Of a stretch of DNA of 64,000 nucleotides, positions 1 to 64,000 are shown piece after piece (the stretch's first letter is position 1; every line of letters begins with the position of its first letter). The notes beneath the pieces are model-generated. The model searched no databases, was not told the origin of the DNA, and was given only the letters and a program-made list of their open reading frames with translations. The position numbers and the translations under genes were made by a program. Source of the stretch: Bacteroidota bacterium (GTDB taxonomy: Bacteria; Bacteroidota; JABWAT01); contig JAFLBE010000024.1 in assembly GCA_017303995.1 (NCBI GenBank), positions 1-64,000 of the forward strand. The letters are read 5' to 3'.

Positions 1-24
1 TGTCATTGCCTGAAATATGTTGAC
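1..24 (+). repeat. IS3-family left terminal inverted repeat
   Basis: This end starts TGTCATTGCCTGAA and ends GTTGAC. It pairs with the reverse complement of 1309-1332 with four mismatches. The true end may lie just outside the window. Confidence 0.8.
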
Positions 25-62
25 CTAAAACCATGCATATTTGTAACTTCCCGGAGGCGCTA

Positions 63-446
63 ATGGAAACAGGTCAAACAACAAATTTAACAAAGCCAGA
101 AAGAAAAACCCGTTATTTCAGTGAAAGTTTCAGAAAGCAAAAAGTCACCGAACTAGAAAAACGGATCACCACTATAGCTGAAATCTGTCGAACCTATCAA
201 GTTTGCCGGAACACAGTTTACCGTTGGATAAACAAGTATTCTTCGCTCAAACAGCAAGGTGTCCGGCTCGTTGTTGAAACAGAGAGCGACACCAGGCGGA
301 TTGGGTTGCTCGAACAAAAAGTACGCGAACTCGAACAACTTGTTGGCCAGAAACAGATTGAGCTCGAATTTCACCAGAAAATGATTGAACTGGCAGAAGA
401 AACCTACCGGATCAAAATAAAAAAAAACTCTGGTGGTCAGTCATGA
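63..446 (+). CDS. IS3-family transposase OrfA (helix-turn-helix)
   Basis: This is the small DNA-binding subunit of an IS3-type transposase. The N-terminal half holds a helix-turn-helix (ITTIAEICRTYQVCRNTVYRW) and the C-terminal half is a leucine-zipper-like coiled coil (LLEQKVRELEQLVGQ). An upstream in-frame ATG at 33 exists, but a GGAGG at 53-57 points to the ATG at 63, so I use that start. The 3' end is A-rich (a run of nine A near 419-427) and its stop overlaps the orfB start as ATGA. Coupled reinitiation or a -1 frameshift producing an OrfAB fusion are both possible, and the A run is a plausible slippery site. Confidence 0.88.
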   Translation: METGQTTNLTKPERKTRYFSESFRKQKVTELEKRITTIAEICRTYQVCRNTVYRWINKYSSLKQQGVRLVVETESDTRRIGLLEQKVRELEQLVGQKQIELEFHQKMIELAEETYRIKIKKNSGGQS

Positions 447-1291
447 TCTGGTTTAAACAAAACCCAGAAGTTCATCATCATCAACTCACTCTGGTTTACA
501 GAACCATGAAAACAACCCGGCAGGCTGTAAGTCAGTACCTGAACCGGAAAACCCGGCACTGGGAAGAAGAGCTGACCCTGATTCCCATCATCAAAGATAT
601 CCGGGAAGACCATCCTCGCATGGGACTGCGTCATATTTACCGGAAACTAAATCCCAAAACCATGGGCAGAGACTTATTTATTGAATTTGCCCGCCAGTAC
701 AATCTTGTATTACCCAAATCCAAATCGCCGATCCGCACAACCTGGTCACTTCCCGGACTGACAACAAAAAATCTGGCTTTGGATCTGGAAGTGACACGTG
801 TCAACCAACTTTGGGTGAGTGATATCACTTATTTTTGGATGGGTAATCATTTTGCCTATCTGACCTTTATCATGGATATGTTCAGCCGGAAAATCCTTTC
901 TGCAATTGCGAGTCAGACACTTCTGGCTGATGAAACTGTTCTTCCTGCACTGAAAAAGGCAATTAAAACCAGAAACAATGAGATTCCTCCCAAATTGATC
1001 CTTCACTCTGATGGTGGGGGGCAATATTTTTCAAAAAACGTTCTGGCTTTTAACAAGAAATTTACTATTCTGAACAGTAGAGCACAATCTTGTTATGAAA
1101 ACGCTAACGCTGAAAGAATCAACGGTACAATAAAAAATGACTACCTGATCCCTAAAAATCCTCAGTCTTTCTCTGAACTTTCTCTTTTACTTAAAAAGAC
1201 TGTTTATCTTTACAATCATGAAAAAACTCACAGTTCGCTTAACAACTTAACACCAGATCAATTCGAATCTTTTAATTATAAATCGAAGTGA
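443..1291 (+). CDS. IS3-family transposase OrfB (DDE integrase)
   Basis: This is the catalytic subunit of the transposase. The N-terminal part is the HTH_21-like region (HPRMGLRHIYRKL). The integrase core (rve) follows with the DDE residues visible: the first Asp in WVSDITYF, the second in LHSDGGGQYF, and the Glu in ENANAERINGTIK. Its 282 residues are normal for the family. The Gly-Gly-Gly after the second Asp (usually Arg-Gly-Ser or Gly-Gly) and ENANAER (usually DNAxxES) are minor variations. It overlaps orfA by 4 bases (ATGA). It looks functional. Confidence 0.93.
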   Translation: MIWFKQNPEVHHHQLTLVYRTMKTTRQAVSQYLNRKTRHWEEELTLIPIIKDIREDHPRMGLRHIYRKLNPKTMGRDLFIEFARQYNLVLPKSKSPIRTTWSLPGLTTKNLALDLEVTRVNQLWVSDITYFWMGNHFAYLTFIMDMFSRKILSAIASQTLLADETVLPALKKAIKTRNNEIPPKLILHSDGGGQYFSKNVLAFNKKFTILNSRAQSCYENANAERINGTIKNDYLIPKNPQSFSELSLLLKKTVYLYNHEKTHSSLNNLTPDQFESFNYKSK

Positions 1292-1308
1292 CATCCTTAA
1301 TAAATCTT

Positions 1309-1332
1309 GTCAACGTTATTCAGGCAATGTCA
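1309..1332 (-). repeat. IS3-family right terminal inverted repeat
   Basis: Its reverse complement starts TGACATTGCCTGAA and ends GTTGAC, matching the left end at 20 of 24 positions. It lies 17 bases after the orfB stop. Confidence 0.8.
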
Positions 1333-1374
1333 ACTTACCACTTATAACTTATCACTTATAACTTATCACTTTCC
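1333..1374. repeat. 7-base-period array (ACTTATA / ACTTATC)
   Basis: There are six consecutive 7-base units: ACTTACC, ACTTATA, ACTTATC, ACTTATA, ACTTATC, ACTTTCC. The array contains the stop codon (1366-1368) of the response regulator on the minus strand and begins at the base after the IS right end. It is one of the family of period-7 arrays in this window. Confidence 0.85.
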
Positions 1375-2058
1375 CGCCCCTTCCCACCGGTATCCCAAGC
1401 CATGAACGGTCACAATTCTTGCGGGAAATTTTGGGTTTTCTTCCAGTTTTTGCCGGAGCCACGACATGTGAACGTCAACGGTTCGTGTGGTTAAACTGGC
1501 ATCAATTCCCCAGACTTCGGTGAGCAGTTCATCCCGTGAAATAACCTGTCCCGGATGTTCAACCAGATATTTCAGCAACCGGAATTCCTGAGCCGTGAGT
1601 TCAACCGGTTTGCCCGATTTCAGAATCGATCCTTTTTTAAAGTTCAGTTCCAGTTCGCCAAACTGGTAAGTATCCCCCGAAGCAGGCGGAACGTAACTTC
1701 TCCGGCGAAGCAAAACTTCCAGCCGGACCATCAATTCCATCATATCAAATGGTTTGGTGAGGTAATCATCGGCACCAAGTTTCAGTCCAACCACTTTATC
1801 AACCACCTGTCCACGGGCGGTAAGCATGAGAACCGGCGTTTCAATTCCCCGCTGACGAAGATCCCGGATGATGTCAAATCCGTTTTTCTTCGGAAGCATC
1901 ACATCCAAAATGAGAATATCAAACTGATTGGAAAGGGCGAGTTTAAATCCGGACTCGCCGTCAGTTGCAGATTCCACTTCGAATCCCTCAGAGGTTAACC
2001 TGTCGGTCAGGGTTAGCACCAAACCCGGTTCATCTTCCACCAATAATAATCTGGGCAT
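1366..2058 (-). CDS. OmpR/PhoB-family response regulator
   Basis: This is a DNA-binding transcription regulator controlled by phosphorylation. The receiver domain (about 1-120) shows the acidic pair at E8-D9, the phosphoacceptor D52 (ILILDVMLP), the switch Thr in MLTARG and the Lys in LTKPFD. The C-terminal winged helix (about 133-226) has the usual ELTAQEFRLLKYL and SRDELLTEVWG helices and TVDVHMSWLRQKL recognition helix. Its ATG overlaps the stop of the upstream sensor kinase gene (TGATG at 2056-2060), so the two are translated together and the kinase is its partner. The target genes are not evident. The nearest candidate is the divergent PDZ-like gene at 4528. Confidence 0.95.
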   Translation of the reverse strand: MPRLLLVEDEPGLVLTLTDRLTSEGFEVESATDGESGFKLALSNQFDILILDVMLPKKNGFDIIRDLRQRGIETPVLMLTARGQVVDKVVGLKLGADDYLTKPFDMMELMVRLEVLLRRRSYVPPASGDTYQFGELELNFKKGSILKSGKPVELTAQEFRLLKYLVEHPGQVISRDELLTEVWGIDASLTTRTVDVHMSWLRQKLEENPKFPARIVTVHGLGYRWEGAGK

Positions 2059-4181
2059 CAGTTTTCCCCCTTCTTCTGGTCAATGGGAAAGCTCACCACA
2101 AATTCAGATCCTTTTCCCGGTTCACTTTTCAATGAAATCTTTCCTTTATTTACGGTTACGAGTGACTGAACCAGACTTAAACCCAATCCGTTGCCGTGAA
2201 TCTGTGCTTCAGAAGCCGTTTTTCCCCGGAAGAACGGCTCGAAAATCCGTACTTTTTCCTCATCCGGAATTCCCATCCCAAAATCACGGATGGAAACGGA
2301 AACTGATTTTCCGTCCGTCTGCATTCTCACAATAACAATTGAAGGTGAATGACTGTACTTCACTGCATTCTCGAGCAAATTTCTGAAAATAGTGAGCATG
2401 GCTTTCCGGTCAGCATAAACGATCTGATCCAGCAGATAATGAGGTTCCAGCTTGATGGATTTCTGTTCGGCCTGTTCAAGAATTCCGAGGACGGATTCTT
2501 CAAGTGCATCACCAACATCCACCCGGGTAAACGTCCAGTTTTTTCTTCCTGATTGAAGTCCCGAGAAATCAAGAACCTGCTCAATCATTTCAGACAACCG
2601 TTTTCCTTCATCCCGGATCAACCGGCCATATTTTGCCTGAGATTCCTGCGTCGACACCACGCCATCGGCCAGATTTTCTGCAGCCGACCGAATGACCGCA
2701 AGCGGAGTTCTGAGTTCGTGCGTAATCCCGGCGACGAATTCCATTTGCTGCCTGCTCTGATGCCAGGCTTTTAAACTTGCAATCAATAAAAACCCAATGC
2801 TCCCGGCAAGAAGCAGAAGAATGCCACTTCCAATCATCAGATTTTTCATCCGGATTTCATTGACGGCTTCTGTCAGTGACCCGGAAATGTGAGCTGCCTG
2901 GATCACCCAGCCGGATCCAGAAGTTGAGAACGGAGTAGGTCCGTAAATGTTTTCAGTTTCCGGTGTAAAGGAAAAGGAAAAAGGCTTTACCGAACTCCAG
3001 TTTTCAATTTGTGCCTTTGGGGCGGGGGTTTTAAGATTTACGTCAACCACAACCGGAGTAACAGGAGCAACTGGAGTAGCAGCAGTTACCTGTCCACTCA
3101 CAACCGGAACAACAGGAGCAACTGGAGTAACAGCAGTAACCTGTCCACTTGTACTGACAGAAACGGCCGCCGGAGCTTCAGGACCGGAAACAACAGTTGG
3201 CATCTCTTGAGTTGGATCGGGTGGTTCCGGGTGACTGACCTGAATCTGTGTTTTACCCCCGGCAGAAGTCGAAAATGAAAAGGACTGGAATTTTGAAACC
3301 GCATGTGCCCTTTCCTTAATTATCTCCATTCTTTTTGTTCTGGCTGAATTCCCCGTCAGAATAATCATATCCCGGGTTCGTAAATTGGCCACCGGCCAGG
3401 AAAGATCAGGATGTTTAACTGAATCCGTTTGAAAAAAAGTCAGATTCCGAAGTGTATCCCGGATGGAAAAGTTATAATCCAGATCACCATCAGTGGTAAA
3501 ATAATCGATAGCCAATGAACGAATCCAGGTTTTTTTTATAAAATCAGTATTGAACTGAATCACCAGCGACCGAACCGGATTATTCTTTTTCCCGGATTCA
3601 AACTGTTCTTCAAGATTTGCATCCGGAATCACAATAAACGCTGTGGAGTCTGTTAATAAAAGTCCCTGAAAAATGGAAATCAGTATTTCATTACCAGAAA
3701 ATGACTTCATCTCTATTTTCTTCTTAAGTTCAATAAAAGAGGATGGCCATGACATTTTCACTTTTTTGGCAGAAACGGTATCCACAAAATAGAGATCCGG
3801 CTCCTTGCCCTGACGGACTTCAGTTAAATAAACAGAACCCACCAATTCTGGAAACGGGGCAGATGCCTGATAAATTTGCCAGTCATTCAAAATGGCAGTC
3901 AAGGTATCCTGATCTTTGTTCAGCGTTCCTTCAAAAGCTGAAAAAACCCGGCCGAGCTCCCGGTCAAAATCTTCACTGAACCTTTCCAGGCTGGAACGAA
4001 GATTTTTATTGAGCCGATCCATTTCGGTGTCATTCAATTGCCCGATCCACCGGTACTGAAGAAAGGAAATACTGATCAGCAGGATGATAAAAACAGCTCC
4101 CGAAATCCACATGATCAGATTCCGTTCACGGGTTCCCGACTGGTGCCGGAGGAGAGTAAAGTAATTTTTTAGTGAAGTCAT
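2058..4181 (-). CDS. Membrane sensor histidine kinase
   Basis: This is the cognate kinase of the response regulator. A first membrane helix (about residues 23-44, ISGAVFIILLISISFLQY) and a second (about 447-468, IGSGILLLLAGSIGFLLIASL) flank a large periplasmic sensor of about 400 residues. The cytoplasmic part has the HisKA box THELRTPLAVIRSAAEN (His near 490) and an HATPase with N box FRNLLENAVKYS, G1 RDFGMGIPDEE, F box IFEPFFRG and G2 GNGLGLSLV. The sensor part has no domain I recognise. It contains a Pro/Val/Thr-rich linker made by a 51-base tandem duplication (3049-3150). The start ATG has no clear Shine-Dalgarno and lies 8 bases from a period-7 array. Confidence 0.93.
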   Translation of the reverse strand: MTSLKNYFTLLRHQSGTRERNLIMWISGAVFIILLISISFLQYRWIGQLNDTEMDRLNKNLRSSLERFSEDFDRELGRVFSAFEGTLNKDQDTLTAILNDWQIYQASAPFPELVGSVYLTEVRQGKEPDLYFVDTVSAKKVKMSWPSSFIELKKKIEMKSFSGNEILISIFQGLLLTDSTAFIVIPDANLEEQFESGKKNNPVRSLVIQFNTDFIKKTWIRSLAIDYFTTDGDLDYNFSIRDTLRNLTFFQTDSVKHPDLSWPVANLRTRDMIILTGNSARTKRMEIIKERAHAVSKFQSFSFSTSAGGKTQIQVSHPEPPDPTQEMPTVVSGPEAPAAVSVSTSGQVTAVTPVAPVVPVVSGQVTAATPVAPVTPVVVDVNLKTPAPKAQIENWSSVKPFSFSFTPETENIYGPTPFSTSGSGWVIQAAHISGSLTEAVNEIRMKNLMIGSGILLLLAGSIGFLLIASLKAWHQSRQQMEFVAGITHELRTPLAVIRSAAENLADGVVSTQESQAKYGRLIRDEGKRLSEMIEQVLDFSGLQSGRKNWTFTRVDVGDALEESVLGILEQAEQKSIKLEPHYLLDQIVYADRKAMLTIFRNLLENAVKYSHSPSIVIVRMQTDGKSVSVSIRDFGMGIPDEEKVRIFEPFFRGKTASEAQIHGNGLGLSLVQSLVTVNKGKISLKSEPGKGSEFVVSFPIDQKKGEN
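3049..3150. repeat. 51-bp tandem duplication inside the kinase gene
   Basis: There are two head-to-tail copies (3049-3099 and 3100-3150) with a few mismatches. They encode two 17-residue copies of a GQVTAxTPVAPVxPVV-type segment in the periplasmic linker of the histidine kinase. The unit is a multiple of three, so copy-number change keeps the frame. Confidence 0.88.
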
Positions 4182-4189
4182 TTTATTTC

Positions 4190-4246
4190 AGAAGTTAGAA
4201 GATAGAAGATCAGAAGTTAGAATACAGAAGTCAGCAGACAGAAGAC
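4190..4246. repeat. 7-base-period array (AGAAGTT-like)
   Basis: There are eight units such as AGAAGTT, AGAAGAT, AGAATAC, AGAAGTC and AGAAGAC, with a single-base insertion at 4211. The array lies 8 bases upstream of the histidine kinase start codon (minus strand). Confidence 0.82.
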
Positions 4247-4266
4247 AGTAGGTCCACCTCAATGGG

Positions 4267-4316
4267 TGTCATCCCGGACTTAGCCTGCCCCGACCACTGT
4301 CGGGGATCCGGGATCC
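4267..4316. repeat. Dispersed GTCATCCCG-type palindromic element
   Basis: GTCATCCCGG at 4268 is followed by a perfect 7-base stem, CCCCGAC / GTCGGGG (4288-4294 and 4299-4305), with a CACT loop, then GATCCGGGATCC. A similar GTCATCCCG start recurs at about 7092. It looks like an interspersed palindromic repeat in the divergent region between the kinase and PDZ genes. It could also act as a transcription-blocking hairpin. Confidence 0.5.
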
Positions 4317-4329
4317 ATGGCTTTTCACA

Positions 4330-4357
4330 ATTTACCATTTACCCTTAATCATTAACC
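4330..4357. repeat. 7-base-period array (ATTTACC / ATTAACC)
   Basis: There are four units: ATTTACC, ATTTACC, CTTAATC, ATTAACC. A closely related array occurs at 49840-49874. It lies in the 346-bp divergent intergenic region 4182-4527, whose remaining sequence I could not assign. Confidence 0.72.
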
Positions 4358-4527
4358 ATTGTGTCCCAAAGGTACCACGGTCATACGGCACCATCAACCG
4401 GAAGTGCTGATTCAAATCTGTCATTTTACATTCTTTACAAACCTTTATCCTAACCTTAACACGCCTTACGAATTATCGCCGTAAACTTGCAGGGTAAGTT
4501 CTACAAAACCAAAAAAAAGGAAAAAAC

Positions 4528-5148
4528 ATGAAACTAACCACGGTATTGCTCATTGCCCTGCTCGCCTTCTCCTCCTCCTTCGCACAGGAAAAAAGAAACA
4601 AAATCATCAAAAACGGAAATCAGCTTGAAACTGCACTGATTTTTGAAGCCGGCGTTCTTTTTGCCGAAAAGGATGGAAAAATCGTCGTGGAAAATATTTT
4701 GCCCGAAGATGTGATTCCGGAAGAAGCATCTGAAAAAGAGAAATCACGTCCCGACATCAAAAAGAATGATGTTCTGGTTTCTGCAAACGGAGAAAAATAT
4801 ACTTCCGCAAAAAAACTCTCTGAGTGGTATGACGGTTTGAAATCGGGAACTGAGGTTACTCTAACTCTTGATCGTAAAGGGGAAACAAAATCTGCATCCT
4901 TCACAAAAGTAGAATCAAAAGGTAAAAAGCGGAAAATATTTGTTCAGGTGGATGATAAGGATGGTGAAACCACAATAACTGAAGGTGATGAAATGGAAGG
5001 AGAAAAAGGAACCTGGAAAATCAAAGATCTGGATAAGGTTATTGAACTTGAAGGCTTTGATGAGTTGGGCGATGCAGACAGTTCCGCCACAGAAACCATC
5101 ATTATTAAAAAGGTGATAAAGAAAAAGAAGAAAGAAGATCAGAAGTAA
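4528..5148 (+). CDS. Secreted PDZ-like domain protein
   Basis: A signal peptide (MKLTTVLLIALLAFSSSFAQ, cleavage after Ala19 likely) exports this 206-residue protein. The middle (about 45-130) reads as a PDZ-like fold: KIVVENILPEDVIPEE, then DIKKNDVLVSANGEKYTSAKKLSEW and GTEVTLTLDRKGE, as in HtrA/ClpP-associated PDZ domains. There is no protease domain. The C-terminus is acidic and then ends in a lysine tract (IIIKKVIKKKKKEDQK). It is transcribed divergently from the OmpR-type pair, so it may be a target or an input of that system, but this is inference. A strong terminator follows at 5171. Confidence 0.72.
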   Translation: MKLTTVLLIALLAFSSSFAQEKRNKIIKNGNQLETALIFEAGVLFAEKDGKIVVENILPEDVIPEEASEKEKSRPDIKKNDVLVSANGEKYTSAKKLSEWYDGLKSGTEVTLTLDRKGETKSASFTKVESKGKKRKIFVQVDDKDGETTITEGDEMEGEKGTWKIKDLDKVIELEGFDELGDADSSATETIIIKKVIKKKKKEDQK

Positions 5149-5170
5149 GAATTTGTATTTTGGAGCAAAC

Positions 5171-5202
5171 AAAAAACCCGGCATCAACCGGGTTTTTTGT
5201 TT
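5171..5202 (+). terminator. Rho-independent terminator after the PDZ-like gene
   Basis: An 11-base stem AAAAAACCCGG / CCGGGTTTTTT with loop CATCAA is followed by GTTTT. It can work in both directions and also faces the minus-strand gene that ends at 5291. Confidence 0.92.
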
Positions 5203-5265
5203 TAATACCCCCTCCGCCGGAGAGCCTGTCCCGAACGCTTTCGGGAGGGAAAGGGGGTGGGTCAA

Positions 5266-5293
5266 CTTGTCTCTCGTCACCAGTCCCTTGTCA
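5266..5293. repeat. 7-base-period array (CTTGTCA-like)
   Basis: There are four units: CTTGTCT, CTCGTCA, CCAGTCC, CTTGTCA. The last unit contains the stop codon (5291-5293) of the minus-strand lipoprotein gene. Confidence 0.68.
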
Positions 5294-6274
5294 CTTCTTT
5301 AAAAGCACACCGTCATGGGTTCCGAGAAGCACTTTCAGGTTTCCTTTGTCGGTAGCAACATCAGAAGCTGATCGCTGACTGATATCCAGAATAATCGCCG
5401 TTCCGGGGAAGTTGGCAAGTGCTGCCGTCAGATCTGCAGAAGAAATTGTGTAAGTCCCTGAAGCTGAGGTTGTTGCAACTTCGTATAAGGGTTTCGGACC
5501 TTTTCCGCCAGGACCTTCAGGACCGCCCGGACCTTTACCATCCTTAGGACCATGTCCGCCTTTCGGACCTTTTCCATCTTTTGGACCATGTCCACCCGGA
5601 CCACCACCATCAGGTTTTGTTCCCGGAGCAGGAGGTGCAGGAAGTATTCTGATCATCATGGAATCATCAGCAGAACCGGTCCAGTTCACAGTTAAATCAG
5701 TTCCTGAAGGTAAGGTTGCCCCATTGTCAAGATTGGTCAGCGTCAGAACTCCGGCCGGAGTTACATTCAAAGTCTGGGCCGGGAAGGAATCCGTTCCTGA
5801 TATTCCGATTGAAACAAGTGAACCTGCAACATAAACAAAAGGAACCGGTTTCACACCTTTTTCAGGTTTTGCCATCGATTCATAAACCACTCCGCCTTCA
5901 CGAACTTCATGCTTGGTAAACGTGACGGTTTGTCCGTTATGGGTAAGCGTCACGGTTCCGATATCCAATCCGCCACTTTTAAACGGATGCGTTTGGTTTG
6001 CTATTCCTGAAAAAACAATCATGCGGGCATCCAAAGCAATTGTACCGGTTGAATCTTGCGGAATTGGTCCGATTTGGACGCCGATCAGGCCGATTGCATC
6101 ACCCAGATCAATCGATTGAAAATCAGATCCGGCAACTTCACTGTTGAAGGATGCAAGAGTAGAGGTTGAAGATGCATCAGAATCTTTATTTCCTGCGATG
6201 TGATCTGAGCATGACACTGAAGCAAGCAGAAGAATGGCAAAAGCCAGTCTTGGGATGAGAGGATTTTTTTTCAT
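5291..6274 (-). CDS. Lipoprotein with a Gly/Pro/Lys collagen-like segment, unknown function
   Basis: This is an exported lipoprotein with signal MKKNPLIPRLAFAILLLASVSC and the lipobox Cys at residue 22. The ORF is open to 6340, but that start is a TTG lying upstream of the promoter at 6343-6371. The ATG at 6274 is preceded by AAGGA and is used here. The N-terminal part resembles a DUF4382-type beta domain (DLGDAIGLIGVQIGPIP) with Ig-like strands after it. Residues about 220-262 are a low-complexity GPKDGKGPKGGHGPKDG segment. An ECF promoter identical in layout to that of the sigma operon lies just upstream, so the gene is probably in that regulon. I do not know its function. Confidence 0.75.
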   Translation of the reverse strand: MKKNPLIPRLAFAILLLASVSCSDHIAGNKDSDASSTSTLASFNSEVAGSDFQSIDLGDAIGLIGVQIGPIPQDSTGTIALDARMIVFSGIANQTHPFKSGGLDIGTVTLTHNGQTVTFTKHEVREGGVVYESMAKPEKGVKPVPFVYVAGSLVSIGISGTDSFPAQTLNVTPAGVLTLTNLDNGATLPSGTDLTVNWTGSADDSMMIRILPAPPAPGTKPDGGGPGGHGPKDGKGPKGGHGPKDGKGPGGPEGPGGKGPKPLYEVATTSASGTYTISSADLTAALANFPGTAIILDISQRSASDVATDKGNLKVLLGTHDGVLLKK

Positions 6275-6342
6275 GGGGTTGTCCTTTATTCGTGTTCGTG
6301 TGTTCGTAATAAATTCGGTCATATTCCAGCTGGTCTGCAAGG

Positions 6343-6375
6343 TCTGACAGATGAGGTCGAAAAAACTTGCAAAAA
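6343..6375 (-). promoter_or_regulatory. ECF-type promoter of the lipoprotein gene
   Basis: On the minus strand the sequence reads TTTTTGCAAG, 17 bases, GTCAGACC. The -35 core TGCAAG is at 6371-6366 and the -10 core GTCAGA at 6348-6343. The same two boxes with the same 17-base spacing occur before the ECF sigma gene (8822-8854). GTC in the -10 and a T tract after the -35 are typical of ECF sigma promoters. Confidence 0.75.
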
Positions 6376-7204
6376 TTTCTTTTTCAACCCAGAGACGCTG
6401 GGAACGCTGAGAAAATACAGGAGCATAATTAAGTTTTAGGGAATGGGCAGGATGGCGGCAATTGGTTAATGGTTACAAACGGGCTTTTGAAAGGCTTTCG
6501 GGATGCTTAATAAAAAACTGGAACTCTAACATCTGAAGGAGTGAAAATTGAATAGCCCCAGGTGGAAACCCGGAAAAAATGAAAGGTGAGATCAATCCCG
6601 TCCAGCCTCAAAATTGGGATTACCCTGGTTTTGCAACCACAGAGTGGTGACCTGTTTGTAGTAATTGATCAGATTAGATTAATTCGTCCGGCTAAAAATC
6701 TTTTTGGAACTGGCAATATTAGTCCGGACGAAACGGGGTTGTTCCAGCCCAGGATATTTGCATTTTCCGACTGGAATGAATTTTCTCTTTTCGATTGGAT
6801 TTGTGCCCGGTCGGTTTGAATGGTCGTGGGATTGTTTTCTATCAGGATTCTACAGCTCTGCCGTCGGAAACACCAGGGTATATTCAGAAGTTCTGCTTCA
6901 AGTTTTTAGTTGGGAATATTCAGATTAGAAAAATGTTCGATTCAATTCGGAATTTGATTTTAGAACAACACCCGGATGAACCAGATGTTGCAACCACAGA
7001 GTGGTGGCCTGTTTGTAGAAAATTGATCAAATCAGATTAATCCCGTCCAGCTACAAAACTTTTTGAAATTGGCAAATTCGGTCAATTAGCGTGTCATCCC
7101 GAGTGATTTTTCACAAAGTGAAAAATATTATCGAGGGACGATGTGCCGGACGAAACGATGATGCTCCCAGAGAAAACAGATCACCCTTTCAGGGTTATAA
7201 AAGC
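6376..7204. other. Gene-poor region with degenerate repeats
   Basis: I see no convincing gene in this roughly 830-bp stretch. Short open frames at 6586-7040 lack start signals and recognisable motifs, and they run through repeated DNA. Contents: a CCCAGAGACGCTGGG hairpin near 6394-6408, the three-copy element at 6590-7076, a GTCATCCCG element at about 7092, and a perfect hairpin ATTTTTCAC / GTGAAAAAT near 7109-7129. It reads as decayed mobile or repeat DNA. Confidence 0.55.
6590..7076. repeat. Three degenerate direct copies of a repeat unit
   Basis: Two long copies run TTGCAACCACAGAGTGGTG to (A)TTGGC at 6631-6722 and 6988-7076, with the shared middle CCTGTTTGTAG, ATTGATCA and GATTAAT. A third, partial copy of the TCAATCCCGTCCAGC part is at 6591-6617. 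Identity is well below perfect, so this is an old duplication or an interspersed repeat. Confidence 0.65.
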
Positions 7205-7232
7205 CTAACAGCTAATAGCCAACAGCTAACAG
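7205..7232. repeat. 7-base-period array (CTAACAG-like)
   Basis: There are four units: CTAACAG, CTAATAG, CCAACAG, CTAACAG. The array ends 12 bases beyond the stop codon of the Spy-like gene (minus strand). Confidence 0.78.
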
Positions 7233-7244
7233 CCTTCCCCCATC

Positions 7245-7748
7245 CTACCGTCCATCTTCCCTGAAAGGTGGCCGTGGCGGACCATCTTCATGCCTGCCGG
7301 GTCCGGGTTGGCGACCGGGAGCACCAGGTCTGAACAGAATCATACCCGAAAGTTTTTCGATTTCTTTTCCCGGAAGTTTTTCCTTTAGATTCAGTAAAAT
7401 ATCAACACCGTTTTCCGAAATGTCCTGACGGATTTTAAAATAGTTTCCAACCAAAACATTTATCGAATCCTTATTTGGATTGGACTCTGCAAAAAGAGAT
7501 TCAACCTGACGTTCAATTTCCCTGAGTTTTTCATCCCGCACATCCAGCGAATCCTTGAATGAATCAAGAGTTGCCTTGATTGTTTTCTTATCCTCATCAT
7601 TCAGATCAGATAAAATCCGCAGCGGACCTCCTGGTGGGGCAAACGGAGGTTTCATTCCGCCCATCCAGTGATAGGCTAGCGTGCCAAGAAGTGCAATATT
7701 CAAAACCGTCAGAAAAAGGCCGACGGCGAGCCAGATTTTCGTTTTCAT
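7245..7748 (-). CDS. Spy/CpxP/ZraP-like periplasmic protein (heavy-metal resistance family)
   Basis: This is a 167-residue protein with one N-terminal membrane segment (about 5-27), then a helical region (about 50-140) of the Spy/CpxP or metal-resistance (PF13801-like) type: LRILSDLNDEDKKTIKATLDSFKDSLDVRDEKLREIERQV and LNLKEKLPGKEIEKLSGM. The C-terminal tail is Gly/Pro/Arg-rich with His (GRQPGPGRHEDGPPRPP). Such proteins act as periplasmic chaperones or metal buffers and often modulate envelope-stress sensors. Its ATG overlaps the stop of the anti-sigma gene (ATGA at 7745-7748). This makes it the third gene of the ECF operon, much like the cnrYXH/ZraP arrangement where such a protein gates the anti-sigma factor. 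Confidence 0.8.
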   Translation of the reverse strand: MKTKIWLAVGLFLTVLNIALLGTLAYHWMGGMKPPFAPPGGPLRILSDLNDEDKKTIKATLDSFKDSLDVRDEKLREIERQVESLFAESNPNKDSINVLVGNYFKIRQDISENGVDILLNLKEKLPGKEIEKLSGMILFRPGAPGRQPGPGRHEDGPPRPPFREDGR

Positions 7749-8179
7749 TTTGTTTCCCCTTCAAGTGTATTCAGGAAGGCATCAAGATCAGTACCCGATT
7801 CGGTTGAAATCGTGTAAATTTCTGAAGTATCAGTAGACTGTGAATTCTGTCCAAGCGTATAAAACCAATTTCCGAATAAAACGCCCGTCAAAATTGCGGC
7901 AGCAGAAAGTCCGCTTGTGAAAGAAAGTGACCAGATTTTTGCAGGTGATTTGACCGGTTTCACTTCTCCTGAAAGGATCAGTTCGGCCAGATTTGAATCG
8001 GGTTCAAGTTCAGGAACAAAAGCCTGCTCTGGTTTTGCAAAAACGGTTAAAAGAAAATTCAATTCTTCACGGCAGGAGGCACAGGTTTCAAGATGTGCTT
8101 CAACCTGAAGCCGTTCAGATTGGGTAAGCCGGTTTTCCAGCAGGGAAACCAGTAAATCACCGGGATGTTGGGTTTTCAT
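7745..8179 (-). CDS. Membrane anti-sigma factor with zinc-finger (zf-HC2) domain
   Basis: The N-terminal 40 residues hold the ZAS motif HLETCASCREEL (H-x3-C-x2-C), which binds Zn and the sigma factor. A single membrane helix follows at about 91-111 (SGLSAAAILTGVLFGNWFY) and then a short periplasmic tail. It lies between the ECF sigma gene (37-bp gap) and the Spy-like gene (ATGA overlap), the usual order for a sigma/anti-sigma pair. Release of the sigma factor probably needs an envelope signal acting on the periplasmic side. Confidence 0.9.
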   Translation of the reverse strand: MKTQHPGDLLVSLLENRLTQSERLQVEAHLETCASCREELNFLLTVFAKPEQAFVPELEPDSNLAELILSGEVKPVKSPAKIWSLSFTSGLSAAAILTGVLFGNWFYTLGQNSQSTDTSEIYTISTESGTDLDAFLNTLEGETK

Positions 8180-8215
8180 AAAATTTCCACTTTATCAAGA
8201 TGCAATAACAAACTC

Positions 8216-8788
8216 CTAAATGTGCCCTTTCCAGGGCTTCAGTTTTTCGGCCAGCAATTTCTTTGCGCGAAAAATCCGGGTTTCAACGTTACTCAGACTG
8301 ATCCCCAGCGTATCTGCAATGGCCTGATAATCAAGATCCTCATACCGGTTTAAAACCAGAGGAATCCGGAATTGAGGAGGCAAACTACTGATGAGTTTCA
8401 TAACCACCTTTTCCCGTTCACTTTTTTCAAGGTTGTGATCAGGTCTGCCGGAATCGTGTGGTTGCCAGTCAGACTGACTGTCTACAGGTTCTTCACGTTC
8501 TTCGGCATCCTCATTCATCAGATCAAACCACTGATACTTCCGTTCACGGTTCAGATAGTTGTTGATGTGGTTCAGGGCAATCCGGAATAACCAGGTGAAA
8601 ATGGCAGATTCCCCTTTGAAAGAATCCAGATTTTCCCAGGCTTTCATGAAAATATCCTGAGTGAGATCACGGGCTGTCGCTTCATCTGCCGTCATCCGGT
8701 AAGCCAGATTCAATATAGCTTTTCCGTGCTGCTGGTAGGCAGTGCGGAATTGTTCAGCAGATTCAGGTGATGGGTTAAGTGAACTCAC
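8216..8788 (-). CDS. ECF-family RNA polymerase sigma factor
   Basis: Sigma-70 region 2 (about residues 20-90: AILNLAYRMTADEATARDLTQDIFMKAWENLDSFKGESAIFTWLFRIALNHINNYL) and region 4 (LPPQFRIPLVLNRYEDLDYQAIADTLGISLSNVETRIFRAKKLL) are both clear, joined by an acidic linker. The frame stays open to a TTG at 8851, but that lies upstream of the promoter at 8822-8854 and lacks a ribosome site. I place the start at the GTG at 8788. Its AAAGGA is 14 bases away, longer than usual, so this is moderately sure. The gene seems to be transcribed from a promoter of its own type. The anti-sigma gene follows. Confidence 0.9.
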   Translation of the reverse strand: MSSLNPSPESAEQFRTAYQQHGKAILNLAYRMTADEATARDLTQDIFMKAWENLDSFKGESAIFTWLFRIALNHINNYLNRERKYQWFDLMNEDAEEREEPVDSQSDWQPHDSGRPDHNLEKSEREKVVMKLISSLPPQFRIPLVLNRYEDLDYQAIADTLGISLSNVETRIFRAKKLLAEKLKPWKGHI

Positions 8789-8821
8789 AATAAACGATGG
8801 TATCCTTTCATCAACATAGGG

Positions 8822-8854
8822 TCTGACAAAGATGCGGAAAAAAACTTGCAAAAA
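8822..8854 (-). promoter_or_regulatory. ECF-type autoregulatory promoter of the sigma operon
   Basis: The minus strand reads TTTTTGCAAG, 17 bases, GTCAGACCC, with TGCAAG at 8850-8845 and GTCAGA at 8827-8822. It matches the promoter at 6343-6375 in both boxes and spacing. A third, slightly diverged copy is at 15673-15705. Transcription would start near 8815. Confidence 0.78.
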
Positions 8855-8865
8855 TCTGTTGGGAA

Positions 8866-8900
8866 GGAAGTAAGAAGTTAGAAGTTGGAATTTAGAATAG
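8866..8900. repeat. 7-base-period array (AGAAGTT-like)
   Basis: There are five units: GGAAGTA, AGAAGTT, AGAAGTT, GGAATTT, AGAATAG. It lies just upstream of the ECF promoter and shares its unit with the array at 4190. The rest of the gap up to 9081 is AT-rich with nothing I can name. Confidence 0.72.
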
Positions 8901-9081
8901 GTAAATATTTCAATTGTCTGCTGAATTAAAAATGGAATTCAAACCTTTAAAGAATAAGAAAGATCAAATTTTATTCAATTTTTCATTCAAGAATTACCCT
9001 TTTAAATTGATATTTATTTCGGGAAACCGCATCCCGTTTCCATCCAATCCGGAAAAAACGTAAATTTCATTTTAATTCAAA

Positions 9082-9165
9082 ACGTACCACGTACCACGTA
9101 CCACGTACCACGTACCACGTACCACGTACCACGTACCACGTACCACGTACCACGTACCACGTACC
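9082..9165. repeat. 12 perfect tandem copies of ACGTACC
   Basis: This is an 84-bp array of exactly twelve identical ACGTACC units followed by a partial ACGT. It is the only perfect array in the window and therefore probably young and prone to slippage. It lies about 36 bases upstream of the aroC start, where a promoter or leader is expected. Confidence 0.97.
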
Positions 9166-9170
9166 ACGTG

Positions 9171-9198
9171 TAACTTATAACTTATAACTTATAACTCA
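9171..9198. repeat. 7-base-period array (TAACTTA x4) next to the aroC start
   Basis: There are four units (TAACTTA three times, then TAACTCA), ending 3 bases before the aroC ATG. The array occupies the place where a ribosome binding site would be, and none is visible. Confidence 0.93.
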
Positions 9199-9201
9199 TC
9201 T

Positions 9202-10368
9202 ATGATTCGATTTCTTACCGCCGGTGAATCTCACGGACCTGCCCTTGTTGGCATCATTGAAGGTATTCCTTCCAATCTGCCCTTAACTGCAGAAGATATT
9301 AATATTCATCTTTCCCGCCGGATGAAAGGCTATGGCCGTGGTGGCCGGATGAAAATTGAGAAAGATCAGATTGAAATTCTTTCCGGTGTGAGGTTCTCTA
9401 AAACATTCGGTGCTCCCATTACTTTCATGATCCGGAATAAGGATTGGGAAAACTGGGGTGAACGGATGAAAATTGAAGGTGACGGCGCCGGAATCGGTAA
9501 AATCTCAATCCCCCGTCCCGGACATGCAGATCTTATCGGCTATTTAAAATATCGTTTTGATGATATCCGTCCGGTAATTGACCGTTCAAGTGCCCGTGAG
9601 ACGGCAACCCGTGTTGCAATGGGTTCTGTTTCCCGCCATTTTCTCAAAGCCTGCGGAATTGAAATCGGTTCACACATCGTGGCACTCGAAAAAATTGGTT
9701 ATCCTGACCTGGAAGCACCATCAGAAATCCTGGAGCATCTCGTAGCACAAGGCGGTGAAGCGCTATGGAAAAAAGCAGATGAATCTGAAGTCCGCTGTCT
9801 GGATAAATCACTTGAAGTAAAAATGATGGCACGGATTGATGAGGCTAAAGAAGCCGGCGACACGCTAGGTGGCATCTTCGAAATTATTGTAACCGGCTTA
9901 CCAGAAGGATTAGGCTCTTACGTTCAATATGACCGTAAACTGGATGCACAACTTGCTGCGGCCATTGTTTCAATTCCGGCAGTCAAAGGTGTTGAAATAG
10001 GTTACGGATTTGCAAATGCCCAGAGACCAGGATCAAAAGTTCATGATCCGATTATTCTGAAGGATGGAAAATTCTCCCGGAGCACAAACAGAGCCGGAGG
10101 AACCGAAGGGAGCATGACTACTGGAATGCCACTTATTATCCGGGGTGCCATGAAGCCGATTCCAACTTTAATCGATGCGCTTCCGTCTGTTGATCTGAAA
10201 ACAATGGAGCCCATCAAGGCAAGAGTTGAACGGTCTGATGTCTGTGCGCTTCCGGCAGCCTCTGTGGTTGGTGAATCGGTAGTTGCGACCGTGATAGCCA
10301 ATGCGCTTTTAGAAAAATTCGGTGGTGATTCTCTGGAAGAAATCCTGGAAAGATTACCAAAAAGATAA
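9202..10368 (+). CDS. aroC: Chorismate synthase
   Basis: This enzyme converts 5-enolpyruvylshikimate-3-phosphate to chorismate with reduced FMN, the last step of the shikimate pathway. The family signatures are present: AGESHGPALVGIIEGIP near the start, RPGHADLIGYLKY, DIRPVIDRSSARETATRVA and NRAGGTEGSMTTGMPL. Its 388 residues match the longer Gram-positive/Bacteroidota type. The ATG at 9202 gives the canonical MIRFLTAGESHG start. No Shine-Dalgarno precedes it, because two 7-base repeat arrays fill the upstream 120 bases. No other aro gene is near. Confidence 0.97.
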   Translation: MIRFLTAGESHGPALVGIIEGIPSNLPLTAEDINIHLSRRMKGYGRGGRMKIEKDQIEILSGVRFSKTFGAPITFMIRNKDWENWGERMKIEGDGAGIGKISIPRPGHADLIGYLKYRFDDIRPVIDRSSARETATRVAMGSVSRHFLKACGIEIGSHIVALEKIGYPDLEAPSEILEHLVAQGGEALWKKADESEVRCLDKSLEVKMMARIDEAKEAGDTLGGIFEIIVTGLPEGLGSYVQYDRKLDAQLAAAIVSIPAVKGVEIGYGFANAQRPGSKVHDPIILKDGKFSRSTNRAGGTEGSMTTGMPLIIRGAMKPIPTLIDALPSVDLKTMEPIKARVERSDVCALPAASVVGESVVATVIANALLEKFGGDSLEEILERLPKR

Positions 10369-10374
10369 ATCCTT

Positions 10375-10565
10375 ACCGCTGGGGCGCTGAGATCGCAGAG
10401 AAATATAACTATTTTTAAAAAATGACCCGGGTTTTATTCTTTTAACCTGGTTCGAAATTGAACTTCTTTCGCACCTTACTTAAAAAATAAATTTTTATCC
10501 TTTTTTAAACTTTTGCAACCAGAAATTCTCTGGTTTTAACTCTGCGAACTCAGCGCCTCTGCGGT
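10375..10565. repeat. Intergenic element bounded by 26-bp inverted repeats
   Basis: The left arm 10375-10400 and right arm 10540-10565 are inverted copies with 23 of 26 matches (ACCGC...GGCGCTGAG...TCGCAGAG). The 139-bp interior is AT-rich without an ORF. A second small hairpin sits near 10517-10535 (AACCAGA / TCTGGTT). It fills the space between the converging aroC and GH5 genes and could serve as a terminator-like structure or be a MITE-like element. Confidence 0.75.
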
Positions 10566-10580
10566 GAAATAATCCCCGAT

Positions 10581-11645
10581 TTACTTTTTACCGATTAATG
10601 CCAGCAGCAAACTTTCATTCCATTCTCCCGTGGTGGCATTGTATGCCCCAAATCCCGAAGCAAATTCCCAATACGCACAACTGAACCCATATTTCTGACT
10701 TGTGGTTCTGACTGCGAGAGTCCAGCTATACCGGGAAAATAAATCCCCTTTTGAATAGGCTCCAAATTCGCCAATATGAATTGGCCGGTTATTGGAAGTT
10801 GCCCAGTTTGAAAGGGTCTTAAATTCATTTTCAAGATTGGCCGCATCATTTCCAAATGGCCAGGTTCTTCCGACCGGCAAAATCGTCGTAACCCAATCTG
10901 CACCCTGATGCGTAAAATCAAACGGATTATAATAGTGAATGGTTACAATTAAGTTTTGATCGGCTGGGAGCACAAGCTTTGTCACTCCAGATGCTCCGCC
11001 CCATTCTGCTGTACCAATCAGAACAGTTCGATTAGGGTTATCCGTCCTGATGACCGTTAATGCTTCTGCAAGGTAGTCATTCCAGATAGCCGGAGTCAGT
11101 TTGTCGTGGGGTTCATTCAGAATTTCAAAATAAACTTCTTTTGGTAGATTTTTATACCGTGCTCCCAACTGTTTCCATATGGCGAGAAAGCGTGCTTTAT
11201 TTGCTGCTGGATCAGTAAATAATTCATCGTAGTGATGAATATTTATAATAATGGAAAGCCCATTATCCAATGCAGCCAAAATAATTTTATCAATCCGGTT
11301 TTTAAGAAAGGCTTCATCAAGCGTGTAAGGTGCCGTTTTCATGGCATGGGTTGAAAACCGGATAGGAACACGAACGTGTGAAAATCCGGCGGATTTAATC
11401 ACAGGAAAATATTCTCCTTCCCTCATAAAAAGTCCCCACTCCCCTTCAGCTGGTGCCTCAAGCATATTGCCCATGTTAATCCCAGTTTTCAGCGATTGAT
11501 TTTGCTCAGTCACAGAAACCGGTGAAGGGATTCCGCCACGATTGAGAAGGTCTTTTTCCTCAGATGATGTAGTATTTGAATTACAGGAAAGTGTTAAAGG
11601 AAGGATGAAAAAAATGGAAAGTATTCTGGAAAAAAAGTGGGTCAT
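10581..11645 (-). CDS. GH5-family glycoside hydrolase lipoprotein (endoglucanase-like)
   Basis: The signal peptide has a lipobox (LPLTLSC, Cys21), so this enzyme is anchored in an outer or inner membrane leaflet. The glycoside hydrolase family 5 fold is indicated by GINMGNMLEAPAEGEWG at the start of the barrel, HVRVPIRF, IINIHHYDELF, the acid/base Glu in YFEILNEPHDKL and the nucleophile Glu in IHIGEFGAYSKGD. The substrate is probably a beta-1,4-glucan or related beta-glucan. It stands alone: AAAGGA precedes the ATG, and it is convergent with aroC. No sugar transporter or SusCD-like pair is nearby. Confidence 0.92.
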   Translation of the reverse strand: MTHFFSRILSIFFILPLTLSCNSNTTSSEEKDLLNRGGIPSPVSVTEQNQSLKTGINMGNMLEAPAEGEWGLFMREGEYFPVIKSAGFSHVRVPIRFSTHAMKTAPYTLDEAFLKNRIDKIILAALDNGLSIIINIHHYDELFTDPAANKARFLAIWKQLGARYKNLPKEVYFEILNEPHDKLTPAIWNDYLAEALTVIRTDNPNRTVLIGTAEWGGASGVTKLVLPADQNLIVTIHYYNPFDFTHQGADWVTTILPVGRTWPFGNDAANLENEFKTLSNWATSNNRPIHIGEFGAYSKGDLFSRYSWTLAVRTTSQKYGFSCAYWEFASGFGAYNATTGEWNESLLLALIGKK

Positions 11646-11720
11646 GGGAATTATCCTTTCGTTTGATTGCGGAAAGGAATAAAGGTAGTCAACACCATTA
11701 TTATCGTCAACCAGGAAAGT

Positions 11721-12620
11721 TTATTCCTTAAAAACGACGACCCTGTTTCTTCCACTTTTTTTGGCCTGGTATAAAGCAGTATCGGCGAGTGAAATCAGAA
11801 CATGCGGGTTGTTCTGATCAAATGCCGGAACAATAGATGCAAGCCCCAGACTGATGGTAATATGATCGGCATTTTCTGAGTATTCGTGGCGAAGTTTGAG
11901 GTTTGAAACTGCTGCACGCAGATTCTCTGCCATCCGTTTTGCCGGTTCAAGTGAGGCACCGGAAAGTAAAACAACGAATTCTTCGCCGCCAAACCGTGCA
12001 ACAAGGTCACCCGGCCGGTTACCGGTATGAGCAAGAACAGTAGAGACCTGTTTCAGACAATAATCACCTTCGAGATGTCCATAATTGTCATTGTACTTTT
12101 TAAAATGATCGATATCAATCATGATCAATGAAACCGGAATACCTGTCCGTTTGGCTCGTCTCCATTCTTCATTAAGAGCTTCATCAAAACGCCGGCGGTT
12201 GGCAAGGTTCGTGAGACCGTCGGTTTGTGACATTTCTTCAAGCTGAATCTGAAGACTGATAATTCGTTCACCAACCCTGATCCGTGCGTGAAGTTCATCT
12301 TTATCAACAGGTTTCCCGACGAAATCATCTGCCCCGGCATCCATCCCCTCCAGATAATTTTTCCGTCCCGACATCGAACTGACAAGAATAATATAAGTAT
12401 AGTTGAGTTTCTGGCTGATTCGTATTCGTTTGCAAAGTTCTACGCCCGAAAGTTCTGGCATCAGCCAATCACTTATAATCATTGGAAATTGATGGGTTTG
12501 ATACAATTCCCAGGCTTCCCGGCCATTATCTGCAGTAAATACTTCATGGCCAAATGACTGCACCATCAGCAACAGCATATTTTGCATGTGGATGTCATCT
12601 TCAGCGATCAGTACCTGCAT
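11721..12620 (-). CDS. Response regulator with diguanylate cyclase (GGDEF) output
   Basis: The receiver domain (1-120) has acidic residues in LIAEDD, the phosphoacceptor Asp in PMIISDWLMPEL and the Lys in FVGKPVD. The GGDEF domain follows at about 133-299, with the active signature RFGGEEFVVLL and an upstream RxxD inhibitory site (RPGD, five residues before GGEEF). The family makes cyclic di-GMP from two GTP. The intact GGEEF suggests it is active and product-inhibited. No partner kinase is adjacent, so it may be served by an orphan or hybrid kinase, possibly the one at 40794. That link is only a guess. Confidence 0.93.
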   Translation of the reverse strand: MQVLIAEDDIHMQNMLLLMVQSFGHEVFTADNGREAWELYQTHQFPMIISDWLMPELSGVELCKRIRISQKLNYTYIILVSSMSGRKNYLEGMDAGADDFVGKPVDKDELHARIRVGERIISLQIQLEEMSQTDGLTNLANRRRFDEALNEEWRRAKRTGIPVSLIMIDIDHFKKYNDNYGHLEGDYCLKQVSTVLAHTGNRPGDLVARFGGEEFVVLLSGASLEPAKRMAENLRAAVSNLKLRHEYSENADHITISLGLASIVPAFDQNNPHVLISLADTALYQAKKSGRNRVVVFKE

Positions 12621-12737
12621 AGTTTTCCCGGAAAAGTATTTCTGTTTCTAAGGTACGGAACCCGAACACACAATTTCAACAATATGGACTTGCTGGTCGT
12701 CACCAGTTTGGGGAGCACAATAGAATTCTAATTGGAA

Positions 12738-12766
12738 TTGACATTGTCACCTTGCCCCGTTATCTT
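12738..12766 (+). promoter_or_regulatory. Sigma-70-type promoter of the BMC-H genes
   Basis: TTGACA (12738-12743), a 17-base spacer and TATCTT (12761-12766) lie 42 bases before the first BMC gene. The same hexamers and spacing occur before the tRNA cluster (30390-30418). Confidence 0.75.
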
Positions 12767-12807
12767 CAAAAGACTTTTAACCCTTTAATAGACCAAAGGA
12801 TTTTGTT

Positions 12808-13086
12808 ATGGCATTAGATGCACTCGGAATGATTGAAACTAAAGGACTTGTTGGCGCAATTGAAGCTGCTGACGCCATGGTTAAAGCTGCCAAAGTTGAA
12901 CTGATCGGAAAAGAAACGATCGGTGGCGGATTTGTTACGGTAATGGTTCGTGGCGATGTTGGCGCTGTAAAAGCTGCCACAGATGCAGGTGCAGCCGCTG
13001 CTGAACGCGTTGGTGAACTCGTTTCCGTTCACGTGATTCCACGCCCACATGCCGACGTTGAACTGATTCTGCCGAAACGTTCTTAA
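12808..13086 (+). CDS. Bacterial microcompartment hexameric shell protein (BMC-H)
   Basis: This 92-residue single BMC domain protein is of the PduA/EutM/CcmK type. It begins [28 protein letters not shown] and ends with [21 protein letters not shown], both hallmark stretches. Such proteins form flat hexamers that tile the facets of a protein organelle, with a central pore for metabolites. AAAGGA is 8 bases before the ATG, and a strong promoter lies upstream. It is followed by a second BMC-H gene. No enzyme typical of a microcompartment is in the window, so the kind of organelle is unknown. Confidence 0.97.
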
Positions 13087-13100
13087 GCCCCTTGGCTGAC

Positions 13101-13592
13101 ATGACCGATTCCGCTTTAGGACTCATTGAAACCAGGGGTCTGATTGCTGCTATTGAAGCCGCTGATGCCGGATTGAAAGCTGCCAATGTTCAGTTACTTG
13201 CCCGATACAAGGCAGATGCTGCATTGGTTACTGTTCAGTTTGTTGGCGAAGTGGCTGCAGTAAAAGCAGCAGTTGAAGCCGGGAGTCAGGCTGCAGCAAG
13301 AATCGGAACCGTCATCAGTACACATGTTATCGCCCGCCCCGCACCAGAACTTTTCATAGAACTTCAGAAACCTGACAAACGGAATCTCGTTGTTTTAGGA
13401 AAGGATTCCACTGAAACCAAGTCTGATCTAACTTTAGCAGATATCGAAGTTCTTCCAGTAAGAGAACTCAGGACCCTTGCCCGCAATTATGAAAACCTGC
13501 CCATCAGGGGACGGGAAATCAGTAATGCGAATAAAGAACAATTGGTTGAAGCCTTCAGAAAAATTTTAAAACAGGAATCAGGAGACCGCTGA
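13101..13592 (+). CDS. BMC-H shell protein with a C-terminal Rho-N/SAP-like extension
   Basis: Residues 1-85 form a BMC domain (ALGLIETRGLIAAIEAADAGLKAANVQL and IGTVISTHVIARPAPEL). A roughly 75-residue extension follows: a charged linker, then LADIEVLPVRELRTLAR, IRGREISNANKEQLVEAFRKIL, a pattern like the helix-loop-helix of Rho N-terminal or SAP-type nucleic-acid-binding domains. In EutK, a BMC protein also carries a C-terminal helix-turn-helix. I choose the ATG at 13101; the frame is also open from a TTG at 13092. It follows the first BMC-H gene by 14 bases and is surely in the same transcript. The extension would face one side of the shell and could bind cargo or nucleic acid. Confidence 0.93.
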   Translation: MTDSALGLIETRGLIAAIEAADAGLKAANVQLLARYKADAALVTVQFVGEVAAVKAAVEAGSQAAARIGTVISTHVIARPAPELFIELQKPDKRNLVVLGKDSTETKSDLTLADIEVLPVRELRTLARNYENLPIRGREISNANKEQLVEAFRKILKQESGDR

Positions 13593-13692
13593 GACGCAAA
13601 GGGCGCAGAGCGGTGGGATATTATTTTAAAGGAATTCAGGTAGAGACGTGCCCAAAACCTCCGGTCGCGGGTTAAAACCACTGGCGCGTCTC
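13585..13692. repeat. Two small inverted-repeat elements after the BMC-H genes
   Basis: The first element is ACCGCT / AGCGGT at 13585-13590 and 13609-13614, with the CGCAGAG word between them and overlapping the stop codon at 13590. The second is GAGACGTGCC / GGCGCGTCTC at 13643-13652 and 13683-13692 (9 of 10 paired). Both belong to the inverted-repeat-bounded intergenic elements seen elsewhere in the window. Confidence 0.6.
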
Positions 13693-13708
13693 CGCATTTT
13701 AAACAAAA

Positions 13709-13740
13709 CAAAAAAACCGGCTTTCACCGGTTTTTTTGTT
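13709..13740. terminator. Bidirectional Rho-independent terminator
   Basis: The stem AAAAAACCGG / CCGGTTTTTT has loop CTTTCA and a T run on either strand. It lies between the converging BMC-H pair and the outer-membrane protein gene. Confidence 0.93.
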
Positions 13741-13758
13741 TTAAATTGAATTCCAATT

Positions 13759-13793
13759 CTATCTGCTACCTACTTCCTTCTATCTTCTCTTTC
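13759..13793. repeat. 7-base-period array (CTATCTT-like)
   Basis: There are five pyrimidine-rich units: CTATCTG, CTACCTA, CTTCCTT, CTATCTT, CTCTTTC. The array runs into the stop codon (13792-13794) of the minus-strand gene. Confidence 0.72.
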
Positions 13794-15648
13794 AAAATGG
13801 TTTTCTGAATCTCACCATCAACTGAACCGGGTCACCACCCTTATCAGTGCGCCAGCCGAGGGTAAATCTGAAATCATCATCATCACTGGCAAAACCAAAT
13901 CCGATACTGTTTTTCAGATCATTCAGTTTCATTCCGCTAAAACCATCCCAGGCCTTTTCACCAGGTTTCACAGCATTGATGTATCCAATATCTGTAAAGA
14001 GAAGCAAATTCAAATCAACCGGCAATTCTTCACGTAAATCTTCACTGTGAATCAGGTTTTCAATGCTGAGCAGAGCCATCCGGTTGCCTGCAAATTCATT
14101 CGTTCTGAATCCTGAAAGTGAGCCGGGTCCGCCAATTTCATATAACTTCTGCAGGGGAATATTTCCGTCACCGGTTCCAATTCTCAACCGGGCATTCAGG
14201 TTATCATATTCTGAAAAACTGGTATAGCCTCTGAGGTCCATCTGAAACCGGTTGTAATCAAAATCACCTTTCAATCCACCGCCTGCGAGTTCTGCACTTG
14301 TTTTTAGGTAAACACCTTTTCGTTCCATTCCAAAGTCAGAAACCTTGTCCAGTTCACCGGAAATTACAATTGCACGGCTTTCTCCGTCCTGAATGGCAGG
14401 GTTTAATCTGAATTGTTTGTCACCGCCAAAAAGTGACCATTGAACGCTGTTTTCGAGTGATGCGTATTCATTGTTCTGATATTCAACCGTTATACGAGCA
14501 TCCGGAGTAAAATATTGCGATAAATGAAAGCTTACGCCTTTTACATTGTACCAGTCAAGAAAATCTTCACGGGCAAGCAGTCCCATAATCGTATTTTCAA
14601 ACTGGGAAATTTTCCAGTCGTCTTTTGCTTCAGTAAAACTATAACCGGCAACACCAATTTCCGTCCGGTAGTCGTCATTGATCCAACGGTCAAATGCACC
14701 CTTGTACTGAAGTTTTTGATTTCCAAAACTGTATCCTAAAAATCCATGTACTGCAAATTGGCGATCTTCGTGCCAGTTGTAATTTTTACCCTTCTGGTAA
14801 CCCAGGTAAAATCCGTCTGCACGGTTGTAGGCAACCTGGGGCTGGCTATCATCATACCAATAAGATTCATCATCAAAGGTACGGGAATTGCCCCAGCGTG
14901 AATCAAGATTTTTCGCCTGTTTTTCGGGGTCAATACTGGTATAGCCACCACGAGGTTTTTTAGGTGAATGGCGTTTTCCGGCATCCATGGTTTCCGTATC
15001 AGATTTCACTTCGCTGATGGTTCCGGAAACTTTTGATCCGTCTTCCCGGTTCACTTTTCCGCCAACAGAAACCACATCACCATTAATAACAGCGCTTTTT
15101 TTCAGATTCACATCACCATTTACAGCAACTGCATCACCCTCAACTTTTCCCATTACCGTCAGATTTCCGTTGATGACCATTACTTTGTTGGGAATGGTTT
15201 CATCTTCTTCTACGACCTTATCATTGACATAACGGGAAACTTCCTGTGCATCCTCCAATTCTTTTCCGATTTCCTCAGCCTCAGCCTCCAATGCTTTCAT
15301 TTCAGCTTCAGCGGCTTGAAGTTCTTCTTTCAGAGATTCAAGTTCAAGTTGTTTTTCTTCAGAGGATTCTTCAGTCTCAAGTTCTTTCAACCGGTCGTGA
15401 AGGCGTTCAGTACGTTTTTGCAGATTTTTCTGGCGGGCATCAAGATCCCGGTTGGCATCCCGTTGTTTTTCATCGAGAAGCTCACTGATTTTTTCACCAA
15501 GATCTTCCATTTTCTGTGCAAGTTCTTCTGAAAGTTTTTCGATTTTTTTCTCAAGCTTTTTGTCAGTTTTATCCTGAGCAAAAGCAGGTTGTACCGCGAA
15601 AACGGTAACTAAAGTGAAAGCCATACCGGCTATAACAAAATTTTTCAT
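13792..15648 (-). CDS. Outer-membrane protein: coiled coil, bactofilin-like repeat and Omp85-type barrel
   Basis: The signal peptide is MKNFVIAGMAFTLVTVFAVQPAFAQ. A long coiled coil follows (about 30-140, KLEKKIEKLSEELAQKMEDL...). A beta-helix-like segment of the polymer-forming or bactofilin type comes next (VMVINGNLTVMGKVEGDAVAVNGDV). The C-terminal 300 residues look like a surface-antigen/Omp85 beta barrel (YEIGGPGSLSGFRTNEFAGNRMALL, final MVRFRKPF with terminal Phe). The ATG at 15648 has GGAGG before it; the longer frame starts with a TTG inside the promoter. A third ECF-type promoter lies upstream, so it likely belongs to the envelope-stress regulon. Exact function unknown. Confidence 0.78.
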   Translation of the reverse strand: MKNFVIAGMAFTLVTVFAVQPAFAQDKTDKKLEKKIEKLSEELAQKMEDLGEKISELLDEKQRDANRDLDARQKNLQKRTERLHDRLKELETEESSEEKQLELESLKEELQAAEAEMKALEAEAEEIGKELEDAQEVSRYVNDKVVEEDETIPNKVMVINGNLTVMGKVEGDAVAVNGDVNLKKSAVINGDVVSVGGKVNREDGSKVSGTISEVKSDTETMDAGKRHSPKKPRGGYTSIDPEKQAKNLDSRWGNSRTFDDESYWYDDSQPQVAYNRADGFYLGYQKGKNYNWHEDRQFAVHGFLGYSFGNQKLQYKGAFDRWINDDYRTEIGVAGYSFTEAKDDWKISQFENTIMGLLAREDFLDWYNVKGVSFHLSQYFTPDARITVEYQNNEYASLENSVQWSLFGGDKQFRLNPAIQDGESRAIVISGELDKVSDFGMERKGVYLKTSAELAGGGLKGDFDYNRFQMDLRGYTSFSEYDNLNARLRIGTGDGNIPLQKLYEIGGPGSLSGFRTNEFAGNRMALLSIENLIHSEDLREELPVDLNLLLFTDIGYINAVKPGEKAWDGFSGMKLNDLKNSIGFGFASDDDDFRFTLGWRTDKGGDPVQLMVRFRKPF

Positions 15649-15672
15649 AGTGCCTCCTGTGGTCTGTGAAAG

Positions 15673-15705
15673 TCTTACGGATTGAATTGAATCAGGTTGC
15701 AAAAA
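15673..15705 (-). promoter_or_regulatory. ECF-type promoter of the outer-membrane protein gene
   Basis: The minus strand reads TTTTTTTGCAAC, 17 bases, GTAAGACT. TGCAAC is at 15701-15696 and GTAAGA at 15678-15673. Compared with the two promoters of the sigma regulon, each box differs at one base (G to C, C to A), with the same 17-base spacing and T tract upstream. Confidence 0.6.
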
Positions 15706-15853
15706 AATAAAAAAGGCTGGAAATAACAGTTATCAGACAAACACTTGCTTTCAACAAAAAAACTGAAATAAATTACGCTCTTTTGCCTAATGTACCTTTG
15801 TTTATTAAATTGAACCTTGATCTGCCTGTTTTCACACCTGTAAAATCTGGAAA

Positions 15854-18800
15854 ATGATGAAGAAAGCCATATTTATATCCATCCTTACTATACTGAATTT
15901 TTGTCTTTTTGCTCAGATTCAGCCACCCTCTCCTTTTTCAACTGAAAATATTGAAGTTTTTGCCCTTACTGAGGCTACCGTCGTGGTTAAATCAGGTCAG
16001 GAAATTCAAAACTGCACACTTATTCTCAGAAATGGAAAAATTGAACAGGTTGGAAGTGGTATTCCTGTTCCAGCTGATGCAAGAGTGATCAGCCTGAAAG
16101 GAAAAACGATTTATCCGGGATTTATTGAGCCGTTTGCTTCCGGGTGGACGAAATCGGTCGCCAAACCGGGTGAACCCGGGAAGCCAGCAAAATGGAATCC
16201 GAATGTTAAACCAGAATTATCTGTTTTCGAAAATTCCCTTCCTGATGAAAAAATAATTGAGAAATTTCGTTCTGCCGGATTTACAACAGCCCAGTTTGTT
16301 TCTTCTGATGGAATCATCCGTGGGAAAAGCAGCATTCTCGATCTTGGCACGGGCTCACCAGAAAAGGAAAAAGTAAGTGGACAGGTTGCACAGACATTAT
16401 CCATTTCGCTTCCCGGAATCGGACCAGATCCCAACTCTGAGATGGGTGCAATTGCCCTGATCAGGCAATCATTTTTTGACGCTGACTGGTATGCTGCCAG
16501 CCTTGAAACCTGGAAGAAAAATCCCGGCGGCAATAAACGCCCCGAAAATGATTCGGCACTTGAACAATTAGCATCAGACAAGAAAAACGGAGTTCCCTTT
16601 TATTGCAATGCTGCAGATGAACTTCAAATCCAGCGATTTTCAAAACTTGCAGACGAATTGAAATTCAATGCGGTTTATGTGGCATCAGGAAAAGAGTTTC
16701 GCTGGCTTGATGCCCTTTCACCTTTAAAGTCAGCACAATGGATTGTTCCCGTTATCATTCCAAAAGCTCCGGATGTATCTTCTCCCGAAAAAACAGCAAA
16801 AGTACTTCTCGATGATCTGCTTTTCTGGGATTTTGCCCCGGAAAATCCTGCTCTTCTTTTTGGAAAAGGATTCCGCTTCTCACTGACTTCAAAAGGACTT
16901 CCAGACGGTGCTTCATTTTTAACCAACTTACGCCTTTCTGTTAAACGTGGCCTTCCGGAAAATGAAGCACTGAAATCGATCACAGAAACACCGGCAAAAC
17001 TACTTGGGATTTCTGCCACACACGGTACTCTGGAAGCCGGAAAAACAGCAAATCTGGTTGTCATGTCTGGAAATTTTGCTGACGACAAAACACAGGTCAG
17101 CGAAGTTTGGATTAACGGAAAACGATCATTAATCAACCCGGAAACTGAACCTGATTTTCGTGGCACGTTTGGTTTGGATTCCACTGCTTACACCATCCAG
17201 ATTTCAGGGAAAATCAAATCACCGGCTGTAACGCTAAAACTTGGAGCAAAATCAGTTCCCTTATCCAAAATCCTCATCGAAAACAATCGTCTTTCCGGTG
17301 TTTTTGTTGCAGATTCACTGGGCGGATCCGGACTTGCGACACTTTCAGCCATCAAAACATCTGAGGGTCTTGGCCTAACCCTCAACCATCCGGATGGAAA
17401 ATCTGAATATTTTACATCAGCCCTGAAAACACCATTTAACGAAGTTGCAGATCCTGATAAAGAAAAACAGCCTGTTGATAAGTCAAGTTTCCCACTCACT
17501 TATCCGTTTGGTTCTTTTGGCAGGTCAACAGCTATCCCAGATCAGCCAAAAACAATCATGGTCAAAAACGCCACCATCTGGACCGCCGGAAAAGACGGAA
17601 ATCTCGACCAGTCTGATCTACTTGTTGAAAATGGAAAAATCACCAAAACCGGGGAAAATCTATCTATCCCAGCCGGTGCAGTTGTCATTGATGGAACAGG
17701 AAAACATGTTACCCCCGGGCTCATCGACGCCCATAGTCACACTGCCATTTCAAGTGGAGTGAATGAAACCGGACAGCCAGTGACTGCAGAAGTGCGCATC
17801 GAAGATGTGGTTGATCCATCAGATATAGCCATTTATTACCAGCTTGCCGGCGGGGTAACCACTTCCAATCAAATGCACGGATCCGCGAATGCCATTGGCG
17901 GACAAACCAATATTTCAAAGTGGCGCTGGGGTCAACCTGCTGAAGAACTTAAACTGAAAGGTGCCTACCCTGGAATTAAGTTTGCGCTGGGTGAAAACCC
18001 GAAACAATCCAACTGGGGTGATGGAAACCGGTATCCCCGAACCAGAATGGGTGTTTATGAAACCATTCGGGATGATTTTATCCGGGCAAAGGAATACAAA
18101 AAGAATCTGGAAACCTGGAATAAAACAAAAAAAGGAGTTGCACCACGTCGAAATCTTGAGCTTGAAACTTTGGTTGAAATTCTTGATGGAAAACGTGGCA
18201 TTCAGTGCCACTCTTATGTTCAGTCAGAAATTCTGGCTTTGATGCGCATTGGCGAAGAACTGGGATTCAAAGTCAAAACCTTTCAGCACATCCTCGAAGG
18301 ATATAAAGTTGCCGGAGAAATGGCAAAACATGGTGCTGGCGGTTCAGCATTTTCTGACTGGTGGGCTTACAAATATGAGGTTATTGACGCCATTCCTTAT
18401 AACGGACCCATCATGCACCAACAAGGTGTTGTCGTTTCCTACAATTCTGATTCAGATGAAATGGCCCGGCGTCTCAATACCGAAGCTGCAAAAGCTGTAA
18501 AATATGGTGGACTTGAACCCGAAGAAGCCATTAAGTTTATAACGATCAATGCTGCGATAAATCTTGGAATCGAAAAACAAACCGGAAGTCTTGAAGCCGG
18601 GAAAGATGCTGATTTTGTCATTTGGAACGGGAATCCGCTCTCCACTTTCAGCAAGCCCGAGCAAACCTGGATTGACGGCAGAAAATACTTTGATCTTCAG
18701 GAAGATGAAGGGCTCAGGAAAAACATAAAAAATAAAAAGCAGGTTCTGACCCAGAAAATCCTTAAGTCCGGTGTTCCCATGGATAAATCTGACAAAGGAA

Positions 18801-18880
18801 AACCTGCCAATCTCAAAATTGACCGATGTATGGAAGTTTTTGATGAACACACTTATGGAATCCATGGAGAAAACCAATGA
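15854..18880 (+). CDS. Large exported amidohydrolase (imidazolonepropionase-like), two tandem halves
   Basis: The signal peptide MMKKAIFISILTILNFCLFAQ sends it across the inner membrane. Two amidohydrolase halves follow. The N-terminal half (about 30-430) has the beta-sandwich and LEAGKTANLVVMSG end but no HxH metal motif (YPGFIEPFASGW in its place). The C-terminal half (about 565-985) has the metal site VTPGLIDAHSHTAI, downstream His candidates in IQCHSYVQSE and VKTFQHILEGYK, and the LEAGKDADFVIWNGNPL end. The substrate is unknown; such pairs are common in FCB bacteria and may act on peptides or cyclic amides. The stop overlaps the next gene as ATGA. Confidence 0.85.
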   Translation: MMKKAIFISILTILNFCLFAQIQPPSPFSTENIEVFALTEATVVVKSGQEIQNCTLILRNGKIEQVGSGIPVPADARVISLKGKTIYPGFIEPFASGWTKSVAKPGEPGKPAKWNPNVKPELSVFENSLPDEKIIEKFRSAGFTTAQFVSSDGIIRGKSSILDLGTGSPEKEKVSGQVAQTLSISLPGIGPDPNSEMGAIALIRQSFFDADWYAASLETWKKNPGGNKRPENDSALEQLASDKKNGVPFYCNAADELQIQRFSKLADELKFNAVYVASGKEFRWLDALSPLKSAQWIVPVIIPKAPDVSSPEKTAKVLLDDLLFWDFAPENPALLFGKGFRFSLTSKGLPDGASFLTNLRLSVKRGLPENEALKSITETPAKLLGISATHGTLEAGKTANLVVMSGNFADDKTQVSEVWINGKRSLINPETEPDFRGTFGLDSTAYTIQISGKIKSPAVTLKLGAKSVPLSKILIENNRLSGVFVADSLGGSGLATLSAIKTSEGLGLTLNHPDGKSEYFTSALKTPFNEVADPDKEKQPVDKSSFPLTYPFGSFGRSTAIPDQPKTIMVKNATIWTAGKDGNLDQSDLLVENGKITKTGENLSIPAGAVVIDGTGKHVTPGLIDAHSHTAISSGVNETGQPVTAEVRIEDVVDPSDIAIYYQLAGGVTTSNQMHGSANAIGGQTNISKWRWGQPAEELKLKGAYPGIKFALGENPKQSNWGDGNRYPRTRMGVYETIRDDFIRAKEYKKNLETWNKTKKGVAPRRNLELETLVEILDGKRGIQCHSYVQSEILALMRIGEELGFKVKTFQHILEGYKVAGEMAKHGAGGSAFSDWWAYKYEVIDAIPYNGPIMHQQGVVVSYNSDSDEMARRLNTEAAKAVKYGGLEPEEAIKFITINAAINLGIEKQTGSLEAGKDADFVIWNGNPLSTFSKPEQTWIDGRKYFDLQEDEGLRKNIKNKKQVLTQKILKSGVPMDKSDKGKPANLKIDRCMEVFDEHTYGIHGENQ

Positions 18881-20184
18881 AAACTTTCCTTCTTACCCTT
18901 TTAACTTTTACCACTTTTTCAGTTTCAGCCAATGACTTTCCATCGGCAAATAAACAAACCAAACCAATTGCACTCGTTGGCGGAACCATTCATACTCTTA
19001 TAGGTGAAACCATCGAAAATGGAACGGTTCTCTTCGAAAACGGAAAAATCTCCTCCGTTGGAAAAAATCTAACCCTTCCTGAAGGAACCGAAGTTATTTC
19101 AATTTCCGGCAAACAAGTCTGGCCGGCCATTCTTGCACCTGCTTCTGTTTTGGGACTAAGAGAGATTGATGCCGTCAGGCAAACCAATGATCAGGCTGAA
19201 ATGGGAAGCAACAATGCTGATATCAGGGCTGAAATTGGGTACAACACTGACAGCGAACTGATTCCGGTTGCCCGTGCAAATGGCATTGGTTACAATCTCA
19301 CAATTCCGGTTGGCGGACTCATTGCCGGTCATGCTGCTTTAATGAAACTCAACGGTTGGACATGGGAAGAAACCCTGGTGAAAAAGAATGCGGGACTTGT
19401 CATCAACTGGCCGGCTATGCAGGTTTCAACTGCTCCCTGGATCAGAACTTCTGCTGAAGACCAGAAAAAACAAATCCAAAAAAATCTTGAGGAAATAAAA
19501 ACAATTTTTGAGGAGGCACGGGCTTACCAAAAGGCAAAAAAATCAGCTCTCTCAGAAAACCATGTTTATGACTCAAAATGGGAAGGTTTGCTTCCTGTAC
19601 TTGAGAAAACTGAACCTGTCATTGTAAATGCAGATGAGCTTCTCCAGATTCTTGCGGCAATTCAATTTTGTAAAGAACAAGATTTAAAGATGATTTTGCT
19701 TGGTGGAAAAGAAGGCTACAAGTGCCTTGATGTTCTTAAGGCGAATCAGATTCCGGTTTTGATTGGTTCTGTCTTTTCTCTTCCCGGCAACCGGGATGAT
19801 GAGTATGACATTTCTTATAAAATGGCCAAAATTTATCATACTGCCGGGATTCCATTTGCCATAACCAATCTGAATTCTGATATGTCAGGATCAGAAAGCA
19901 ACCTGAGGAACCTGCCCTATGAAGCGGGCTATTCAGTCGGTTTTGGACTTCCCCACGATGAAGGATTCAAGGCAATTTCATTGTATCCCGCCCAAATTCT
20001 GGGTGTTTCTGACCGGATTGGTTCATTGGAAGCAGGAAAAGATGCATCTTTACTGGTTACTGATGGCGATCCGCTTGAAGTTATCAGTCAGGTCGAATTC
20101 TTGTTTATTGACGGCGCTAAAATTGATCTTAAAAGTCGTCACACCGTCCTGCGGGATAAATATGAAGAACGTTGGAAACAGTAA
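18877..20184 (+). CDS. Exported amidohydrolase-like protein lacking the HxH motif
   Basis: The signal peptide is MKTFLLTLLTFTTFSVSANDF. The sequence has the amidohydrolase composite fold (IALVGGTIHTLIGETIENGTVLFENGKISSVG at the start, LEAGKDASLLVTDGDPLEV near the end). Where the metal-binding His-x-His should be it reads VWPAILAPASVLGLREI. It is translationally coupled to the 1008-residue partner (ATGA overlap at 18877). It is most likely a non-catalytic or altered-site partner subunit of that enzyme. It resembles the N-terminal half of its neighbour, so the locus has three related domains of which only one keeps a full metal site. Confidence 0.82.
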   Translation: MKTFLLTLLTFTTFSVSANDFPSANKQTKPIALVGGTIHTLIGETIENGTVLFENGKISSVGKNLTLPEGTEVISISGKQVWPAILAPASVLGLREIDAVRQTNDQAEMGSNNADIRAEIGYNTDSELIPVARANGIGYNLTIPVGGLIAGHAALMKLNGWTWEETLVKKNAGLVINWPAMQVSTAPWIRTSAEDQKKQIQKNLEEIKTIFEEARAYQKAKKSALSENHVYDSKWEGLLPVLEKTEPVIVNADELLQILAAIQFCKEQDLKMILLGGKEGYKCLDVLKANQIPVLIGSVFSLPGNRDDEYDISYKMAKIYHTAGIPFAITNLNSDMSGSESNLRNLPYEAGYSVGFGLPHDEGFKAISLYPAQILGVSDRIGSLEAGKDASLLVTDGDPLEVISQVEFLFIDGAKIDLKSRHTVLRDKYEERWKQ

Positions 20185-20220
20185 CCTTCTTCAATTAACC
20201 CAACTCTAATCTCTGCAAAA

Positions 20221-20249
20221 TTGGAAGGTTCCCAAAAATTTCCCATCTT
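20221..20249 (+). promoter_or_regulatory. Promoter of the B12 riboswitch operon
   Basis: TTGGAA (20221-20226), a 17-base spacer and CATCTT (20244-20249, continuing TTGC) lie just before the riboswitch. The layout matches other candidate promoters here with TATCTTTG. Confidence 0.6.
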
Positions 20250-20254
20250 TGCAT

Positions 20255-20475
20255 CTGCTTTTCGGTTTCCGTTCCAGGCTTAGCCGGGACGGAATGAAAA
20301 GGGAATGCTGTACGTTCTTTACCGGATAAATCAGCAGCTGCCCCGCAACCGTGATAGGTGAAACCAGGCATAACCACTGTTCCGATTTTAATCGGAACGG
20401 GAAGGGCCCGGATCTTAAAAGAGACCAAAAACTTTTAACACCTTAAGCCGGGAGACCTGCCGGAGAGATTCACCC
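20255..20475 (+). promoter_or_regulatory. Cobalamin (adenosylcobalamin-type) riboswitch
   Basis: The conserved core is unmistakable: AAAAGGGAATGCTGT near 20297, AAATCAGCAGCTG followed by CCCCGCAACCGTGAT (the B12 box region, 20328-20355), CCACTG at 20374, a stem TTCCGAT / ATCGGAA, CGGGAAGGG at 20398, and AAGCCGGGAGACCTGCCGG at 20444-20463. It lies 120 bases before the first gene of the B12 uptake operon. The leader after the core (20476-20585) would hold the expression platform. With no clear terminator hairpin, control of translation at the GGGAG before 20591 is plausible. B12 binding should shut the operon down. Confidence 0.96.
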
Positions 20476-20590
20476 GTTTCCGAGGGAGAACCGATGGTGG
20501 GCACCGGCTAATTCTTTTCTTACCCGACTGCTTGCCTTCCTGCCCAACCCCGGAGCGGATAACATCAATCCGTAAAACCAAGGGAGTTTT

Positions 20591-21622
20591 ATGTCATTCA
20601 AACTGCTTTTTTCTTTTCTTTTTATTTCCGCGATTTTCTTTTCATGTTCAGAATCTTCCGACTCAGAAGAAGTTTCAACAACGATTCCCGACAAACTTTT
20701 CATTCCGGCTTATGGTCCGTTCGGGACTTCAAATGCTGATTTGTCAGTCTACGATTTTTCAGGTGATTCCATCTACACTTTCGCTTATAAATCTGTAAAT
20801 GGCAAACAATTACCCGCTGGAGCTCAATCTGTTTTTTTAACACATAATCTGCTTTACATCTGCAGCGTTGACGGAAATTCAATCACTGTTCTCAACCCTG
20901 AAACGTTCAAAGAAGTTTTACAAAAAACCTATCCGACTGGCACGGGTGTCAATTATCTGACATCTGCAGATGGAATTACCGGTTATGCCACTGATGTCTA
21001 TCAAGCTCAGGTTTACAAAATCAGGCTGAGTGATTTATCAGTTTTGGATACAGTAAAGGTAGGTAACTATCCATGGCAACTTGAACTGATCGGTAACCGT
21101 CTTTTTGTTGCCAACTCAGGATACGGGTATGGAAACACTATTTCAGTCATTGATATTTCCAACATGACAGTTTCTAAAACGCTTACTGTTTCAGAAAACC
21201 CAACTTTTATGAAGAAATCGGGTACACGGCTTCTGGTTGAATGTTCAGGAATAAGCTGGTCAACTCCTGTTGTTGACGGAAAACTATATCTGATCAACGG
21301 AGAAACGGCCACCAAACTCGATTCCCTCACTATCACCGGTGGTTTTTACAGTGAGCTGTCTGTATCTGAAAACCAGTCTGTGTTTTTTGAGAAATCAGGC
21401 ATAAAAAAAGTCTCCTTTGACGCTAAATTTGGCAGTCTTACCGAGGTGAGTTTGGTTGGAGGAAATCCTGTTCTGATAGGAAATGATCTTAAGTTTACCA
21501 TCGGTGAGTCTTACAGTTCCACCCTTAAAAAAATCGAAAATGGTCTGCTTGTAAAAACCTTTAAAACAGCTGACTCTCCTTCTGGTAATTATGTCATTTC
21601 CTTTAAAACAGTTAAGAAATAG
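20591..21622 (+). CDS. Beta-propeller surface lipoprotein, BtuG-like candidate B12-binding protein
   Basis: The lipoprotein signal has a lipobox (AIFFSC, Cys19 or so). The rest reads as a YVTN/YncE-type beta propeller of short strands (LFVANSGYGYGNTISVID, YICSVDGNSITVLNPETF). In Bacteroides, surface propeller lipoproteins named BtuG bind B12 tightly and hand it to the TonB receptor BtuB. This gene is the first one after the cobalamin riboswitch and shares an operon with a TonB receptor, so a BtuG-like role is a reasonable inference. Sequence similarity to BtuG was not measured. GGGAG precedes the ATG. Confidence 0.75.
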   Translation: MSFKLLFSFLFISAIFFSCSESSDSEEVSTTIPDKLFIPAYGPFGTSNADLSVYDFSGDSIYTFAYKSVNGKQLPAGAQSVFLTHNLLYICSVDGNSITVLNPETFKEVLQKTYPTGTGVNYLTSADGITGYATDVYQAQVYKIRLSDLSVLDTVKVGNYPWQLELIGNRLFVANSGYGYGNTISVIDISNMTVSKTLTVSENPTFMKKSGTRLLVECSGISWSTPVVDGKLYLINGETATKLDSLTITGGFYSELSVSENQSVFFEKSGIKKVSFDAKFGSLTEVSLVGGNPVLIGNDLKFTIGESYSSTLKKIENGLLVKTFKTADSPSGNYVISFKTVKK

Positions 21623-21631
21623 TACTTTCTG

Positions 21632-21844
21632 ATGGAAAATAAAAATCCAACCGGATGTATATTCCCCTCCTGCAGTTGCCAGTACAGATGTGCCGATCTG
21701 TTCAGCAAAAAGGTTCCTGATCTCCGGGGTGGTAAATGTGCTGCGTGCAATAAACCCTCAACTGTTTACCAATCAGGGTCTCTATATTTTTGCAAATCCT
21801 GTCTTGCAGATCAATTGGGACTTGTAAAAAAGGAATCCGCATGA
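21632..21844 (+). CDS. Small cysteine-rich protein in the B12 operon, unknown
   Basis: This 70-residue protein has eight Cys in two groups: C-x4-C-x-C-x3-C near the N-terminus (GCIFPSCSCQYRC) and two CxxC pairs (KCAACNK, FCKSCLAD) that look like a zinc ribbon. There is no signal peptide. It starts 10 bases after the propeller gene, and its stop overlaps the next gene by ATGA, so it is translated as part of the operon. I do not recognise a family. A cytoplasmic metal-binding or cobalt-handling role is imaginable but unproven. Confidence 0.7.
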   Translation: MENKNPTGCIFPSCSCQYRCADLFSKKVPDLRGGKCAACNKPSTVYQSGSLYFCKSCLADQLGLVKKESA

Positions 21845-22728
21845 AGATTCTTTTTTTTCTTCTGGTTTCTTTTTCGGTTCATGCCCAGACGCCAGGTGCT
21901 GACAAAGTTCTATCCTGGAAATTCGGGAATAATACTGATTTTGGGCAGTCCTCTGAATTTTTTCCTGCAAATGTAATCGGGAATCCTGATACGGCAGCTT
22001 CAGTGACAGTTCCTTCGGCAAACCCGGAACACGTGGTCAGTCTTGGCCTGGGTGGCTGGATCATTCTTGAATTTACTGATAATCTGATCATTAACGGACA
22101 AGGACCTGATTTTGTTATTTTTGAAAATGTATTCTGGCCGGGCGGAGATTCGACAAGGTCATGGAAGGAGCCCGGAATTGTTTCAGTTTCAGAAGATGGT
22201 ATTCACTTTTTTACCTTTCCTTACGATTCTGTTTCCTGGTCTGGATGTGCCGGTACATTGCCGACGATCGGTTCAGAAAATCCGCAAAACTGGCCTGCCT
22301 GTGGTGGAAATGCTTTTGATCTTGAAGGAAGTGGTATGAATGCAGTCAGGTTTGTTAAAATTGATGATCGGTCCAAATGGAATCCTTTCGGATCTGGGTT
22401 TGATTTGGATGCGGTGGTTGCAATTAACAGCGTGCCGGTTTCAGTTTCGGATTACCTGGAAGAAATTCCCCATAAATTAACCCTTCGTGCATGGCCAAAT
22501 CCATTTAACCCGGAAACAACTCTTAATTGGGTTCAACCGGTTTCCGGTCGGGTTTCATTCAGTTTGGTTTCCTTAACCGGTGAAACTTTAAAAAACTGGG
22601 CAGAAACCTTTTCTGCCGGAAGCCAGCAACACAGGCTTGCTTTGGGTGAATTTTCGTCTGGTGTCTACCTCCTTAGAATTCAAACTGGCTTTCATTCCGG
22701 ATTTATCAAACTGGTATTAGTGAAATGA
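21841..22728 (+). CDS. Secreted surface protein with type IX sorting tail, B12 locus
   Basis: I use the ATG at 21841, which overlaps the preceding stop (ATGA) and opens a signal peptide (MKILFFLLVSFSVHAQ). The body is of the type often called cell surface protein in B12 loci: GGWIILEFTDNLIINGQGPDFVIFENVFW, EPGIVSVSEDGIHFFTFP and GSGFDLDAVVAIN. The C-terminal 80 residues are a type IX secretion (Por) sorting domain (RAWPNPFNPETTLNW ... GVYLLRIQTG), so it is exported to the cell surface. With the receptor downstream it probably helps capture cobalamin. The ligand is not shown by the sequence alone. Confidence 0.78.
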   Translation: MKILFFLLVSFSVHAQTPGADKVLSWKFGNNTDFGQSSEFFPANVIGNPDTAASVTVPSANPEHVVSLGLGGWIILEFTDNLIINGQGPDFVIFENVFWPGGDSTRSWKEPGIVSVSEDGIHFFTFPYDSVSWSGCAGTLPTIGSENPQNWPACGGNAFDLEGSGMNAVRFVKIDDRSKWNPFGSGFDLDAVVAINSVPVSVSDYLEEIPHKLTLRAWPNPFNPETTLNWVQPVSGRVSFSLVSLTGETLKNWAETFSAGSQQHRLALGEFSSGVYLLRIQTGFHSGFIKLVLVK

Positions 22729-24635
22729 AATACCTGATTTTTTCCATTCTTTTTGGATTTTCTGCCTCTGGGTTTTCCCAGACAGCAGGAATTTCAGTTT
22801 CAGAAGCCGATTCTGCAGGATGGAAATCAGCAAGAGAAGATCAGCTTGAGTCAATTGAAGTTTCTGCGACTAGAGATGGACTCCTGAGAAAAGCTTATTC
22901 TGCCTCAATGCCTTATCTTTCAACTCCATCTGAAACTCAGGCAGAACCTCTTTCAGTTGTGCTCGCCCGAATTCCAGGACTTGAAGTGCGGGATTATGGC
23001 GGCAATGGCGGACTAAAAACCGTTACCGCAAGAGGAACTTCTGCCTCTCAAAATCTCGTGGTTCTCGACGGAATGATCGTCAACGATGTCCTTACTGGGT
23101 CGGCCAATCTGAGTTTACTTTCACTCGATCATCTGAGTCAGGTCGCAGTGCAGACCGGTGGTTTTTCATCAGATGTCGCCAATGGTGGACTTGGATCTAC
23201 TGTCTATCTGAACTCCCGTCAGATTGGCGTTACCCGAACTCAGATTCAATCTTCAGCCGGGTCTTTCGGTACCCGCTCCTGGAAAGGAATGCAGGAATTC
23301 AGGACGGGTGCCATTTCAGGACTTTTTCATTTCGGATCTGATTGGACGGAAGGAAATTATCCGCTTACAACCGGCAAAACCCGAATCAACCAGGATTTTA
23401 CAGGAAAATCAGGTTTCGGTTCCCTAAATGCCAAAATCGGACCGACAGAATCTGCTTTAAATTTGATTTGGAACCGTCAGGAACAGGGTGTTCCCGGTCC
23501 GGTTTTTCAGGATAATTCTAATTTTTCTGACTCACGACTTTCAAATGAAGACATCCGTCTCATTCCAACCCTCAGCCTTTTCACAGGTTCCGGTTTGATC
23601 AGAACGTCTGCACTTATCAGAAACCAAAGGTTGGAATACACCGACGCTTCCTTTCCTACCGGAAAATCAGACTTCCATGAAAGTGAATTTGCTTTCCGTG
23701 CAGATTTTCTAACTCAGCATCAGAACACTCAATGGAACACCGGAATATATTTTCGGCGAAATCTGGCAGAAGCTGACATTTGGAGGGGCAAACCTGAAAC
23801 CGACAAACTTCAGCGAAACACACTTGCGGTTTTTTCAACCAAATCATTTTCTCTCCCTGTTCACGACCTGAATATCCAAGTTAGCGGAAGGTTTGAAGGA
23901 GGGAAAAATCTCCCGGCGACCGGTTCGGGATCTGTCTCACTTTCAGGAAAAACCGGAATTGTCGTCTCATCTCTTTCCATAAGCCGGAATATCCGGTATC
24001 CGTCGTTGAATGAAATCCGTTTGAAATCATCTGAAAGTTCATTTTTAGTCCCCGAAAAATTTGCTGGTATCGATGGCGATTTCATGATTCCATTTCCAGC
24101 TGGCTTCATCAGGATGAAAGGGTTTTTCTACCGGATTCAGGATAAGATCATTTCCATTCCCAAGAATCTGGTTGTCTGGTCCGCAATTAACGCTGATGAA
24201 GTTCAGGGTACCGGTGTTGAACAATCTTCAGAATGGGCCGTTGGGAAATTTGCTTTCAGCCAGTTTGTAACGTTACAATCGGTTCAGACACGGAAGGGAA
24301 TCAGTCTTCAGGCTGAAGGAAAACAGGTCGTTTATACGCCAAAGATCACAGCAGGAACATCGGCAGGTTGGAAGGCAGAAATCTGGCAGGTTACAACAAA
24401 TTGGCGGTACACCGGACTCCGGAATGCCTCTGTTGAAAATTTGAAATCTGATCAACTTCCAGGATTTTTACTTGGCTCATTTTCTGTAACGGGTAAAAAA
24501 ACATTTTCACTCTTCACGGGTACGGTTGATTTCACCCTCAACAACCTGACAAACCAGACTTACGAATGGGTTATGTCATATCCTATGCCCGGCAGGTCGT
24601 TTTTGTTGACATTTACACTGGAAACCAATCCGTGA
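22725..24635 (+). CDS. TonB-dependent outer-membrane receptor, BtuB-like
   Basis: This protein of 636 residues has a signal peptide (ending GFSQ), a TonB-box-like stretch (LESIEVSATRD), and a plug domain (about 60-165: PLSVVLARIPGLEVRDYGGNGGLKTVTARGTSASQNLVVLDGMIVND). A 22-strand-type barrel follows, with the typical end ...NNLTNQTYEWVMSYPMPGRSFLLTFTLE. It is shorter than SusC-type receptors and lacks their N-terminal carboxypeptidase-like domain. Its position behind a cobalamin riboswitch makes it the likely B12 importer. It overlaps its upstream neighbour (ATGA at 22725) and its downstream neighbour (GTGA at 24632). BtuFCD-like transport genes are not in the window. Confidence 0.9.
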   Translation: MKYLIFSILFGFSASGFSQTAGISVSEADSAGWKSAREDQLESIEVSATRDGLLRKAYSASMPYLSTPSETQAEPLSVVLARIPGLEVRDYGGNGGLKTVTARGTSASQNLVVLDGMIVNDVLTGSANLSLLSLDHLSQVAVQTGGFSSDVANGGLGSTVYLNSRQIGVTRTQIQSSAGSFGTRSWKGMQEFRTGAISGLFHFGSDWTEGNYPLTTGKTRINQDFTGKSGFGSLNAKIGPTESALNLIWNRQEQGVPGPVFQDNSNFSDSRLSNEDIRLIPTLSLFTGSGLIRTSALIRNQRLEYTDASFPTGKSDFHESEFAFRADFLTQHQNTQWNTGIYFRRNLAEADIWRGKPETDKLQRNTLAVFSTKSFSLPVHDLNIQVSGRFEGGKNLPATGSGSVSLSGKTGIVVSSLSISRNIRYPSLNEIRLKSSESSFLVPEKFAGIDGDFMIPFPAGFIRMKGFFYRIQDKIISIPKNLVVWSAINADEVQGTGVEQSSEWAVGKFAFSQFVTLQSVQTRKGISLQAEGKQVVYTPKITAGTSAGWKAEIWQVTTNWRYTGLRNASVENLKSDQLPGFLLGSFSVTGKKTFSLFTGTVDFTLNNLTNQTYEWVMSYPMPGRSFLLTFTLETNP

Positions 24636-25675
24636 AAATAGCTTTCTTTTTAATCCTCCCGCTATTTTTTCTCTCCTGTGATAAAACCCCGGAAGATGAA
24701 CAATTTCCGAAACAGGTTCCTTCAGAACCGGGTATTTATATTTTGAACGAAGGAATCTGGGGACAAAACAATTCATCGCTCCAGTTTTTTTCTGTAACAA
24801 CCGGACTTCTTTCCGGCGATCTAAAAACCGGAGTTCTGGGTGAACCTTTGGGCGACACAGGGAATTCGATGACTATTGACGGAAGTTTAGGATTGATCTC
24901 CGTTACCTCTTCTAACAAGTTGGTCTGGTTTGATCTCAACTCAGGCACAATAAAAAAATCATATAAATTCAGTACCGATTCAAGTCCTCGTGAAGCTCTC
25001 ATCGGGCCGGATGAAATGATTTATATTTCCAGTTTCTACCAACATCAGATACTGGTAATTAACCCATCAACTCAAACCGTAATCAATTCCATTCCGGTTG
25101 ATCCATATCCTGAGAATCTGGCCAGTGATGGCGAAAATCTATATGTTTCATGCAATGGAATGGGTTCAGGCCGAACCGTGATGAAAATTCCGTTTCAAAA
25201 TACTGAAGCCAAAATTTCAATATCAGTTCCTCAAAATCCAGACAAACTTGTGAGTAGCCCAACAGGTTTACTGGTTTACTGTCAGGGAAATCTTTGGGAA
25301 GCCCAACCGAAAAGCAGGATTGTTAAAATTGACAGGATATCAAATATGATTTCTGATTCTCTTGATCCGGAAATGCCAGTAAAATCAGTTTGTGAGGCCG
25401 GTTCTGGAAAGATTTCAGTGACTACTGATGATGCCGTTTTTATCGTCAATTCCGATTTATCGATAACGGATACTCTGGTTGATAGAAAGAAGCTCAATTT
25501 TAAAGGAAAAATAGTTTATCAAACTTGTTTCGATGCTAAAACCGGTTGGTTTTGGGTGACAACAACCGATGCCTACACCGTTAGAGGTTGGCTTGAAGCC
25601 TTCCACAATGGAAACCGGGTTGCAGGTCCGGTTCAGGTTGGAATTAACCCGGGAAGTTTACTGGTGAAACCGTGA
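24632..25675 (+). CDS. Second beta-propeller lipoprotein of the B12 operon (DUF5074/BtuG-like)
   Basis: The start is the GTG at 24632, which overlaps the receptor stop as GTGA. The longer frame from 24566 lies inside the receptor gene. The signal MKIAFFLILPLFFLSC has a lipobox. The sequence GIYILNEGIWGQNNSSLQFF is the opening typical of DUF5074/YncE-like surface propellers, and further blades follow (MIYISSFYQHQILVINPSTQTVI, NLYVSCNGMGSG). Being directly behind the TonB receptor, it is the stronger BtuG candidate of the two propellers. That is inference from position and fold. Confidence 0.8.
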   Translation: MKIAFFLILPLFFLSCDKTPEDEQFPKQVPSEPGIYILNEGIWGQNNSSLQFFSVTTGLLSGDLKTGVLGEPLGDTGNSMTIDGSLGLISVTSSNKLVWFDLNSGTIKKSYKFSTDSSPREALIGPDEMIYISSFYQHQILVINPSTQTVINSIPVDPYPENLASDGENLYVSCNGMGSGRTVMKIPFQNTEAKISISVPQNPDKLVSSPTGLLVYCQGNLWEAQPKSRIVKIDRISNMISDSLDPEMPVKSVCEAGSGKISVTTDDAVFIVNSDLSITDTLVDRKKLNFKGKIVYQTCFDAKTGWFWVTTTDAYTVRGWLEAFHNGNRVAGPVQVGINPGSLLVKP

Positions 25676-26082
25676 CAAAATCTGCAATTGACGTTACGTG
25701 TGCAATCATTGAACGGGGTGGATTGATTCTGGCAGTTCAGCGCAAAGCCGGAAAACACCTTTCGCTAAAATGGGAATTCCCGGGTGGGAAAATTGAAACC
25801 GGCGAGTCAGCAGAACACTGCATTGTCAGGGAAATCAGAGAAGAATTAAGTCTGGAAATCGGGATACTCAGCGATGGACCTGAAGTTTTCCACCAGTATG
25901 ATTCAACTTCAATCCGGATGAAATCCTTCAGATGTCAGATTCTTGACGGAATCATTAGGTTGAACGAACATGAAAATTTTATCTGGCTTAAACCGGCGGA
26001 ATTAAATAAACTCGATTGGGCAGAGGCAGATGTGCCGATTGTCAGGTGGATGGAACGGCAAGGTTTAACTGAAGGAATTTAG
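25672..26082 (+). CDS. MutT-like NUDIX hydrolase (8-oxo-dGTP diphosphatase type)
   Basis: The complete NUDIX box is present (GGKIETGESAEHCIVREIREELSLEIG, with GxxxxxEx7REUxEExGU). The N-terminal part, VTCAIIERGGLILAVQRKAGKHLSLKWEFPGG, is that of MutT, which removes oxidised dGTP from the nucleotide pool. It is cytoplasmic and 136 residues long. The GTG start overlaps the stop of the B12 propeller gene (GTGA at 25672), so it is the last gene of the riboswitch operon. This is an odd neighbour with no obvious link to B12. Confidence 0.92.
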   Translation: MTKSAIDVTCAIIERGGLILAVQRKAGKHLSLKWEFPGGKIETGESAEHCIVREIREELSLEIGILSDGPEVFHQYDSTSIRMKSFRCQILDGIIRLNEHENFIWLKPAELNKLDWAEADVPIVRWMERQGLTEGI

Positions 26083-26085
26083 AAA

Positions 26086-26676
26086 TCAGGGAACCACTCT
26101 TCTAGCGCCAACATAATATTTTTTATAATAGGCCTGATCAAGATCATCAATGGTAACGCCGACCTGAATACTTGCATGGGCAAACTGATTATTGCCAACG
26201 TAAACCCCAACATGGCTCACACTCCGGCTTCGTCTCAGTTTGAAAAAAACAAGATCTCCTTTTTTCAGATTGTCTCTAGAAATCTCTTTTCCTTCCTTAA
26301 ACTGATCTCTGCTGGTTCTTGGCAGGTTGATTCCATAAACGGCTGAGAATAAATTCTTCATAAAACCTGAGCAATCAGTTCCGGTTTTTGCCATTCCGCC
26401 ATATCGGTAGGGAGTTCCCTTCCATGCCATTACAAATGCCATTAAGGGGTCAGAGTCAGCATTTTCAATATCCGAAAAACGTGTAGGCTTTTCACTTTTA
26501 GGGTCTTCGACGGATGGTTTCTCAATGGGATCAACAGGTTCAAAACGACTTTTTGCAGGTTCTTCGCCTGATTTTGCTTTTTCTTCAGGATGTTTATAAC
26601 GGCTCACGCCCTGAGGTCCTGAACAGGAACTCAGAAAAAAAAGTCCGCTTATAAATAAAAAGAAAAGTTTAATCAA
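26086..26676 (-). CDS. NlpC/P60-family peptidoglycan endopeptidase lipoprotein
   Basis: The signal peptide has a lipobox (GLFFLSSC). A Lys/Glu/Pro-rich linker is followed by the NlpC/P60 domain (about 80-195) with the catalytic Cys in GTDCSGFMKNLF, His in SHVGVYVGNN and a third polar residue, His, in FAHASIQVGV. It cuts peptide stems of peptidoglycan in the periplasm. The start is a TTG at 26674-26676 with AGGAT eight bases upstream. It converges on the mutT gene with only 3 bases between stops. Confidence 0.92.
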   Translation of the reverse strand: MIKLFFLFISGLFFLSSCSGPQGVSRYKHPEEKAKSGEEPAKSRFEPVDPIEKPSVEDPKSEKPTRFSDIENADSDPLMAFVMAWKGTPYRYGGMAKTGTDCSGFMKNLFSAVYGINLPRTSRDQFKEGKEISRDNLKKGDLVFFKLRRSRSVSHVGVYVGNNQFAHASIQVGVTIDDLDQAYYKKYYVGARRVVP

Positions 26677-26723
26677 ACTAAATATCCTGAATTCGTAATT
26701 CTACCTGGTTTTCCTAAAAAAAG

Positions 26724-26756
26724 AAAACCCCGGAAACGAGAGTTCCACGGGGTTTT
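26724..26756 (-). terminator. Terminator of the sigma/BMC-P operon
   Basis: The stem AAAACCCCG / CGGGGTTTT (26724-26732 and 26748-26756) is followed on the minus strand by TCTTTTTTT. It separates the sigma factor gene from the NlpC/P60 gene. Confidence 0.85.
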
Positions 26757-26780
26757 AAAAGCATCTTCAGCGTGGATAAA

Positions 26781-27644
26781 TTATCCAAGATAAGATTTCA
26801 GAGCCTTGCTTCTTGAAGCGTGGCGAAGCCGGCGGATTGCCTTTTCCTTGATCTGCCGAACCCGTTCACGGGTTAGACTGAATCGTTCACCAATTTCTTC
26901 AAGAGTCAGACTATGTTCACGGTTCAATCCGAAATACAACCTGATGACTTCAGCTTCTCTTTCACTTAACGTTGAAAGTGCACGTTCAATCTCAATTTTG
27001 AGAGATTCGACTTCAAGAGAAGAATCAGGGGATGGCTGATGTTCGTTGGCAAGCACATCGAGAAGACGATTATCTTCGCCTTGTGCAAACGGAGCATCAA
27101 CTGACAGGTGACGGCCAGCAATCTTGAGAGTTTCAGCCACATCAGACTGGGTCATATCCAGCTGTTCGGCGATTTCCTCAGCATTTGGTTCCCGTTCAAA
27201 TTCCTGTTCCAGGTTTGAAAACGCTTTACCGATTTTATTCAGTGCACCAACCCGGTTTAAAGGAAGACGAACAATACGTGATTGTTCAGCCAAAGCCTGA
27301 AGAATCGATTGTCTGATCCACCAAACCGCATAAGAAATGAATTTAAACCCACGGGTTTCATCAAAACGCTTGGCAGCTTTGATAAGTCCCAGGTTTCCTT
27401 CATTGATCAGATCGCCCAGAGACAGTCCCTGATTCTGATATTGTTTGGCAACCGAAACCACAAACCTCAGGTTTGCTTTTGTCAGTTTTTCAAGTGCAAT
27501 CTGATCGCCGGCTTTAATGCGGACGGCCAGATCAATTTCTTCATCCGGGGAAAGAAGTTCTACCCGGCCGATTTCCTGCAGATAACGGTCAAGGGAAGCA
27601 CTTTCCCTGTTGGTAATCTGCTTGCTGATTTTAAGTTGTCTCAT
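26781..27644 (-). CDS. rpoD: Primary RNA polymerase sigma factor (short RpoD/SigA type)
   Basis: This 287-residue sigma-70 protein lacks region 1.1. Region 1.2 reads [22 protein letters not shown]. Region 2 reads [57 protein letters not shown]. Regions 3 and 4 follow, with the helix-turn-helix [31 protein letters not shown]. Length and sequence match the main sigma factor of Bacteroidota-type bacteria. The ATG has AGAGGAAT before it. It is the last gene of an operon that begins with a GAF-GGDEF-like protein and two microcompartment vertex proteins, an unexpected setting for the housekeeping sigma factor. Confidence 0.93.
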
Positions 27645-27670
27645 ATTCCTCTGTTCTTCCGCAAAAACTG

Positions 27671-27940
27671 TTACCGTGCCAGATCGACACGATCAACAAT
27701 TCCGACGATGGAGGCATCAACAGGTGCCATGGGAACGTTCATGGGAATGACAGCTTCACTGCTGGTCACGTACAGAACCATTTCCCCAACACCTGCGCCG
27801 ATGGTATCCACCGCAATAATGGGTTTCTCTGTGAATTTTCCTTCAAATGTCATCGGTTGAATCAACATCAATTTTTTCCCTGAAAGATGGTCGTCCTTCC
27901 GGGTTGCCCAAATCGTACCGATGACCCGGGCATAAAACAT
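27671..27940 (-). CDS. Microcompartment vertex protein (BMC-P, EutN/CcmL family)
   Basis: This 89-residue single EutN/CcmL domain has [29 protein letters not shown] at the start, [23 protein letters not shown] in the middle and [14 protein letters not shown] at the end. These form pentamers that cap the vertices of microcompartment shells. It starts 3 bases after the stop of its paralogue, with GGAGCT as ribosome site. Its middle loop carries [14 protein letters not shown] where the paralogue has GSSARQTEITKNK, so the two vertex proteins differ at the outer face. Confidence 0.95.
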
Positions 27941-27943
27941 GAT

Positions 27944-28216
27944 TCAGCTCCAGTCTGCGTCAAGTTTATCAACAATAGCCATCACGACGGCATCAACCGG
28001 TTTGTTTTTCGTGATTTCGGTCTGTCTTGCAGATGAACCTGTAGCAACCAGGACGATCTCACCAACACCGGCACCCACACTGTCTACTGCAACAATAAAC
28101 TTATCAAGAGACTGATAGTGAAGGTCAACGTGTCTCACAACGAGCAGTTTCATACCGGTTAAGCCGGCATCTTTTCTGGTCGCCCAGACAGTTCCAATCA
28201 CTTTTCCTATAACCAT
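27944..28216 (-). CDS. Microcompartment vertex protein (BMC-P, EutN/CcmL family), second copy
   Basis: This 90-residue EutN/CcmL domain starts MVIGKVIGTVWATRKDAGLTGMKLLVV. The core is FIVAVDSVGAGVGEIVLVATGSSARQ and the end PVDAVVMAIVDKLD. It matches the pentameric family in full length, with the canonical GSSAR loop. It sits between the zinc-ribbon gene (30-bp gap) and the first BMC-P gene. Hexamer genes are about 15 kb away at 12808. No clear Shine-Dalgarno precedes the ATG. Confidence 0.95.
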   Translation of the reverse strand: MVIGKVIGTVWATRKDAGLTGMKLLVVRHVDLHYQSLDKFIVAVDSVGAGVGEIVLVATGSSARQTEITKNKPVDAVVMAIVDKLDADWS

Positions 28217-28246
28217 GTGGTTTACGTCCCGATGGGGTGAAAGTTA

Positions 28247-28438
28247 TCAGCCGAGGATGTCTTTTTCGTTACACTTGCAAACTTTGTGGAAACGTTCACC
28301 AAATTTATAGCTGCCAGATTTTTCATCCTTGAAAGAAGCAACCATTTTGATGGGGGTGATTTCAGAGTTACAAACCGGGCAGATTTTCTTTTTGGAAGCT
28401 GCTTTTGCGTTTTTGTCGGCGAATTGGTTCTTTGCCAT
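28247..28438 (-). CDS. Small zinc-ribbon-like protein
   Basis: This 63-residue basic protein has a CPVC pair (KKICPVCNSEITPIKMV) and a C-terminal CxC pair (FHKVCKCNEKDILG), together with His and Cys enough for one zinc site. AAGGA precedes the ATG. It lies between the GAF-GGDEF-like gene and the BMC-P pair in the same operon. Small proteins of this type accompany many FCB operons. I cannot assign a function; RNA, DNA or protein binding are all possible. Confidence 0.75.
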   Translation of the reverse strand: MAKNQFADKNAKAASKKKICPVCNSEITPIKMVASFKDEKSGSYKFGERFHKVCKCNEKDILG

Positions 28439-28467
28439 TTTTTTATTCCTTAGAGTTTATACTAAAT

Positions 28468-30204
28468 TTAATTAGTTTTCACGTTATTGCCACCGGTTTC
28501 CCGTGCCCGCTGAAGCGCAGCAAGTGCGCCGTCAATCAGGTAGTCTGCCGATGCTTTTTCTTTTTTAAACCGCGAAATCCCGATACTTATTGTAACCGGT
28601 AATTCCATTCGTTCAAACCGAATTGGTGATGAAGCTACACTTTCTCTGATTTTTTCGGCAATCAGAAAAGCATTGGTAGCATCACTGTGAACCATCAGGG
28701 CCGCAAAACGGTTCCGTCCGAGACGGCCTAAATAGTCATAATTTCTTAAATTCACTTTCAGCAATCTTGCCAGGTGTGAACTTGCCATATCAGTAACCAG
28801 AGTTCCAAGTTTCTCTTCATGTTCCTGAAAACGGTCAATTTCAAAGACAACCAGACAAAGATCAAACCCAACCCTGAGTGCCCGGGTGAGTTCAACTGAT
28901 AAACGATCCATGAAAAAACGATGGTCAAACACACCCGTTTCTTCATCATAAATTTTCTGATTCCCTGCCGATTCATCCAGATAGATATTTTCCATCATGA
29001 GTCCGGTCATAAATCCGGTTTGTTCCAGACATTGAAGGTGGGATGAGGTAAACCAACCCTTTACGTCATGTTCAAGAACTATAGCACCATAACATTTATT
29101 TGCAGATGAGACCGGAACCGCAATCAAACTTGTGTTGAGATTCAGGTTTTCACCGGGCTGAAACCGGTAACGGCCTTCAAGACTTGCTTCAGTTGATTTC
29201 AAAATCATGGGCTTCAGAGACCGCATGACGGCTCCAACCACGCTATGATCAATAGCAACCGAAAGACCCTCTTCTACATACGGCTTACTGCCCTGACTGA
29301 TCACCTTTTGAACAGAAAGTTCACCTGTAGTGTCAAATGTAACCAGTGCACAATAATTAAATTCAAACGATTTCTGAATAAATGAAGTAACTTCATTCAT
29401 CAGATCACGAACATTTTTCATCTGCTGAAGGTCACCAACAAACGTACTCATCTGTTGAGTATATCTGCTTGAAAACTCCAGGTCATCTTTCATCGAATAG
29501 ATGAAAACCAGATGGGAAACTAATTTGCCAAGTCGATTGAAAAATCCAACTTCATCACCGCCAAAAGCATCCGGTTTTAAACTATCAGCAAAAAGGACTG
29601 CACAGATTTCTTCGCCGAAAAAAACCGGAATTCCCAGAAAGGAGTTAATACTTTCCGGGGTAGTATAATAGGGAAGAAAGTTGCAAACATCGGCAGCAGG
29701 AATTTTAAACCGGATAACCGGATTCCGCGTTTCAAGAATTTTTTGCAGGTAACTGTCTTCGCTGAAAGAAATCCGTTCATCAGCCGAGAAACCCTGAGCA
29801 TCAGTGACACAAGATTCCAGCACATATTGTTTCCGGTTCCGGTTGATCCAAAAAAGGGAAACAGTATGAACAGGAAGTGACTCTTTGATCACCCATAAAA
29901 TTTCTTCAAGTGCCTGATTAAATTCAGCATTTGAGTTTCGTTCAGCCCTGAAACCAGGACGCAGAATCTTGCTTTCTTTACTGCCGGGAACGCCGTAACC
30001 TTCAGAGGGTTTTGTCTTAACCGTTCTCCCAGCACCCTGAAAGTCATCTGACGGCCGATATGGTCTGGGCTTACTAACCCCGGCTTCAAGCCATTCTGAA
30101 TCTTTACCAGACTCTGTGCCCGGCAAATTATCTGACTCTGAAATCACGGTATGACGATCCTCTTCTTCTGACCTAAAATTTTGCAGTTTTTTAAAAAAGG
30201 ACAT
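28468..30204 (-). CDS. GAF-domain protein with degenerate GGDEF domain
   Basis: The 578 residues begin with a charged, disordered region (1-85). One or two GAF-like sensor domains follow (about 90-235 and 255-400: ALVTFDTTGELSVQKVISQG, VAIDHSVVGAVMRSLKPMIL), then a GGDEF-fold domain (about 410-575). The signature position reads LGRNRFAALM rather than GGDEF, so the catalytic residues are lost and it should not make cyclic di-GMP. It may sense a ligand, bind a nucleotide or act through protein contacts. It is the first gene of the operon that leads into the zinc-ribbon, BMC-P and sigma genes. AGGA precedes the ATG. Confidence 0.85.
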   Translation of the reverse strand: MSFFKKLQNFRSEEEDRHTVISESDNLPGTESGKDSEWLEAGVSKPRPYRPSDDFQGAGRTVKTKPSEGYGVPGSKESKILRPGFRAERNSNAEFNQALEEILWVIKESLPVHTVSLFWINRNRKQYVLESCVTDAQGFSADERISFSEDSYLQKILETRNPVIRFKIPAADVCNFLPYYTTPESINSFLGIPVFFGEEICAVLFADSLKPDAFGGDEVGFFNRLGKLVSHLVFIYSMKDDLEFSSRYTQQMSTFVGDLQQMKNVRDLMNEVTSFIQKSFEFNYCALVTFDTTGELSVQKVISQGSKPYVEEGLSVAIDHSVVGAVMRSLKPMILKSTEASLEGRYRFQPGENLNLNTSLIAVPVSSANKCYGAIVLEHDVKGWFTSSHLQCLEQTGFMTGLMMENIYLDESAGNQKIYDEETGVFDHRFFMDRLSVELTRALRVGFDLCLVVFEIDRFQEHEEKLGTLVTDMASSHLARLLKVNLRNYDYLGRLGRNRFAALMVHSDATNAFLIAEKIRESVASSPIRFERMELPVTISIGISRFKKEKASADYLIDGALAALQRARETGGNNVKTN

Positions 30205-30389
30205 CTATTCCTGACCCTTTTGGGCATAATTATCCCATAATAACCCTGCAAGTTAAGCCCAAATCCAGATAAAGTCAACCGCAAAAGTGACCTAAAAATC
30301 AGACAAACACCCCCTCCTCTACAAATAAATCATTTAAAAATAATGAGTTATGAAGTAAAATCATTTTTTCAAATATTATTTAGAAACTA

Positions 30390-30418
30390 TTGACACCGTC
30401 CGATAATTGCCGTATCTT
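30390..30418 (+). promoter_or_regulatory. Promoter of the tRNA cluster
   Basis: TTGACA (30390-30395), a 17-base spacer and TATCTT (30413-30418) lie 19 bases before the first tRNA. It is identical in both hexamers to the BMC-H promoter at 12738. Confidence 0.8.
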
Positions 30419-30436
30419 CGTGATCCGTTTTAAAAA

Positions 30437-30511
30437 CGGGGTGTAGCGCAGCCTGGTTAGCGCGCCTGCCTTGGGAGCAGGAGGCCCCGAGTTCGAATCT
30501 CGGCACCCCGA
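30437..30511 (+). tRNA. tRNA-Pro (anticodon TGG)
   Basis: The acceptor stem CGGGGTG / CACCCCG is perfect. The anticodon arm is CTGCC-TTGGGAG-CAG with anticodon TGG, and the T arm is GAGTTCGAATCTC. The discriminator base is A. No CCA is encoded. Confidence 0.95.
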
Positions 30512-30544
30512 CTTGAAAAAATGCTATGTGCTGGCATTGAGCAC

Positions 30545-30575
30545 TTGCGCACAGGAATTTTTGTGCTTATCTTTG
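30545..30575 (+). promoter_or_regulatory. Internal promoter before tRNA-Arg
   Basis: TTGCGC (30545-30550), a 17-base spacer and TATCTTTG (30568-30575) lie 9 bases before the tRNA-Arg gene, where they could give an extra start. The TATCTTTG box recurs at 59520. Confidence 0.5.
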
Positions 30576-30584
30576 CAGTCCTTT

Positions 30585-30658
<74 letters not shown>

Positions 30659-30676
30659 CGAGCACGACTTACGATG

Positions 30677-30750
<74 letters not shown>

Positions 30751-30772
30751 CTGATTTAAAGTATTGAAAAAC

Positions 30773-30845
30773 GGCCTGTTCGACTAGGGGTTTAGGTCAT
30801 CGCCCTTTCACGGCGGTAACACGGGTTCGAATCCCGTACAGGCTA
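30773..30845 (+). tRNA. tRNA-Glu (anticodon TTC)
   Basis: The acceptor stem is GGCCTGT / ACAGGCT with a terminal G-T pair. The anticodon arm is CGCC-CTTTCAC-GGCG with anticodon TTC, and the T arm ACGGGTTCGAATCCCGT. The discriminator is A. Confidence 0.94.
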
Positions 30846-30850
30846 CATCT

Positions 30851-30879
30851 AAAGTCCGTCAGAAATGACGGACTTTTTT
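30851..30879 (+). terminator. Terminator of the tRNA cluster
   Basis: A perfect 10-base stem AAAGTCCGTC / GACGGACTTT with loop AGAAAT is followed by TTTTGTTTTG. Confidence 0.93.
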
Positions 30880-30975
30880 GTTTTGTTACAATTCGTTACC
30901 CCCTTCCGAAACGAAGTTTCGCATCTTTACGTTTAAGCGTTCAATAAAACCAAACTTAAACGAAACCTCTCTTGC

Positions 30976-31671
30976 ATGATTTATTCAAACACCCTTACCA
31001 AAACCTTCAGGTCAGGTGACTCTGATCTGACAGTTCTCAAATCTGTTTCCTTTCATATCGAAGCCGGAGAGTTTGTCTCCATTCTCGGACCGAGCGGCTC
31101 AGGAAAATCAACGCTCCTGGGTTTACTTGCAGGACTTGACCGTCCTTCAGATGGAAACGTCATCCTAAACGGACAAAACCTCAACAAACTAACCGAAGAC
31201 CAGCTTTCCATTTTCCGGAATAAGAATGTTGGATTTGTTTTTCAGTCCTTTCAATTGATACCAACACTTACCGCACTTGAAAATGTCATGGTTCCGCTTG
31301 AACTTCTTGGAATGAAAGACGCTGAGGAAAAAGCAAAAGCACTTTTAAATCAGGTTGGTCTATTTCCCCGGCGATATCACTACCCGGTACAGCTTTCAGG
31401 TGGCGAACAACAACGGGTTGCCTTAGCCCGGGCTTTTTCAACAACACCCGTCATTTTATTTGCTGATGAGCCCACCGGGAATCTGGATCAGAAAACCGGA
31501 ACCAAGATTTTTGATTTACTGCAAAATCTGAACGAAAAAAATGGCACCACACTCGTTTTGGTTACTCACGATCAGGCTCTTGCAAACCGTTCAAAACGAA
31601 TTCTCAGACTGGCTGATGGTGAACTTGTGAGTGATGAAATGGTTGCTGCTCAAACAGGTGAAGCTATATGA
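30976..31671 (+). CDS. ABC transporter ATPase, LolD/YbbA-type
   Basis: This nucleotide-binding subunit has Walker [10 protein letters not shown] (about 38-46), Q-loop region [18 protein letters not shown], signature [14 protein letters not shown], Walker [14 protein letters not shown] and switch His VLVTHD. Its subfamily (MacB/LolD/FtsE) works with FtsX-fold permeases on lipids, lipoproteins or peptides rather than by classical transport. The stop overlaps the permease gene as ATGA at 31668. The ATG at 30976 has no clear ribosome site. Confidence 0.94.
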
Positions 31672-34193
31672 GATGGGGATTCGTTTTCAAGCTTGCCTGG
31701 CAGGAATTTAAATCAAACTGGAAGAAATCAGGATTTCTGATTCTATCCATTTTTCTTGGGGTTGCATCCCTTGTCGCCATCAATTCATTTAGTGAAAACC
31801 TGCAATGGTCGGTTGAAATGCAATCGAAAAATCTGAAAGGCTCTGATCTCAGTTTTTCTTCGAACGCAGTTTTAGCGGATTCTGTTCAGGTTATTATTGA
31901 TTCTTTGGTTTCTGCAGGAATGGAAGAAAGTCAAATAACCCAATTCCTTTCAATGGCTCTGAATCCAAAGACAGGTGATTCACGACTGGTTCAGGTCAGG
32001 GCAACCAAGGGTAACTATCCTTACTACGGAGCTGTGGTAACTGAGCCTGAATCAGCCTGGACAGATTTTAAATCCGGGAAAAAAGTCGCAATCGACATGT
32101 CACTCAGATATCAGTTAAAACTTGAACTGGGTGATTCTGTAAAAATTGGTGAAGCTTACTTTACGGTAGCAGGCTTTGTCAAGAAAATGCCGGGGGATTC
32201 TGGTTTTGGATTTGGTTCAGCAGGTAAAATCTATTTTCATTCCCAATATCTTGAAGAAACCAATCTGGTTCAGTTCGGCAGCAGAGTACGATACATTACC
32301 GAGTTGAAAAGTTATTCCGGACAAAAAGTTGACGCACTTGGCAAGTCCCTTTCAGATAAATTCAGAAACACCGAAGTAAATGTTTCAAGTTATATCAACA
32401 GAGAACAAATGCTTGGGAATGCTATTGACCGGGTCGGAAATTTTTTAGGGCTAATCAGTCTGATTGCCTTATTGCTTGGGGGCATCGGTGTTGCCTCATC
32501 GATAAATGTGTACATTCGCAAAAAACTGGACACAGTTTCAGTACTCAGATGTCTGGGTGCGACATCCTATGAAGTTGCTGCCATTTATCTTTTGGTTTCA
32601 GTTTCAATAGGCATTTTGGGTATCATCCTTGGCATCCTGACCGGAATTGGCATTCAATTTGCTTTACCGGCGTTGGTTTCTGCCTACCTCCCGATCGATC
32701 TGATTGTTTTTATTTCCTGGTCCTCCATTTTTAAAGGATTTGCTGTAGGTCTGATCATTTCGGTTCTGTTCAGTTTATTTCCGCTTAGTAAAGTACTTTT
32801 TATTTCACCTTTGAACGCACTTCGAAGGGATCTTAGCGATACGCTGGTTTCCGGAAAATCAAAACCCCTTTCCATTCTGCTTGGATTCATTTTTCTTGGC
32901 ACAATCTGGGCTTTTGCCGTTGAACAGGCCGATTCGTTGATGACAGGAACGTTTTTCAGTCTGGCCATCCTGGTTGTTCTGGGAATTTTGGTTCTTATTG
33001 CCTGGGGAATTGTAAAAACCACAAAACTTATAAAAATCAGAAAACTTCCCTACCCTGTCCGCCAGGGTTTATCAAACTTATTCCGTCCAAATAATCAGAC
33101 GGTCACCCTGGTTTTGGCTTTGGGATTTGGCGTTTTTCTGATTATGACGATTTACCAGATTCAGCGGGCTTTACTTGGTCAGCTTGAGTTGGGTGATACA
33201 GGTTCAAGACCCAACATGATTTTATTTGATATCCAGAAAACGCAAAAGGATTCTCTTCAATCCATTTTTGACAAAAAGAATTTTTCAAACACAGAGTTGC
33301 TGCCCATTATTCCGGCCAGATACAACGGAATCAGCAAAAATGGTGTCATCGCAAAACCTGACTCTTCCTTCATGTCGAGACCCCGATCAGAATATATGGT
33401 TACCTACCGGTGGGATCTTTTAAAAACAGAAACGATTTCTGAAGGAAACTGGTGGAAAAAGGAAAATGAAGCAATAGGCCCGGAAGTCTCAGTTTCAAAT
33501 GATATTGCGGCCAGAATGGGTATAAAAATGGGGGATCAGATTGTTTTTGATGTGCTCGGTGTTGAAAAAACATTTACTGTTACCTCCTTCAGAAAAATTG
33601 ATTGGATGGGTTTATCCCCCAATTTTGTTTTCGTGATGAAACCCGGTGTGCTTGAACTTGCACCCCAAACTTTTATAACCAGTCTGCATATTGACGGAAC
33701 GGAAAACCGGAGTCAGTTTCAGCGGGAACTGGTAAGTGCCTTCCCGAATGTGATGGCCATTGATCTTACCCTTGTGCTTGAAACTGTGGACAATGTGCTG
33801 AGCAAAATCAGTATCATCATTCGGTTTATGGGTTTTTTCAGTGTGGTAACCGGGTTGATTGTGGTTATCGGTGCCATTTCAAATGGAAAACGCCAAAGAC
33901 TGCGTGAGGCCGCTTTACTTCGGACCGTAGGTGCTGTGAAAATATTGATACAAGGGATTTTCTCAATTGAATTCGTAGTGTTGGGAATTCTTGCCTCCTT
34001 TACGGGTATTTTGCTTTCAGGTGGATCAGCTCAACTCTTATTCAGGTATGTCTTTGAAATTCAGGCACCTGTTGAATGGGGACTTATTTTAACCGGCACC
34101 TTACTCACAGCTACATTAATGCTGGTCATTGGCTGGCTGGTAAATGGCGGATTATTCAGACACAAACCGCTGGAAGTCCTCCGTGAGGAATAA
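31668..34193 (+). CDS. ABC transporter permease of the YbbP/FtsX fold
   Basis: This 841-residue membrane protein has an N-terminal helix (about 20-40), an extracytoplasmic MacB-like domain, a block of FtsX-type helices (about 255-480: LISLIALLLGGIGVASSINVYI, then several more), a second periplasmic domain, and a final FtsX block (about 720-825). This double layout matches YbbP-like permeases that pair with YbbA. In E. coli relatives the function remains poorly defined (linked to membrane-damaging compounds or lipid handling). It is coupled to the ATPase gene. RTVGAVKILIQGIFSIEFVVLG is the conserved coupling helix region. Confidence 0.92.
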   Translation: MRWGFVFKLAWQEFKSNWKKSGFLILSIFLGVASLVAINSFSENLQWSVEMQSKNLKGSDLSFSSNAVLADSVQVIIDSLVSAGMEESQITQFLSMALNPKTGDSRLVQVRATKGNYPYYGAVVTEPESAWTDFKSGKKVAIDMSLRYQLKLELGDSVKIGEAYFTVAGFVKKMPGDSGFGFGSAGKIYFHSQYLEETNLVQFGSRVRYITELKSYSGQKVDALGKSLSDKFRNTEVNVSSYINREQMLGNAIDRVGNFLGLISLIALLLGGIGVASSINVYIRKKLDTVSVLRCLGATSYEVAAIYLLVSVSIGILGIILGILTGIGIQFALPALVSAYLPIDLIVFISWSSIFKGFAVGLIISVLFSLFPLSKVLFISPLNALRRDLSDTLVSGKSKPLSILLGFIFLGTIWAFAVEQADSLMTGTFFSLAILVVLGILVLIAWGIVKTTKLIKIRKLPYPVRQGLSNLFRPNNQTVTLVLALGFGVFLIMTIYQIQRALLGQLELGDTGSRPNMILFDIQKTQKDSLQSIFDKKNFSNTELLPIIPARYNGISKNGVIAKPDSSFMSRPRSEYMVTYRWDLLKTETISEGNWWKKENEAIGPEVSVSNDIAARMGIKMGDQIVFDVLGVEKTFTVTSFRKIDWMGLSPNFVFVMKPGVLELAPQTFITSLHIDGTENRSQFQRELVSAFPNVMAIDLTLVLETVDNVLSKISIIIRFMGFFSVVTGLIVVIGAISNGKRQRLREAALLRTVGAVKILIQGIFSIEFVVLGILASFTGILLSGGSAQLLFRYVFEIQAPVEWGLILTGTLLTATLMLVIGWLVNGGLFRHKPLEVLREE

Positions 34194-34197
34194 TTAT

Positions 34198-34405
34198 GGG
34201 AGACCCCAAAGACCCTAAGACGCCAAGAATTCAGGGAATTATAGTTTTCAAAGTAAATATTAATCATGAACGTAAATTGAATTACCATTGTAAATCTATT
34301 TATTATAAGGCTTTATAAACTTTTTTTCTAACTAATTAACTTTCTCGCAGAAACATATAAATGTTAATTTTGAATTCTTCGGGTCTTTGCGCCTTAGGGG
34401 TCTCC
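34198..34405. repeat. Intergenic element bounded by 34-bp inverted repeats
   Basis: The left arm 34198-34231 and right arm 34372-34405 are inverted copies with 28 of 34 matches, both outer ends being GGGAGACCCC and inner ends AAGAATT. The 140-bp interior is AT-rich without an ORF. It occupies most of the 390-bp gap between the ABC permease and the coiled-coil gene. I see nothing else in 34406-34560. Confidence 0.72.
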
Positions 34406-34583
34406 CCTGAAATTCAGGGTAAGAATTTGGTTTCATGTCTCGTTTCGGATGCAAATCAGTTGAATATGAAGAGCAAACTACTATTTTTGCAGATCGTATT
34501 GTAATATTTCTGCTGTCATTCATTCGCTTTGCGAATATCTGGCTTTGAAACCCATTAAGGAATTTAACCCCGGGAAGGTCTTT

Positions 34584-35804
34584 ATGCCCATCGAGCTGAT
34601 TGTTAAGGAATTTGAAGAACTCAAGGCAATTGAAGAAAAACTGCTTTCGAATACTCTGGAACACAAACAGGATTACTGGAACAAAGTCACTCATTTCACA
34701 CAGATTCTGGTAAAATTCCCAAATCTTAAAACAAGTGATTACGAACAGTACAAAGCAGAACTGGAAGCCTCAATCAACCGGGTAAAAAACTTTCAGGCTG
34801 AACGTGAGCGGAAATATATTGCTCTTAAAGAGCAGATGCATTACAACAAAATTCAGGTTGAAAAAGAACTTGAACCTCTTGCTGAAAAGCATAGCCAGTT
34901 AACTGGTTCAGAACATCCTGAATTTTCAATGGAATTGTACAATAATCTGGTTCGCCTTCAAAAACGGGTCAGAATTCTGAGACCCCTCGACCGTGTGGAC
35001 CGGGAAAATTTTGATAAAAAACTGACAGAATTGCTCAGTTCTTTTGAAGAGCAGAAAAAGGCTGCCCGTGAATCCCGCCTGAGTGAATCTGATTCGATTA
35101 AAGATGATCTTTTTGCCCGGATTGATGCTCAGATTGAAGCATTGACTGCTTCCGTCAATGAAAAATCACAGGATGCATACGACCGGTTTTTCCAGGCCAT
35201 GGAAGGTATCAAAGCCGAACTTGCCAACGAGAATCTTGTCAAGAAACATGTTGATGCCCTTTGGAAAAAGTGGAAAAAATCAAAAGAAGATGCAAAAGAA
35301 CTGCTTTCAGGCGTTTATACTGCAAATCATGATGTTTTAGAACAGGAACTCGAAGCTTTTGCTGCCCGTCTTCCTGAAATAAAGAATCCGAAAGAAGCTT
35401 TTGGTCAATACAAAGCGCTTCAGAAAAAAGCCATTGAACTGGTCATGAAACGCCGCCAGAAAGATAAAATCTTCAAGCGTTTCAAAACCCTCTGGACGGA
35501 CTTACAAACTCAGTTTGAGTCTTTTCAGCAGGAAGCTGAAAAACAAAAACAATACCGTGAGCAGATTCAGCAAAAAGAAACTGAAAAGAAGGTACAGGAA
35601 AAATCACGGGTTGCCGATGATCTTCGTGAACAGTTAGCCCAGCATCAGGAAGCTAAGGCAAAACTTCAGAAGGAAATCAAGAATTCTGACCGGTCGACCT
35701 TCATCAGAAAAGCTCAGGAAGTGCTTGAAGTCCAGGAAAATATGATTGCAGAAATCACCCGGAAACTGGATCGACTTGAAAAGGACTCCCATAAAGCCGG
35801 TTAA
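34584..35804 (+). CDS. Coiled-coil protein, unknown function (DUF349-like look)
   Basis: This protein of 406 residues is almost wholly alpha-helical and highly charged, with no signal peptide. Repeated Trp-containing helices (DYWNKVTHF, ALWKKWKKSKEDA, TLWTDLQTQF) recall DUF349-type repeats, but I am not sure of that. The C-terminal 100 residues are a continuous Gln/Glu/Lys coiled coil (EAEKQKQYREQIQQKETEKK). I use the ATG at 34584 because GGAAGG lies 5 bases before it. The frame is open from a TTG at 34545. A terminator follows, so it is a single-gene unit. Confidence 0.75.
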   Translation: MPIELIVKEFEELKAIEEKLLSNTLEHKQDYWNKVTHFTQILVKFPNLKTSDYEQYKAELEASINRVKNFQAERERKYIALKEQMHYNKIQVEKELEPLAEKHSQLTGSEHPEFSMELYNNLVRLQKRVRILRPLDRVDRENFDKKLTELLSSFEEQKKAARESRLSESDSIKDDLFARIDAQIEALTASVNEKSQDAYDRFFQAMEGIKAELANENLVKKHVDALWKKWKKSKEDAKELLSGVYTANHDVLEQELEAFAARLPEIKNPKEAFGQYKALQKKAIELVMKRRQKDKIFKRFKTLWTDLQTQFESFQQEAEKQKQYREQIQQKETEKKVQEKSRVADDLREQLAQHQEAKAKLQKEIKNSDRSTFIRKAQEVLEVQENMIAEITRKLDRLEKDSHKAG

Positions 35805-35836
35805 GTTCAACTTCGGCCAGGAACGTATTTTCTAGA

Positions 35837-35865
35837 AGAAAAACCTGCTGCCGGCAGGTTTTTCT
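35837..35865 (+). terminator. Terminator after the coiled-coil gene
   Basis: A perfect 12-base stem AGAAAAACCTGC / GCAGGTTTTTCT with loop TGCCG is followed by GTTTT. Confidence 0.93.
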
Positions 35866-35887
35866 GTTTTTAAAAGGATCGGAAACT

Positions 35888-37165
35888 ATGAAAATTTATA
35901 CCGGAAACCAGATTCAGACTTATCTCAAGTTGCTGAAAAGCCGTCGGTTATTTGACTCAGATTCACTGCACGAAACAGTAAGTTCTATTATCAGAGAAGT
36001 CAGGCAAAATGGCGACAAAGCCTTATTTGCCTTCACTAAAAAACTGGATGGTGCAGATTTAACGGCGCTTCGGGTTTCTGAGAGTCACTTAAAAGCTGCC
36101 GAATCTGCCTTATCACCAGAAATCAAAGCCAATTTACTTGAAGCAGCAGAGAACATCCGGAGCTTTCACCGTCATCAGGTTGAAAAAACATGGCTGGTTG
36201 AAAAGGAAGAAGGCATTCTTCTCGGACAAAAGATTACGCCAATTGAACGGGTTGGTGTTTACGTTCCCGGCGGAAAGGCATTTTATCCTTCATCCCTGCT
36301 TATGAATGTTATTCCGGCCCAGGTTGCGGGTTGCAAAGAAATTGTAGTTGTTACACCCGTTTCAAAAACCGGTGAAGTCAATCAAGTTGTACTCGGAACT
36401 TGTGCCTTGCTTGGAGTTACAGAAGTTTATTCAATTGGTGGCGCTCAGGCCATTGCAGCTCTGGCCTTTGGAACAGAATCCATTCCATCTGTCGATATGA
36501 TAGTCGGACCTGGAAATCAGTACGTTGCAAAAGCCAAACAACTCGTTTTCGGTTTTGTGAAAATTGACAGTATTGCGGGTCCGAGTGAAGTAACCATTAT
36601 TGCAGATTCATCTGCTGATCCTGAACATCTGGCGATTGATTTATTCAGTCAGGCAGAACATGACGAAGAAGCTGCGGTCACGTTAATTACTGCAGATCAT
36701 GCTCTTGCTGAAAAAGTAATGCAGGTCATTCCTGCCCTACTGGAAAAGCAGCCCAGGAAAGAAATTATTGCTGCTTCGCTGGCCAAATATGGCGGAATTC
36801 TGGTAACTGACAATTTAGACGAGTCCTTTGATCTGGCCAATCAGATTGCACCTGAACATCTGGAACTGGCTATCAACCATGCATTGGACTATCTCGGAAA
36901 AGTTGATCATGCGGGCGCTGTTTTTCTCGGGCATTTTTCCCCTGAAGCAGTTGGCGATTATTTTGCGGGTCCGAATCACGTGCTTCCAACCTGCGGAACT
37001 GCGCGGTTTTTTTCTCCGCTTGGTGTTTACGATTTTATAAAGCGAACGTCAATCATCAGATACAGTGAAGCTGCTATCAAAAAACACGGGAAGGCTATTT
37101 CTTCTCTGGCAGATCTGGAACAATTGACCGCTCACGGAGACAGTATCAGGATCCGTGAAAAATGA
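35888..37165 (+). CDS. hisD: Histidinol dehydrogenase
   Basis: This enzyme oxidises L-histidinol twice with NAD to L-histidine, the final step of histidine synthesis. The family features are clear: RVGVYVPGGKAFYPSSLLMNVIPAQVAG, GGAQAIAALAFGTE, IVGPGNQYVAKAK, the zinc/catalytic region IAGPSEVTIIAD with DLFSQAEHDE, and AGPNHVLPTCGTARF. Its 425 residues are the usual length. It is followed by hisC after 109 bases that contain a 7-base-period array. The other his genes are not in the window. Confidence 0.97.
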   Translation: MKIYTGNQIQTYLKLLKSRRLFDSDSLHETVSSIIREVRQNGDKALFAFTKKLDGADLTALRVSESHLKAAESALSPEIKANLLEAAENIRSFHRHQVEKTWLVEKEEGILLGQKITPIERVGVYVPGGKAFYPSSLLMNVIPAQVAGCKEIVVVTPVSKTGEVNQVVLGTCALLGVTEVYSIGGAQAIAALAFGTESIPSVDMIVGPGNQYVAKAKQLVFGFVKIDSIAGPSEVTIIADSSADPEHLAIDLFSQAEHDEEAAVTLITADHALAEKVMQVIPALLEKQPRKEIIAASLAKYGGILVTDNLDESFDLANQIAPEHLELAINHALDYLGKVDHAGAVFLGHFSPEAVGDYFAGPNHVLPTCGTARFFSPLGVYDFIKRTSIIRYSEAAIKKHGKAISSLADLEQLTAHGDSIRIREK

Positions 37166-37167
37166 AT

Positions 37168-37209
37168 AGTTACAAGTTATAAGTTACAAGTTATAAGTCG
37201 AAAGAAGTG
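37168..37209. repeat. 7-base-period array (AGTTACA / AGTTATA)
   Basis: There are six units: AGTTACA, AGTTATA, AGTTACA, AGTTATA, AGTCGAA, AGAAGTG. The array begins 2 bases after the hisD stop. The alternating units resemble those at 1333 read on the other strand. Confidence 0.85.
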
Positions 37210-37274
37210 AAGATCCCCAACTAACTTCAGGGTTATAAGTGGCAGGAATATCAGGCTTACAAAGAAAAATCAAA

Positions 37275-38351
37275 ATGAATCCAATAGAATCTCTTTTCAG
37301 GCCGGCAGTTTTGCTGGAGCATGAATACAAAGTCACTGAACACATTTGTCAGGTTAAGCTGAATCAGAATGAAAACCCTTATTCTTTTCCTGCAGAATTA
37401 AAGTCAGAAATTGAAGCCGACCTGCTGAATGCTGCCTGGAACCGTTACCCGACGGTATTTCCGGATCACTTCATTTCACAGCTTGCCGGTCAGCTTGGTG
37501 TTTTACCTGAAAATCTGCTGATCGGGCACGGCAGCAATGAACTGATTTATTCGTCACTTTGGGCAATTTTGGGTCATGGTGATAAAATTCTGATTCCGGA
37601 ACCGAGCTTTTCTCTTTATAAAACCGTTGCCAATTTATGTGAAGCACTCGTTGTTCCGGTTCTTTCAAATCCTGAAACACTGAAGATGGATCTTGCGGAA
37701 CTTTCCATTGAAATTCACCGGCATCAACCAAAACTAACCATTTTATGCAGTCCGAATAATCCATCAAGCCAACGGATTCCGTATGACGATTTGATTGCTC
37801 TGCTAAAAATGAGTGAAGGATTGGTTTGGGTTGATGAAGCCTATATCGAATTTTCAGAAAACCAATCTCTGGTAAACCGGTTAAATGAATTTCCGAATCT
37901 GATCATTCTGCGCACCTTTTCAAAGGCTTTTGGTCTTGCTGGCCTCCGGCTTGGGTATCTGGTTGCTTCGGCTGCGGTGATGAATCAACTCAGAAAAACC
38001 AAAGTTCCGTTTACTGTTGATGAAATGAGCACCATCATAGCATCGAAACTGCTGACACGGATGGATCTGGTTGAAAAAAATGTGAATCTGATTAAGTCAG
38101 AAAAAGCGCGTGTTTTTGGCTTAATGAAAGCGATTAAGGGTATTCACGTATTTGAATCAGACACAAACTTCTTTATATTTAAGGTTTTGAAAAATCCGGT
38201 AAAACAGGTATTTGCTTCCCTTGTTTCAGAAGGAATTCTGGTGCGTGATGTGAGCAGTTACACCAACCTTGCCGGATGTCTTCGGGTGAACATTGGCTTA
38301 CCTGAAGAGAATGACCGTTTTCTGACCGCAATCAAAACCATAGTTTCTTAA
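37275..38351 (+). CDS. hisC: Histidinol-phosphate aminotransferase
   Basis: This PLP-dependent class I/II aminotransferase makes L-histidinol phosphate from imidazole acetol phosphate and glutamate. Landmarks are KLNQNENPYSFP near the start, GHGSNELIYSSLWAIL, CSPNNPSSQRIP, VWVDEAYIEFSE and the PLP lysine in LRTFSKAFGLAGLRLGYL. The family Arg is in CLRVNIGLPEEND. I use the ATG at 37275 (MNPIESLFRP); the frame is also open from a GTG at 37239. It probably shares a transcript with hisD. Confidence 0.96.
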   Translation: MNPIESLFRPAVLLEHEYKVTEHICQVKLNQNENPYSFPAELKSEIEADLLNAAWNRYPTVFPDHFISQLAGQLGVLPENLLIGHGSNELIYSSLWAILGHGDKILIPEPSFSLYKTVANLCEALVVPVLSNPETLKMDLAELSIEIHRHQPKLTILCSPNNPSSQRIPYDDLIALLKMSEGLVWVDEAYIEFSENQSLVNRLNEFPNLIILRTFSKAFGLAGLRLGYLVASAAVMNQLRKTKVPFTVDEMSTIIASKLLTRMDLVEKNVNLIKSEKARVFGLMKAIKGIHVFESDTNFFIFKVLKNPVKQVFASLVSEGILVRDVSSYTNLAGCLRVNIGLPEENDRFLTAIKTIVS

Positions 38352-38375
38352 GACCACAAGAAAAGGAGACCACAC

Positions 38376-39122
38376 ATGAACATTTTCGTATGTGTCAGTC
38401 AGGTGCCCGATACTGCTACCCGGATCAAACCGGCTGCTGACGGCAAGTCAATTGACAAGACCGATGTTAATTTTATTCTGAATCCGTATGATGAAATCGC
38501 TGTTGAACAGGCACTTCGTTTTAAAGAAGCACAGGGCGGTGAAGTAACCGTTGTTTCAGTTGGTGATGACACTGTTTTAAACACCATTCGCAAAGCATTG
38601 GCAATGGGTGCTGATAAAGCTATCCACATCAAGACCAGTGATGAAATTGACGGAATTTCAGCAGCCCGTGCAGTAGCGGATGTTATTAAAAATTCAAACC
38701 CCGATCTGATTTTAACCGGTAAAGAATCGGTTGATACCAATTCAGGTCAGTTCGCCACTTTTCTTGGTGCTCTTCTTGATTTTAACGTCGTCAATGTAGC
38801 GGTCAAACTTGATCTCACCGGAACCCAGCTTCGTGCCGAACGTGAGATTGAAGGCGGAAAGGAAGTCGTTGAAACTTCACTTCCGGCAGTCGTCTCCTGT
38901 CAAAAAGGTTTAAATGAACCCCGCCTCCCGACTTTGAAGGGAATCATGGCCAGCAAAACTAAAAAGCCCGAAGAAATTGCCTTCAACGGCGGATCTGCCT
39001 ACACCACCATTTCGGAACTGGTAAAACCACCGGCAAAACCAGCCGGTAAAATTGTCGGTGCTGATTTATCAGCCGTACCGGCATTGGTTGACCTGTTACA
39101 TAACGAAGCAAAAGTCATTTAA
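38376..39122 (+). CDS. etfB: Electron transfer flavoprotein beta subunit
   Basis: This subunit binds AMP and pairs with EtfA to carry electrons from acyl-CoA and other dehydrogenases to the quinone pool. It has the typical MNIFVCVSQVPDTATRIKP start, the LNPYDEIAVEQALRFKE segment, the ETF beta signature in VETSLPAVVSCQKGLNEPRLPTLKGIM, and the expected 248 residues. AAGGAG precedes the ATG. etfA follows after 14 bases. Confidence 0.97.
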   Translation: MNIFVCVSQVPDTATRIKPAADGKSIDKTDVNFILNPYDEIAVEQALRFKEAQGGEVTVVSVGDDTVLNTIRKALAMGADKAIHIKTSDEIDGISAARAVADVIKNSNPDLILTGKESVDTNSGQFATFLGALLDFNVVNVAVKLDLTGTQLRAEREIEGGKEVVETSLPAVVSCQKGLNEPRLPTLKGIMASKTKKPEEIAFNGGSAYTTISELVKPPAKPAGKIVGADLSAVPALVDLLHNEAKVI

Positions 39123-39136
39123 GGGTGGGAGAAATC

Positions 39137-40111
39137 ATGTCATCATTATTAATCGTTGCCGAACACCGGAACGGAAAATTAAAAAAATCAAGTTTTGAAG
39201 CTATTTCTAAAGGCGCATCCGTTGCCAAAGATCTTGGACTATCCGCTCATGTTTTGCTGATTGGTGGAACTGAAGTTGCCGGATTAACTGCCGAAGCAGC
39301 AAATTATGGCGTTACTTCTGTACTTACAGTTACTGATCCAAAATTATCTGCTTATGCCAACCGCGCATTTGCCACTGCCATCACTGAAGCAGCAAAAGCC
39401 AAATCGGCTTCAGTAATTCTGCTTTCTGCTACCTCGATGGGACGTGAACTTGGCGCTTTCGTATCAGTTAAACTGGATGCTTCTTTCGCATCAGACTGTA
39501 CCGATTTGCAATCTGCAGGCGGAACTCTTAAAGTCACCCGCCCGGTTTATACAGGAAAAGCACTCTCAACTGTTGAATTAAAGCAAGCGGTTAAAGTCAT
39601 CACCCTCAGACCCAATGCCTTCCCGGTTTTATCTGTTCCAGCCACTGCTTCTGTTGAATCTGTTTCGGTTTCATTTACTGAAAAGGATTTCGGAAGTAAA
39701 GTTGTGGATATGATCACCGCCTCAGGCAAACTCGATGTTGCCGAAGCAGAGATCGTTGTATCGGGCGGCAGATCGCTTGGAAGTGCAGAGAACTTTAAAA
39801 TTCTTGAAGATCTGGCTGAAGTTTTAGGTGGAGCCGTTGGTGCAAGCCGGGCTGCCGTTGATTCAGGTTACCGGTCTCATGAAGATCAGGTCGGACAAAC
39901 CGGCAAAGTGATTTCACCGAAACTTTACATTGCCTGCGGAATTTCAGGTGCGATTCAGCATCTTGCAGGGATGAGTTCATCTAAAGTTATTGTTGCCATC
40001 AATAAGGACAAAGAAGCTCCCATTTTTCAGATTGCGGATTATGGAATTGTGGCAGACTTGTTTGAGATCGTACCTGCTCTAACAGCAGAATTGAAAAAAC
40101 GTTCACATTGA
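39137..40111 (+). CDS. etfA: Electron transfer flavoprotein alpha subunit
   Basis: This is the FAD-binding subunit of the electron transfer flavoprotein. The N-terminal domain starts SSLLIVAEHRNGKLKKSSFEAISKG. The C-terminal FAD domain has VSGGRSLGSAENFKILEDLAEVLGGAVGASRAAVDSGY, QVGQTGKVISPKLYIACGISGAIQHLAGMSSSKVIVAINKD and PIFQIADYGIVADLFEIVP. I use the ATG at 39137 with GGGAGA before it; a GTG at 39125 is in frame. Confidence 0.97.
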   Translation: MSSLLIVAEHRNGKLKKSSFEAISKGASVAKDLGLSAHVLLIGGTEVAGLTAEAANYGVTSVLTVTDPKLSAYANRAFATAITEAAKAKSASVILLSATSMGRELGAFVSVKLDASFASDCTDLQSAGGTLKVTRPVYTGKALSTVELKQAVKVITLRPNAFPVLSVPATASVESVSVSFTEKDFGSKVVDMITASGKLDVAEAEIVVSGGRSLGSAENFKILEDLAEVLGGAVGASRAAVDSGYRSHEDQVGQTGKVISPKLYIACGISGAIQHLAGMSSSKVIVAINKDKEAPIFQIADYGIVADLFEIVPALTAELKKRSH

Positions 40112-40123
40112 CCAGGAGTTCAA

Positions 40124-40774
40124 TTGCGTAAGATACCGGTAAAGGTTGCCGGACTGACATCCAGTCCGTCTTCACTCGGAAGTTTTGGTTTATTATTAGC
40201 AGAGATCGACGGGAACCGGCGGCTTCCGATTATAATCGGGGCAGCAGAAGCCCAAAGCATTGCCATTGAGCTTGAAAAGGTGAAGTCCCTTCGTCCGCTG
40301 ACCCATGATTTGATGAAAAATATTCTTGAAACTCTTGGCGGAACCGTCACAGAGGTTGTTATCATCAACCTTCGTGACGGTGTTTTTTATGCCCGGATCT
40401 ATTTGGAACATTTGGGTACAAAGCACGAAATTGATTCCCGGCCGAGCGATGCAATTGCATTGGCTGTGAGAATTAAGTGCGACATTTTTGTCATGGAAAA
40501 CGTTCTTGAAGAAGCTGGCATTGAAGTCAATGAAGAAGAATTGCCAGACGACAAAGCCAGCCCGGATTCAGATGAACCTGGCCCAGAAGAAGAGAATCCC
40601 GATCTTGACCTTACCATAGATCTTGATGCTTTGGAAGAAGAATCATCAGGATCTTCTCCAAAAAATGACATTGAAAAATTGATTGAAGATATGAATCAGG
40701 CAATTTCGTCTGAGAATTATGAAATAGCCGCAAAACTCAGAGATCAGATCAACAAATTGAAGGGGCTATCTTGA
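40124..40774 (+). CDS. Bifunctional-nuclease (DUF151) protein with C-terminal UVR motif
   Basis: Residues 1-135 form a BFN/DUF151 domain (LLLAEIDGNRRLPIIIGAAEAQSIAIELE and DSRPSDAIALAVRIKCDIFV). An acidic linker follows, then a UvrB/UvrC-type motif (IEKLIEDMNQAISSENYEIAAKLRDQINKLK). The fusion is common in Bacteroidota and Chlorobi. Plant relatives degrade nucleic acids in defence, but the bacterial role is unsettled. The start is a TTG at 40124 with AGGAG 5 bases upstream. It lies between etfA and a large hybrid kinase and may share their transcript. Confidence 0.9.
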   Translation: MRKIPVKVAGLTSSPSSLGSFGLLLAEIDGNRRLPIIIGAAEAQSIAIELEKVKSLRPLTHDLMKNILETLGGTVTEVVIINLRDGVFYARIYLEHLGTKHEIDSRPSDAIALAVRIKCDIFVMENVLEEAGIEVNEEELPDDKASPDSDEPGPEEENPDLDLTIDLDALEEESSGSSPKNDIEKLIEDMNQAISSENYEIAAKLRDQINKLKGLS

Positions 40775-40793
40775 CCCATATAGGGTCTTTACC

Positions 40794-43700
40794 ATGAGTT
40801 ATTTATTACACCGGATCAGGCAAACTGTTTTTACAGGTTGTTCCATCCGTTTTTTTATTCCCGTCCTCCTGATTTCCTGTTTTTCAGGAAATCAGCAAAC
40901 ACTCGCACAGTCACCCGCTCATCTCGATGTTGTGACGTCTGCCTATCCCCCTTTTGTCTTTTCTGATTCAACCGGAATTTCTGGATTTGATATAGATCTG
41001 CTTGCAGAAATCTGCAGACTAAATGGGTGGACATTTTCGACCCGGATTGTCACTTTTCCTGAGTTGCTCGACTCGGTTTCCAGTGACTCAGCTGACATTG
41101 GTGCCGGTGCCATTTATTATACTGAAGAACGTGCCTCAACGCTTTTTGACTTTTCTGTTCCTTACATGGAAACCGGATTGGTTCTCGTTACCTCAAACAC
41201 AAACTTTCCATTGACCATCAAGGATATTTCAGGGTATTCAATTGCCGTCAAACAGAGTGCAACTGGCGAGCGCCTTGCTTCTGAATTAAACAAAAAAGAC
41301 CTGAATTTAACTATTCGCAGATTTGCATCAACTGATTCCTGCTTTCAGTCTGTCGTTCAGGGTCAATTAGACGGACTCATCAATGATTATTTTAATTCAG
41401 TTTATCTGGTTGCCCGAACTTATCCCGGGAAGCTGATTATCCATAATAATCTGACCGGAACCCAATTTTTAATTCACTTCCCATTAGCCTTTCCGCTTGG
41501 TAAATCCTTTTCTGCCAAACATGGAACCCAGTTTAACGAAACTGTTGAAACCCTTAAAAAGAATGGTTTCATAACCGATCTCCAGAAAAAATGGATGGTT
41601 GAATCACCAGAAACCTCCTTCATGAGAACTTGGCTGCCATGGTTAACATACGGATTCTCTCTTGTTTTTGCAGCAATCTTATTTTTTGTTCTTTTCAGAA
41701 AACATCGGGATGCCAAACAAACCGATATCGTATATATAGAGCTTGAAAAGTCAAAAGGCGAACTTAAGCAAACTGAAGACAGATATCGCAACCTTCTGAA
41801 GCAATCAAGTGATGGTATTCTTGTAGCTGATTGCGAAACGTTCTCTATTCAGGAATCAAACACCAACGCCTGTTTATCTCTCGGATATTCAGAAACAGAG
41901 ATTTCAGCTCTTTCACTTTCAGACTTGCTGTATTCCGAAAAGGACGAAAAGACAAGCATCCAAACCCTTTTCAGTGAACCATTTACCGGCGAGAAGCAAT
42001 TCCGTCATAAATATGGCTACGCCGTCATTATGGATGTAAGAACCTCAAAGGTCGTGTTTGGCAATCAGAATATGTGGATTTTAACCTTCAGAGATGTTTC
42101 TGAACGAAAAAATTACGAGGAAGCACTCAGACAAAGCGAAGAATCTTACCGGATCTTATTCGGGCAAAGTCCGGTTGGAATTTTGACAACTGACAAGGCA
42201 GGAATCATCACCCGGGTAAACGCAAAACTTTCTGAGATTTTAAATCTTTCTGAAGCCAGGGTACTGGTTGGGCAAAATATTTTTTCCCAAAACCAGATCA
42301 TCAGTACCAATATAGCTGCAACATTTGAGCAGGCATTATTTAGCCGGGAATCCAGTGAAACCGAATCAATTTACAAACTTGCAGATGGCAGAGAACGATT
42401 TTTAAAACTTCACATTGTGCCGCTCACGAGCAAAGGGAATGACGTTATTGGTTCATTAACTCTGGTCGAAGATATCACAGATGTTCATCTGGCACTTGGT
42501 CAGCTCAAACAAAGTGAAGAACGGTTCCGCACTCTTGTTGAATCAATTCCTGCACCTGTAATTATTTCGAGTATCGAAGAAAATAAAATTGTTTTTGTGA
42601 GTCAGTTTGCTGAACAATTGCTTGGCGGACCCGTTTCTGATATTGTTGGACTAGACACCTCAACTTTTTATGCAAACAAAAATGACAGGGATGAAATTTT
42701 AAAGCAGATTACCTTAAAAGGAAAAATATCTGGTTATGAAATAAAAATCCGGATACCCAAAGGCGATGTTTTAAATCTACTCGCCTCGGTGTCTACCATT
42801 ACCTACAATGGAAAAGCGTGTTTACTGGGCATATTTACTGACATCACGACCCGGAAAAAATCTGAGCAGGCTTTACGTGAAAGCGAAGAAAAATTCAGAT
42901 TGCTCTTTGAAAATGTACCTCTTGGTATTTTCCACTTTGACAGCACAGGTGTGATAACAGCCAGTAACCAATACTTGTCTGATATTACCGGAGTTGCCTC
43001 GGGTGACATGTTGGGAAGAAATTACCGTGAAGTTGCCGCATTGCAGGATTTTACACCATTTCTTGATCAGGGACTTGGTGATTACTCAAACAGTTTCGAA
43101 GGGGCTTACACTTTTAATCCTCTGGTTCCGTACGTTCGCGGAACATTCTCACCTATCGTTCTCGATGATGGCGGTTTGGTTGGCGGAGTTGGAATTATTG
43201 AAGATATCAGCCAAAGAAAAGCATCTGAACAGGCATTGAAGGAAAGTGAAGAAAAATACCGGTCCATCTTTGAAAATATGGCTGAAGGTATTTATCAGGT
43301 CACTGAAGCCGGTGCATTCGTTTCTGTCAATGATGCACTTGTAAAAATGCTCGGGTATTTGTCATTTTCAGATTTTTCGGGAATCAACTATCAAACCGGA
43401 TTCTTCTACAATATGCAGGATATGGCTGAAGTTCTCAGACATTCCCATCATGCCCAATTAACCAAATATGTTGAAGTTACCCTGCGGAAAAAAGACGGTA
43501 GTCCGTTAATGGTGAACCTAAACCCCAGAATCGTACGGGATGACTCAGGAAAAATAAAATATTACGAAGTCATTGTCATTGACGTCTCTGACCTGAAACA
43601 AACCGAAAGTGAACGGAAGAAACTTGAGCAGCAACTGATCCAAACGCAACGGCTTGAATCACTCGGAACGTTAGCTGGTGGAATTGCCCACGACTTTAAT

Positions 43701-44795
43701 AACGTACTTTCCATGATTCTGATGGCTGCAGAATCCATGAAAATTCTGTCGAAGGATAATGATAAGTTGCTTCGGTATTCTGATATGGTTTCGTCTTCAG
43801 CAGAACGGGGAGCAGCCATTGCCAAGCAACTTTTACTTTTTGCAAGAAGTGAGAATATTGATCTTCAGCCTGTTGATTTGGGTCATGTTATCACCGAAGT
43901 ATCGGATTTGCTGCTTCACTCATTTCCCAAATCAATCCGGATTGAAACCAAATTTGAAGCTGAACATGTACTTGTTCTTGGCAATTCAGGACAGATCCAA
44001 CAAGTGATCATGAATCTTTCAATCAATGGCCGGGATGCCATGGTTGAGAAAATAGGAGATTCGGGTGATGAAGGAGTACTTACCCTGGCATTACAGGAAG
44101 TATCTGGCTGGGATTTAACTGATGAATTCCCTGAAGCCAGACTTGAACCGTACCTGTTACTCACCATTTCTGATACCGGAACCGGAATTGAAGACATCAC
44201 CTTGCAAAGAATCTTTGAACCTTTCTTTACCACCAAAGAAAGAGGTAAGGGAACAGGTCTTGGTCTTTCGATTGTCCACGGCATTATCAGAGGACATCAG
44301 GGTTTTATCACTGTAAAAAGTGAACCTGGCAAAGGAACAACCTTTTATGTGTATTTACCTACTATTCAGGCATCTGGATTCTATGGTCAATCAGACCAAT
44401 CGGGAATGGACTCACGTGGGAAAGGTACAATTCTGGTTGTTGACGATGAAGAATTAATCAGAGAAACCCTCACCGAAATCTTGAAAAATGCAGGTTACCA
44501 GATTTTGACGGGTGAGAATGGTGTTGAAGGACTTGAAGTTTATAAAAAGTACAGAGATAAAATCGATCTGATCATTTCTGACATGGGCATGCCGCATATG
44601 AACGGGATGGAGTTTTTCAAGAACCTTAAAATTCTTGAGCCTGAAGTCCGCCTGATATTCTCAACCGGATACCTTGAACATGGATCAAAATCTGATTTAC
44701 TTCAGAAGGGTGCGAAGGATGTGATTTTTAAACCGTTCAGGGTTCAGGATCTACTGAATACCATCACTGCTGCTATGCCAGACGGTTCAGTTTAA
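40794..44795 (+). CDS. Hybrid histidine kinase with solute-binding sensor, several PAS domains and receiver
   Basis: This 1333-residue protein has an N-terminal membrane/signal segment, then a periplasmic family-3 solute-binding domain (about 45-275: [30 protein letters not shown]). A membrane helix is at about 283-303. Five PAS-type domains follow (starting near 325, 448, 572, 692 and 818, each with a YRxLFE- or FRxLVE-like opening). The kinase core has [16 protein letters not shown] and ATPase boxes [10 protein letters not shown] and [16 protein letters not shown]. The receiver has its phosphoacceptor Asp in [12 protein letters not shown]. The sensor suggests response to an amino acid or similar small molecule. 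The stop lies inside the converging rrf2 gene (23-bp overlap). Confidence 0.93.
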
Positions 44796-45243
44796 ATTCG
44801 CTGATTTCAACGGGCTTAGGTTGGTTATTTTCTCTGATCAGATCTTCAAGGGTGATGTTTTTTACGACCTGATCAACTGCATTCTGGATTTTTTGCCATA
44901 ACGACCTGACTGAACAGTCAAACTTATGATTGCAGGGTTCATTTTCTTCGTTAAACCGTTCGCAGAAATTGGATTCGTAGAGCCTGCCGCCAAGGGTTGA
45001 AAGAATATCATTCACTACAATTTCACTGGCCGGTCTTCCAAGAAAATATCCGCCAACCTGACCCCGTGTACTGTCAATAAATCCACCAATCCGCAACAAA
45101 CGCAGCAATTTCGCCACATTGTGAACGGTGATTCCTTCTGACTCGGCAATTTCCTGAATGGTGATTCCGCGATCCTGATTCGGGTGGCGGGCCACCTGGA
45201 TCAAACACCGCAATCCCAATTCTTCCTGAGAACTGAATTTCAT
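44773..45243 (-). CDS. Rrf2-family regulator, IscR/SufR-like
   Basis: A winged helix at the N-terminus (MKFSSQEELGLRCLIQVARHPNQ, ITIQEIAESEGITVHNVAKLLRLL) is followed by a region with three Cys (NFCERFNEENEPCNHKFDCSV, about 84-101) placed as in Fe-S binding Rrf2 proteins such as IscR, though with a longer first gap. It is thus a likely iron-sulfur sensor that controls the suf genes. The ATG at 45243 gives the canonical start; a GTG at 45267 lies inside the hairpin at 45262. It is the last gene of the suf cluster. Confidence 0.9.
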   Translation of the reverse strand: MKFSSQEELGLRCLIQVARHPNQDRGITIQEIAESEGITVHNVAKLLRLLRIGGFIDSTRGQVGGYFLGRPASEIVVNDILSTLGGRLYESNFCERFNEENEPCNHKFDCSVRSLWQKIQNAVDQVVKNITLEDLIRENNQPKPVEISEFKLNRLA

Positions 45244-45261
45244 CTTTTCTTTCTGAATACG

Positions 45262-45308
45262 AACCACAGAGCTGCACCGATATTATATAACGGTGTAACT
45301 CTGTGGTT
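45262..45308. repeat. Perfect inverted repeat between the bacilliredoxin and rrf2 genes
   Basis: The outer stem AACCACAGAG / CTCTGTGGTT (45262-45271 and 45299-45308) and inner CACCG / CGGTG (45275-45279, 45291-45295) surround an AT loop. It lies 19 bases upstream of the rrf2 start. The same ACCACAGAG / CTCTGTGGT ends flank a larger element before sufB (51337-51423). It could be an operator, an attenuating hairpin or a repeat element. Confidence 0.75.
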
Positions 45309-45315
45309 AAGTAAA

Positions 45316-45858
45316 TTATCCCTGAAAAGCAGGATTTTTAGGGATTTTGGATCCGCAAGCTTTCAGATAAACCAGTTTGTCATAATCTTCCTTTGAAATG
45401 GAAGGACCGGTTTTTCCACAATGGAGATTGTAGGCATTTTTCAGCATGTCAGCAACCTGAGCCGGGTCACGACCTTCGATCATCCAACGTTCCATCATAA
45501 ACACAACTTCACCATTTTTGAACAAAGCTGCAGAAGGTGAGGATGGAGGAAATCCGGTAATTTTTGACCGGACTTTATCAGTTGCGGCACGATCCTGACC
45601 TGCGAAAACCGTCACAATATTATCGGGAATGACGGTATTCTGCAGAGATTCCGCAACTCCCGGACGGGCACTTCCGGCAGCACAACCACAAACCGAATTG
45701 ATCATAACCAGAGTGGTGCCTTCTTTGTTTGCATCAAAATGAGCATCAACCGCTTCGGGGGTTGTTAGTTCTGTAAACCCGACATAGGTTAATTCATCAC
45801 GCATTGGCTGTACGGCATTTGGGTCGTACAAAGGTGCCATAGGTATATTTCCAAACAT
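45316..45858 (-). CDS. Bacilliredoxin (BrxA/BrxB, YphP/YqiW family)
   Basis: This thioredoxin-fold protein of 180 residues has the CGC active site at Cys57-Gly-Cys59 (INSVCGCAAGSARPG), the hallmark of bacilliredoxins that remove bacillithiol from proteins or act as related thiol oxidoreductases. AAGGA precedes the ATG. It lies between the DUF59 gene and the rrf2 gene of the suf cluster, consistent with a role in redox care of iron-sulfur biogenesis. Confidence 0.93.
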   Translation of the reverse strand: MFGNIPMAPLYDPNAVQPMRDELTYVGFTELTTPEAVDAHFDANKEGTTLVMINSVCGCAAGSARPGVAESLQNTVIPDNIVTVFAGQDRAATDKVRSKITGFPPSSPSAALFKNGEVVFMMERWMIEGRDPAQVADMLKNAYNLHCGKTGPSISKEDYDKLVYLKACGSKIPKNPAFQG

Positions 45859-45890
45859 CTTCTATTCCTTCCAACTATATAAAAATTCAA

Positions 45891-45971
45891 GGGACGAGGG
45901 ACATGGGACAGGTGACGAAATGGTCACGGGTCACAAATTGCCAGTGACGGGGGACGTGGGACGAGTGACCT
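45891..45971. repeat. 7-base-period array (GGGACGA / GTGACGA)
   Basis: About eleven degenerate units: GGGACGA, GGGACAT, GGGACAG, GTGACGA at 45891-45918, then GGTCACG, GGTCACA, a break of 8 bases, then GTGACGG, GGGACGT, GGGACGA, GTGACCT. The last unit touches the stop codon (45971-45973) of the DUF59 gene. The middle units are on the opposite strand sense (GTGACC / GGTCAC), so the array can fold. Confidence 0.72.
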
Positions 45972-46324
45972 CACCACAAATTCAGCATCAGCCGGGCTTC
46001 TTCGCTCATCATTTCTTTAGACCAGTTCGGTTCCCAAACCAAATCAACCTGTGCATCTGCAACACCGGCTACGGTTTTTACTTTTTCCTGGACTTCACCG
46101 GGTAACGTTCCGGCAACCGGACAAGCCGGCGCTGTCAGGGTCATTTTAATCCGCACAAAACTCAATGCTTCCACATTGACTTCATAGATCAGACCCAGAT
46201 CGTAAATATTGACGGGGATTTCAGGGTCATAGATCGTCTTTAAAACATCAATGACCGCAAGTTCAATCCGTTTTTCACGGGTTAGAACTTCTCCGCCTTC
46301 ACCTGTAACTGCTGATTCTTCCAT
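45971..46324 (-). CDS. sufT: MIP18/DUF59-family iron-sulfur assembly protein (SufT-like)
   Basis: This 117-residue protein with a DUF59 domain has LAVIDVLKTIYDPEIPVNIYDLGLIYEV, the conserved Cys in MTLTAPACPVAGTLPGEV and the end VDLVWEPNWSKEMMSEEARLMLNL. It assists maturation of iron-sulfur proteins. It lies directly after sufS (26-bp gap) in the suf operon. Confidence 0.9.
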   Translation of the reverse strand: MEESAVTGEGGEVLTREKRIELAVIDVLKTIYDPEIPVNIYDLGLIYEVNVEALSFVRIKMTLTAPACPVAGTLPGEVQEKVKTVAGVADAQVDLVWEPNWSKEMMSEEARLMLNLW

Positions 46325-46350
46325 TTCAGTTCCGATTTTAGTTCTGCCGA

Positions 46351-47595
46351 TTACCCGAACAGATCATTAATTTTTAGCAGTCCTCTGATGAGAGCGTCTG
46401 CATCTTCTTTGGTATTATAAAAAGCAAAAGAGGCACGGGCAGTTGCCGGAACACCAAACCGTTTCATCAAAGGCTGAGTGCAGTGATGTCCGGTTCTGAT
46501 GGCAATGCCTTCCTGGTCAAGAATCATCCCGATATCGCTGGCGTGTGCAGATTTCATCACAAAAGAAATCACACTTCCCTTGTTGGCTGCTGTACCGATA
46601 ATGCGCAAACCCGGAACTTCAAGCATTTTTTCAGTCGTGTAAGTGAGCAACTCATGTTCCCAGGCAACGGCTGATTTCCAGTCGATGGAATTCACATAAT
46701 CAATGGCAGAACCAAGTCCGATTCCGGCAGCAATGTTGGGCGTTCCTGCTTCCAGACGGAAAGGAAGGTCATTATAAGTCGTTTTTTCAAATGTGACCGT
46801 TTTGATCATGTCACCACCGCCATGATAGGGCGGCAATGTGTCAAGTAACGCTTTCTTTCCGTACAAAATTCCGATTCCGGTCGGACCAAAAAGTTTATGC
46901 CCAGAAAAAGCCAGAAAATCACAATCCAGATCCTGAACATCGACAGGAAAATGAGGAATCGACTGGGCTGCATCCACCAGAACCGGAATTCCCTTTTCAT
47001 GGGCAGCTTTAATAATTTCTTTTACCGGGTTGATGGTGCCCAGCGTATTCGACATGTGAGAAACGGCAACCAGTTTTGTTTTTGAAGAAAGCAAAGAATC
47101 CAGTTCATCCAAAATTAATTCGCCATTATCATTGATCGGGATAACTTTGAGAACGCCGCCTTTTTCTTCAAGAATCATCTGCCAGGGCACGATATTGGAA
47201 TGGTGTTCCATGGCTGAAATAAGAATTTCATCGCCGGGTTTCAGAATCGTCCTTGCAAAAGTTGACGCAACCAGATTGATGCTTTCTGTCGTTCCGGAAG
47301 TAAAAATGATTTCTTCTTCGTCGGCAGCATGAATGAAAGCCTGAACTTTTTTACGGGTGGATTCATAATCGGTCGTTGCCTGCTGGCTCAACGTATGAAT
47401 TCCACGGTGAACATTGGCATTTTCATTCCGGTAATAATCATTCATCCGGTCGATAACCACACCTGGTTTCTGTGCTGTTGCTGCATTATCGAGATAAATC
47501 AAAGGTTTCCCGTTGACTCTGGTTTGCAGAATCGGGAACTCTTTCCTGATTTGTTCTGCTGAAAAAGCTGTCAGGTTGACTGCAGAATGAGTCAT
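46351..47595 (-). CDS. sufS: Cysteine desulfurase, SufS type
   Basis: This PLP enzyme takes sulfur from cysteine and supplies the SUF scaffold. It has the PLP lysine in [15 protein letters not shown], the active-site Cys in [12 protein letters not shown] (group II desulfurase type), [11 protein letters not shown] near the start and [13 protein letters not shown]. Its 414 residues are normal. The ATG overlaps the sufD stop as ATGA. No sufE or sufU partner is present in the window. Confidence 0.96.
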
Positions 47596-48908
47596 ACTTC
47601 CGTTTCCTCAAAGTGGAACGGACTGTGAAGGCGTTCCAATATTTGCTGATCGAGATATTCCCTGATTTCAGTCTGCGGGATTGAATTCAGCACATCAACG
47701 GCAAAGGCGTGGGTTAACATGGCTTTGGCCATCGGCTCCCCAATTCCTCTTGACTGAAGGTAAAACAGCTGCATTTCATCGAGTTGACCTACCGTTGCCC
47801 CATGAAAACAATTCACATCATCGGCATAAATTTCAAGCTGTGGTTTGGAATCAGCCGTTGCTTCATCAGATAAAAGCAAATTCCGGTTCGACTGGTTGGC
47901 GTAAGTTTTCTGGGCATCTTTCTGAACGATAATTTTTCCGTCAAAAACGCCGGTCGATTTATCCGACAAAATCCCCTTGTAAGATTCCTGACTGGTTCCG
48001 TTGGGTTTCTGATGATCGATAAGTGTAATATTCTCAACATGATGCGTACCGGTGACGAGATAAAGTCCGTTCATCAGGCAGTTAACACCTTCACCTGAAA
48101 GCCGGGCAGTCACTTCATTCCTCACCATTCCACCACCCATCGTAATCACATGAGATTTCCAGGTCGAATTGGTTTGCTGAAAAGCTTCAATCCTGCCGAT
48201 ATGAAATCCGTTATCCGATTCATCCGTAATTTTGGTGTGGTGAACAACGGCGTTTTCTGCGAGAAACAAGCCGGTCGAAACATTGGTAAAACCGGCCGGA
48301 TTTCCGTCAGAAATAAAATGTTCGATGAAGGTAGATTCAGAAGATTTTCCGGCGGATATAATGAGCTTTGGCTGAACCAGATTTCCTGTGGAAATAAAAA
48401 GAAGATGAACCGGACGTGTCTGGATTTTACGATCGGGGATGCTGATGAAAGCACCATCCTGAAGAAAAGCAGACCCAAGATTGGCAAACAGATCGGATTT
48501 GTCTGTGGACTTCGACAGAAAAGTTTCTGCAAAATTGGGGACTGAAGCAAATGCTTCCTTCAGCGTGATTACCGAAACTGAAGAATCCGGAGATTTTTGA
48601 GTCAGCGCCGGATTTAATTTTCCGTCAACAAAAACGTAACGATCGGTTTCCAGATTGCCGAACCGGGCAGAGCTGAGCAGGGAGTCTGAAACAGCCGACA
48701 TGTTTTGAGCCGGTGAAAAAAGCGAGGAAAGAAGTCCGTCAACTTTGCTGTATTTCCAGGGTTCATCCTTTTTGGTCGGAAATGAAAGTTCAGCAAATTC
48801 CCTGATCGCCGATTTTCGCAAAGAGATGACGGCATCCGGATCGGAATTCCCTGAAATCCCGGCCGCAAGTGCTGTATAGTGAGTTTTAAAAAGCTGATCG
48901 TTTGCCAT
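47592..48908 (-). CDS. sufD: Fe-S cluster assembly protein SufD
   Basis: This is a component of the SufBCD scaffold. The N-terminal [21 protein letters not shown] and the C-terminal core ([85 protein letters not shown]) are diagnostic. The ATG at 48908 follows the sufC stop by 4 bases; the frame is open upstream to 48986, but that would lie inside sufC. Confidence 0.95.
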
Positions 48909-48912
48909 CAGG

Positions 48913-49674
48913 TCAGACCACTTCTTCTTTTTGTTCTTCACGGATCCAGTCGTAACCCTTTTCTTCAAGCTCAAGGGCAAGTTCACGGGTTCCGGATTTT
49001 ACAATTTTTCCGTTCAGCAAAACATGGACAAAATCGGGAACGATGTAATCAAGCAACCGCTGATAGTGGGTGACCATGATGATGCCGTTGTCTTTGTTCT
49101 TCAGCTTGTTGATTCCGTCTGAAACTGCACGAAGCGCATCAATATCAAGCCCCGAATCTGTTTCATCAAGGATAGCCAGTTTTGGCTCGAGAACCGCCAT
49201 CTGGAAAATTTCATTCCGTTTTTTCTCTCCGCCTGAAAATCCCTCGTTAACTGGGCGTTTCAGCAGAGAATCATCCAGATCAAGAATTTTCGTTTTTTCA
49301 CGGACGAGTTTAAGGAATTCGGGTCCTTCGAGAGGTTCTTTGCCGTGATATTTCCGGATTTCATTGAGTGCAGTTCTGAGGAACATGATATTCGTGACAC
49401 CCGGGATTTCAACGGGATACTGGAAAGCCAGAAAAATACCTTCACGGGCACGATCTTCCGGTGAGAAATCAAGCAGATTTTTCCCAAGATACTCAACCGA
49501 TCCGGCAGTCACTTCATATTCTTCGCGGCCGGCGAGCACTTTTGACAAGGTACTTTTCCCGGAGCCGTTGGGTCCCATAATGGCGTGAACTTCACCGGCT
49601 TTAACTTCCAGGCTGATGCCTTTGAGAATTTCATTTCCACCGATTGAGGCGTGAAGGTTTTTAATAGAGAGCAT
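48913..49674 (-). CDS. sufC: Fe-S cluster assembly ATPase SufC
   Basis: This ABC-type ATPase powers the SufBCD scaffold. Motifs are Walker A GPNGSGKST, the specific Q-loop AFQYPVEIPGVTNIMFLRTALN, signature FSGGEKKRNEIFQMAVLEPKLAILDETDSGLD and switch His MVTHYQRLL. Its 253 residues match the family. A 7-base-period array begins 7 bases upstream of the ATG. Confidence 0.97.
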   Translation of the reverse strand: MLSIKNLHASIGGNEILKGISLEVKAGEVHAIMGPNGSGKSTLSKVLAGREEYEVTAGSVEYLGKNLLDFSPEDRAREGIFLAFQYPVEIPGVTNIMFLRTALNEIRKYHGKEPLEGPEFLKLVREKTKILDLDDSLLKRPVNEGFSGGEKKRNEIFQMAVLEPKLAILDETDSGLDIDALRAVSDGINKLKNKDNGIIMVTHYQRLLDYIVPDFVHVLLNGKIVKSGTRELALELEEKGYDWIREEQKEEVV

Positions 49675-49680
49675 GATTTT

Positions 49681-49743
49681 AATTCTTAATTATGAATATT
49701 AAATTTTGAATTGTAAAGGTTAAACGATAAATGAGGAATTGAC
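49681..49743. repeat. 7-base-period array (AATTCTT-like, AA at each seventh base)
   Basis: Nine units in strict 7-base register begin AA: AATTCTT, AATTATG, AATATTA, AATTTTG, AATTGTA, AAGGTTA, AACGATA, AATGAGG, AATTGAC. They are diverged except for the leading AA. The array lies 7 bases upstream of the sufC start codon (minus strand). Confidence 0.7.
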
Positions 49744-49766
49744 ATTCATTTACCACAAATGCATGG

Positions 49767-49786
49767 ATTCCCGCCTTCGCGGGAAT
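49767..49786. repeat. dRS3-like palindrome ATTCCC-N8-GGGAAT
   Basis: ATTCCC at 49767-49772, eight bases GCCTTCGC, and GGGAAT at 49781-49786 match the 20-bp dRS3 consensus described in Neisseria. It sits between sufB and sufC. The wider TGGATTCCCGCCTTCGCGGG context is a widespread repeat in many bacteria. Confidence 0.65.
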
Positions 49787-49839
49787 GACAACGCTCCCAT
49801 TGTGGAGGAATATTTCCAGAATAGTTGACTTGAAATTCA

Positions 49840-49874
49840 ATTAACCATTAAACATTTACCATTTACCATTGAAA
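49840..49874. repeat. 7-base-period array (ATTAACC / ATTTACC)
   Basis: Five units: ATTAACC, ATTAAAC, ATTTACC, ATTTACC, ATTGAAA. The array ends 2 bases from the sufB stop codon (49877-49879). It is the same unit family as at 4330. Confidence 0.82.
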
Positions 49875-49876
49875 TC

Positions 49877-51310
49877 CTACCCCACACTTCCTTCAAGGGA
49901 AATGCTGAGCAGTTTGGTTGCTTCCATGGCAAATTCCATGGGCAGTTCTTTAAAAACGTCTTTGCAGTAACCGTTGACGATGAGACTTACTGCTTCTTCT
50001 GCTGAAATTCCTCTCGACTGACAGTAAAACAACTGGTCATCGCCGATTTTTGAAGTCGTGGCTTCATGTTCAATTTTGGCAGACGGATTTGAAATTTCGA
50101 AATAGGGAAAGGTGTGAGCTCCGCACTTATCGCCAATCAACAGAGAATCGCACTGACTGTGATTCCGTGCATTTTCTGCTGCTTTTGATACTTTCACCAA
50201 CCCACGATAGGTCTGGTTTCCACGTCCGGCAGAAATTCCTTTTGAAACGATGGTGGATTTTGTGTTTCTGCCCAGATGAATCATTTTCGTTCCGGTATCA
50301 GCCTGCTGTGCATTATTGGTCACGGCAACCGAATAAAACTCACCGATGGAATTGTCGCCCTTCAGAATACAGCTCGGATATTTCCAGGTGATGGCAGAGC
50401 CGGTTTCAACCTGAGTCCACGATATTTTGGAATTGTTTCCCTTGCAGATCCCACGCTTCGTTACAAAGTTGTAGATTCCGCCTTTTCCGTTTTCATCGCC
50501 GGCGTACCAGTTCTGAACGGTGGAATATTTGATTTCAGCATTTTCATTGGTGATCAGCTCAACAACCGCAGCATGAAGCTGGTTTTCATCCCGTTTCGGA
50601 GCGGTGCAACCTTCGAGATAAGATACATAAGCACCGTCATCGGCAATAATCAGAGTCCGCTCAAACTGACCCGTATTTTCTGCATTGATACGAAAATAAG
50701 TGCTCAGTTCCATCGGGCAGCGAACACCTTTTGGGATGTAAACGAACGATCCGTCACTGAAAACCGCTGCATTCAGAGCTGCATAATAATTATCAGTGTA
50801 CGGGACAACCGAACCCATATATTGCTTGATCAGTTCGGAATGTTCTCTGACGGCTTCTGAAAAGGAACAGAAAATGACGCCCTTTTCCTTAAGCGCTTCT
50901 TTAAAAGTTGTGGTCACTGAAACGGAATCAAATACAGCATCAACTGCAACGTTGGCAAGTAATTTTTGTTCTTCGAGGGGAATTCCCAGTTTCTTAAAGG
51001 TATCAAGAAGTTCAGGATCCACTTCGTCCAAACTGTTCAATTTGGGTTTTGCCTTGGGTGCGGCATAATAATAAATATCCTGAAAATCAATCTGCGGATA
51101 ATGGACGTTCTGCCACGTTGGCACTTTCATGGTAAGCCAGTGACGATAGGCTTTCAGACGGTAGTCGAGCATCCATTGCGGTTCATTTTTTTTGGCGGAT
51201 ATAAACCGGACAGTGTCTTCACTGAGACCTTTCGGTGCCATCTCCTGTTCGATATCCGTCGAGAATCCGTATTTGTACTCCGACTTCGTAAACTGTTCAA
51301 TCTCGTTCAT
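49877..51310 (-). CDS. sufB: Fe-S cluster assembly protein SufB
   Basis: This 477-residue subunit of the SufBCD scaffold carries the typical [33 protein letters not shown] start, [42 protein letters not shown] and [26 protein letters not shown]. It is the first gene of the suf operon on the minus strand (sufB, sufC, sufD, sufS, sufT, brx, rrf2). A 202-bp gap with repeats separates it from sufC. Confidence 0.97.
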
Positions 51311-51336
51311 TTAAAATGCCTTTAAAATGCCTTTTT

Positions 51337-51423
51337 ACCACAGAGATACGCAGAGTTTAACACAGAGGAACACAGAGTTTTTTTAAATGAAATCTTTGTG
51401 GCATTGCTGTGTAACTCTGTGGT
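51337..51423. repeat. CACAGAG-rich element with inverted ends upstream of sufB
   Basis: The ends ACCACAGAG (51337-51345) and CTCTGTGGT (51415-51423) are inverted copies. The left half carries further CAGAG words (CGCAGAG, ACACAGAG, ACACAGAG at intervals of 10 to 12). It starts 27 bases upstream of the sufB ATG. The rest of the gap to 51745 is AT-rich; I see no gene in it and no clear promoter. Confidence 0.7.
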
Positions 51424-51745
51424 TAGATGTGTTCTAAACCTGAAATTATTGAATCTATACAAAATAGTCAAAATTGATAACAGTGAAATTTAAAGTCAGA
51501 GTTCCGTTTTGGGCAGATTTGGAAGATTTTAAAATTAGAGGAGGGTTAGAAAATATAAAAAAAGCTTTTACAACGATAAAATCCACTATTTCATGGCAGG
51601 TAACCATTACCTTCTAAATTAAAATATGGGTTGAAAAGGAAACAAAAACTAAAAACCGCCGTTTAAATAAGGGTGAATTAATAAATGAGTTTAAATGTCC
51701 TGTTAGCATGCAGGATTGGGTAAAAAAAACAGTCAAGGAACAAAA

Positions 51746-52369
51746 ATGAAATTTCAACTTACTTTAGTGGTTATTGTATTTTTTTTCGGGTGTGAATCAA
51801 CAAAAGTATTGCCTTTGAGATTTGCCTACCACGAAGAGTATTCTGTTCCCTTAGGATATAATATATTCAAAACTGTGCCAGGGGTATCTAAAACGGTAAG
51901 GTATACAGGAGTTTCAGGAAACACAGCTTTTTTTGAAGAAAGCCGGGAAATTAAAAGTTATGATTCTGAGGGTGATTATCAGGATGAAACTGTTAAAAAG
52001 GAACTTCGGGTAGAGCCCTTTGCAGGAGATTCGACAGCTCTTATTGAAGGAGTGAAAATAAAGTTTTTAAAGGTTGATAATTACGGGGTTAATTTTAAAA
52101 TTTTGGATTATCACAATCAGAAGCGTATCCAGGTTCTAAGAAAAAGTTATGGTGCACAAACCCGGTTGATTTTAAAGAATTTTGATACAGTCGAGTGCGT
52201 AGTATGGGATGAAACCCAAACGGAATTGGTCGTTGTGCCTTTCAGCATTGAAAATGAAATTTCGGGGAAGCCAAAACACAAGATTGGATCAAAAGAACTA
52301 CCGTCAGGAACAATTCTCCATATTAAAAAATCAGAAATTACTTCCATGGTTTCGTTGAGTGAGTACTAA
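51746..52369 (+). CDS. Lipoprotein of unknown function
   Basis: The start ATG at 51746 follows AAGGAAC. The signal MKFQLTLVVIVFFFGC has a lipobox ending in Cys16. The rest (about 190 residues) is a beta-rich domain with no family I recognise (FEESREIKSYDSEGDYQDETVKKELRVEPFAGDS, LVVVPFSIENEISGKPKHK). Codon choice is more AT-rich than its neighbours, which could mean recent transfer. It stands alone between divergent sufB and the converging LytTR gene. Confidence 0.7.
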   Translation: MKFQLTLVVIVFFFGCESTKVLPLRFAYHEEYSVPLGYNIFKTVPGVSKTVRYTGVSGNTAFFEESREIKSYDSEGDYQDETVKKELRVEPFAGDSTALIEGVKIKFLKVDNYGVNFKILDYHNQKRIQVLRKSYGAQTRLILKNFDTVECVVWDETQTELVVVPFSIENEISGKPKHKIGSKELPSGTILHIKKSEITSMVSLSEY

Positions 52370-52401
52370 AATCCTGATCAGGCAGAATGCAGAAAAATAA
52401 G

Positions 52402-53121
52402 CTAAAGCATTCTACTTTTCATGAATAAGTCAAACGATTCCCGGTAGGCATCGCCCACAGAAAAATACTGGTTTCCGACAAAAACCCGGTTCCGGTCAAC
52501 TGAAGTGATTTTTGAAATCTGAATCAGAAAAGACCGGTGAACTCTTAAAAACTTACCGGGTGACAGTTTGGATTCCAGTTCTTTAAGCGTGCCGTGAACC
52601 AAAAGTTTTTTGCCCGATTCAAGGTGATATGAAACGTAATCGCCATCCGCTTCAAGAAATAAGACCGATTCCAGATTGACCGGAATCAACCTTCCCTCTG
52701 CCTTTACAAACCAGATTTCATTCTCAGGATGTTTTTCAGACTCAGCCGGTGGTTTTACAGGAAAAATCTGATCTCGGGCTTTTGAAACTGATTCCAGAAA
52801 CTCTTCATATCCAAAGGGTTTCAGCAGATAGTCAATGGCTCTTACTTTATATCCTTCAAGCGCAAACTCAGAATACGCCGTTGTAAAAATGACTTTTGTT
52901 TTACCCTGAATCAGACGGGACAGCTGAATTCCGGTTAAATCGGGCATTTGAATATCCATAAAAACCAGATCAACCGAATTTGACGAAATCCATTCAAAAG
53001 CCTGAACCGAACTCAGGAATTTACCGGCCAGTTCAAGACCCGGAGTACGAAGGATGTACGATTCCAGATTTTGAAGGGCAAGCGGTTCATCATCAACAGC
53101 AGCAACTTTAAGTTTTTCCAT
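52402..53121 (-). CDS. LytTR-family response regulator
   Basis: The receiver domain (1-118: LKVAAVDDEPLALQNLESYI, phosphoacceptor Asp in VDLVFMDIQMPDLTG, Lys in YLLKPFGYEE) is followed by a LytTR DNA-binding domain (about 140-238: IWFVKAEGRLIPVNLESVLFLEADGDYVSYHLESGKKLLVHGTLKELESKL and FLRVHRSFLIQISKI). The ATG at 53121 overlaps the kinase gene by 14 bases. It is the last gene of the MacAB-TolC operon and probably regulates that operon. Confidence 0.93.
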   Translation of the reverse strand: MEKLKVAAVDDEPLALQNLESYILRTPGLELAGKFLSSVQAFEWISSNSVDLVFMDIQMPDLTGIQLSRLIQGKTKVIFTTAYSEFALEGYKVRAIDYLLKPFGYEEFLESVSKARDQIFPVKPPAESEKHPENEIWFVKAEGRLIPVNLESVLFLEADGDYVSYHLESGKKLLVHGTLKELESKLSPGKFLRVHRSFLIQISKITSVDRNRVFVGNQYFSVGDAYRESFDLFMKSRML

Positions 53122-54202
53122 GAGTTTCCACGGGGAAAGAAAGCATGACCCGGAACCGGGATTCTGTGGATGAAATGTCAAGAATATGACGGTTTGGATA
53201 AAGCAGTTCAAGTCGTCTTTTTACATTGGCAATACCAATTTTTTCACGATTTTCTTCCTCTTTATCTTCGTTTTTTGGCAGAATGGTATTTTCGGTTATC
53301 AGGGTTATAAGTCCGAGTTCTTCTTTTAATGAGATCAGGATGGGTCCGGGATTGGTATAACTGACACCATATTTAAAAACATTTTCCACAATCGGAATGA
53401 ACATCATGGGTGAAATATATCCGCCGGATGTTTTATCAGGAAATTGAATTTCCAGCGGAAAATCGGGTGTTAGCCTGAGCTGCATCAAATGAAGATAATG
53501 GTTGAGAAAACCGACTTCTTTCTCCAACGGAACGAGATTTCCTTCCGACTCGTAAAGCAGATATCTCATGAGTTTCGACATTTCAAGAACGGCAATTTTT
53601 GCCCGGGACGGATCGATATCAACCAACGAATAAATATTGTTGAGCGTGTTAAAGAAAAAATGTGGATGAATCTGATTTCTTAAAGCAAGCAGCTCACCTG
53701 AAAGCCTCTGCCGTTCAGCATCCAGCCGACTTTGTTCATTTTTATACCAGGTTCTAAGCAATGCAATACTGGTACTGACTCCCAGAATCATGATAAAACT
53801 GAATAAATGAAACATGGCCAGAGGCGGTTTTTGGGGTGGTTTTGGCATTCCCTCCCGGTAAACCCTGAATTTCTCAATTTCCGGCAAAAGGGAATCAATC
53901 CAGCTGGTTCCCGCCACCAAAATACCAAAAGTGCCCGCAACAAAAAGCAGATAAATCCATCCCCGGTGGGTTATCAGAAATCTGGGAACCATAAACAGGG
54001 AATTAAAATAAAACAGAATGGCATACAACGTGAGAGTAAGGGTCATTCTGATGAACCAGGTGTTCGAAAAGAACGGATCTCTCTGGGTCGCTGTCCAGAA
54101 AAAGGCAACCAGGCTCAACCAAACGAAAAGATGGAGAAAAATCACCAGCAGATTGTGTCTGCCTTCCGACTGGTTTTTTAAAAAGCCGGTTAAGTTATTC
54201 AT
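53108..54202 (-). CDS. LytS/YpdA-type sensor histidine kinase
   Basis: Four membrane helices in the first 150 residues are followed by a His_kinase domain of the PF06580 type, with the phosphoaccepting His in LRNQIHPHFFFNTLNNIYSLVDIDP and a HATPase (PMMFIPIVENVFKYGVSY, IGIANVKRRLELLYP). This family always pairs with LytTR regulators; the partner gene follows with overlap. It overlaps the permease gene by 8 bases. Confidence 0.92.
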   Translation of the reverse strand: MNNLTGFLKNQSEGRHNLLVIFLHLFVWLSLVAFFWTATQRDPFFSNTWFIRMTLTLTLYAILFYFNSLFMVPRFLITHRGWIYLLFVAGTFGILVAGTSWIDSLLPEIEKFRVYREGMPKPPQKPPLAMFHLFSFIMILGVSTSIALLRTWYKNEQSRLDAERQRLSGELLALRNQIHPHFFFNTLNNIYSLVDIDPSRAKIAVLEMSKLMRYLLYESEGNLVPLEKEVGFLNHYLHLMQLRLTPDFPLEIQFPDKTSGGYISPMMFIPIVENVFKYGVSYTNPGPILISLKEELGLITLITENTILPKNEDKEEENREKIGIANVKRRLELLYPNRHILDISSTESRFRVMLSFPVETHGKT

Positions 54203-55418
54203 AACGGAGTGCCTCGATGGGGTCTAATTCTGATGCTTTTTTCGCCGGATAATAACCGAAAAAGATGCCGACGACTGCAGAGAAAGTAAAAGCCAGTAAA
54301 ATAGATGACGAACTCACCGTTACCGGCCAGTTTAAGATGGAACCTGCCAGCAATGAAATCAAATATCCGAAGATGATTCCCAGAATTCCACCCCAGACAC
54401 TTAACATAATCGATTCTGCCAGAAACTGAATTTTCACATCCCGATCGGTGGCTCCCAAAGCCATTCTGAGTCCGATTTCACGGGTTCTCTCAGTCACCGA
54501 AACGAGCATAATATTCATAATTCCGATTCCGCCAACAAGAAGTGAAATGGCGGCGATGCTGGAAAGCAGAAGAATCATTACTTTCGAAATTGAACCCAGC
54601 ATACTGGAAAGTTCTGACTGAGACCGGATTGAAAACCGTTCTTCACCATCACTCGAAATGATATTGGGTTTTGAAAGCATATACGCCCGGATGTCTGCCA
54701 TTGCCTGGGTCATTTTTGCTTCTGATTTGGCCGAAACCTGAATCTGCTGAATAAAAGTGGTTGCCAGAAGCCGTTTCTGCACTGTTTTCAGCGGAGCAAG
54801 AATAATATCATCCTGGTCCTGACCAAAGGTTCCGGATCCTTTAGCTTCCAGAATCCCGACAATTTTCATGGGAACCGTTCCAACACGGATGGTTTCCCCG
54901 ATCGGATTTGAACCGGCAGGAAATAATTTTTTGTAAACGGTTTTCCCGATCAGACAGTTTTTTGACATGCCATTGGCTTCCCTTTCCGTCAGCAAACGGC
55001 CGGAGCTGACTTTATAGGCTTTTATGGTGAAATAATCTGCCCAGATACCGGTTACATTTGACCGCCAGTTGTTGGTCTGGTAAACAATCTGTTGCCCCGA
55101 CTGAACAATGGGGGAAACAGCGACGACCGTTTTTACCGTTTCCTTTATTTTTTCGGCATCTTCAACTTCAAGCACACTCATGCTGCCGGCAGACTGTGCT
55201 ACCCCTCCCATCCGGAACGTGCCGGGGAAAATCATAATCACATTCACACCCATTGAGCGGACTTCCTTTTTGATACTTTCGTCGGATCCATTTCCGATGG
55301 CCTGCATGGCAATTACCGAAGCCACACCAATAATCACACCCAGCACTGTCAACCAGGATCTGACTCCGTTTCTGATGAGTGATGTGGTTGAAATTTTTAC
55401 TAAATCTTTGATTGTCAT
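54195..55418 (-). CDS. MacB-like ABC transporter permease
   Basis: This 407-residue FtsX/MacB-fold permease has an N-terminal helix (about 22-40), a MacB_PCD periplasmic domain (about 45-245) and three C-terminal helices (ISKVMILLLSSIAAISLLVGGIGIMNIMLVSVTERTREIGLRMALGA, then two more). It lacks the fused ATPase of E. coli MacB; that is a separate gene upstream. It works with the MacA-like adaptor and the TolC-like channel in a tripartite pump for drugs, peptides or lipoproteins. Confidence 0.94.
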   Translation of the reverse strand: MTIKDLVKISTTSLIRNGVRSWLTVLGVIIGVASVIAMQAIGNGSDESIKKEVRSMGVNVIMIFPGTFRMGGVAQSAGSMSVLEVEDAEKIKETVKTVVAVSPIVQSGQQIVYQTNNWRSNVTGIWADYFTIKAYKVSSGRLLTEREANGMSKNCLIGKTVYKKLFPAGSNPIGETIRVGTVPMKIVGILEAKGSGTFGQDQDDIILAPLKTVQKRLLATTFIQQIQVSAKSEAKMTQAMADIRAYMLSKPNIISSDGEERFSIRSQSELSSMLGSISKVMILLLSSIAAISLLVGGIGIMNIMLVSVTERTREIGLRMALGATDRDVKIQFLAESIMLSVWGGILGIIFGYLISLLAGSILNWPVTVSSSSILLAFTFSAVVGIFFGYYPAKKASELDPIEALRYE

Positions 55419-55474
55419 GATCGTACCTGACTAATTTTTTTCAAAACCGGCTGCTGATTTCATGTTCTGTTTGA

Positions 55475-56197
55475 TCAAGTGACCCTGATTGCGTCAGCGA
55501 AATTTTTGGGTTCCTGAATCTGATCTGTAATAATATGTCCGTCTCTAAGTGAAATGACCCGGCGGCAACGGGCAGCAACATCCGGTTCGTGGGTCACGAT
55601 CACGACGGTTGTACCTGATTTATTCAGTCCGGAAAGAATTTCCATGACCGAAGCGGTGCTTTCTGAATCGAGATTTCCGGTTGGTTCGTCGGCAAGAATG
55701 AGTTTCGGGTTTGAAACCAATGCACGGGCGATGGCAACTCTCTGCTGCTGGCCGCCTGAAAGTTCTGACGGTTTGTGAAGTGCCCGGTCACTCAGTCCCA
55801 TCCGGTCCAAAGCTTCCATCGCCAGTTTTTTTCTGCTTCCTTCCGGGATGGACGGATTATACAGCATCGGAAGTTCAACATTATCGAGTGCCGACGTTCT
55901 TTGCAAAAGCTGAAAAGATTGAAACACAAAGCCGATTTTCCGGTTTCTTAGTGCTGCCAATTCACGATTCTGCATACCCGCCACGGCAACGCCATCCAAA
56001 ATATACTTTCCTGATGTTGGCCGGTCGAGACAACCCAGAATGCCGAGCAAGGTCGATTTTCCTGATCCGCTTGAGCCTGTAATGGCAACCAATTCGCCGG
56101 TTCCAATTGTAAAATTGACATCCTTGAGTGCTTCAACCCTTACGGTTCCATTGTCAAAAACCCGGCCTAGGTTTTCAGCCTGAATAACTGGTTTCAT
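55475..56197 (-). CDS. MacB-like ABC transporter ATPase
   Basis: The ATPase subunit has Walker A GSSGSGKST, Q-loop [21 protein letters not shown], signature LSGGQQQRVAIARAL, Walker [13 protein letters not shown] and switch His VIVTHEPD. It stands between the adaptor (8-bp gap) and the permease (56-bp gap). Together these form the cytoplasmic engine of the efflux pump. Confidence 0.95.
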   Translation of the reverse strand: MKPVIQAENLGRVFDNGTVRVEALKDVNFTIGTGELVAITGSSGSGKSTLLGILGCLDRPTSGKYILDGVAVAGMQNRELAALRNRKIGFVFQSFQLLQRTSALDNVELPMLYNPSIPEGSRKKLAMEALDRMGLSDRALHKPSELSGGQQQRVAIARALVSNPKLILADEPTGNLDSESTASVMEILSGLNKSGTTVVIVTHEPDVAARCRRVISLRDGHIITDQIQEPKNFADAIRVT

Positions 56198-56205
56198 GGG
56201 GTGCC

Positions 56206-57390
56206 TCAGTTTTTCTTTGCACCGGGAGGTGTTGGCAGGAACGGACTCCGTGTTGCAGCCGTTGCACTTGCATCAGGTTCACTGATTACCGAAACCACAA
56301 GTTGCTGAACAGGAAGCGCAGGTTCATTGATCTCGGTTCTTGATCCGTTTGAAAATCCGGCCGTGATTGCTTTCTGATCAAGCTGCCCGGGCGAAACGAT
56401 CCAAATCCAGGATTTCGGGTTTTCCGTTTTGGTGACTTTAATCCCGGATTTTTCGAGCCGCTGAATCTGATCGTCTGTGATCGCAAGATTGATTGCTGAT
56501 GTGGTCACAGAAACGACTTGTTTCACAATCCAGGTTTGAATGGAAAGGGTTGCCGTCATGCCCGGCATCAGTTTTTCGTCGTCATTATTCACCGAAACAA
56601 TAACCGTGTAAGTCACCACATTCTGGCTGATGGTGGGTTCCAGCCGGATTTCAGTTACCATTCCTTCAAAGTTTCGCCCCGGATAGGCATCAACCGTAAA
56701 TTTTACCTGCTGATTTTTCCTGACCTGACCGATATCCGCTTCATCTACATCCGCCTCAATTTTCATGACTTTAAGGTCGGCAGCCATTGTGAACAAGGTT
56801 GGCGTATTGAAACTTGCGGCTACGGTTTGTCCGAGTTCCACATTTCTCGATAATATCGTGCCATCCATTGGCGCTGTTATGGTTGCCAGTTCCAGGTTGA
56901 CTTTATTCCGGTTCAGCATGGCTGACGAACTGCTCACATTGGCTTTTGCAGTCAGATATTCTGCCTGAGCCATTTCAAGTTCGAGATCGGTACTGATTCC
57001 CTGAGTGTGAAGGATTTTCGTCCGTTCAAAGTTTCGTGCTGAAATATCCATCTGGATCTGATTCCGTTCCAGCGCAGCTTCTGATTCGGTGACGGAGGCA
57101 TTCAGATTTCTCGTATCCAATTGGGCTAGAATCTGACCTTTTTTAACCTGCATATTAAAATCACCGTTCAGTTTGGCGACTACACCCGAGACCTGGGTTC
57201 CAACCTCGACGGTTCCAACCGCTGACAACGTTCCGGTTGCGGTAATTTCTGAAGTCAGATCCGACTTGGTAACCGAATCCGTTTCGATGACGGGCAGAGA
57301 AACGCCATTTCCCATGAAATAGGGAATTCCGACTGCCAGCAGAATGACGGCAACGATGCCGGAAATCCAGTAAATTGTTTTGCGACTCAT
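56206..57390 (-). CDS. MacA-like periplasmic adaptor (HlyD/RND type)
   Basis: An N-terminal membrane anchor (about 6-24) precedes a lipoyl-like half motif (GTVEVGTQVSGVVAKLNGDFNMQVKKGQILAQLD), a coiled-coil hairpin (about 95-165), the second lipoyl half (ATITAPMDGTILSRNVELGQTVAASFNTPTLFTMA) and a beta-barrel domain. It links the ABC permease to the outer-membrane channel. It starts one base before the end of the preceding TolC gene. The C-terminus is Ala/Thr/Pro-rich. Confidence 0.94.
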   Translation of the reverse strand: MSRKTIYWISGIVAVILLAVGIPYFMGNGVSLPVIETDSVTKSDLTSEITATGTLSAVGTVEVGTQVSGVVAKLNGDFNMQVKKGQILAQLDTRNLNASVTESEAALERNQIQMDISARNFERTKILHTQGISTDLELEMAQAEYLTAKANVSSSSAMLNRNKVNLELATITAPMDGTILSRNVELGQTVAASFNTPTLFTMAADLKVMKIEADVDEADIGQVRKNQQVKFTVDAYPGRNFEGMVTEIRLEPTISQNVVTYTVIVSVNNDDEKLMPGMTATLSIQTWIVKQVVSVTTSAINLAITDDQIQRLEKSGIKVTKTENPKSWIWIVSPGQLDQKAITAGFSNGSRTEINEPALPVQQLVVSVISEPDASATAATRSPFLPTPPGAKKN

Positions 57391-57391
57391 C

Positions 57392-58828
57392 TTACCACTC
57401 CAATTCTTTCTGCTGATAATAATCCAGCGTCAGCCGGTTCAGCACATGTTGATATTTCACTTGTAAAAATTCAGTTTCCCGTTGCTGAAGGGCATTTTTC
57501 TCGGTCAGGTAGTCATAACCTGAAATCAAACCCTGTTCATATTTCTTTTCTGTCTGGTTGAAGGCAGCCTGTGCGAGGTTATAGGCATATTTCGAAGCCT
57601 CAAACTGTTTCAGGGAATTCCGGTAATTGAAAACGGTAGATTCCACCTGTTTTTTAACGGAAACTTCAGTTTGCTTCTCGTTCAGTTTTGCTTTTTCAAA
57701 CTGGATTTCCGACTGTTCAATCCGGGTGGACCGGCTCCGGTTATCGAGAATCGGGAAGCTCAGGTTAAGCCCGATGTACGGACTCAAATTCTGGCTGATC
57801 TGATCACCAAAAGAGGTTTTTTTCCAGGTGGAAACGGGCTGATCAGAAAGGACAAGTTCGGTCGGATCTGATTGCAGATAACCGGAAGGAACTGAACTCG
57901 TTGTTCCGGTAAAAGACTGGGTTTGGTTCCGTGATGACCACGAAGTTGAAAGTCCGTAAGTGAGACTTAAGGAAGGAAACCAGCTTCCTTTTGAGGAAGA
58001 AAGTGAATAATCGCTTGCAATCCGATTAAATTCTGCAGATTTGAACTCTGGTAAAGCAGATTTTGCAGCCAGATAAACCGGTTCTATATCAACGGTGGAA
58101 TCCTGAAGATGACCGGCAATTGATAATGGGATGAGAACCTGAATGGAAATAAGAGAATCTGACGGATAGTTTAATACCTGTTTCAGATTTAGTTGAGCCA
58201 GACGAAGATTGCTTTCCTGAGAAATTGAGTTGTAATCATCAACAGCCAACTGTGATTCACCTTGCAACACCATATAATCAGAAGCCAGGCCAAGTGCAGC
58301 TTTTGCTTTGATTTTCACCAGATTCCGGGATGAAACTTCAACCTGTGATCTGGCTGCAATCAGTTTTTCTCTGTTGAGTAAGACCTGAAGGTAGGCCTGA
58401 ATTACCGTCAGTTTCAGTGAATTTTTTCTGGCTTCCAGATCGTAAAATCCCGATTCAACCGTCGCCGATGATTGCAAGAAGGAATTGTATTTTTGTGCTC
58501 CGCTGAACAAGTCAAGGGCACCTGAAAGTCCGGCATTGCCAGACTGACTTGATTTATCGCCGGAAACTGCATTTGGTGTGGCATTCCAGTTATGTCCGGC
58601 ATTCAAAGAAAGACTTGGCAACATCTGGCTGAAGGAACGGGTTTTTTCGGATTCTGTGATTTTTTGTGTCAATCTTCCAGATTGAATCTCAAGGTTGTGA
58701 CTCCAGGCGTACTGTACACACTCATTAATTCCCCAGACTTTCCCGGTTGTATCTGCTTTCATGGTTTGACCAAAGGCTGACAATGAACCGGTCAAAAGAG
58801 AAAGAAGTAAAAGATTAAAGATCTTCAT
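57392..58828 (-). CDS. TolC-family outer membrane channel
   Basis: The signal peptide ends in GSLSAFGQ. Two outer membrane efflux (OEP) repeats follow: GINECVQYAWSHNLEIQSGRL, KLTVIQAYLQVLLNREKLIAARSQVEVSSRNLVKIKAKAALGLASDYMVLQGESQ, and in the second half NEKQTEVSVKKQVESTVFNYRNSLKQFEASKYAYNLAQAAFNQTEKKYEQGLISGYDYL. It is the channel of the pump. Its start overlaps the end of the Spy-like gene by 14 bases. Confidence 0.93.
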   Translation of the reverse strand: MKIFNLLLLSLLTGSLSAFGQTMKADTTGKVWGINECVQYAWSHNLEIQSGRLTQKITESEKTRSFSQMLPSLSLNAGHNWNATPNAVSGDKSSQSGNAGLSGALDLFSGAQKYNSFLQSSATVESGFYDLEARKNSLKLTVIQAYLQVLLNREKLIAARSQVEVSSRNLVKIKAKAALGLASDYMVLQGESQLAVDDYNSISQESNLRLAQLNLKQVLNYPSDSLISIQVLIPLSIAGHLQDSTVDIEPVYLAAKSALPEFKSAEFNRIASDYSLSSSKGSWFPSLSLTYGLSTSWSSRNQTQSFTGTTSSVPSGYLQSDPTELVLSDQPVSTWKKTSFGDQISQNLSPYIGLNLSFPILDNRSRSTRIEQSEIQFEKAKLNEKQTEVSVKKQVESTVFNYRNSLKQFEASKYAYNLAQAAFNQTEKKYEQGLISGYDYLTEKNALQQRETEFLQVKYQHVLNRLTLDYYQQKELEW

Positions 58829-59273
58829 TCAATTTCTCCCGAACGAGCTCCTGAATTTTCTTTTTATTATCCTGATAGGTTTGCCATTGTTCAGGATTCA
58901 GGATTTGTTTCAAACTATCTTCCTTAACTGAAAAAGCAGGATTGTTTGCCATTCTATCAGGTCTCGGTCCGTTCATTCCCATGCCACCCTGGTGCCCGCC
59001 TTGTGGTGGTCCACCACCCATTCTGCCCATACCGGGTTGGCCTGATGCGGGTCGGTTTTTCATATTTTCTTTATGAAAGGTTTCAAGCACTTTTTGAAGC
59101 CTGTCCTGCTGATAGCCATCAAGAGCCAGCAAATCAGTAAAAACACTGATTTCTGCAGTTGCTAATTTTTGAGGATCTGGGAGCGTTCCCTGTGGCTGGG
59201 CAGAAACTTGGGATGCTGTTGCTGCAAGCATGGCCAGCAAAGCGGATGTGATGATCATAGATTTAAAAGTCAT
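58815..59273 (-). CDS. Spy/CpxP-like periplasmic protein at the head of the efflux operon
   Basis: I use the ATG at 59273 (MTFKSMIITSALLAMLAATASQVSAQ signal, AAGGA upstream). The mature part has a helical Spy-like region (LLALDGYQQDRLQKVLETFHKENMKNRP), a Gly/Met/His-rich linker (GMGRMGGGPPQGGHQGGMGMNG) that could bind metal, and a second helical part (SLKQILNPEQWQTYQDNKKK). The repeated LxPEQ..xY.. pattern is that of the Spy family. It overlaps tolC and probably senses or buffers the stress that induces the pump. Confidence 0.82.
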   Translation of the reverse strand: MTFKSMIITSALLAMLAATASQVSAQPQGTLPDPQKLATAEISVFTDLLALDGYQQDRLQKVLETFHKENMKNRPASGQPGMGRMGGGPPQGGHQGGMGMNGPRPDRMANNPAFSVKEDSLKQILNPEQWQTYQDNKKKIQELVREKLNEDL

Positions 59274-59519
59274 CCTGTTTTCCTTTCTTAATTTGTTTCC
59301 TGCAAACTTCAGAAAAAGTAGGAAAGTGAACCCACTTTTTTCGGTGAACCGGTCGGGATTTTCGGTGAAACCGTTGAAAACGTTAAACGCAACGACCCAA
59401 AGAAAATACAAAAAGCGCAAGAAGTATCATGGGATTATTTAGTATTGGATTTCGTAAATCCGAAATTTTGGGTAAAACCAGCGCTGGTTTCGGAAATAAT
59501 TTCCACCAGAAAATATCCG

Positions 59520-59527
59520 TATCTTTG
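59520..59527 (+). promoter_or_regulatory. Candidate -10 box TATCTTTG before the endonuclease gene
   Basis: TATCTTTG is identical to that before tRNA-Arg and matches the Bacteroidota TAnnTTTG. The -35 region (TAATTT around 59497) is weak. It lies 31 bases before the TTG start. Confidence 0.45.
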
Positions 59528-59558
59528 CAGTCCCACAACTAAACCTGGAGAACACGTT

Positions 59559-62453
59559 TTGACCAAACTTTTTCTGGCTTTTGCCGGACTGACCTGCTTT
59601 TCCCTGACCGGGATTTCTCAAATTCTGATTTCACCAAATTCACTCAATTTCGGCAGTAAACCTGCTTATCTGGCTGACAGCTTATCAGTAACTTTAACGA
59701 ATACACTTTCTGAACCTGTTGCCGTTGGTGCACTTTCAAGTTCTGACTCTGCTTTTTCACTGCGGATGAATACCCGTGAAATCCCTGCAAACGGAACTGC
59801 TATCGTCTGGGTTAGAATCAAAGCCGTTCACAATATCACTTACAGTGAGCGGGTTTATATATCTGTCTATCAGACTGCTCAAACTTTTTCGGTTCCCGTA
59901 CAGGCAGTCGTCAGTTATGCTGAAGCCCGATATGCATCAACCCAGAACCTCTGGGATACCCAGCTTAAAACAGCTCTCACAACCATCGTAACTCAGGGTC
60001 ACAGTGCACTTGGTTACACCAATGGGCGGGATGCGCTTTACGGTTCAGTTGATGATTTTAATAATGATGATCACATTGAATGTGTTTACACCGGCCGGGT
60101 TGCTGTTTTTAATTCAAGATCGGGAGCATCTGGGGCCAGTTTTAATTGCGAACATACCTGGCCACAATCCAAGTTTAATGAGAACGACCCAATGGTTTCA
60201 GATCTGAACCATTTATATTCGACCGATGAAAATGCCAATGGGAAAAGAAGCAATTACCCGTTTGGAATCGTTACCAATGCCTCGTGGGAAGAAGGCGGAT
60301 CGAAACTTGGAAATCTGTCTACCGGCGGAACCGGATTTGAACCCCGTAACGTGCACAAAGGAAATGTGGCCCGTACGATGATGTATTTTATTACCCGTTA
60401 TCCCACGAATTATGGCGGGTTTTACGATACAGACCAGGATGCTGTTTTCAGAAAATGGGTGAAGTCTGATCCCGTAACTCTTCAGGATCGTCAGCGGAAT
60501 GATCGTGTTCAGACGGCTCAGGGAAACCGGAATGCCTTTGTTGATCATCAGGAGTTTGTTGACCGGATTTATGATTTTCTTGGCGGTGACCGTCCGAAAA
60601 AAGCAAAACTTGCACTTTCAACACTGAACCTGAAATTCCCCGCCGCCCCATCAGGAACTGAAACCAAATTGCCGGTTTTGATCGGAAACACGGGAACTGC
60701 TGCACTGAGCATTTCTTCTGCAACACCTTCAGTTGCCGGCTTTTCTGTTAAAATTCCCGCCTCCATTCCTGCCGGGTCTTTCGATACGCTCTGGGTTAGC
60801 AGAACTTCTGATGGAACGTCAGGTCCACAGGGAACAGTGACAATTCAGGCCAACATCGGAAGTTATCTTGTTGTTCTGAACGGCATGTTCAATGGTGATT
60901 TTAACAATGGTGGTTCTGGCGGACAAGGTGGCGAAAATCCCGGACCAGCAGGAACAACTTTACCGGTTACATCACTGGCATTCGGATCCATTCAGCAAAC
61001 TTCAGTTTCTGTTTCCTGGTCGTTACCGGCCGGTTTTGATTCCAAAACCAATAAAGTGGTTGTATTGGCTTCAGAAGGATCTGCTCCCACTGCTGCCTCA
61101 GGTTTGCTGGCTGGAAAAGTTGCCAACCCGGTCTTCACTTCCGCACCAACCGCTTTTAACTCAACCGGAAAACTGGTTTACACCGGAACCGGAACAACCT
61201 TTTCTCTGACTGGTCTTTCAGCCGGAACTACTTATTTTACAACGGTTTATGTACTGAGAAATGACAGCCTCAAATCAGTCAAAACTGAAAGTTCTGTGAA
61301 AACCGCATCTGCAACCGGAATCGTTGGAACCACTTCACCGGTCACCACTCTTTCTTTCGGAAATATAAAATCCAACTCAGTTTCCATTTCCTGGACATTG
61401 CCTTCCGGATTCAGCTCTTCAACGAATAAGGTTGTGATTTTGGCTAGTGAAGGTTCTGCGCCTTCTGATGGATTCGGCCTTTTATCAGGCGCAGTTGCAA
61501 ACTCTGACTTTTCAGCAGCGCAAACAGCTTTTGAATCAGACGGAAAACTGGTTTATGCCGGAACCGGAACAACCTTTTCTCTGACCGGATTAAAAGCCTC
61601 AACTCCTTATTTTGCTTCAGCTTACGTGCTAAGAAATGATAGTTTGCTTTCCATAAAAACTGAAGCATCAGCAACAACTGCTGCCACTGGCGGCGGATCT
61701 GGCGGAACCATCACCCAAACGTTCGAGAACTGGACTGCAACCGCAAGTTATGGCGATTCAAAAGCAGCCAGCACAACCGGAACCGGTGAATGGACGATCA
61801 CCAATGCCTACAAAGCTACGGGCACAACTTCGGGCGACGGATATGTGCTTTCCGGTGCTGCATCACCCCGGTTAAGAAATGCTGCCGGAAGTGCAGTAAC
61901 CAGTCCTGAAATTTCAGGCGGAATCAAGTCCTTTTCCTTTCTTTACCGACAATGGGACGGAACTCCAGCCACCACGATGATTGTGGAAACTTCTGCCGAT
62001 GGCGTTACCTTCACTCCAATCGAAAGTAAAAGTATTATCAACGTCACCACCGAAACCTATTCGGCAACAATCAGTGATGCAAATGCAAAATTTTTGAGAG
62101 TCAGGAATTCAGGTGAAGAACGGATCTGTCTGGATGATTTTTCAATCACTGCGAACGGACCCGTTTCTGTGGAAGAAACCAACCTTCCTTCAGAGTTCAG
62201 GTTTATCGGCAACTATCCGAATCCGTTTAATCCGTCAACAACTTTCAGGTATAGGGTACCGGTCGCTGGCCAGGTAACAGTAACGGTGGTTGATAATCTG
62301 GGTCGGGTCGTTTCCTCATGGATTGAAGTTGCCCAAACTGCCGGTTTACAGGAAAGTGAATTTATGGCCGTGAACATGGCATCCGGGCTTTATCTGGTTC
62401 GGATTCAGCAGGGCGACCACACGTCAACCGGCCGGATTTTGCTCATGAAGTAA
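59559..62453 (+). CDS. Secreted endonuclease I with Fn3 repeats and type IX sorting tail
   Basis: This 964-residue protein starts at a TTG (59559, GGAG upstream), which opens a signal peptide (LTKLFLAFAGLTCFSLTGISQ). In order: an ASH/SPD-2-like Ig domain (about 22-115); an endonuclease I domain (about 120-340) with FNCEHTWPQSKFNENDPMVSDLNHLYSTDENANGKRSN; a second ASH domain; two similar Fn3-type modules (VTSLAFGSIQQTSVSVSWSLPAGF and VTTLSFGNIKSNSVSISWTLPSGF); a jelly-roll domain; and the Por sorting tail NYPNPFNPSTTFRYRVP ... GLYLVRIQQGD. It is a surface or extracellular DNase, likely for nutrient DNA use. Confidence 0.9.
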   Translation: MTKLFLAFAGLTCFSLTGISQILISPNSLNFGSKPAYLADSLSVTLTNTLSEPVAVGALSSSDSAFSLRMNTREIPANGTAIVWVRIKAVHNITYSERVYISVYQTAQTFSVPVQAVVSYAEARYASTQNLWDTQLKTALTTIVTQGHSALGYTNGRDALYGSVDDFNNDDHIECVYTGRVAVFNSRSGASGASFNCEHTWPQSKFNENDPMVSDLNHLYSTDENANGKRSNYPFGIVTNASWEEGGSKLGNLSTGGTGFEPRNVHKGNVARTMMYFITRYPTNYGGFYDTDQDAVFRKWVKSDPVTLQDRQRNDRVQTAQGNRNAFVDHQEFVDRIYDFLGGDRPKKAKLALSTLNLKFPAAPSGTETKLPVLIGNTGTAALSISSATPSVAGFSVKIPASIPAGSFDTLWVSRTSDGTSGPQGTVTIQANIGSYLVVLNGMFNGDFNNGGSGGQGGENPGPAGTTLPVTSLAFGSIQQTSVSVSWSLPAGFDSKTNKVVVLASEGSAPTAASGLLAGKVANPVFTSAPTAFNSTGKLVYTGTGTTFSLTGLSAGTTYFTTVYVLRNDSLKSVKTESSVKTASATGIVGTTSPVTTLSFGNIKSNSVSISWTLPSGFSSSTNKVVILASEGSAPSDGFGLLSGAVANSDFSAAQTAFESDGKLVYAGTGTTFSLTGLKASTPYFASAYVLRNDSLLSIKTEASATTAATGGGSGGTITQTFENWTATASYGDSKAASTTGTGEWTITNAYKATGTTSGDGYVLSGAASPRLRNAAGSAVTSPEISGGIKSFSFLYRQWDGTPATTMIVETSADGVTFTPIESKSIINVTTETYSATISDANAKFLRVRNSGEERICLDDFSITANGPVSVEETNLPSEFRFIGNYPNPFNPSTTFRYRVPVAGQVTVTVVDNLGRVVSSWIEVAQTAGLQESEFMAVNMASGLYLVRIQQGDHTSTGRILLMK

Positions 62454-62512
62454 CCTTTTTAGGTGATTTCAGGCAATTTTCCATGATCAGGGTCACCTGT
62501 TTTTTAAAAAAG

Positions 62513-62544
62513 TTACGCATGGAATTATAAATTGATTATATTTG
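62513..62544 (+). promoter_or_regulatory. Candidate promoter of the beta-barrel gene
   Basis: TTACGC (62513-62518), 18 bases and TATATTTG (62537-62544) lie 55 bases before the ATG. The -10 box fits TAnnTTTG; the -35 is weak. Confidence 0.42.
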
Positions 62545-62599
62545 CTGGTCAACCACGACATGACAAGACAACCACAACAAGATTAGAGGACAACAAATT

Positions 62600-63439
62600 A
62601 TGAAAAAACTGACACTTATCGGCCTTGCCGTACTTGCTTCAACTGTTGCTTTTGGGCAGGCACTTGACATTTCGACATTTAAATCATTATCATCTGAACA
62701 AAAGGATGGTGTTCAATCTTTAACAGATGGTCTTCAGGGTGGATTAAGCTCACTTGAATGGACTGATGGATCTGGTCCAACACTGTTTAGAATTTCTGTT
62801 GGTGTTTATGCTGGTTTAGGTTCATTTGATGAAGCAAAATCTATTGGTATTGACAAAGCTGGAATGGTTCCCTCTGCCGGTATTCAGGTTGGATTGGGTA
62901 CAATGGGAGCTGAAGGTTACTTCCGTATGCTTCCTTCACTGACTTTTGGTGATGCATCTATCGGTTCCATGGGTTTTGGTTTAAAATATGATCTTACTGA
63001 TCTTATACCTGTTACCGGATTTCCTTCTACAAGTGCTTATGTTGGCTATGGATCGATTAATGCTAAATTTGAAACAACTGTAAAAGAGATTGAAGATAAT
63101 TCAACAGGATCAAAGATCGTTATTCCAGTTAATAAAAAGGTAAGTGCTGAAATTAAATCCAGTACCTTTAACATGGGTGTTATTTCCAGTTATGACCTTG
63201 TTATTATTAGAGTTTTTGCACGTGCTGCATTTGAGGCTGGTAATTCAGATTTGGATTGGGCAGGTTTTGAACCAGTTAAAAATGGTCAAAGTTTTTCATT
63301 CAGCGAATGGAAATCCAACGAAACTTTCGGAAATTCCGGTATGCGTTTAGGTGTCGGTCTTTCATTATTTGGTATCAAAGCTGAAGTTGGAACCCGTAAC
63401 GGTCTTTACGCCGGTGCTGGATACGGTTTCTCTTTCTAA
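62600..63439 (+). CDS. Outer-membrane beta-barrel protein, unknown function (DUF6588-like look)
   Basis: The signal peptide MKKLTLIGLAVLASTVAFGQ is followed by a 260-residue sequence of alternating short strands (LFRISVGVYAGLG, AGIQVGLGTMGAEGYFRMLPSLTFG, MGFGLKYDLTDL, AYVGYGSINAKFE, SGMRLGVGLSLFGIKAEVGTRNGLYAGAGYGFSF) ending in an aromatic Phe, as outer-membrane barrels do. I recall a family of such barrels (DUF6588) in FCB bacteria but am not certain. A strong terminator follows. Confidence 0.78.
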   Translation: MKKLTLIGLAVLASTVAFGQALDISTFKSLSSEQKDGVQSLTDGLQGGLSSLEWTDGSGPTLFRISVGVYAGLGSFDEAKSIGIDKAGMVPSAGIQVGLGTMGAEGYFRMLPSLTFGDASIGSMGFGLKYDLTDLIPVTGFPSTSAYVGYGSINAKFETTVKEIEDNSTGSKIVIPVNKKVSAEIKSSTFNMGVISSYDLVIIRVFARAAFEAGNSDLDWAGFEPVKNGQSFSFSEWKSNETFGNSGMRLGVGLSLFGIKAEVGTRNGLYAGAGYGFSF

Positions 63440-63460
63440 TTCTTACGTTTTTAGTATTGC

Positions 63461-63492
63461 AAAAAAGGCTGACCCACGGGTCAGCCTTTTTT
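63461..63492 (+). terminator. Rho-independent terminator after the beta-barrel gene
   Basis: A 14-base stem AAAAAAGGCTGACC / GGTCAGCCTTTTTT with a short CACG loop is followed by GTTTG. Confidence 0.94.
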
Positions 63493-63757
63493 GTTTGTGG
63501 AAAAATGAAGTGATACCATTTAAGAAGCAGTTGTAAACCAAAGGAAAGCGCAGGAATTTACTTTGGAGTTTTTTAAGAAGAGGTGAGGGATTGGTACAAA
63601 AAAAAGCCCATCCATCTAAAAATGAACTGGCTTTCTAAAGAAATAAATCAGAAAAACTTATTTTCCCACTTTAATAATTTAATTGAACATTTCATAAAAC
63701 ACCACAATTCCCTTATAACCTTATCCCAATCAAGAAGAAGTGGCATTTTGATGGCTT
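63493..63757. other. Intergenic region with no recognisable feature
   Basis: This roughly 265-bp, AT-rich stretch lies between two converging genes. A small open frame (63583-63789) has no ribosome site and runs into the next gene on the other strand. I see nothing I can support. Confidence 0.5.
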
Positions 63758-64000
63758 TTATTGGGCTGTTTTTAATACATTTTCGTTAAATGCCGTAATT
63801 AATACTTCAGTATCATTTTCATCATGACCCCTTATTGTTGTTTGATACTTAATGACTCCCATTTCTTTTGAAATCCAGATAAAATCATTTCCCTCAGAGG
63901 TTACCGCTGAAAATTTCAATAAATTATCATACTTTAATCCACCAATCACCAACGAATCAAGTGTGACTATAAACGAAAAACGATCATTTTCGTCCAATTT
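63758..64000 (-). CDS. Partial gene, hypothetical protein (3' end only)
   Basis: The frame is open to the window edge and reads KLDENDRFSFIVTLDSLVIGG..., ending with YQTTIRGHDENDTEVLITAFNENVLKTAQ. The segment FIWISKEMGVIKYQTT resembles ends of secreted or lipoprotein domains that note an outer-membrane beta fold, but no family is certain. The true start lies beyond 64000. Confidence 0.5.
   Translation of the reverse strand, partial: KLDENDRFSFIVTLDSLVIGGLKYDNLLKFSAVTSEGNDFIWISKEMGVIKYQTTIRGHDENDTEVLITAFNENVLKTAQ

Follow-up and report, generated by a model that had tools for sequence, protein, structure and literature searches.

The locus examined here raises the question of whether the genes behind a cobalamin riboswitch form a vitamin B12 acquisition system in a little-studied Bacteroidota lineage outside Bacteroidales and, if so, what a predicted surface protein with a type IX secretion system (T9SS) sorting tail contributes to it. 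In the window, a stretch of 64,000 nucleotides, the riboswitch aptamer (RF00174) was located at 20246..20478 on the plus strand, with a cmscan score of 95.1 bits (gathering threshold, 31.5 bits), an E value of 2e-22 and coverage of the whole model from 1 to 189. A whole-genome search found this to be the only cobalamin riboswitch in the 4.31-Mb genome. Scanning of the plus strand of the leader revealed no intrinsic terminator above background, and the search for an expression platform likewise gave no unusual fold and nothing above background.

The riboswitch is followed on the same strand by six genes, all with open frames, which encode a propeller lipoprotein, a microprotein, the surface protein, a TonB-dependent receptor, a second propeller lipoprotein and a NUDIX hydrolase. 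The automatically assigned starts at 21790 and 24566 were judged to be too early, and starts at 21841 (surface protein) and 24632 (propeller 2), both of which yield signal peptides, were used instead. The microprotein and surface genes are coupled by an ATGA which overlaps the microprotein stop, the surface and receptor genes by another ATGA, and the receptor/propeller 2 and propeller 2/NUDIX pairs by GTGA. The 3' limit was set at 26082 because the neighboring gene at 26086-26676 is convergent, and the six genes presumably form a single transcription unit. The gene order was kept in two genomes of the same genus and, minus the surface gene, in another genus, a conservation far beyond chance. 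The full-length RF00174 match, the coordinates, the overlaps and the conserved order thus bear out the first-pass annotation, which had described a riboswitch followed by six coupled genes.

The receptor (22725..24635, plus strand) contains a Plug domain (PF07715), and its top match in the PDB was Bacteroides thetaiotaomicron BtuB1 (8blw_A, E value of 5e-22), followed by 8p97, 8p98, 8bmx_C and then Escherichia coli BtuB, making Bacteroides BtuB1-3 its nearest solved relatives. Its best NCBIfam match was the BtuB equivalog TIGR01779, at 52.4 bits, far under the cut-off of 599.7. Propeller 1 (20591..21622, plus strand) has a lipobox ending in FFSC and acidic residues after the Cys, and propeller 2 (24632..25675, plus strand) a lipobox ending in FLSC, these features being judged by eye. 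For both, the best phmmer match in the PDB was 8bmx_D, a chain in the B. thetaiotaomicron BtuB-BtuG complex, with E values of 2e-7 for propeller 1 and 1e-14, over nearly the full length, for propeller 2. The AlphaFold2 (AF2) model of propeller 1 had a pLDDT of 85, and its Foldseek ranks 1 to 16 were BtuG or BtuBG entries throughout, with TM scores of up to 0.79/0.83. A BtuG fold was assigned to propeller 1 from the Foldseek result and to propeller 2 from the phmmer result, and with the BtuB1-3 matches of the receptor this supported the earlier view that the propeller pair and receptor resemble BtuG-BtuB.

Propeller 2 could conceivably be the sole functional BtuG lid, with propeller 1, the microprotein and the MutT-like NUDIX protein as passengers that have no role in uptake. 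Such a division would fit the scores against DUF5074 (PF16819, cut-off of 27.2 bits), which were 35.9 bits for propeller 2 but 18.4 bits for propeller 1, and the failure to find the microprotein and MutT in the wider set of loci, apart from a single further locus that matched NUDIX weakly. Against it, many related loci have a second propeller, often as the first gene after the riboswitch, and the order of propeller 1, microprotein and MutT is kept in a second genus, leading us to regard the passenger role as unlikely. The microprotein (21632..21844, plus strand; 70 amino acids, eight Cys) has no visible signal peptide and no Pfam match; its relative in genome G001 is 50% identical and keeps 8/8 Cys. 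The NUDIX gene (25672..26082, plus strand) scored 63.7 bits against PF00293. Both genes occupy the same operon place in G003, from the second genus, and are syntenic operon members there; that genus lacks the BtuH-like gene described next.

The surface protein (21841..22728, plus strand) was predicted to comprise a signal peptide, a BtuH-like domain of 190 amino acids (21886..22455) and a T9SS type A sorting domain (22492..22710). The sorting domain exceeded the cut-offs of both PF18962 (27.6 bits versus 27) and TIGR04183 (25.4 bits versus 23), and the genome encodes the T9SS translocon SprA (1348 bits), which together classify the protein as a T9SS type A substrate; many more such tails were found elsewhere in the genome. 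The BtuH-like domain, modeled by AF2 with a pLDDT of 95.3, had the BtuH domain of BtuG1 as its Foldseek rank 1. Profile-profile comparison with BtuH by hhalign gave a probability of 96.4% and an E value of 1.3e-9, and the top two PDB matches of the profile were 8blw_B (E value of 3e-4, inside its BtuH domain) and BtuH2 (7biz_A). In the reverse direction, a BtuH-domain profile matched the surface protein alone with an E value of 2e-6, and a BtuH fragment picked up members of the surface-protein family pairwise. Asn399 and Phe401 are cobalamin contacts of BtuH2 (PMC8941943), and the aligned residues, N81 and F83 in domain numbering, were kept in 63/63 and 59/63 relatives, respectively. The other contacts, Tyr510, Trp511, His476 and Trp577, could not be matched with certainty, since the domain is much reduced in length in its second half. 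Profiles, models and conservation therefore support the protein as a distant homolog of BtuH; we call it BtuH-like since it has no lipobox, no extra N-terminal domain (neither Ig/PKD nor propeller) and a T9SS tail. The first-pass annotation had proposed an added T9SS-exported partner; this partner is a distant BtuH relative rather than a new kind of part. Assignment to DUF4465/BtuJ was rejected, there being no PF14717 match, an hhalign probability of 0.3% and no DUF4465 protein in the genome.

Discoidin and CBM32 folds scored slightly below BtuH in Foldseek and mostly filled ranks 2 to 50, so that the T9SS-sorted protein might instead be a carbohydrate binder or adhesin of that type, leaving the B12 work to the receptor and propellers alone. 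The sister-genus B12 operon without the surface gene is compatible with this, as is the description of a Leptospira relative, LIC_13355, as a laminin and plasminogen binder (PMC11891782). However, BtuH came first by sequence profile, fold and profile-profile comparison, the Asn and Phe contact positions are conserved, and AlyQ, a CBM32-bearing lyase, is a DALI neighbor of BtuH2 as well (PMC8941943). The wider family also argues against a discoidin-type binder, as members from distant phyla also lie behind cobalamin riboswitches and some members are fused to BtuG-like propellers. We consider this alternative very unlikely and favor a BtuH-type domain.

This family was known only as a placeholder, NF033170 (LIC_13355 lipoprotein), which was matched by 62 of 63 members; the surface protein itself scored 33.6 bits, under the cut-off of 120. 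The words cobalamin and B12 are absent from the LIC_13355 paper (PMC11891782). Members were distributed over about eight phylum names, in Bacteroidota (with Ignavibacteria and Kapabacteria), KSB1, Electryonea, Fermentibacterota, Sumerlaeota, Myxococcota, Omnitrophota, Verrucomicrobiota and Leptospira. When cmscan was run on the loci themselves, 47 of the 76 tested had a cobalamin riboswitch ahead of the family gene in the same orientation, and within 6 kb of that gene a TonB receptor was present in 42/80 loci and a propeller in 41/80, using propeller and surface-protein profiles cleaned of cross-matches to T9SS tails. Several Kapabacteria have a receptor/BtuH-like/propeller cluster with no adjoining riboswitch, the riboswitch there preceding another propeller gene. 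The anchor differs among members, being a T9SS tail, a lipobox or a propeller fusion, and in four KSB1-type loci a propeller, a BtuH-like domain and a T9SS-like tail are naturally fused, in the layout of BtuG1 (PMC10404256). Operons of this kind are widespread, and the idea of an oddity peculiar to one lineage was rejected since comparable clusters are present in many genomes. On balance, we think that NF033170 and its relatives probably represent a trans-phylum BtuH-type family for cobamide capture, which would parallel BtuG and DUF4465 with a wide distribution and an anchor swapped by lineage, and that the 8-Cys microprotein is probably one more member, hitherto undescribed, of the B12 regulon in the studied lineage.

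The genome encodes the B12 enzymes MetH and methylmalonyl-CoA mutase, and a search for corrin-ring methylases found none, indicating dependence on scavenged cobamide. As the first-pass annotation had asked after, BtuFCD-like genes were found elsewhere, at a separate locus (C40); this set was preferred over a second FecCD transporter (C84), which adjoins NikR and a siderophore-type receptor. In other bacteria, B12-independent substitutes are also under cobalamin riboswitch control, so an operon of this type might import, in place of a cobamide, a compound required under B12 shortage, for instance a cobalt complex, a substitute cofactor or a different tetrapyrrole, and the low TIGR01779 score of the receptor would agree. 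But the nearest solved relatives of the surface protein, the receptor and the two propellers are B12 proteins in every case, and the genome combines B12 enzymes with the lack of ring synthesis and of a second cobalamin riboswitch, making such a cargo extremely improbable. Sequence, fold and neighborhood, with BtuFCD-like genes elsewhere, support B12 acquisition outside Bacteroidales, and we conclude that the operon very likely serves cobamide uptake of the BtuB-BtuG-BtuH kind.

We propose that when cobamide is scarce the riboswitch would be unliganded and the operon expressed. The BtuH-type domain, which is predicted to leave the cell through the type IX system rather than being lipid anchored, may bind cobamide outside the cell and hand it over to a propeller or the receptor. 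The BtuB-like receptor would carry it across the outer membrane, most likely capped in the manner of BtuG by propeller 2, which is encoded directly behind it, with propeller 1 as a second putative surface lipoprotein of BtuG fold. BtuFCD from the other locus would then take cobamide the rest of the way into the cell, where MetH and methylmalonyl-CoA mutase would use it.

BtuH has so far been reported without known homologs in other families and as nearly limited to gut Bacteroidetes. If the link is true, many function-unassigned proteins of environmental phyla, and a Leptospira lipoprotein described as an adhesin, gain a testable function; competition for B12 via surface traps would not be a gut specialty, and bacteria would deliver the same trap in several ways, on a lipid anchor, as part of a fusion or through type IX secretion. 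BtuJ/DUF4465 (IPR027828; PMC12751083, PMC13398666) is likewise a jelly-roll-type secreted B12 binder, binding being predicted here, from riboswitch loci with adjoining TonB receptors and DUF5074 propellers; it has no sequence relation to the surface-protein family by hhalign or by Pfam matches in 63 members and was not among the top 50 Foldseek matches. BtuH2 and the BtuH domain of BtuG1 (PMC8941943; 7biz, 8blw) share with the BtuH-like protein a homologous domain by profile and fold, the Asn399/Phe401 positions and a gene beside BtuB and BtuG, whereas the domain here has 190 rather than about 270 amino acids, with a T9SS type A tail in place of Ig/PKD domains and lipobox. The B. thetaiotaomicron BtuB-BtuG loci (PMC6143338, PMC10404256) have in common with this operon a cobalamin riboswitch, a TonB receptor with a propeller surface lipoprotein, and an extra surface B12 binder (predicted here). 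In contrast to those loci, one receptor and two propeller lipoproteins are here encoded in a single operon, btuFCD lies outside it, the third component is predicted to be T9SS exported, and an 8-Cys microprotein and a MutT gene are added.

The predicted layout of a riboswitch followed by six coupled genes on the same strand was borne out. The full-length cobalamin riboswitch (20246-20478), the only one in the whole 4.31-Mb genome, precedes genes for propeller lipoprotein 1 (20591-21622), an eight-Cys microprotein (21632-21844), a surface protein (21841-22728), a TonB-dependent receptor (22725-24635), propeller lipoprotein 2 (24632-25675), and a NUDIX hydrolase (25672-26082). Of the five gene junctions, four are ATGA or GTGA overlaps, and the gene after the NUDIX gene is convergent to the operon. 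The segment 20200-22200, comprising the riboswitch, propeller 1, the microprotein, and the start of the surface gene, was 95 to 99% identical to the same-genus genome G002, while the flanks and remaining operon were only 58 to 87% identical; these identities indicate recent recombination across the segment, one breakpoint of which falls within the surface gene. Microcompartment shell genes, two of BMC hexamer type and two of EutN/CcmL vertex type, flank the operon, one pair on each side (12820-13047 and 13113-13340, forward strand; 27671-27940 and 27944-28216, reverse strand), with a further BMC pair on contig C83. A cluster of four tRNA genes was also observed at 30437-30845.

The first-pass annotation had likened the propeller pair around a BtuB-like receptor to BtuG-BtuB, and matches to PDB and Foldseek entries agreed. 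The closest PDB relatives of the receptor were Bacteroides thetaiotaomicron BtuB1 (E value of 5e-22), further Bacteroides BtuBs, and then Escherichia coli BtuB, and its top NCBIfam match was TIGR01779 (TonB-B12), with a score far under the model cut-off. Propeller 2 matched BtuG structures over nearly its full length (E value of 1e-14) and passed the DUF5074 cut-off. Propeller 1 matched them more weakly by sequence (E value of 2e-7). Its AlphaFold model (pLDDT of 85) returned BtuG or BtuBG entries at Foldseek ranks 1 to 16; the model alignment included propeller 2-type rows, which may bias it toward the BtuG fold, and a single-sequence search, independent of that mixed alignment, agreed with it.

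A T9SS-exported partner had also been proposed; its presence stood, and its identity was refined to that of a distant BtuH-like protein. No fitting Pfam family was found for the core of the surface protein, which profile and fold comparisons indicate to be BtuH-like. The top two PDB hits of a profile built from 63 relatives were BtuH-family chains, namely, the BtuH domain of BtuG1 (8blw_B 430-498, E value of 3e-4) and BtuH2 (7biz_A, E value of 0.23). The AlphaFold model of the domain (pLDDT of 95) likewise had 8blw_B at Foldseek rank 1 (E value of 2e-4), followed by generic discoidin/CBM32 domains. Profile-profile comparison of the family with 12 Bacteroidia BtuH domains gave 96.4% (E value of 1.3e-9), the BtuH profile matched the surface protein alone with an E value of 2e-6, and a pairwise search with a BtuH fragment found family members in other Bacteroidota (L120 and L121). 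The DUF4465 reading was rejected, the comparison with a DUF4465 protein giving 0.3%. The cobalamin contacts of BtuH2 include Asn399 and Phe401 (PMC8941943), which in the profile alignments correspond to N81 (N in 63/63 relatives) and F83 (F in 59/63) of the domain; this placement takes the N-x-F spacing as its guide, with chain and protein numbering differing by 100; checked on a close BtuH2 relative, it also fits His476 and leaves Gln333 one residue off. The placeholder model NF033170 was matched by 62 of the 63 family members; Leptospira LIC_13355 (NF033170) has been described as a laminin/plasminogen binder and is a candidate cobamide binder.

In G003, a genome of another genus of the family, the operon (L156, contig C26, reverse strand) lacks the BtuH-like gene but otherwise has the same order: a riboswitch and then propeller 1, the microprotein, the receptor, propeller 2, and the NUDIX hydrolase. 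The microprotein and NUDIX hydrolase are therefore regular operon members in the family, and the BtuH-like gene is modular. All eight Cys residues of the microprotein are kept in G003, as read from the sequence, and in the same-genus genome G001 (50% identity). With two CxxC pairs and no visible signal peptide, it might, at a guess, be a cytoplasmic zinc-binding protein.

Across the genome collection, 80 family loci were found under about eight phylum names. An upstream, same-strand cobalamin riboswitch was present in 47 of the 76 tested, against a chance expectation of about 1% given mostly one riboswitch per genome of roughly 2 to 8 Mb, an estimate that treats as independent draws loci that are mutually related and selected by similarity. 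Since about eight phylum names and a named strain, Lujinxingia vulgaris TMQ2 (L088), are represented, the association is not merely a MAG effect. A same-strand TonB receptor lay within 6 kb in 42/80 loci (TIGR01779 being the top NCBIfam match in six of seven sampled), and a BtuG-like propeller lay within the same distance and on the same strand in 41/80. In four loci from KSB1-type MAGs (L056 7942-9867, L061 4172-6085, L062 2729-4648, and L064 7966-9873), the propeller, BtuH-like domain, and T9SS-like tail are fused, the first two being likewise joined in B. thetaiotaomicron BtuG1. Myxococcota members are without the tail and have a lipobox-like start, as read by eye. Several Kapabacteria have these components at separate sites: the riboswitch precedes a different propeller gene, in some cases accompanied by a receptor, and the BtuH-like gene is at another locus; in L133 to L148 (Kapabacteria and relatives), the sole cobalamin riboswitch precedes a gene for a propeller protein of 420 to 770 residues that is distant from the BtuH-like cluster. 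Separately, in L129 the gene directly after a TonB receptor (1300-2289) encodes a BtuJ-type DUF4465 protein that ends in a T9SS-like tail, so T9SS delivery of B12 binders may be more general.

The btuFCD genes sought elsewhere in the genome were located as a BtuF-BtuC-BtuD-like set on contig C40 (L021). MetH is encoded on C106 and a methylmalonyl-CoA mutase subunit on C44. The three TP-methylase matches do not suffice for corrin-ring synthesis: by reading, they are a SUMT encoded next to genes of sulfite reduction, an RsmI, and an RsmI-like protein. The genome also encodes the type IX component SprA. Taken together, these data indicate that the organism uses and must import cobamide and can export the tagged surface protein. 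A further cluster (L020, contig C84) of NikR, a TonB receptor, and a FecCD-type ABC transporter is probably for nickel uptake, and a CarH-like regulator with a B12-binding domain is encoded on C37 (L025 1590-2501, reverse strand).

Most likely, then, cobamide shortage would open expression of the operon, the T9SS-exported BtuH-like protein and both propellers would capture cobamide on the cell surface for import by the BtuB-like receptor, with propeller 2 as its cap, and BtuFCD would finish uptake. The proposed binding, capping, hand-over, and regulation are extrapolated from work in Bacteroides (PMC6143338, PMC8941943, and PMC10404256).

The genome collection included four genomes of the class. 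The expected placement outside Bacteroidales was upheld, still within Bacteroidota, a phylum that includes genomes with BtuG1-type propeller-BtuH fusions. Among the ten best of 26 matches for BtuH with cobalamin or Ignavibacteria, no study of BtuH apart from the Bacteroides work appeared, and none of 14 papers matched on type IX secretion and vitamin B12 deals, by title and opening of the abstract, with such delivery; both results cover the open-access literature, so that priority is not certain. By homology, the operon is predicted to belong to, and work like, the BtuB-BtuG-BtuH group. It differs from those systems in the T9SS delivery of its surface protein, its short BtuH-like domain, its two propellers to one receptor, and the added microprotein/MutT pair.
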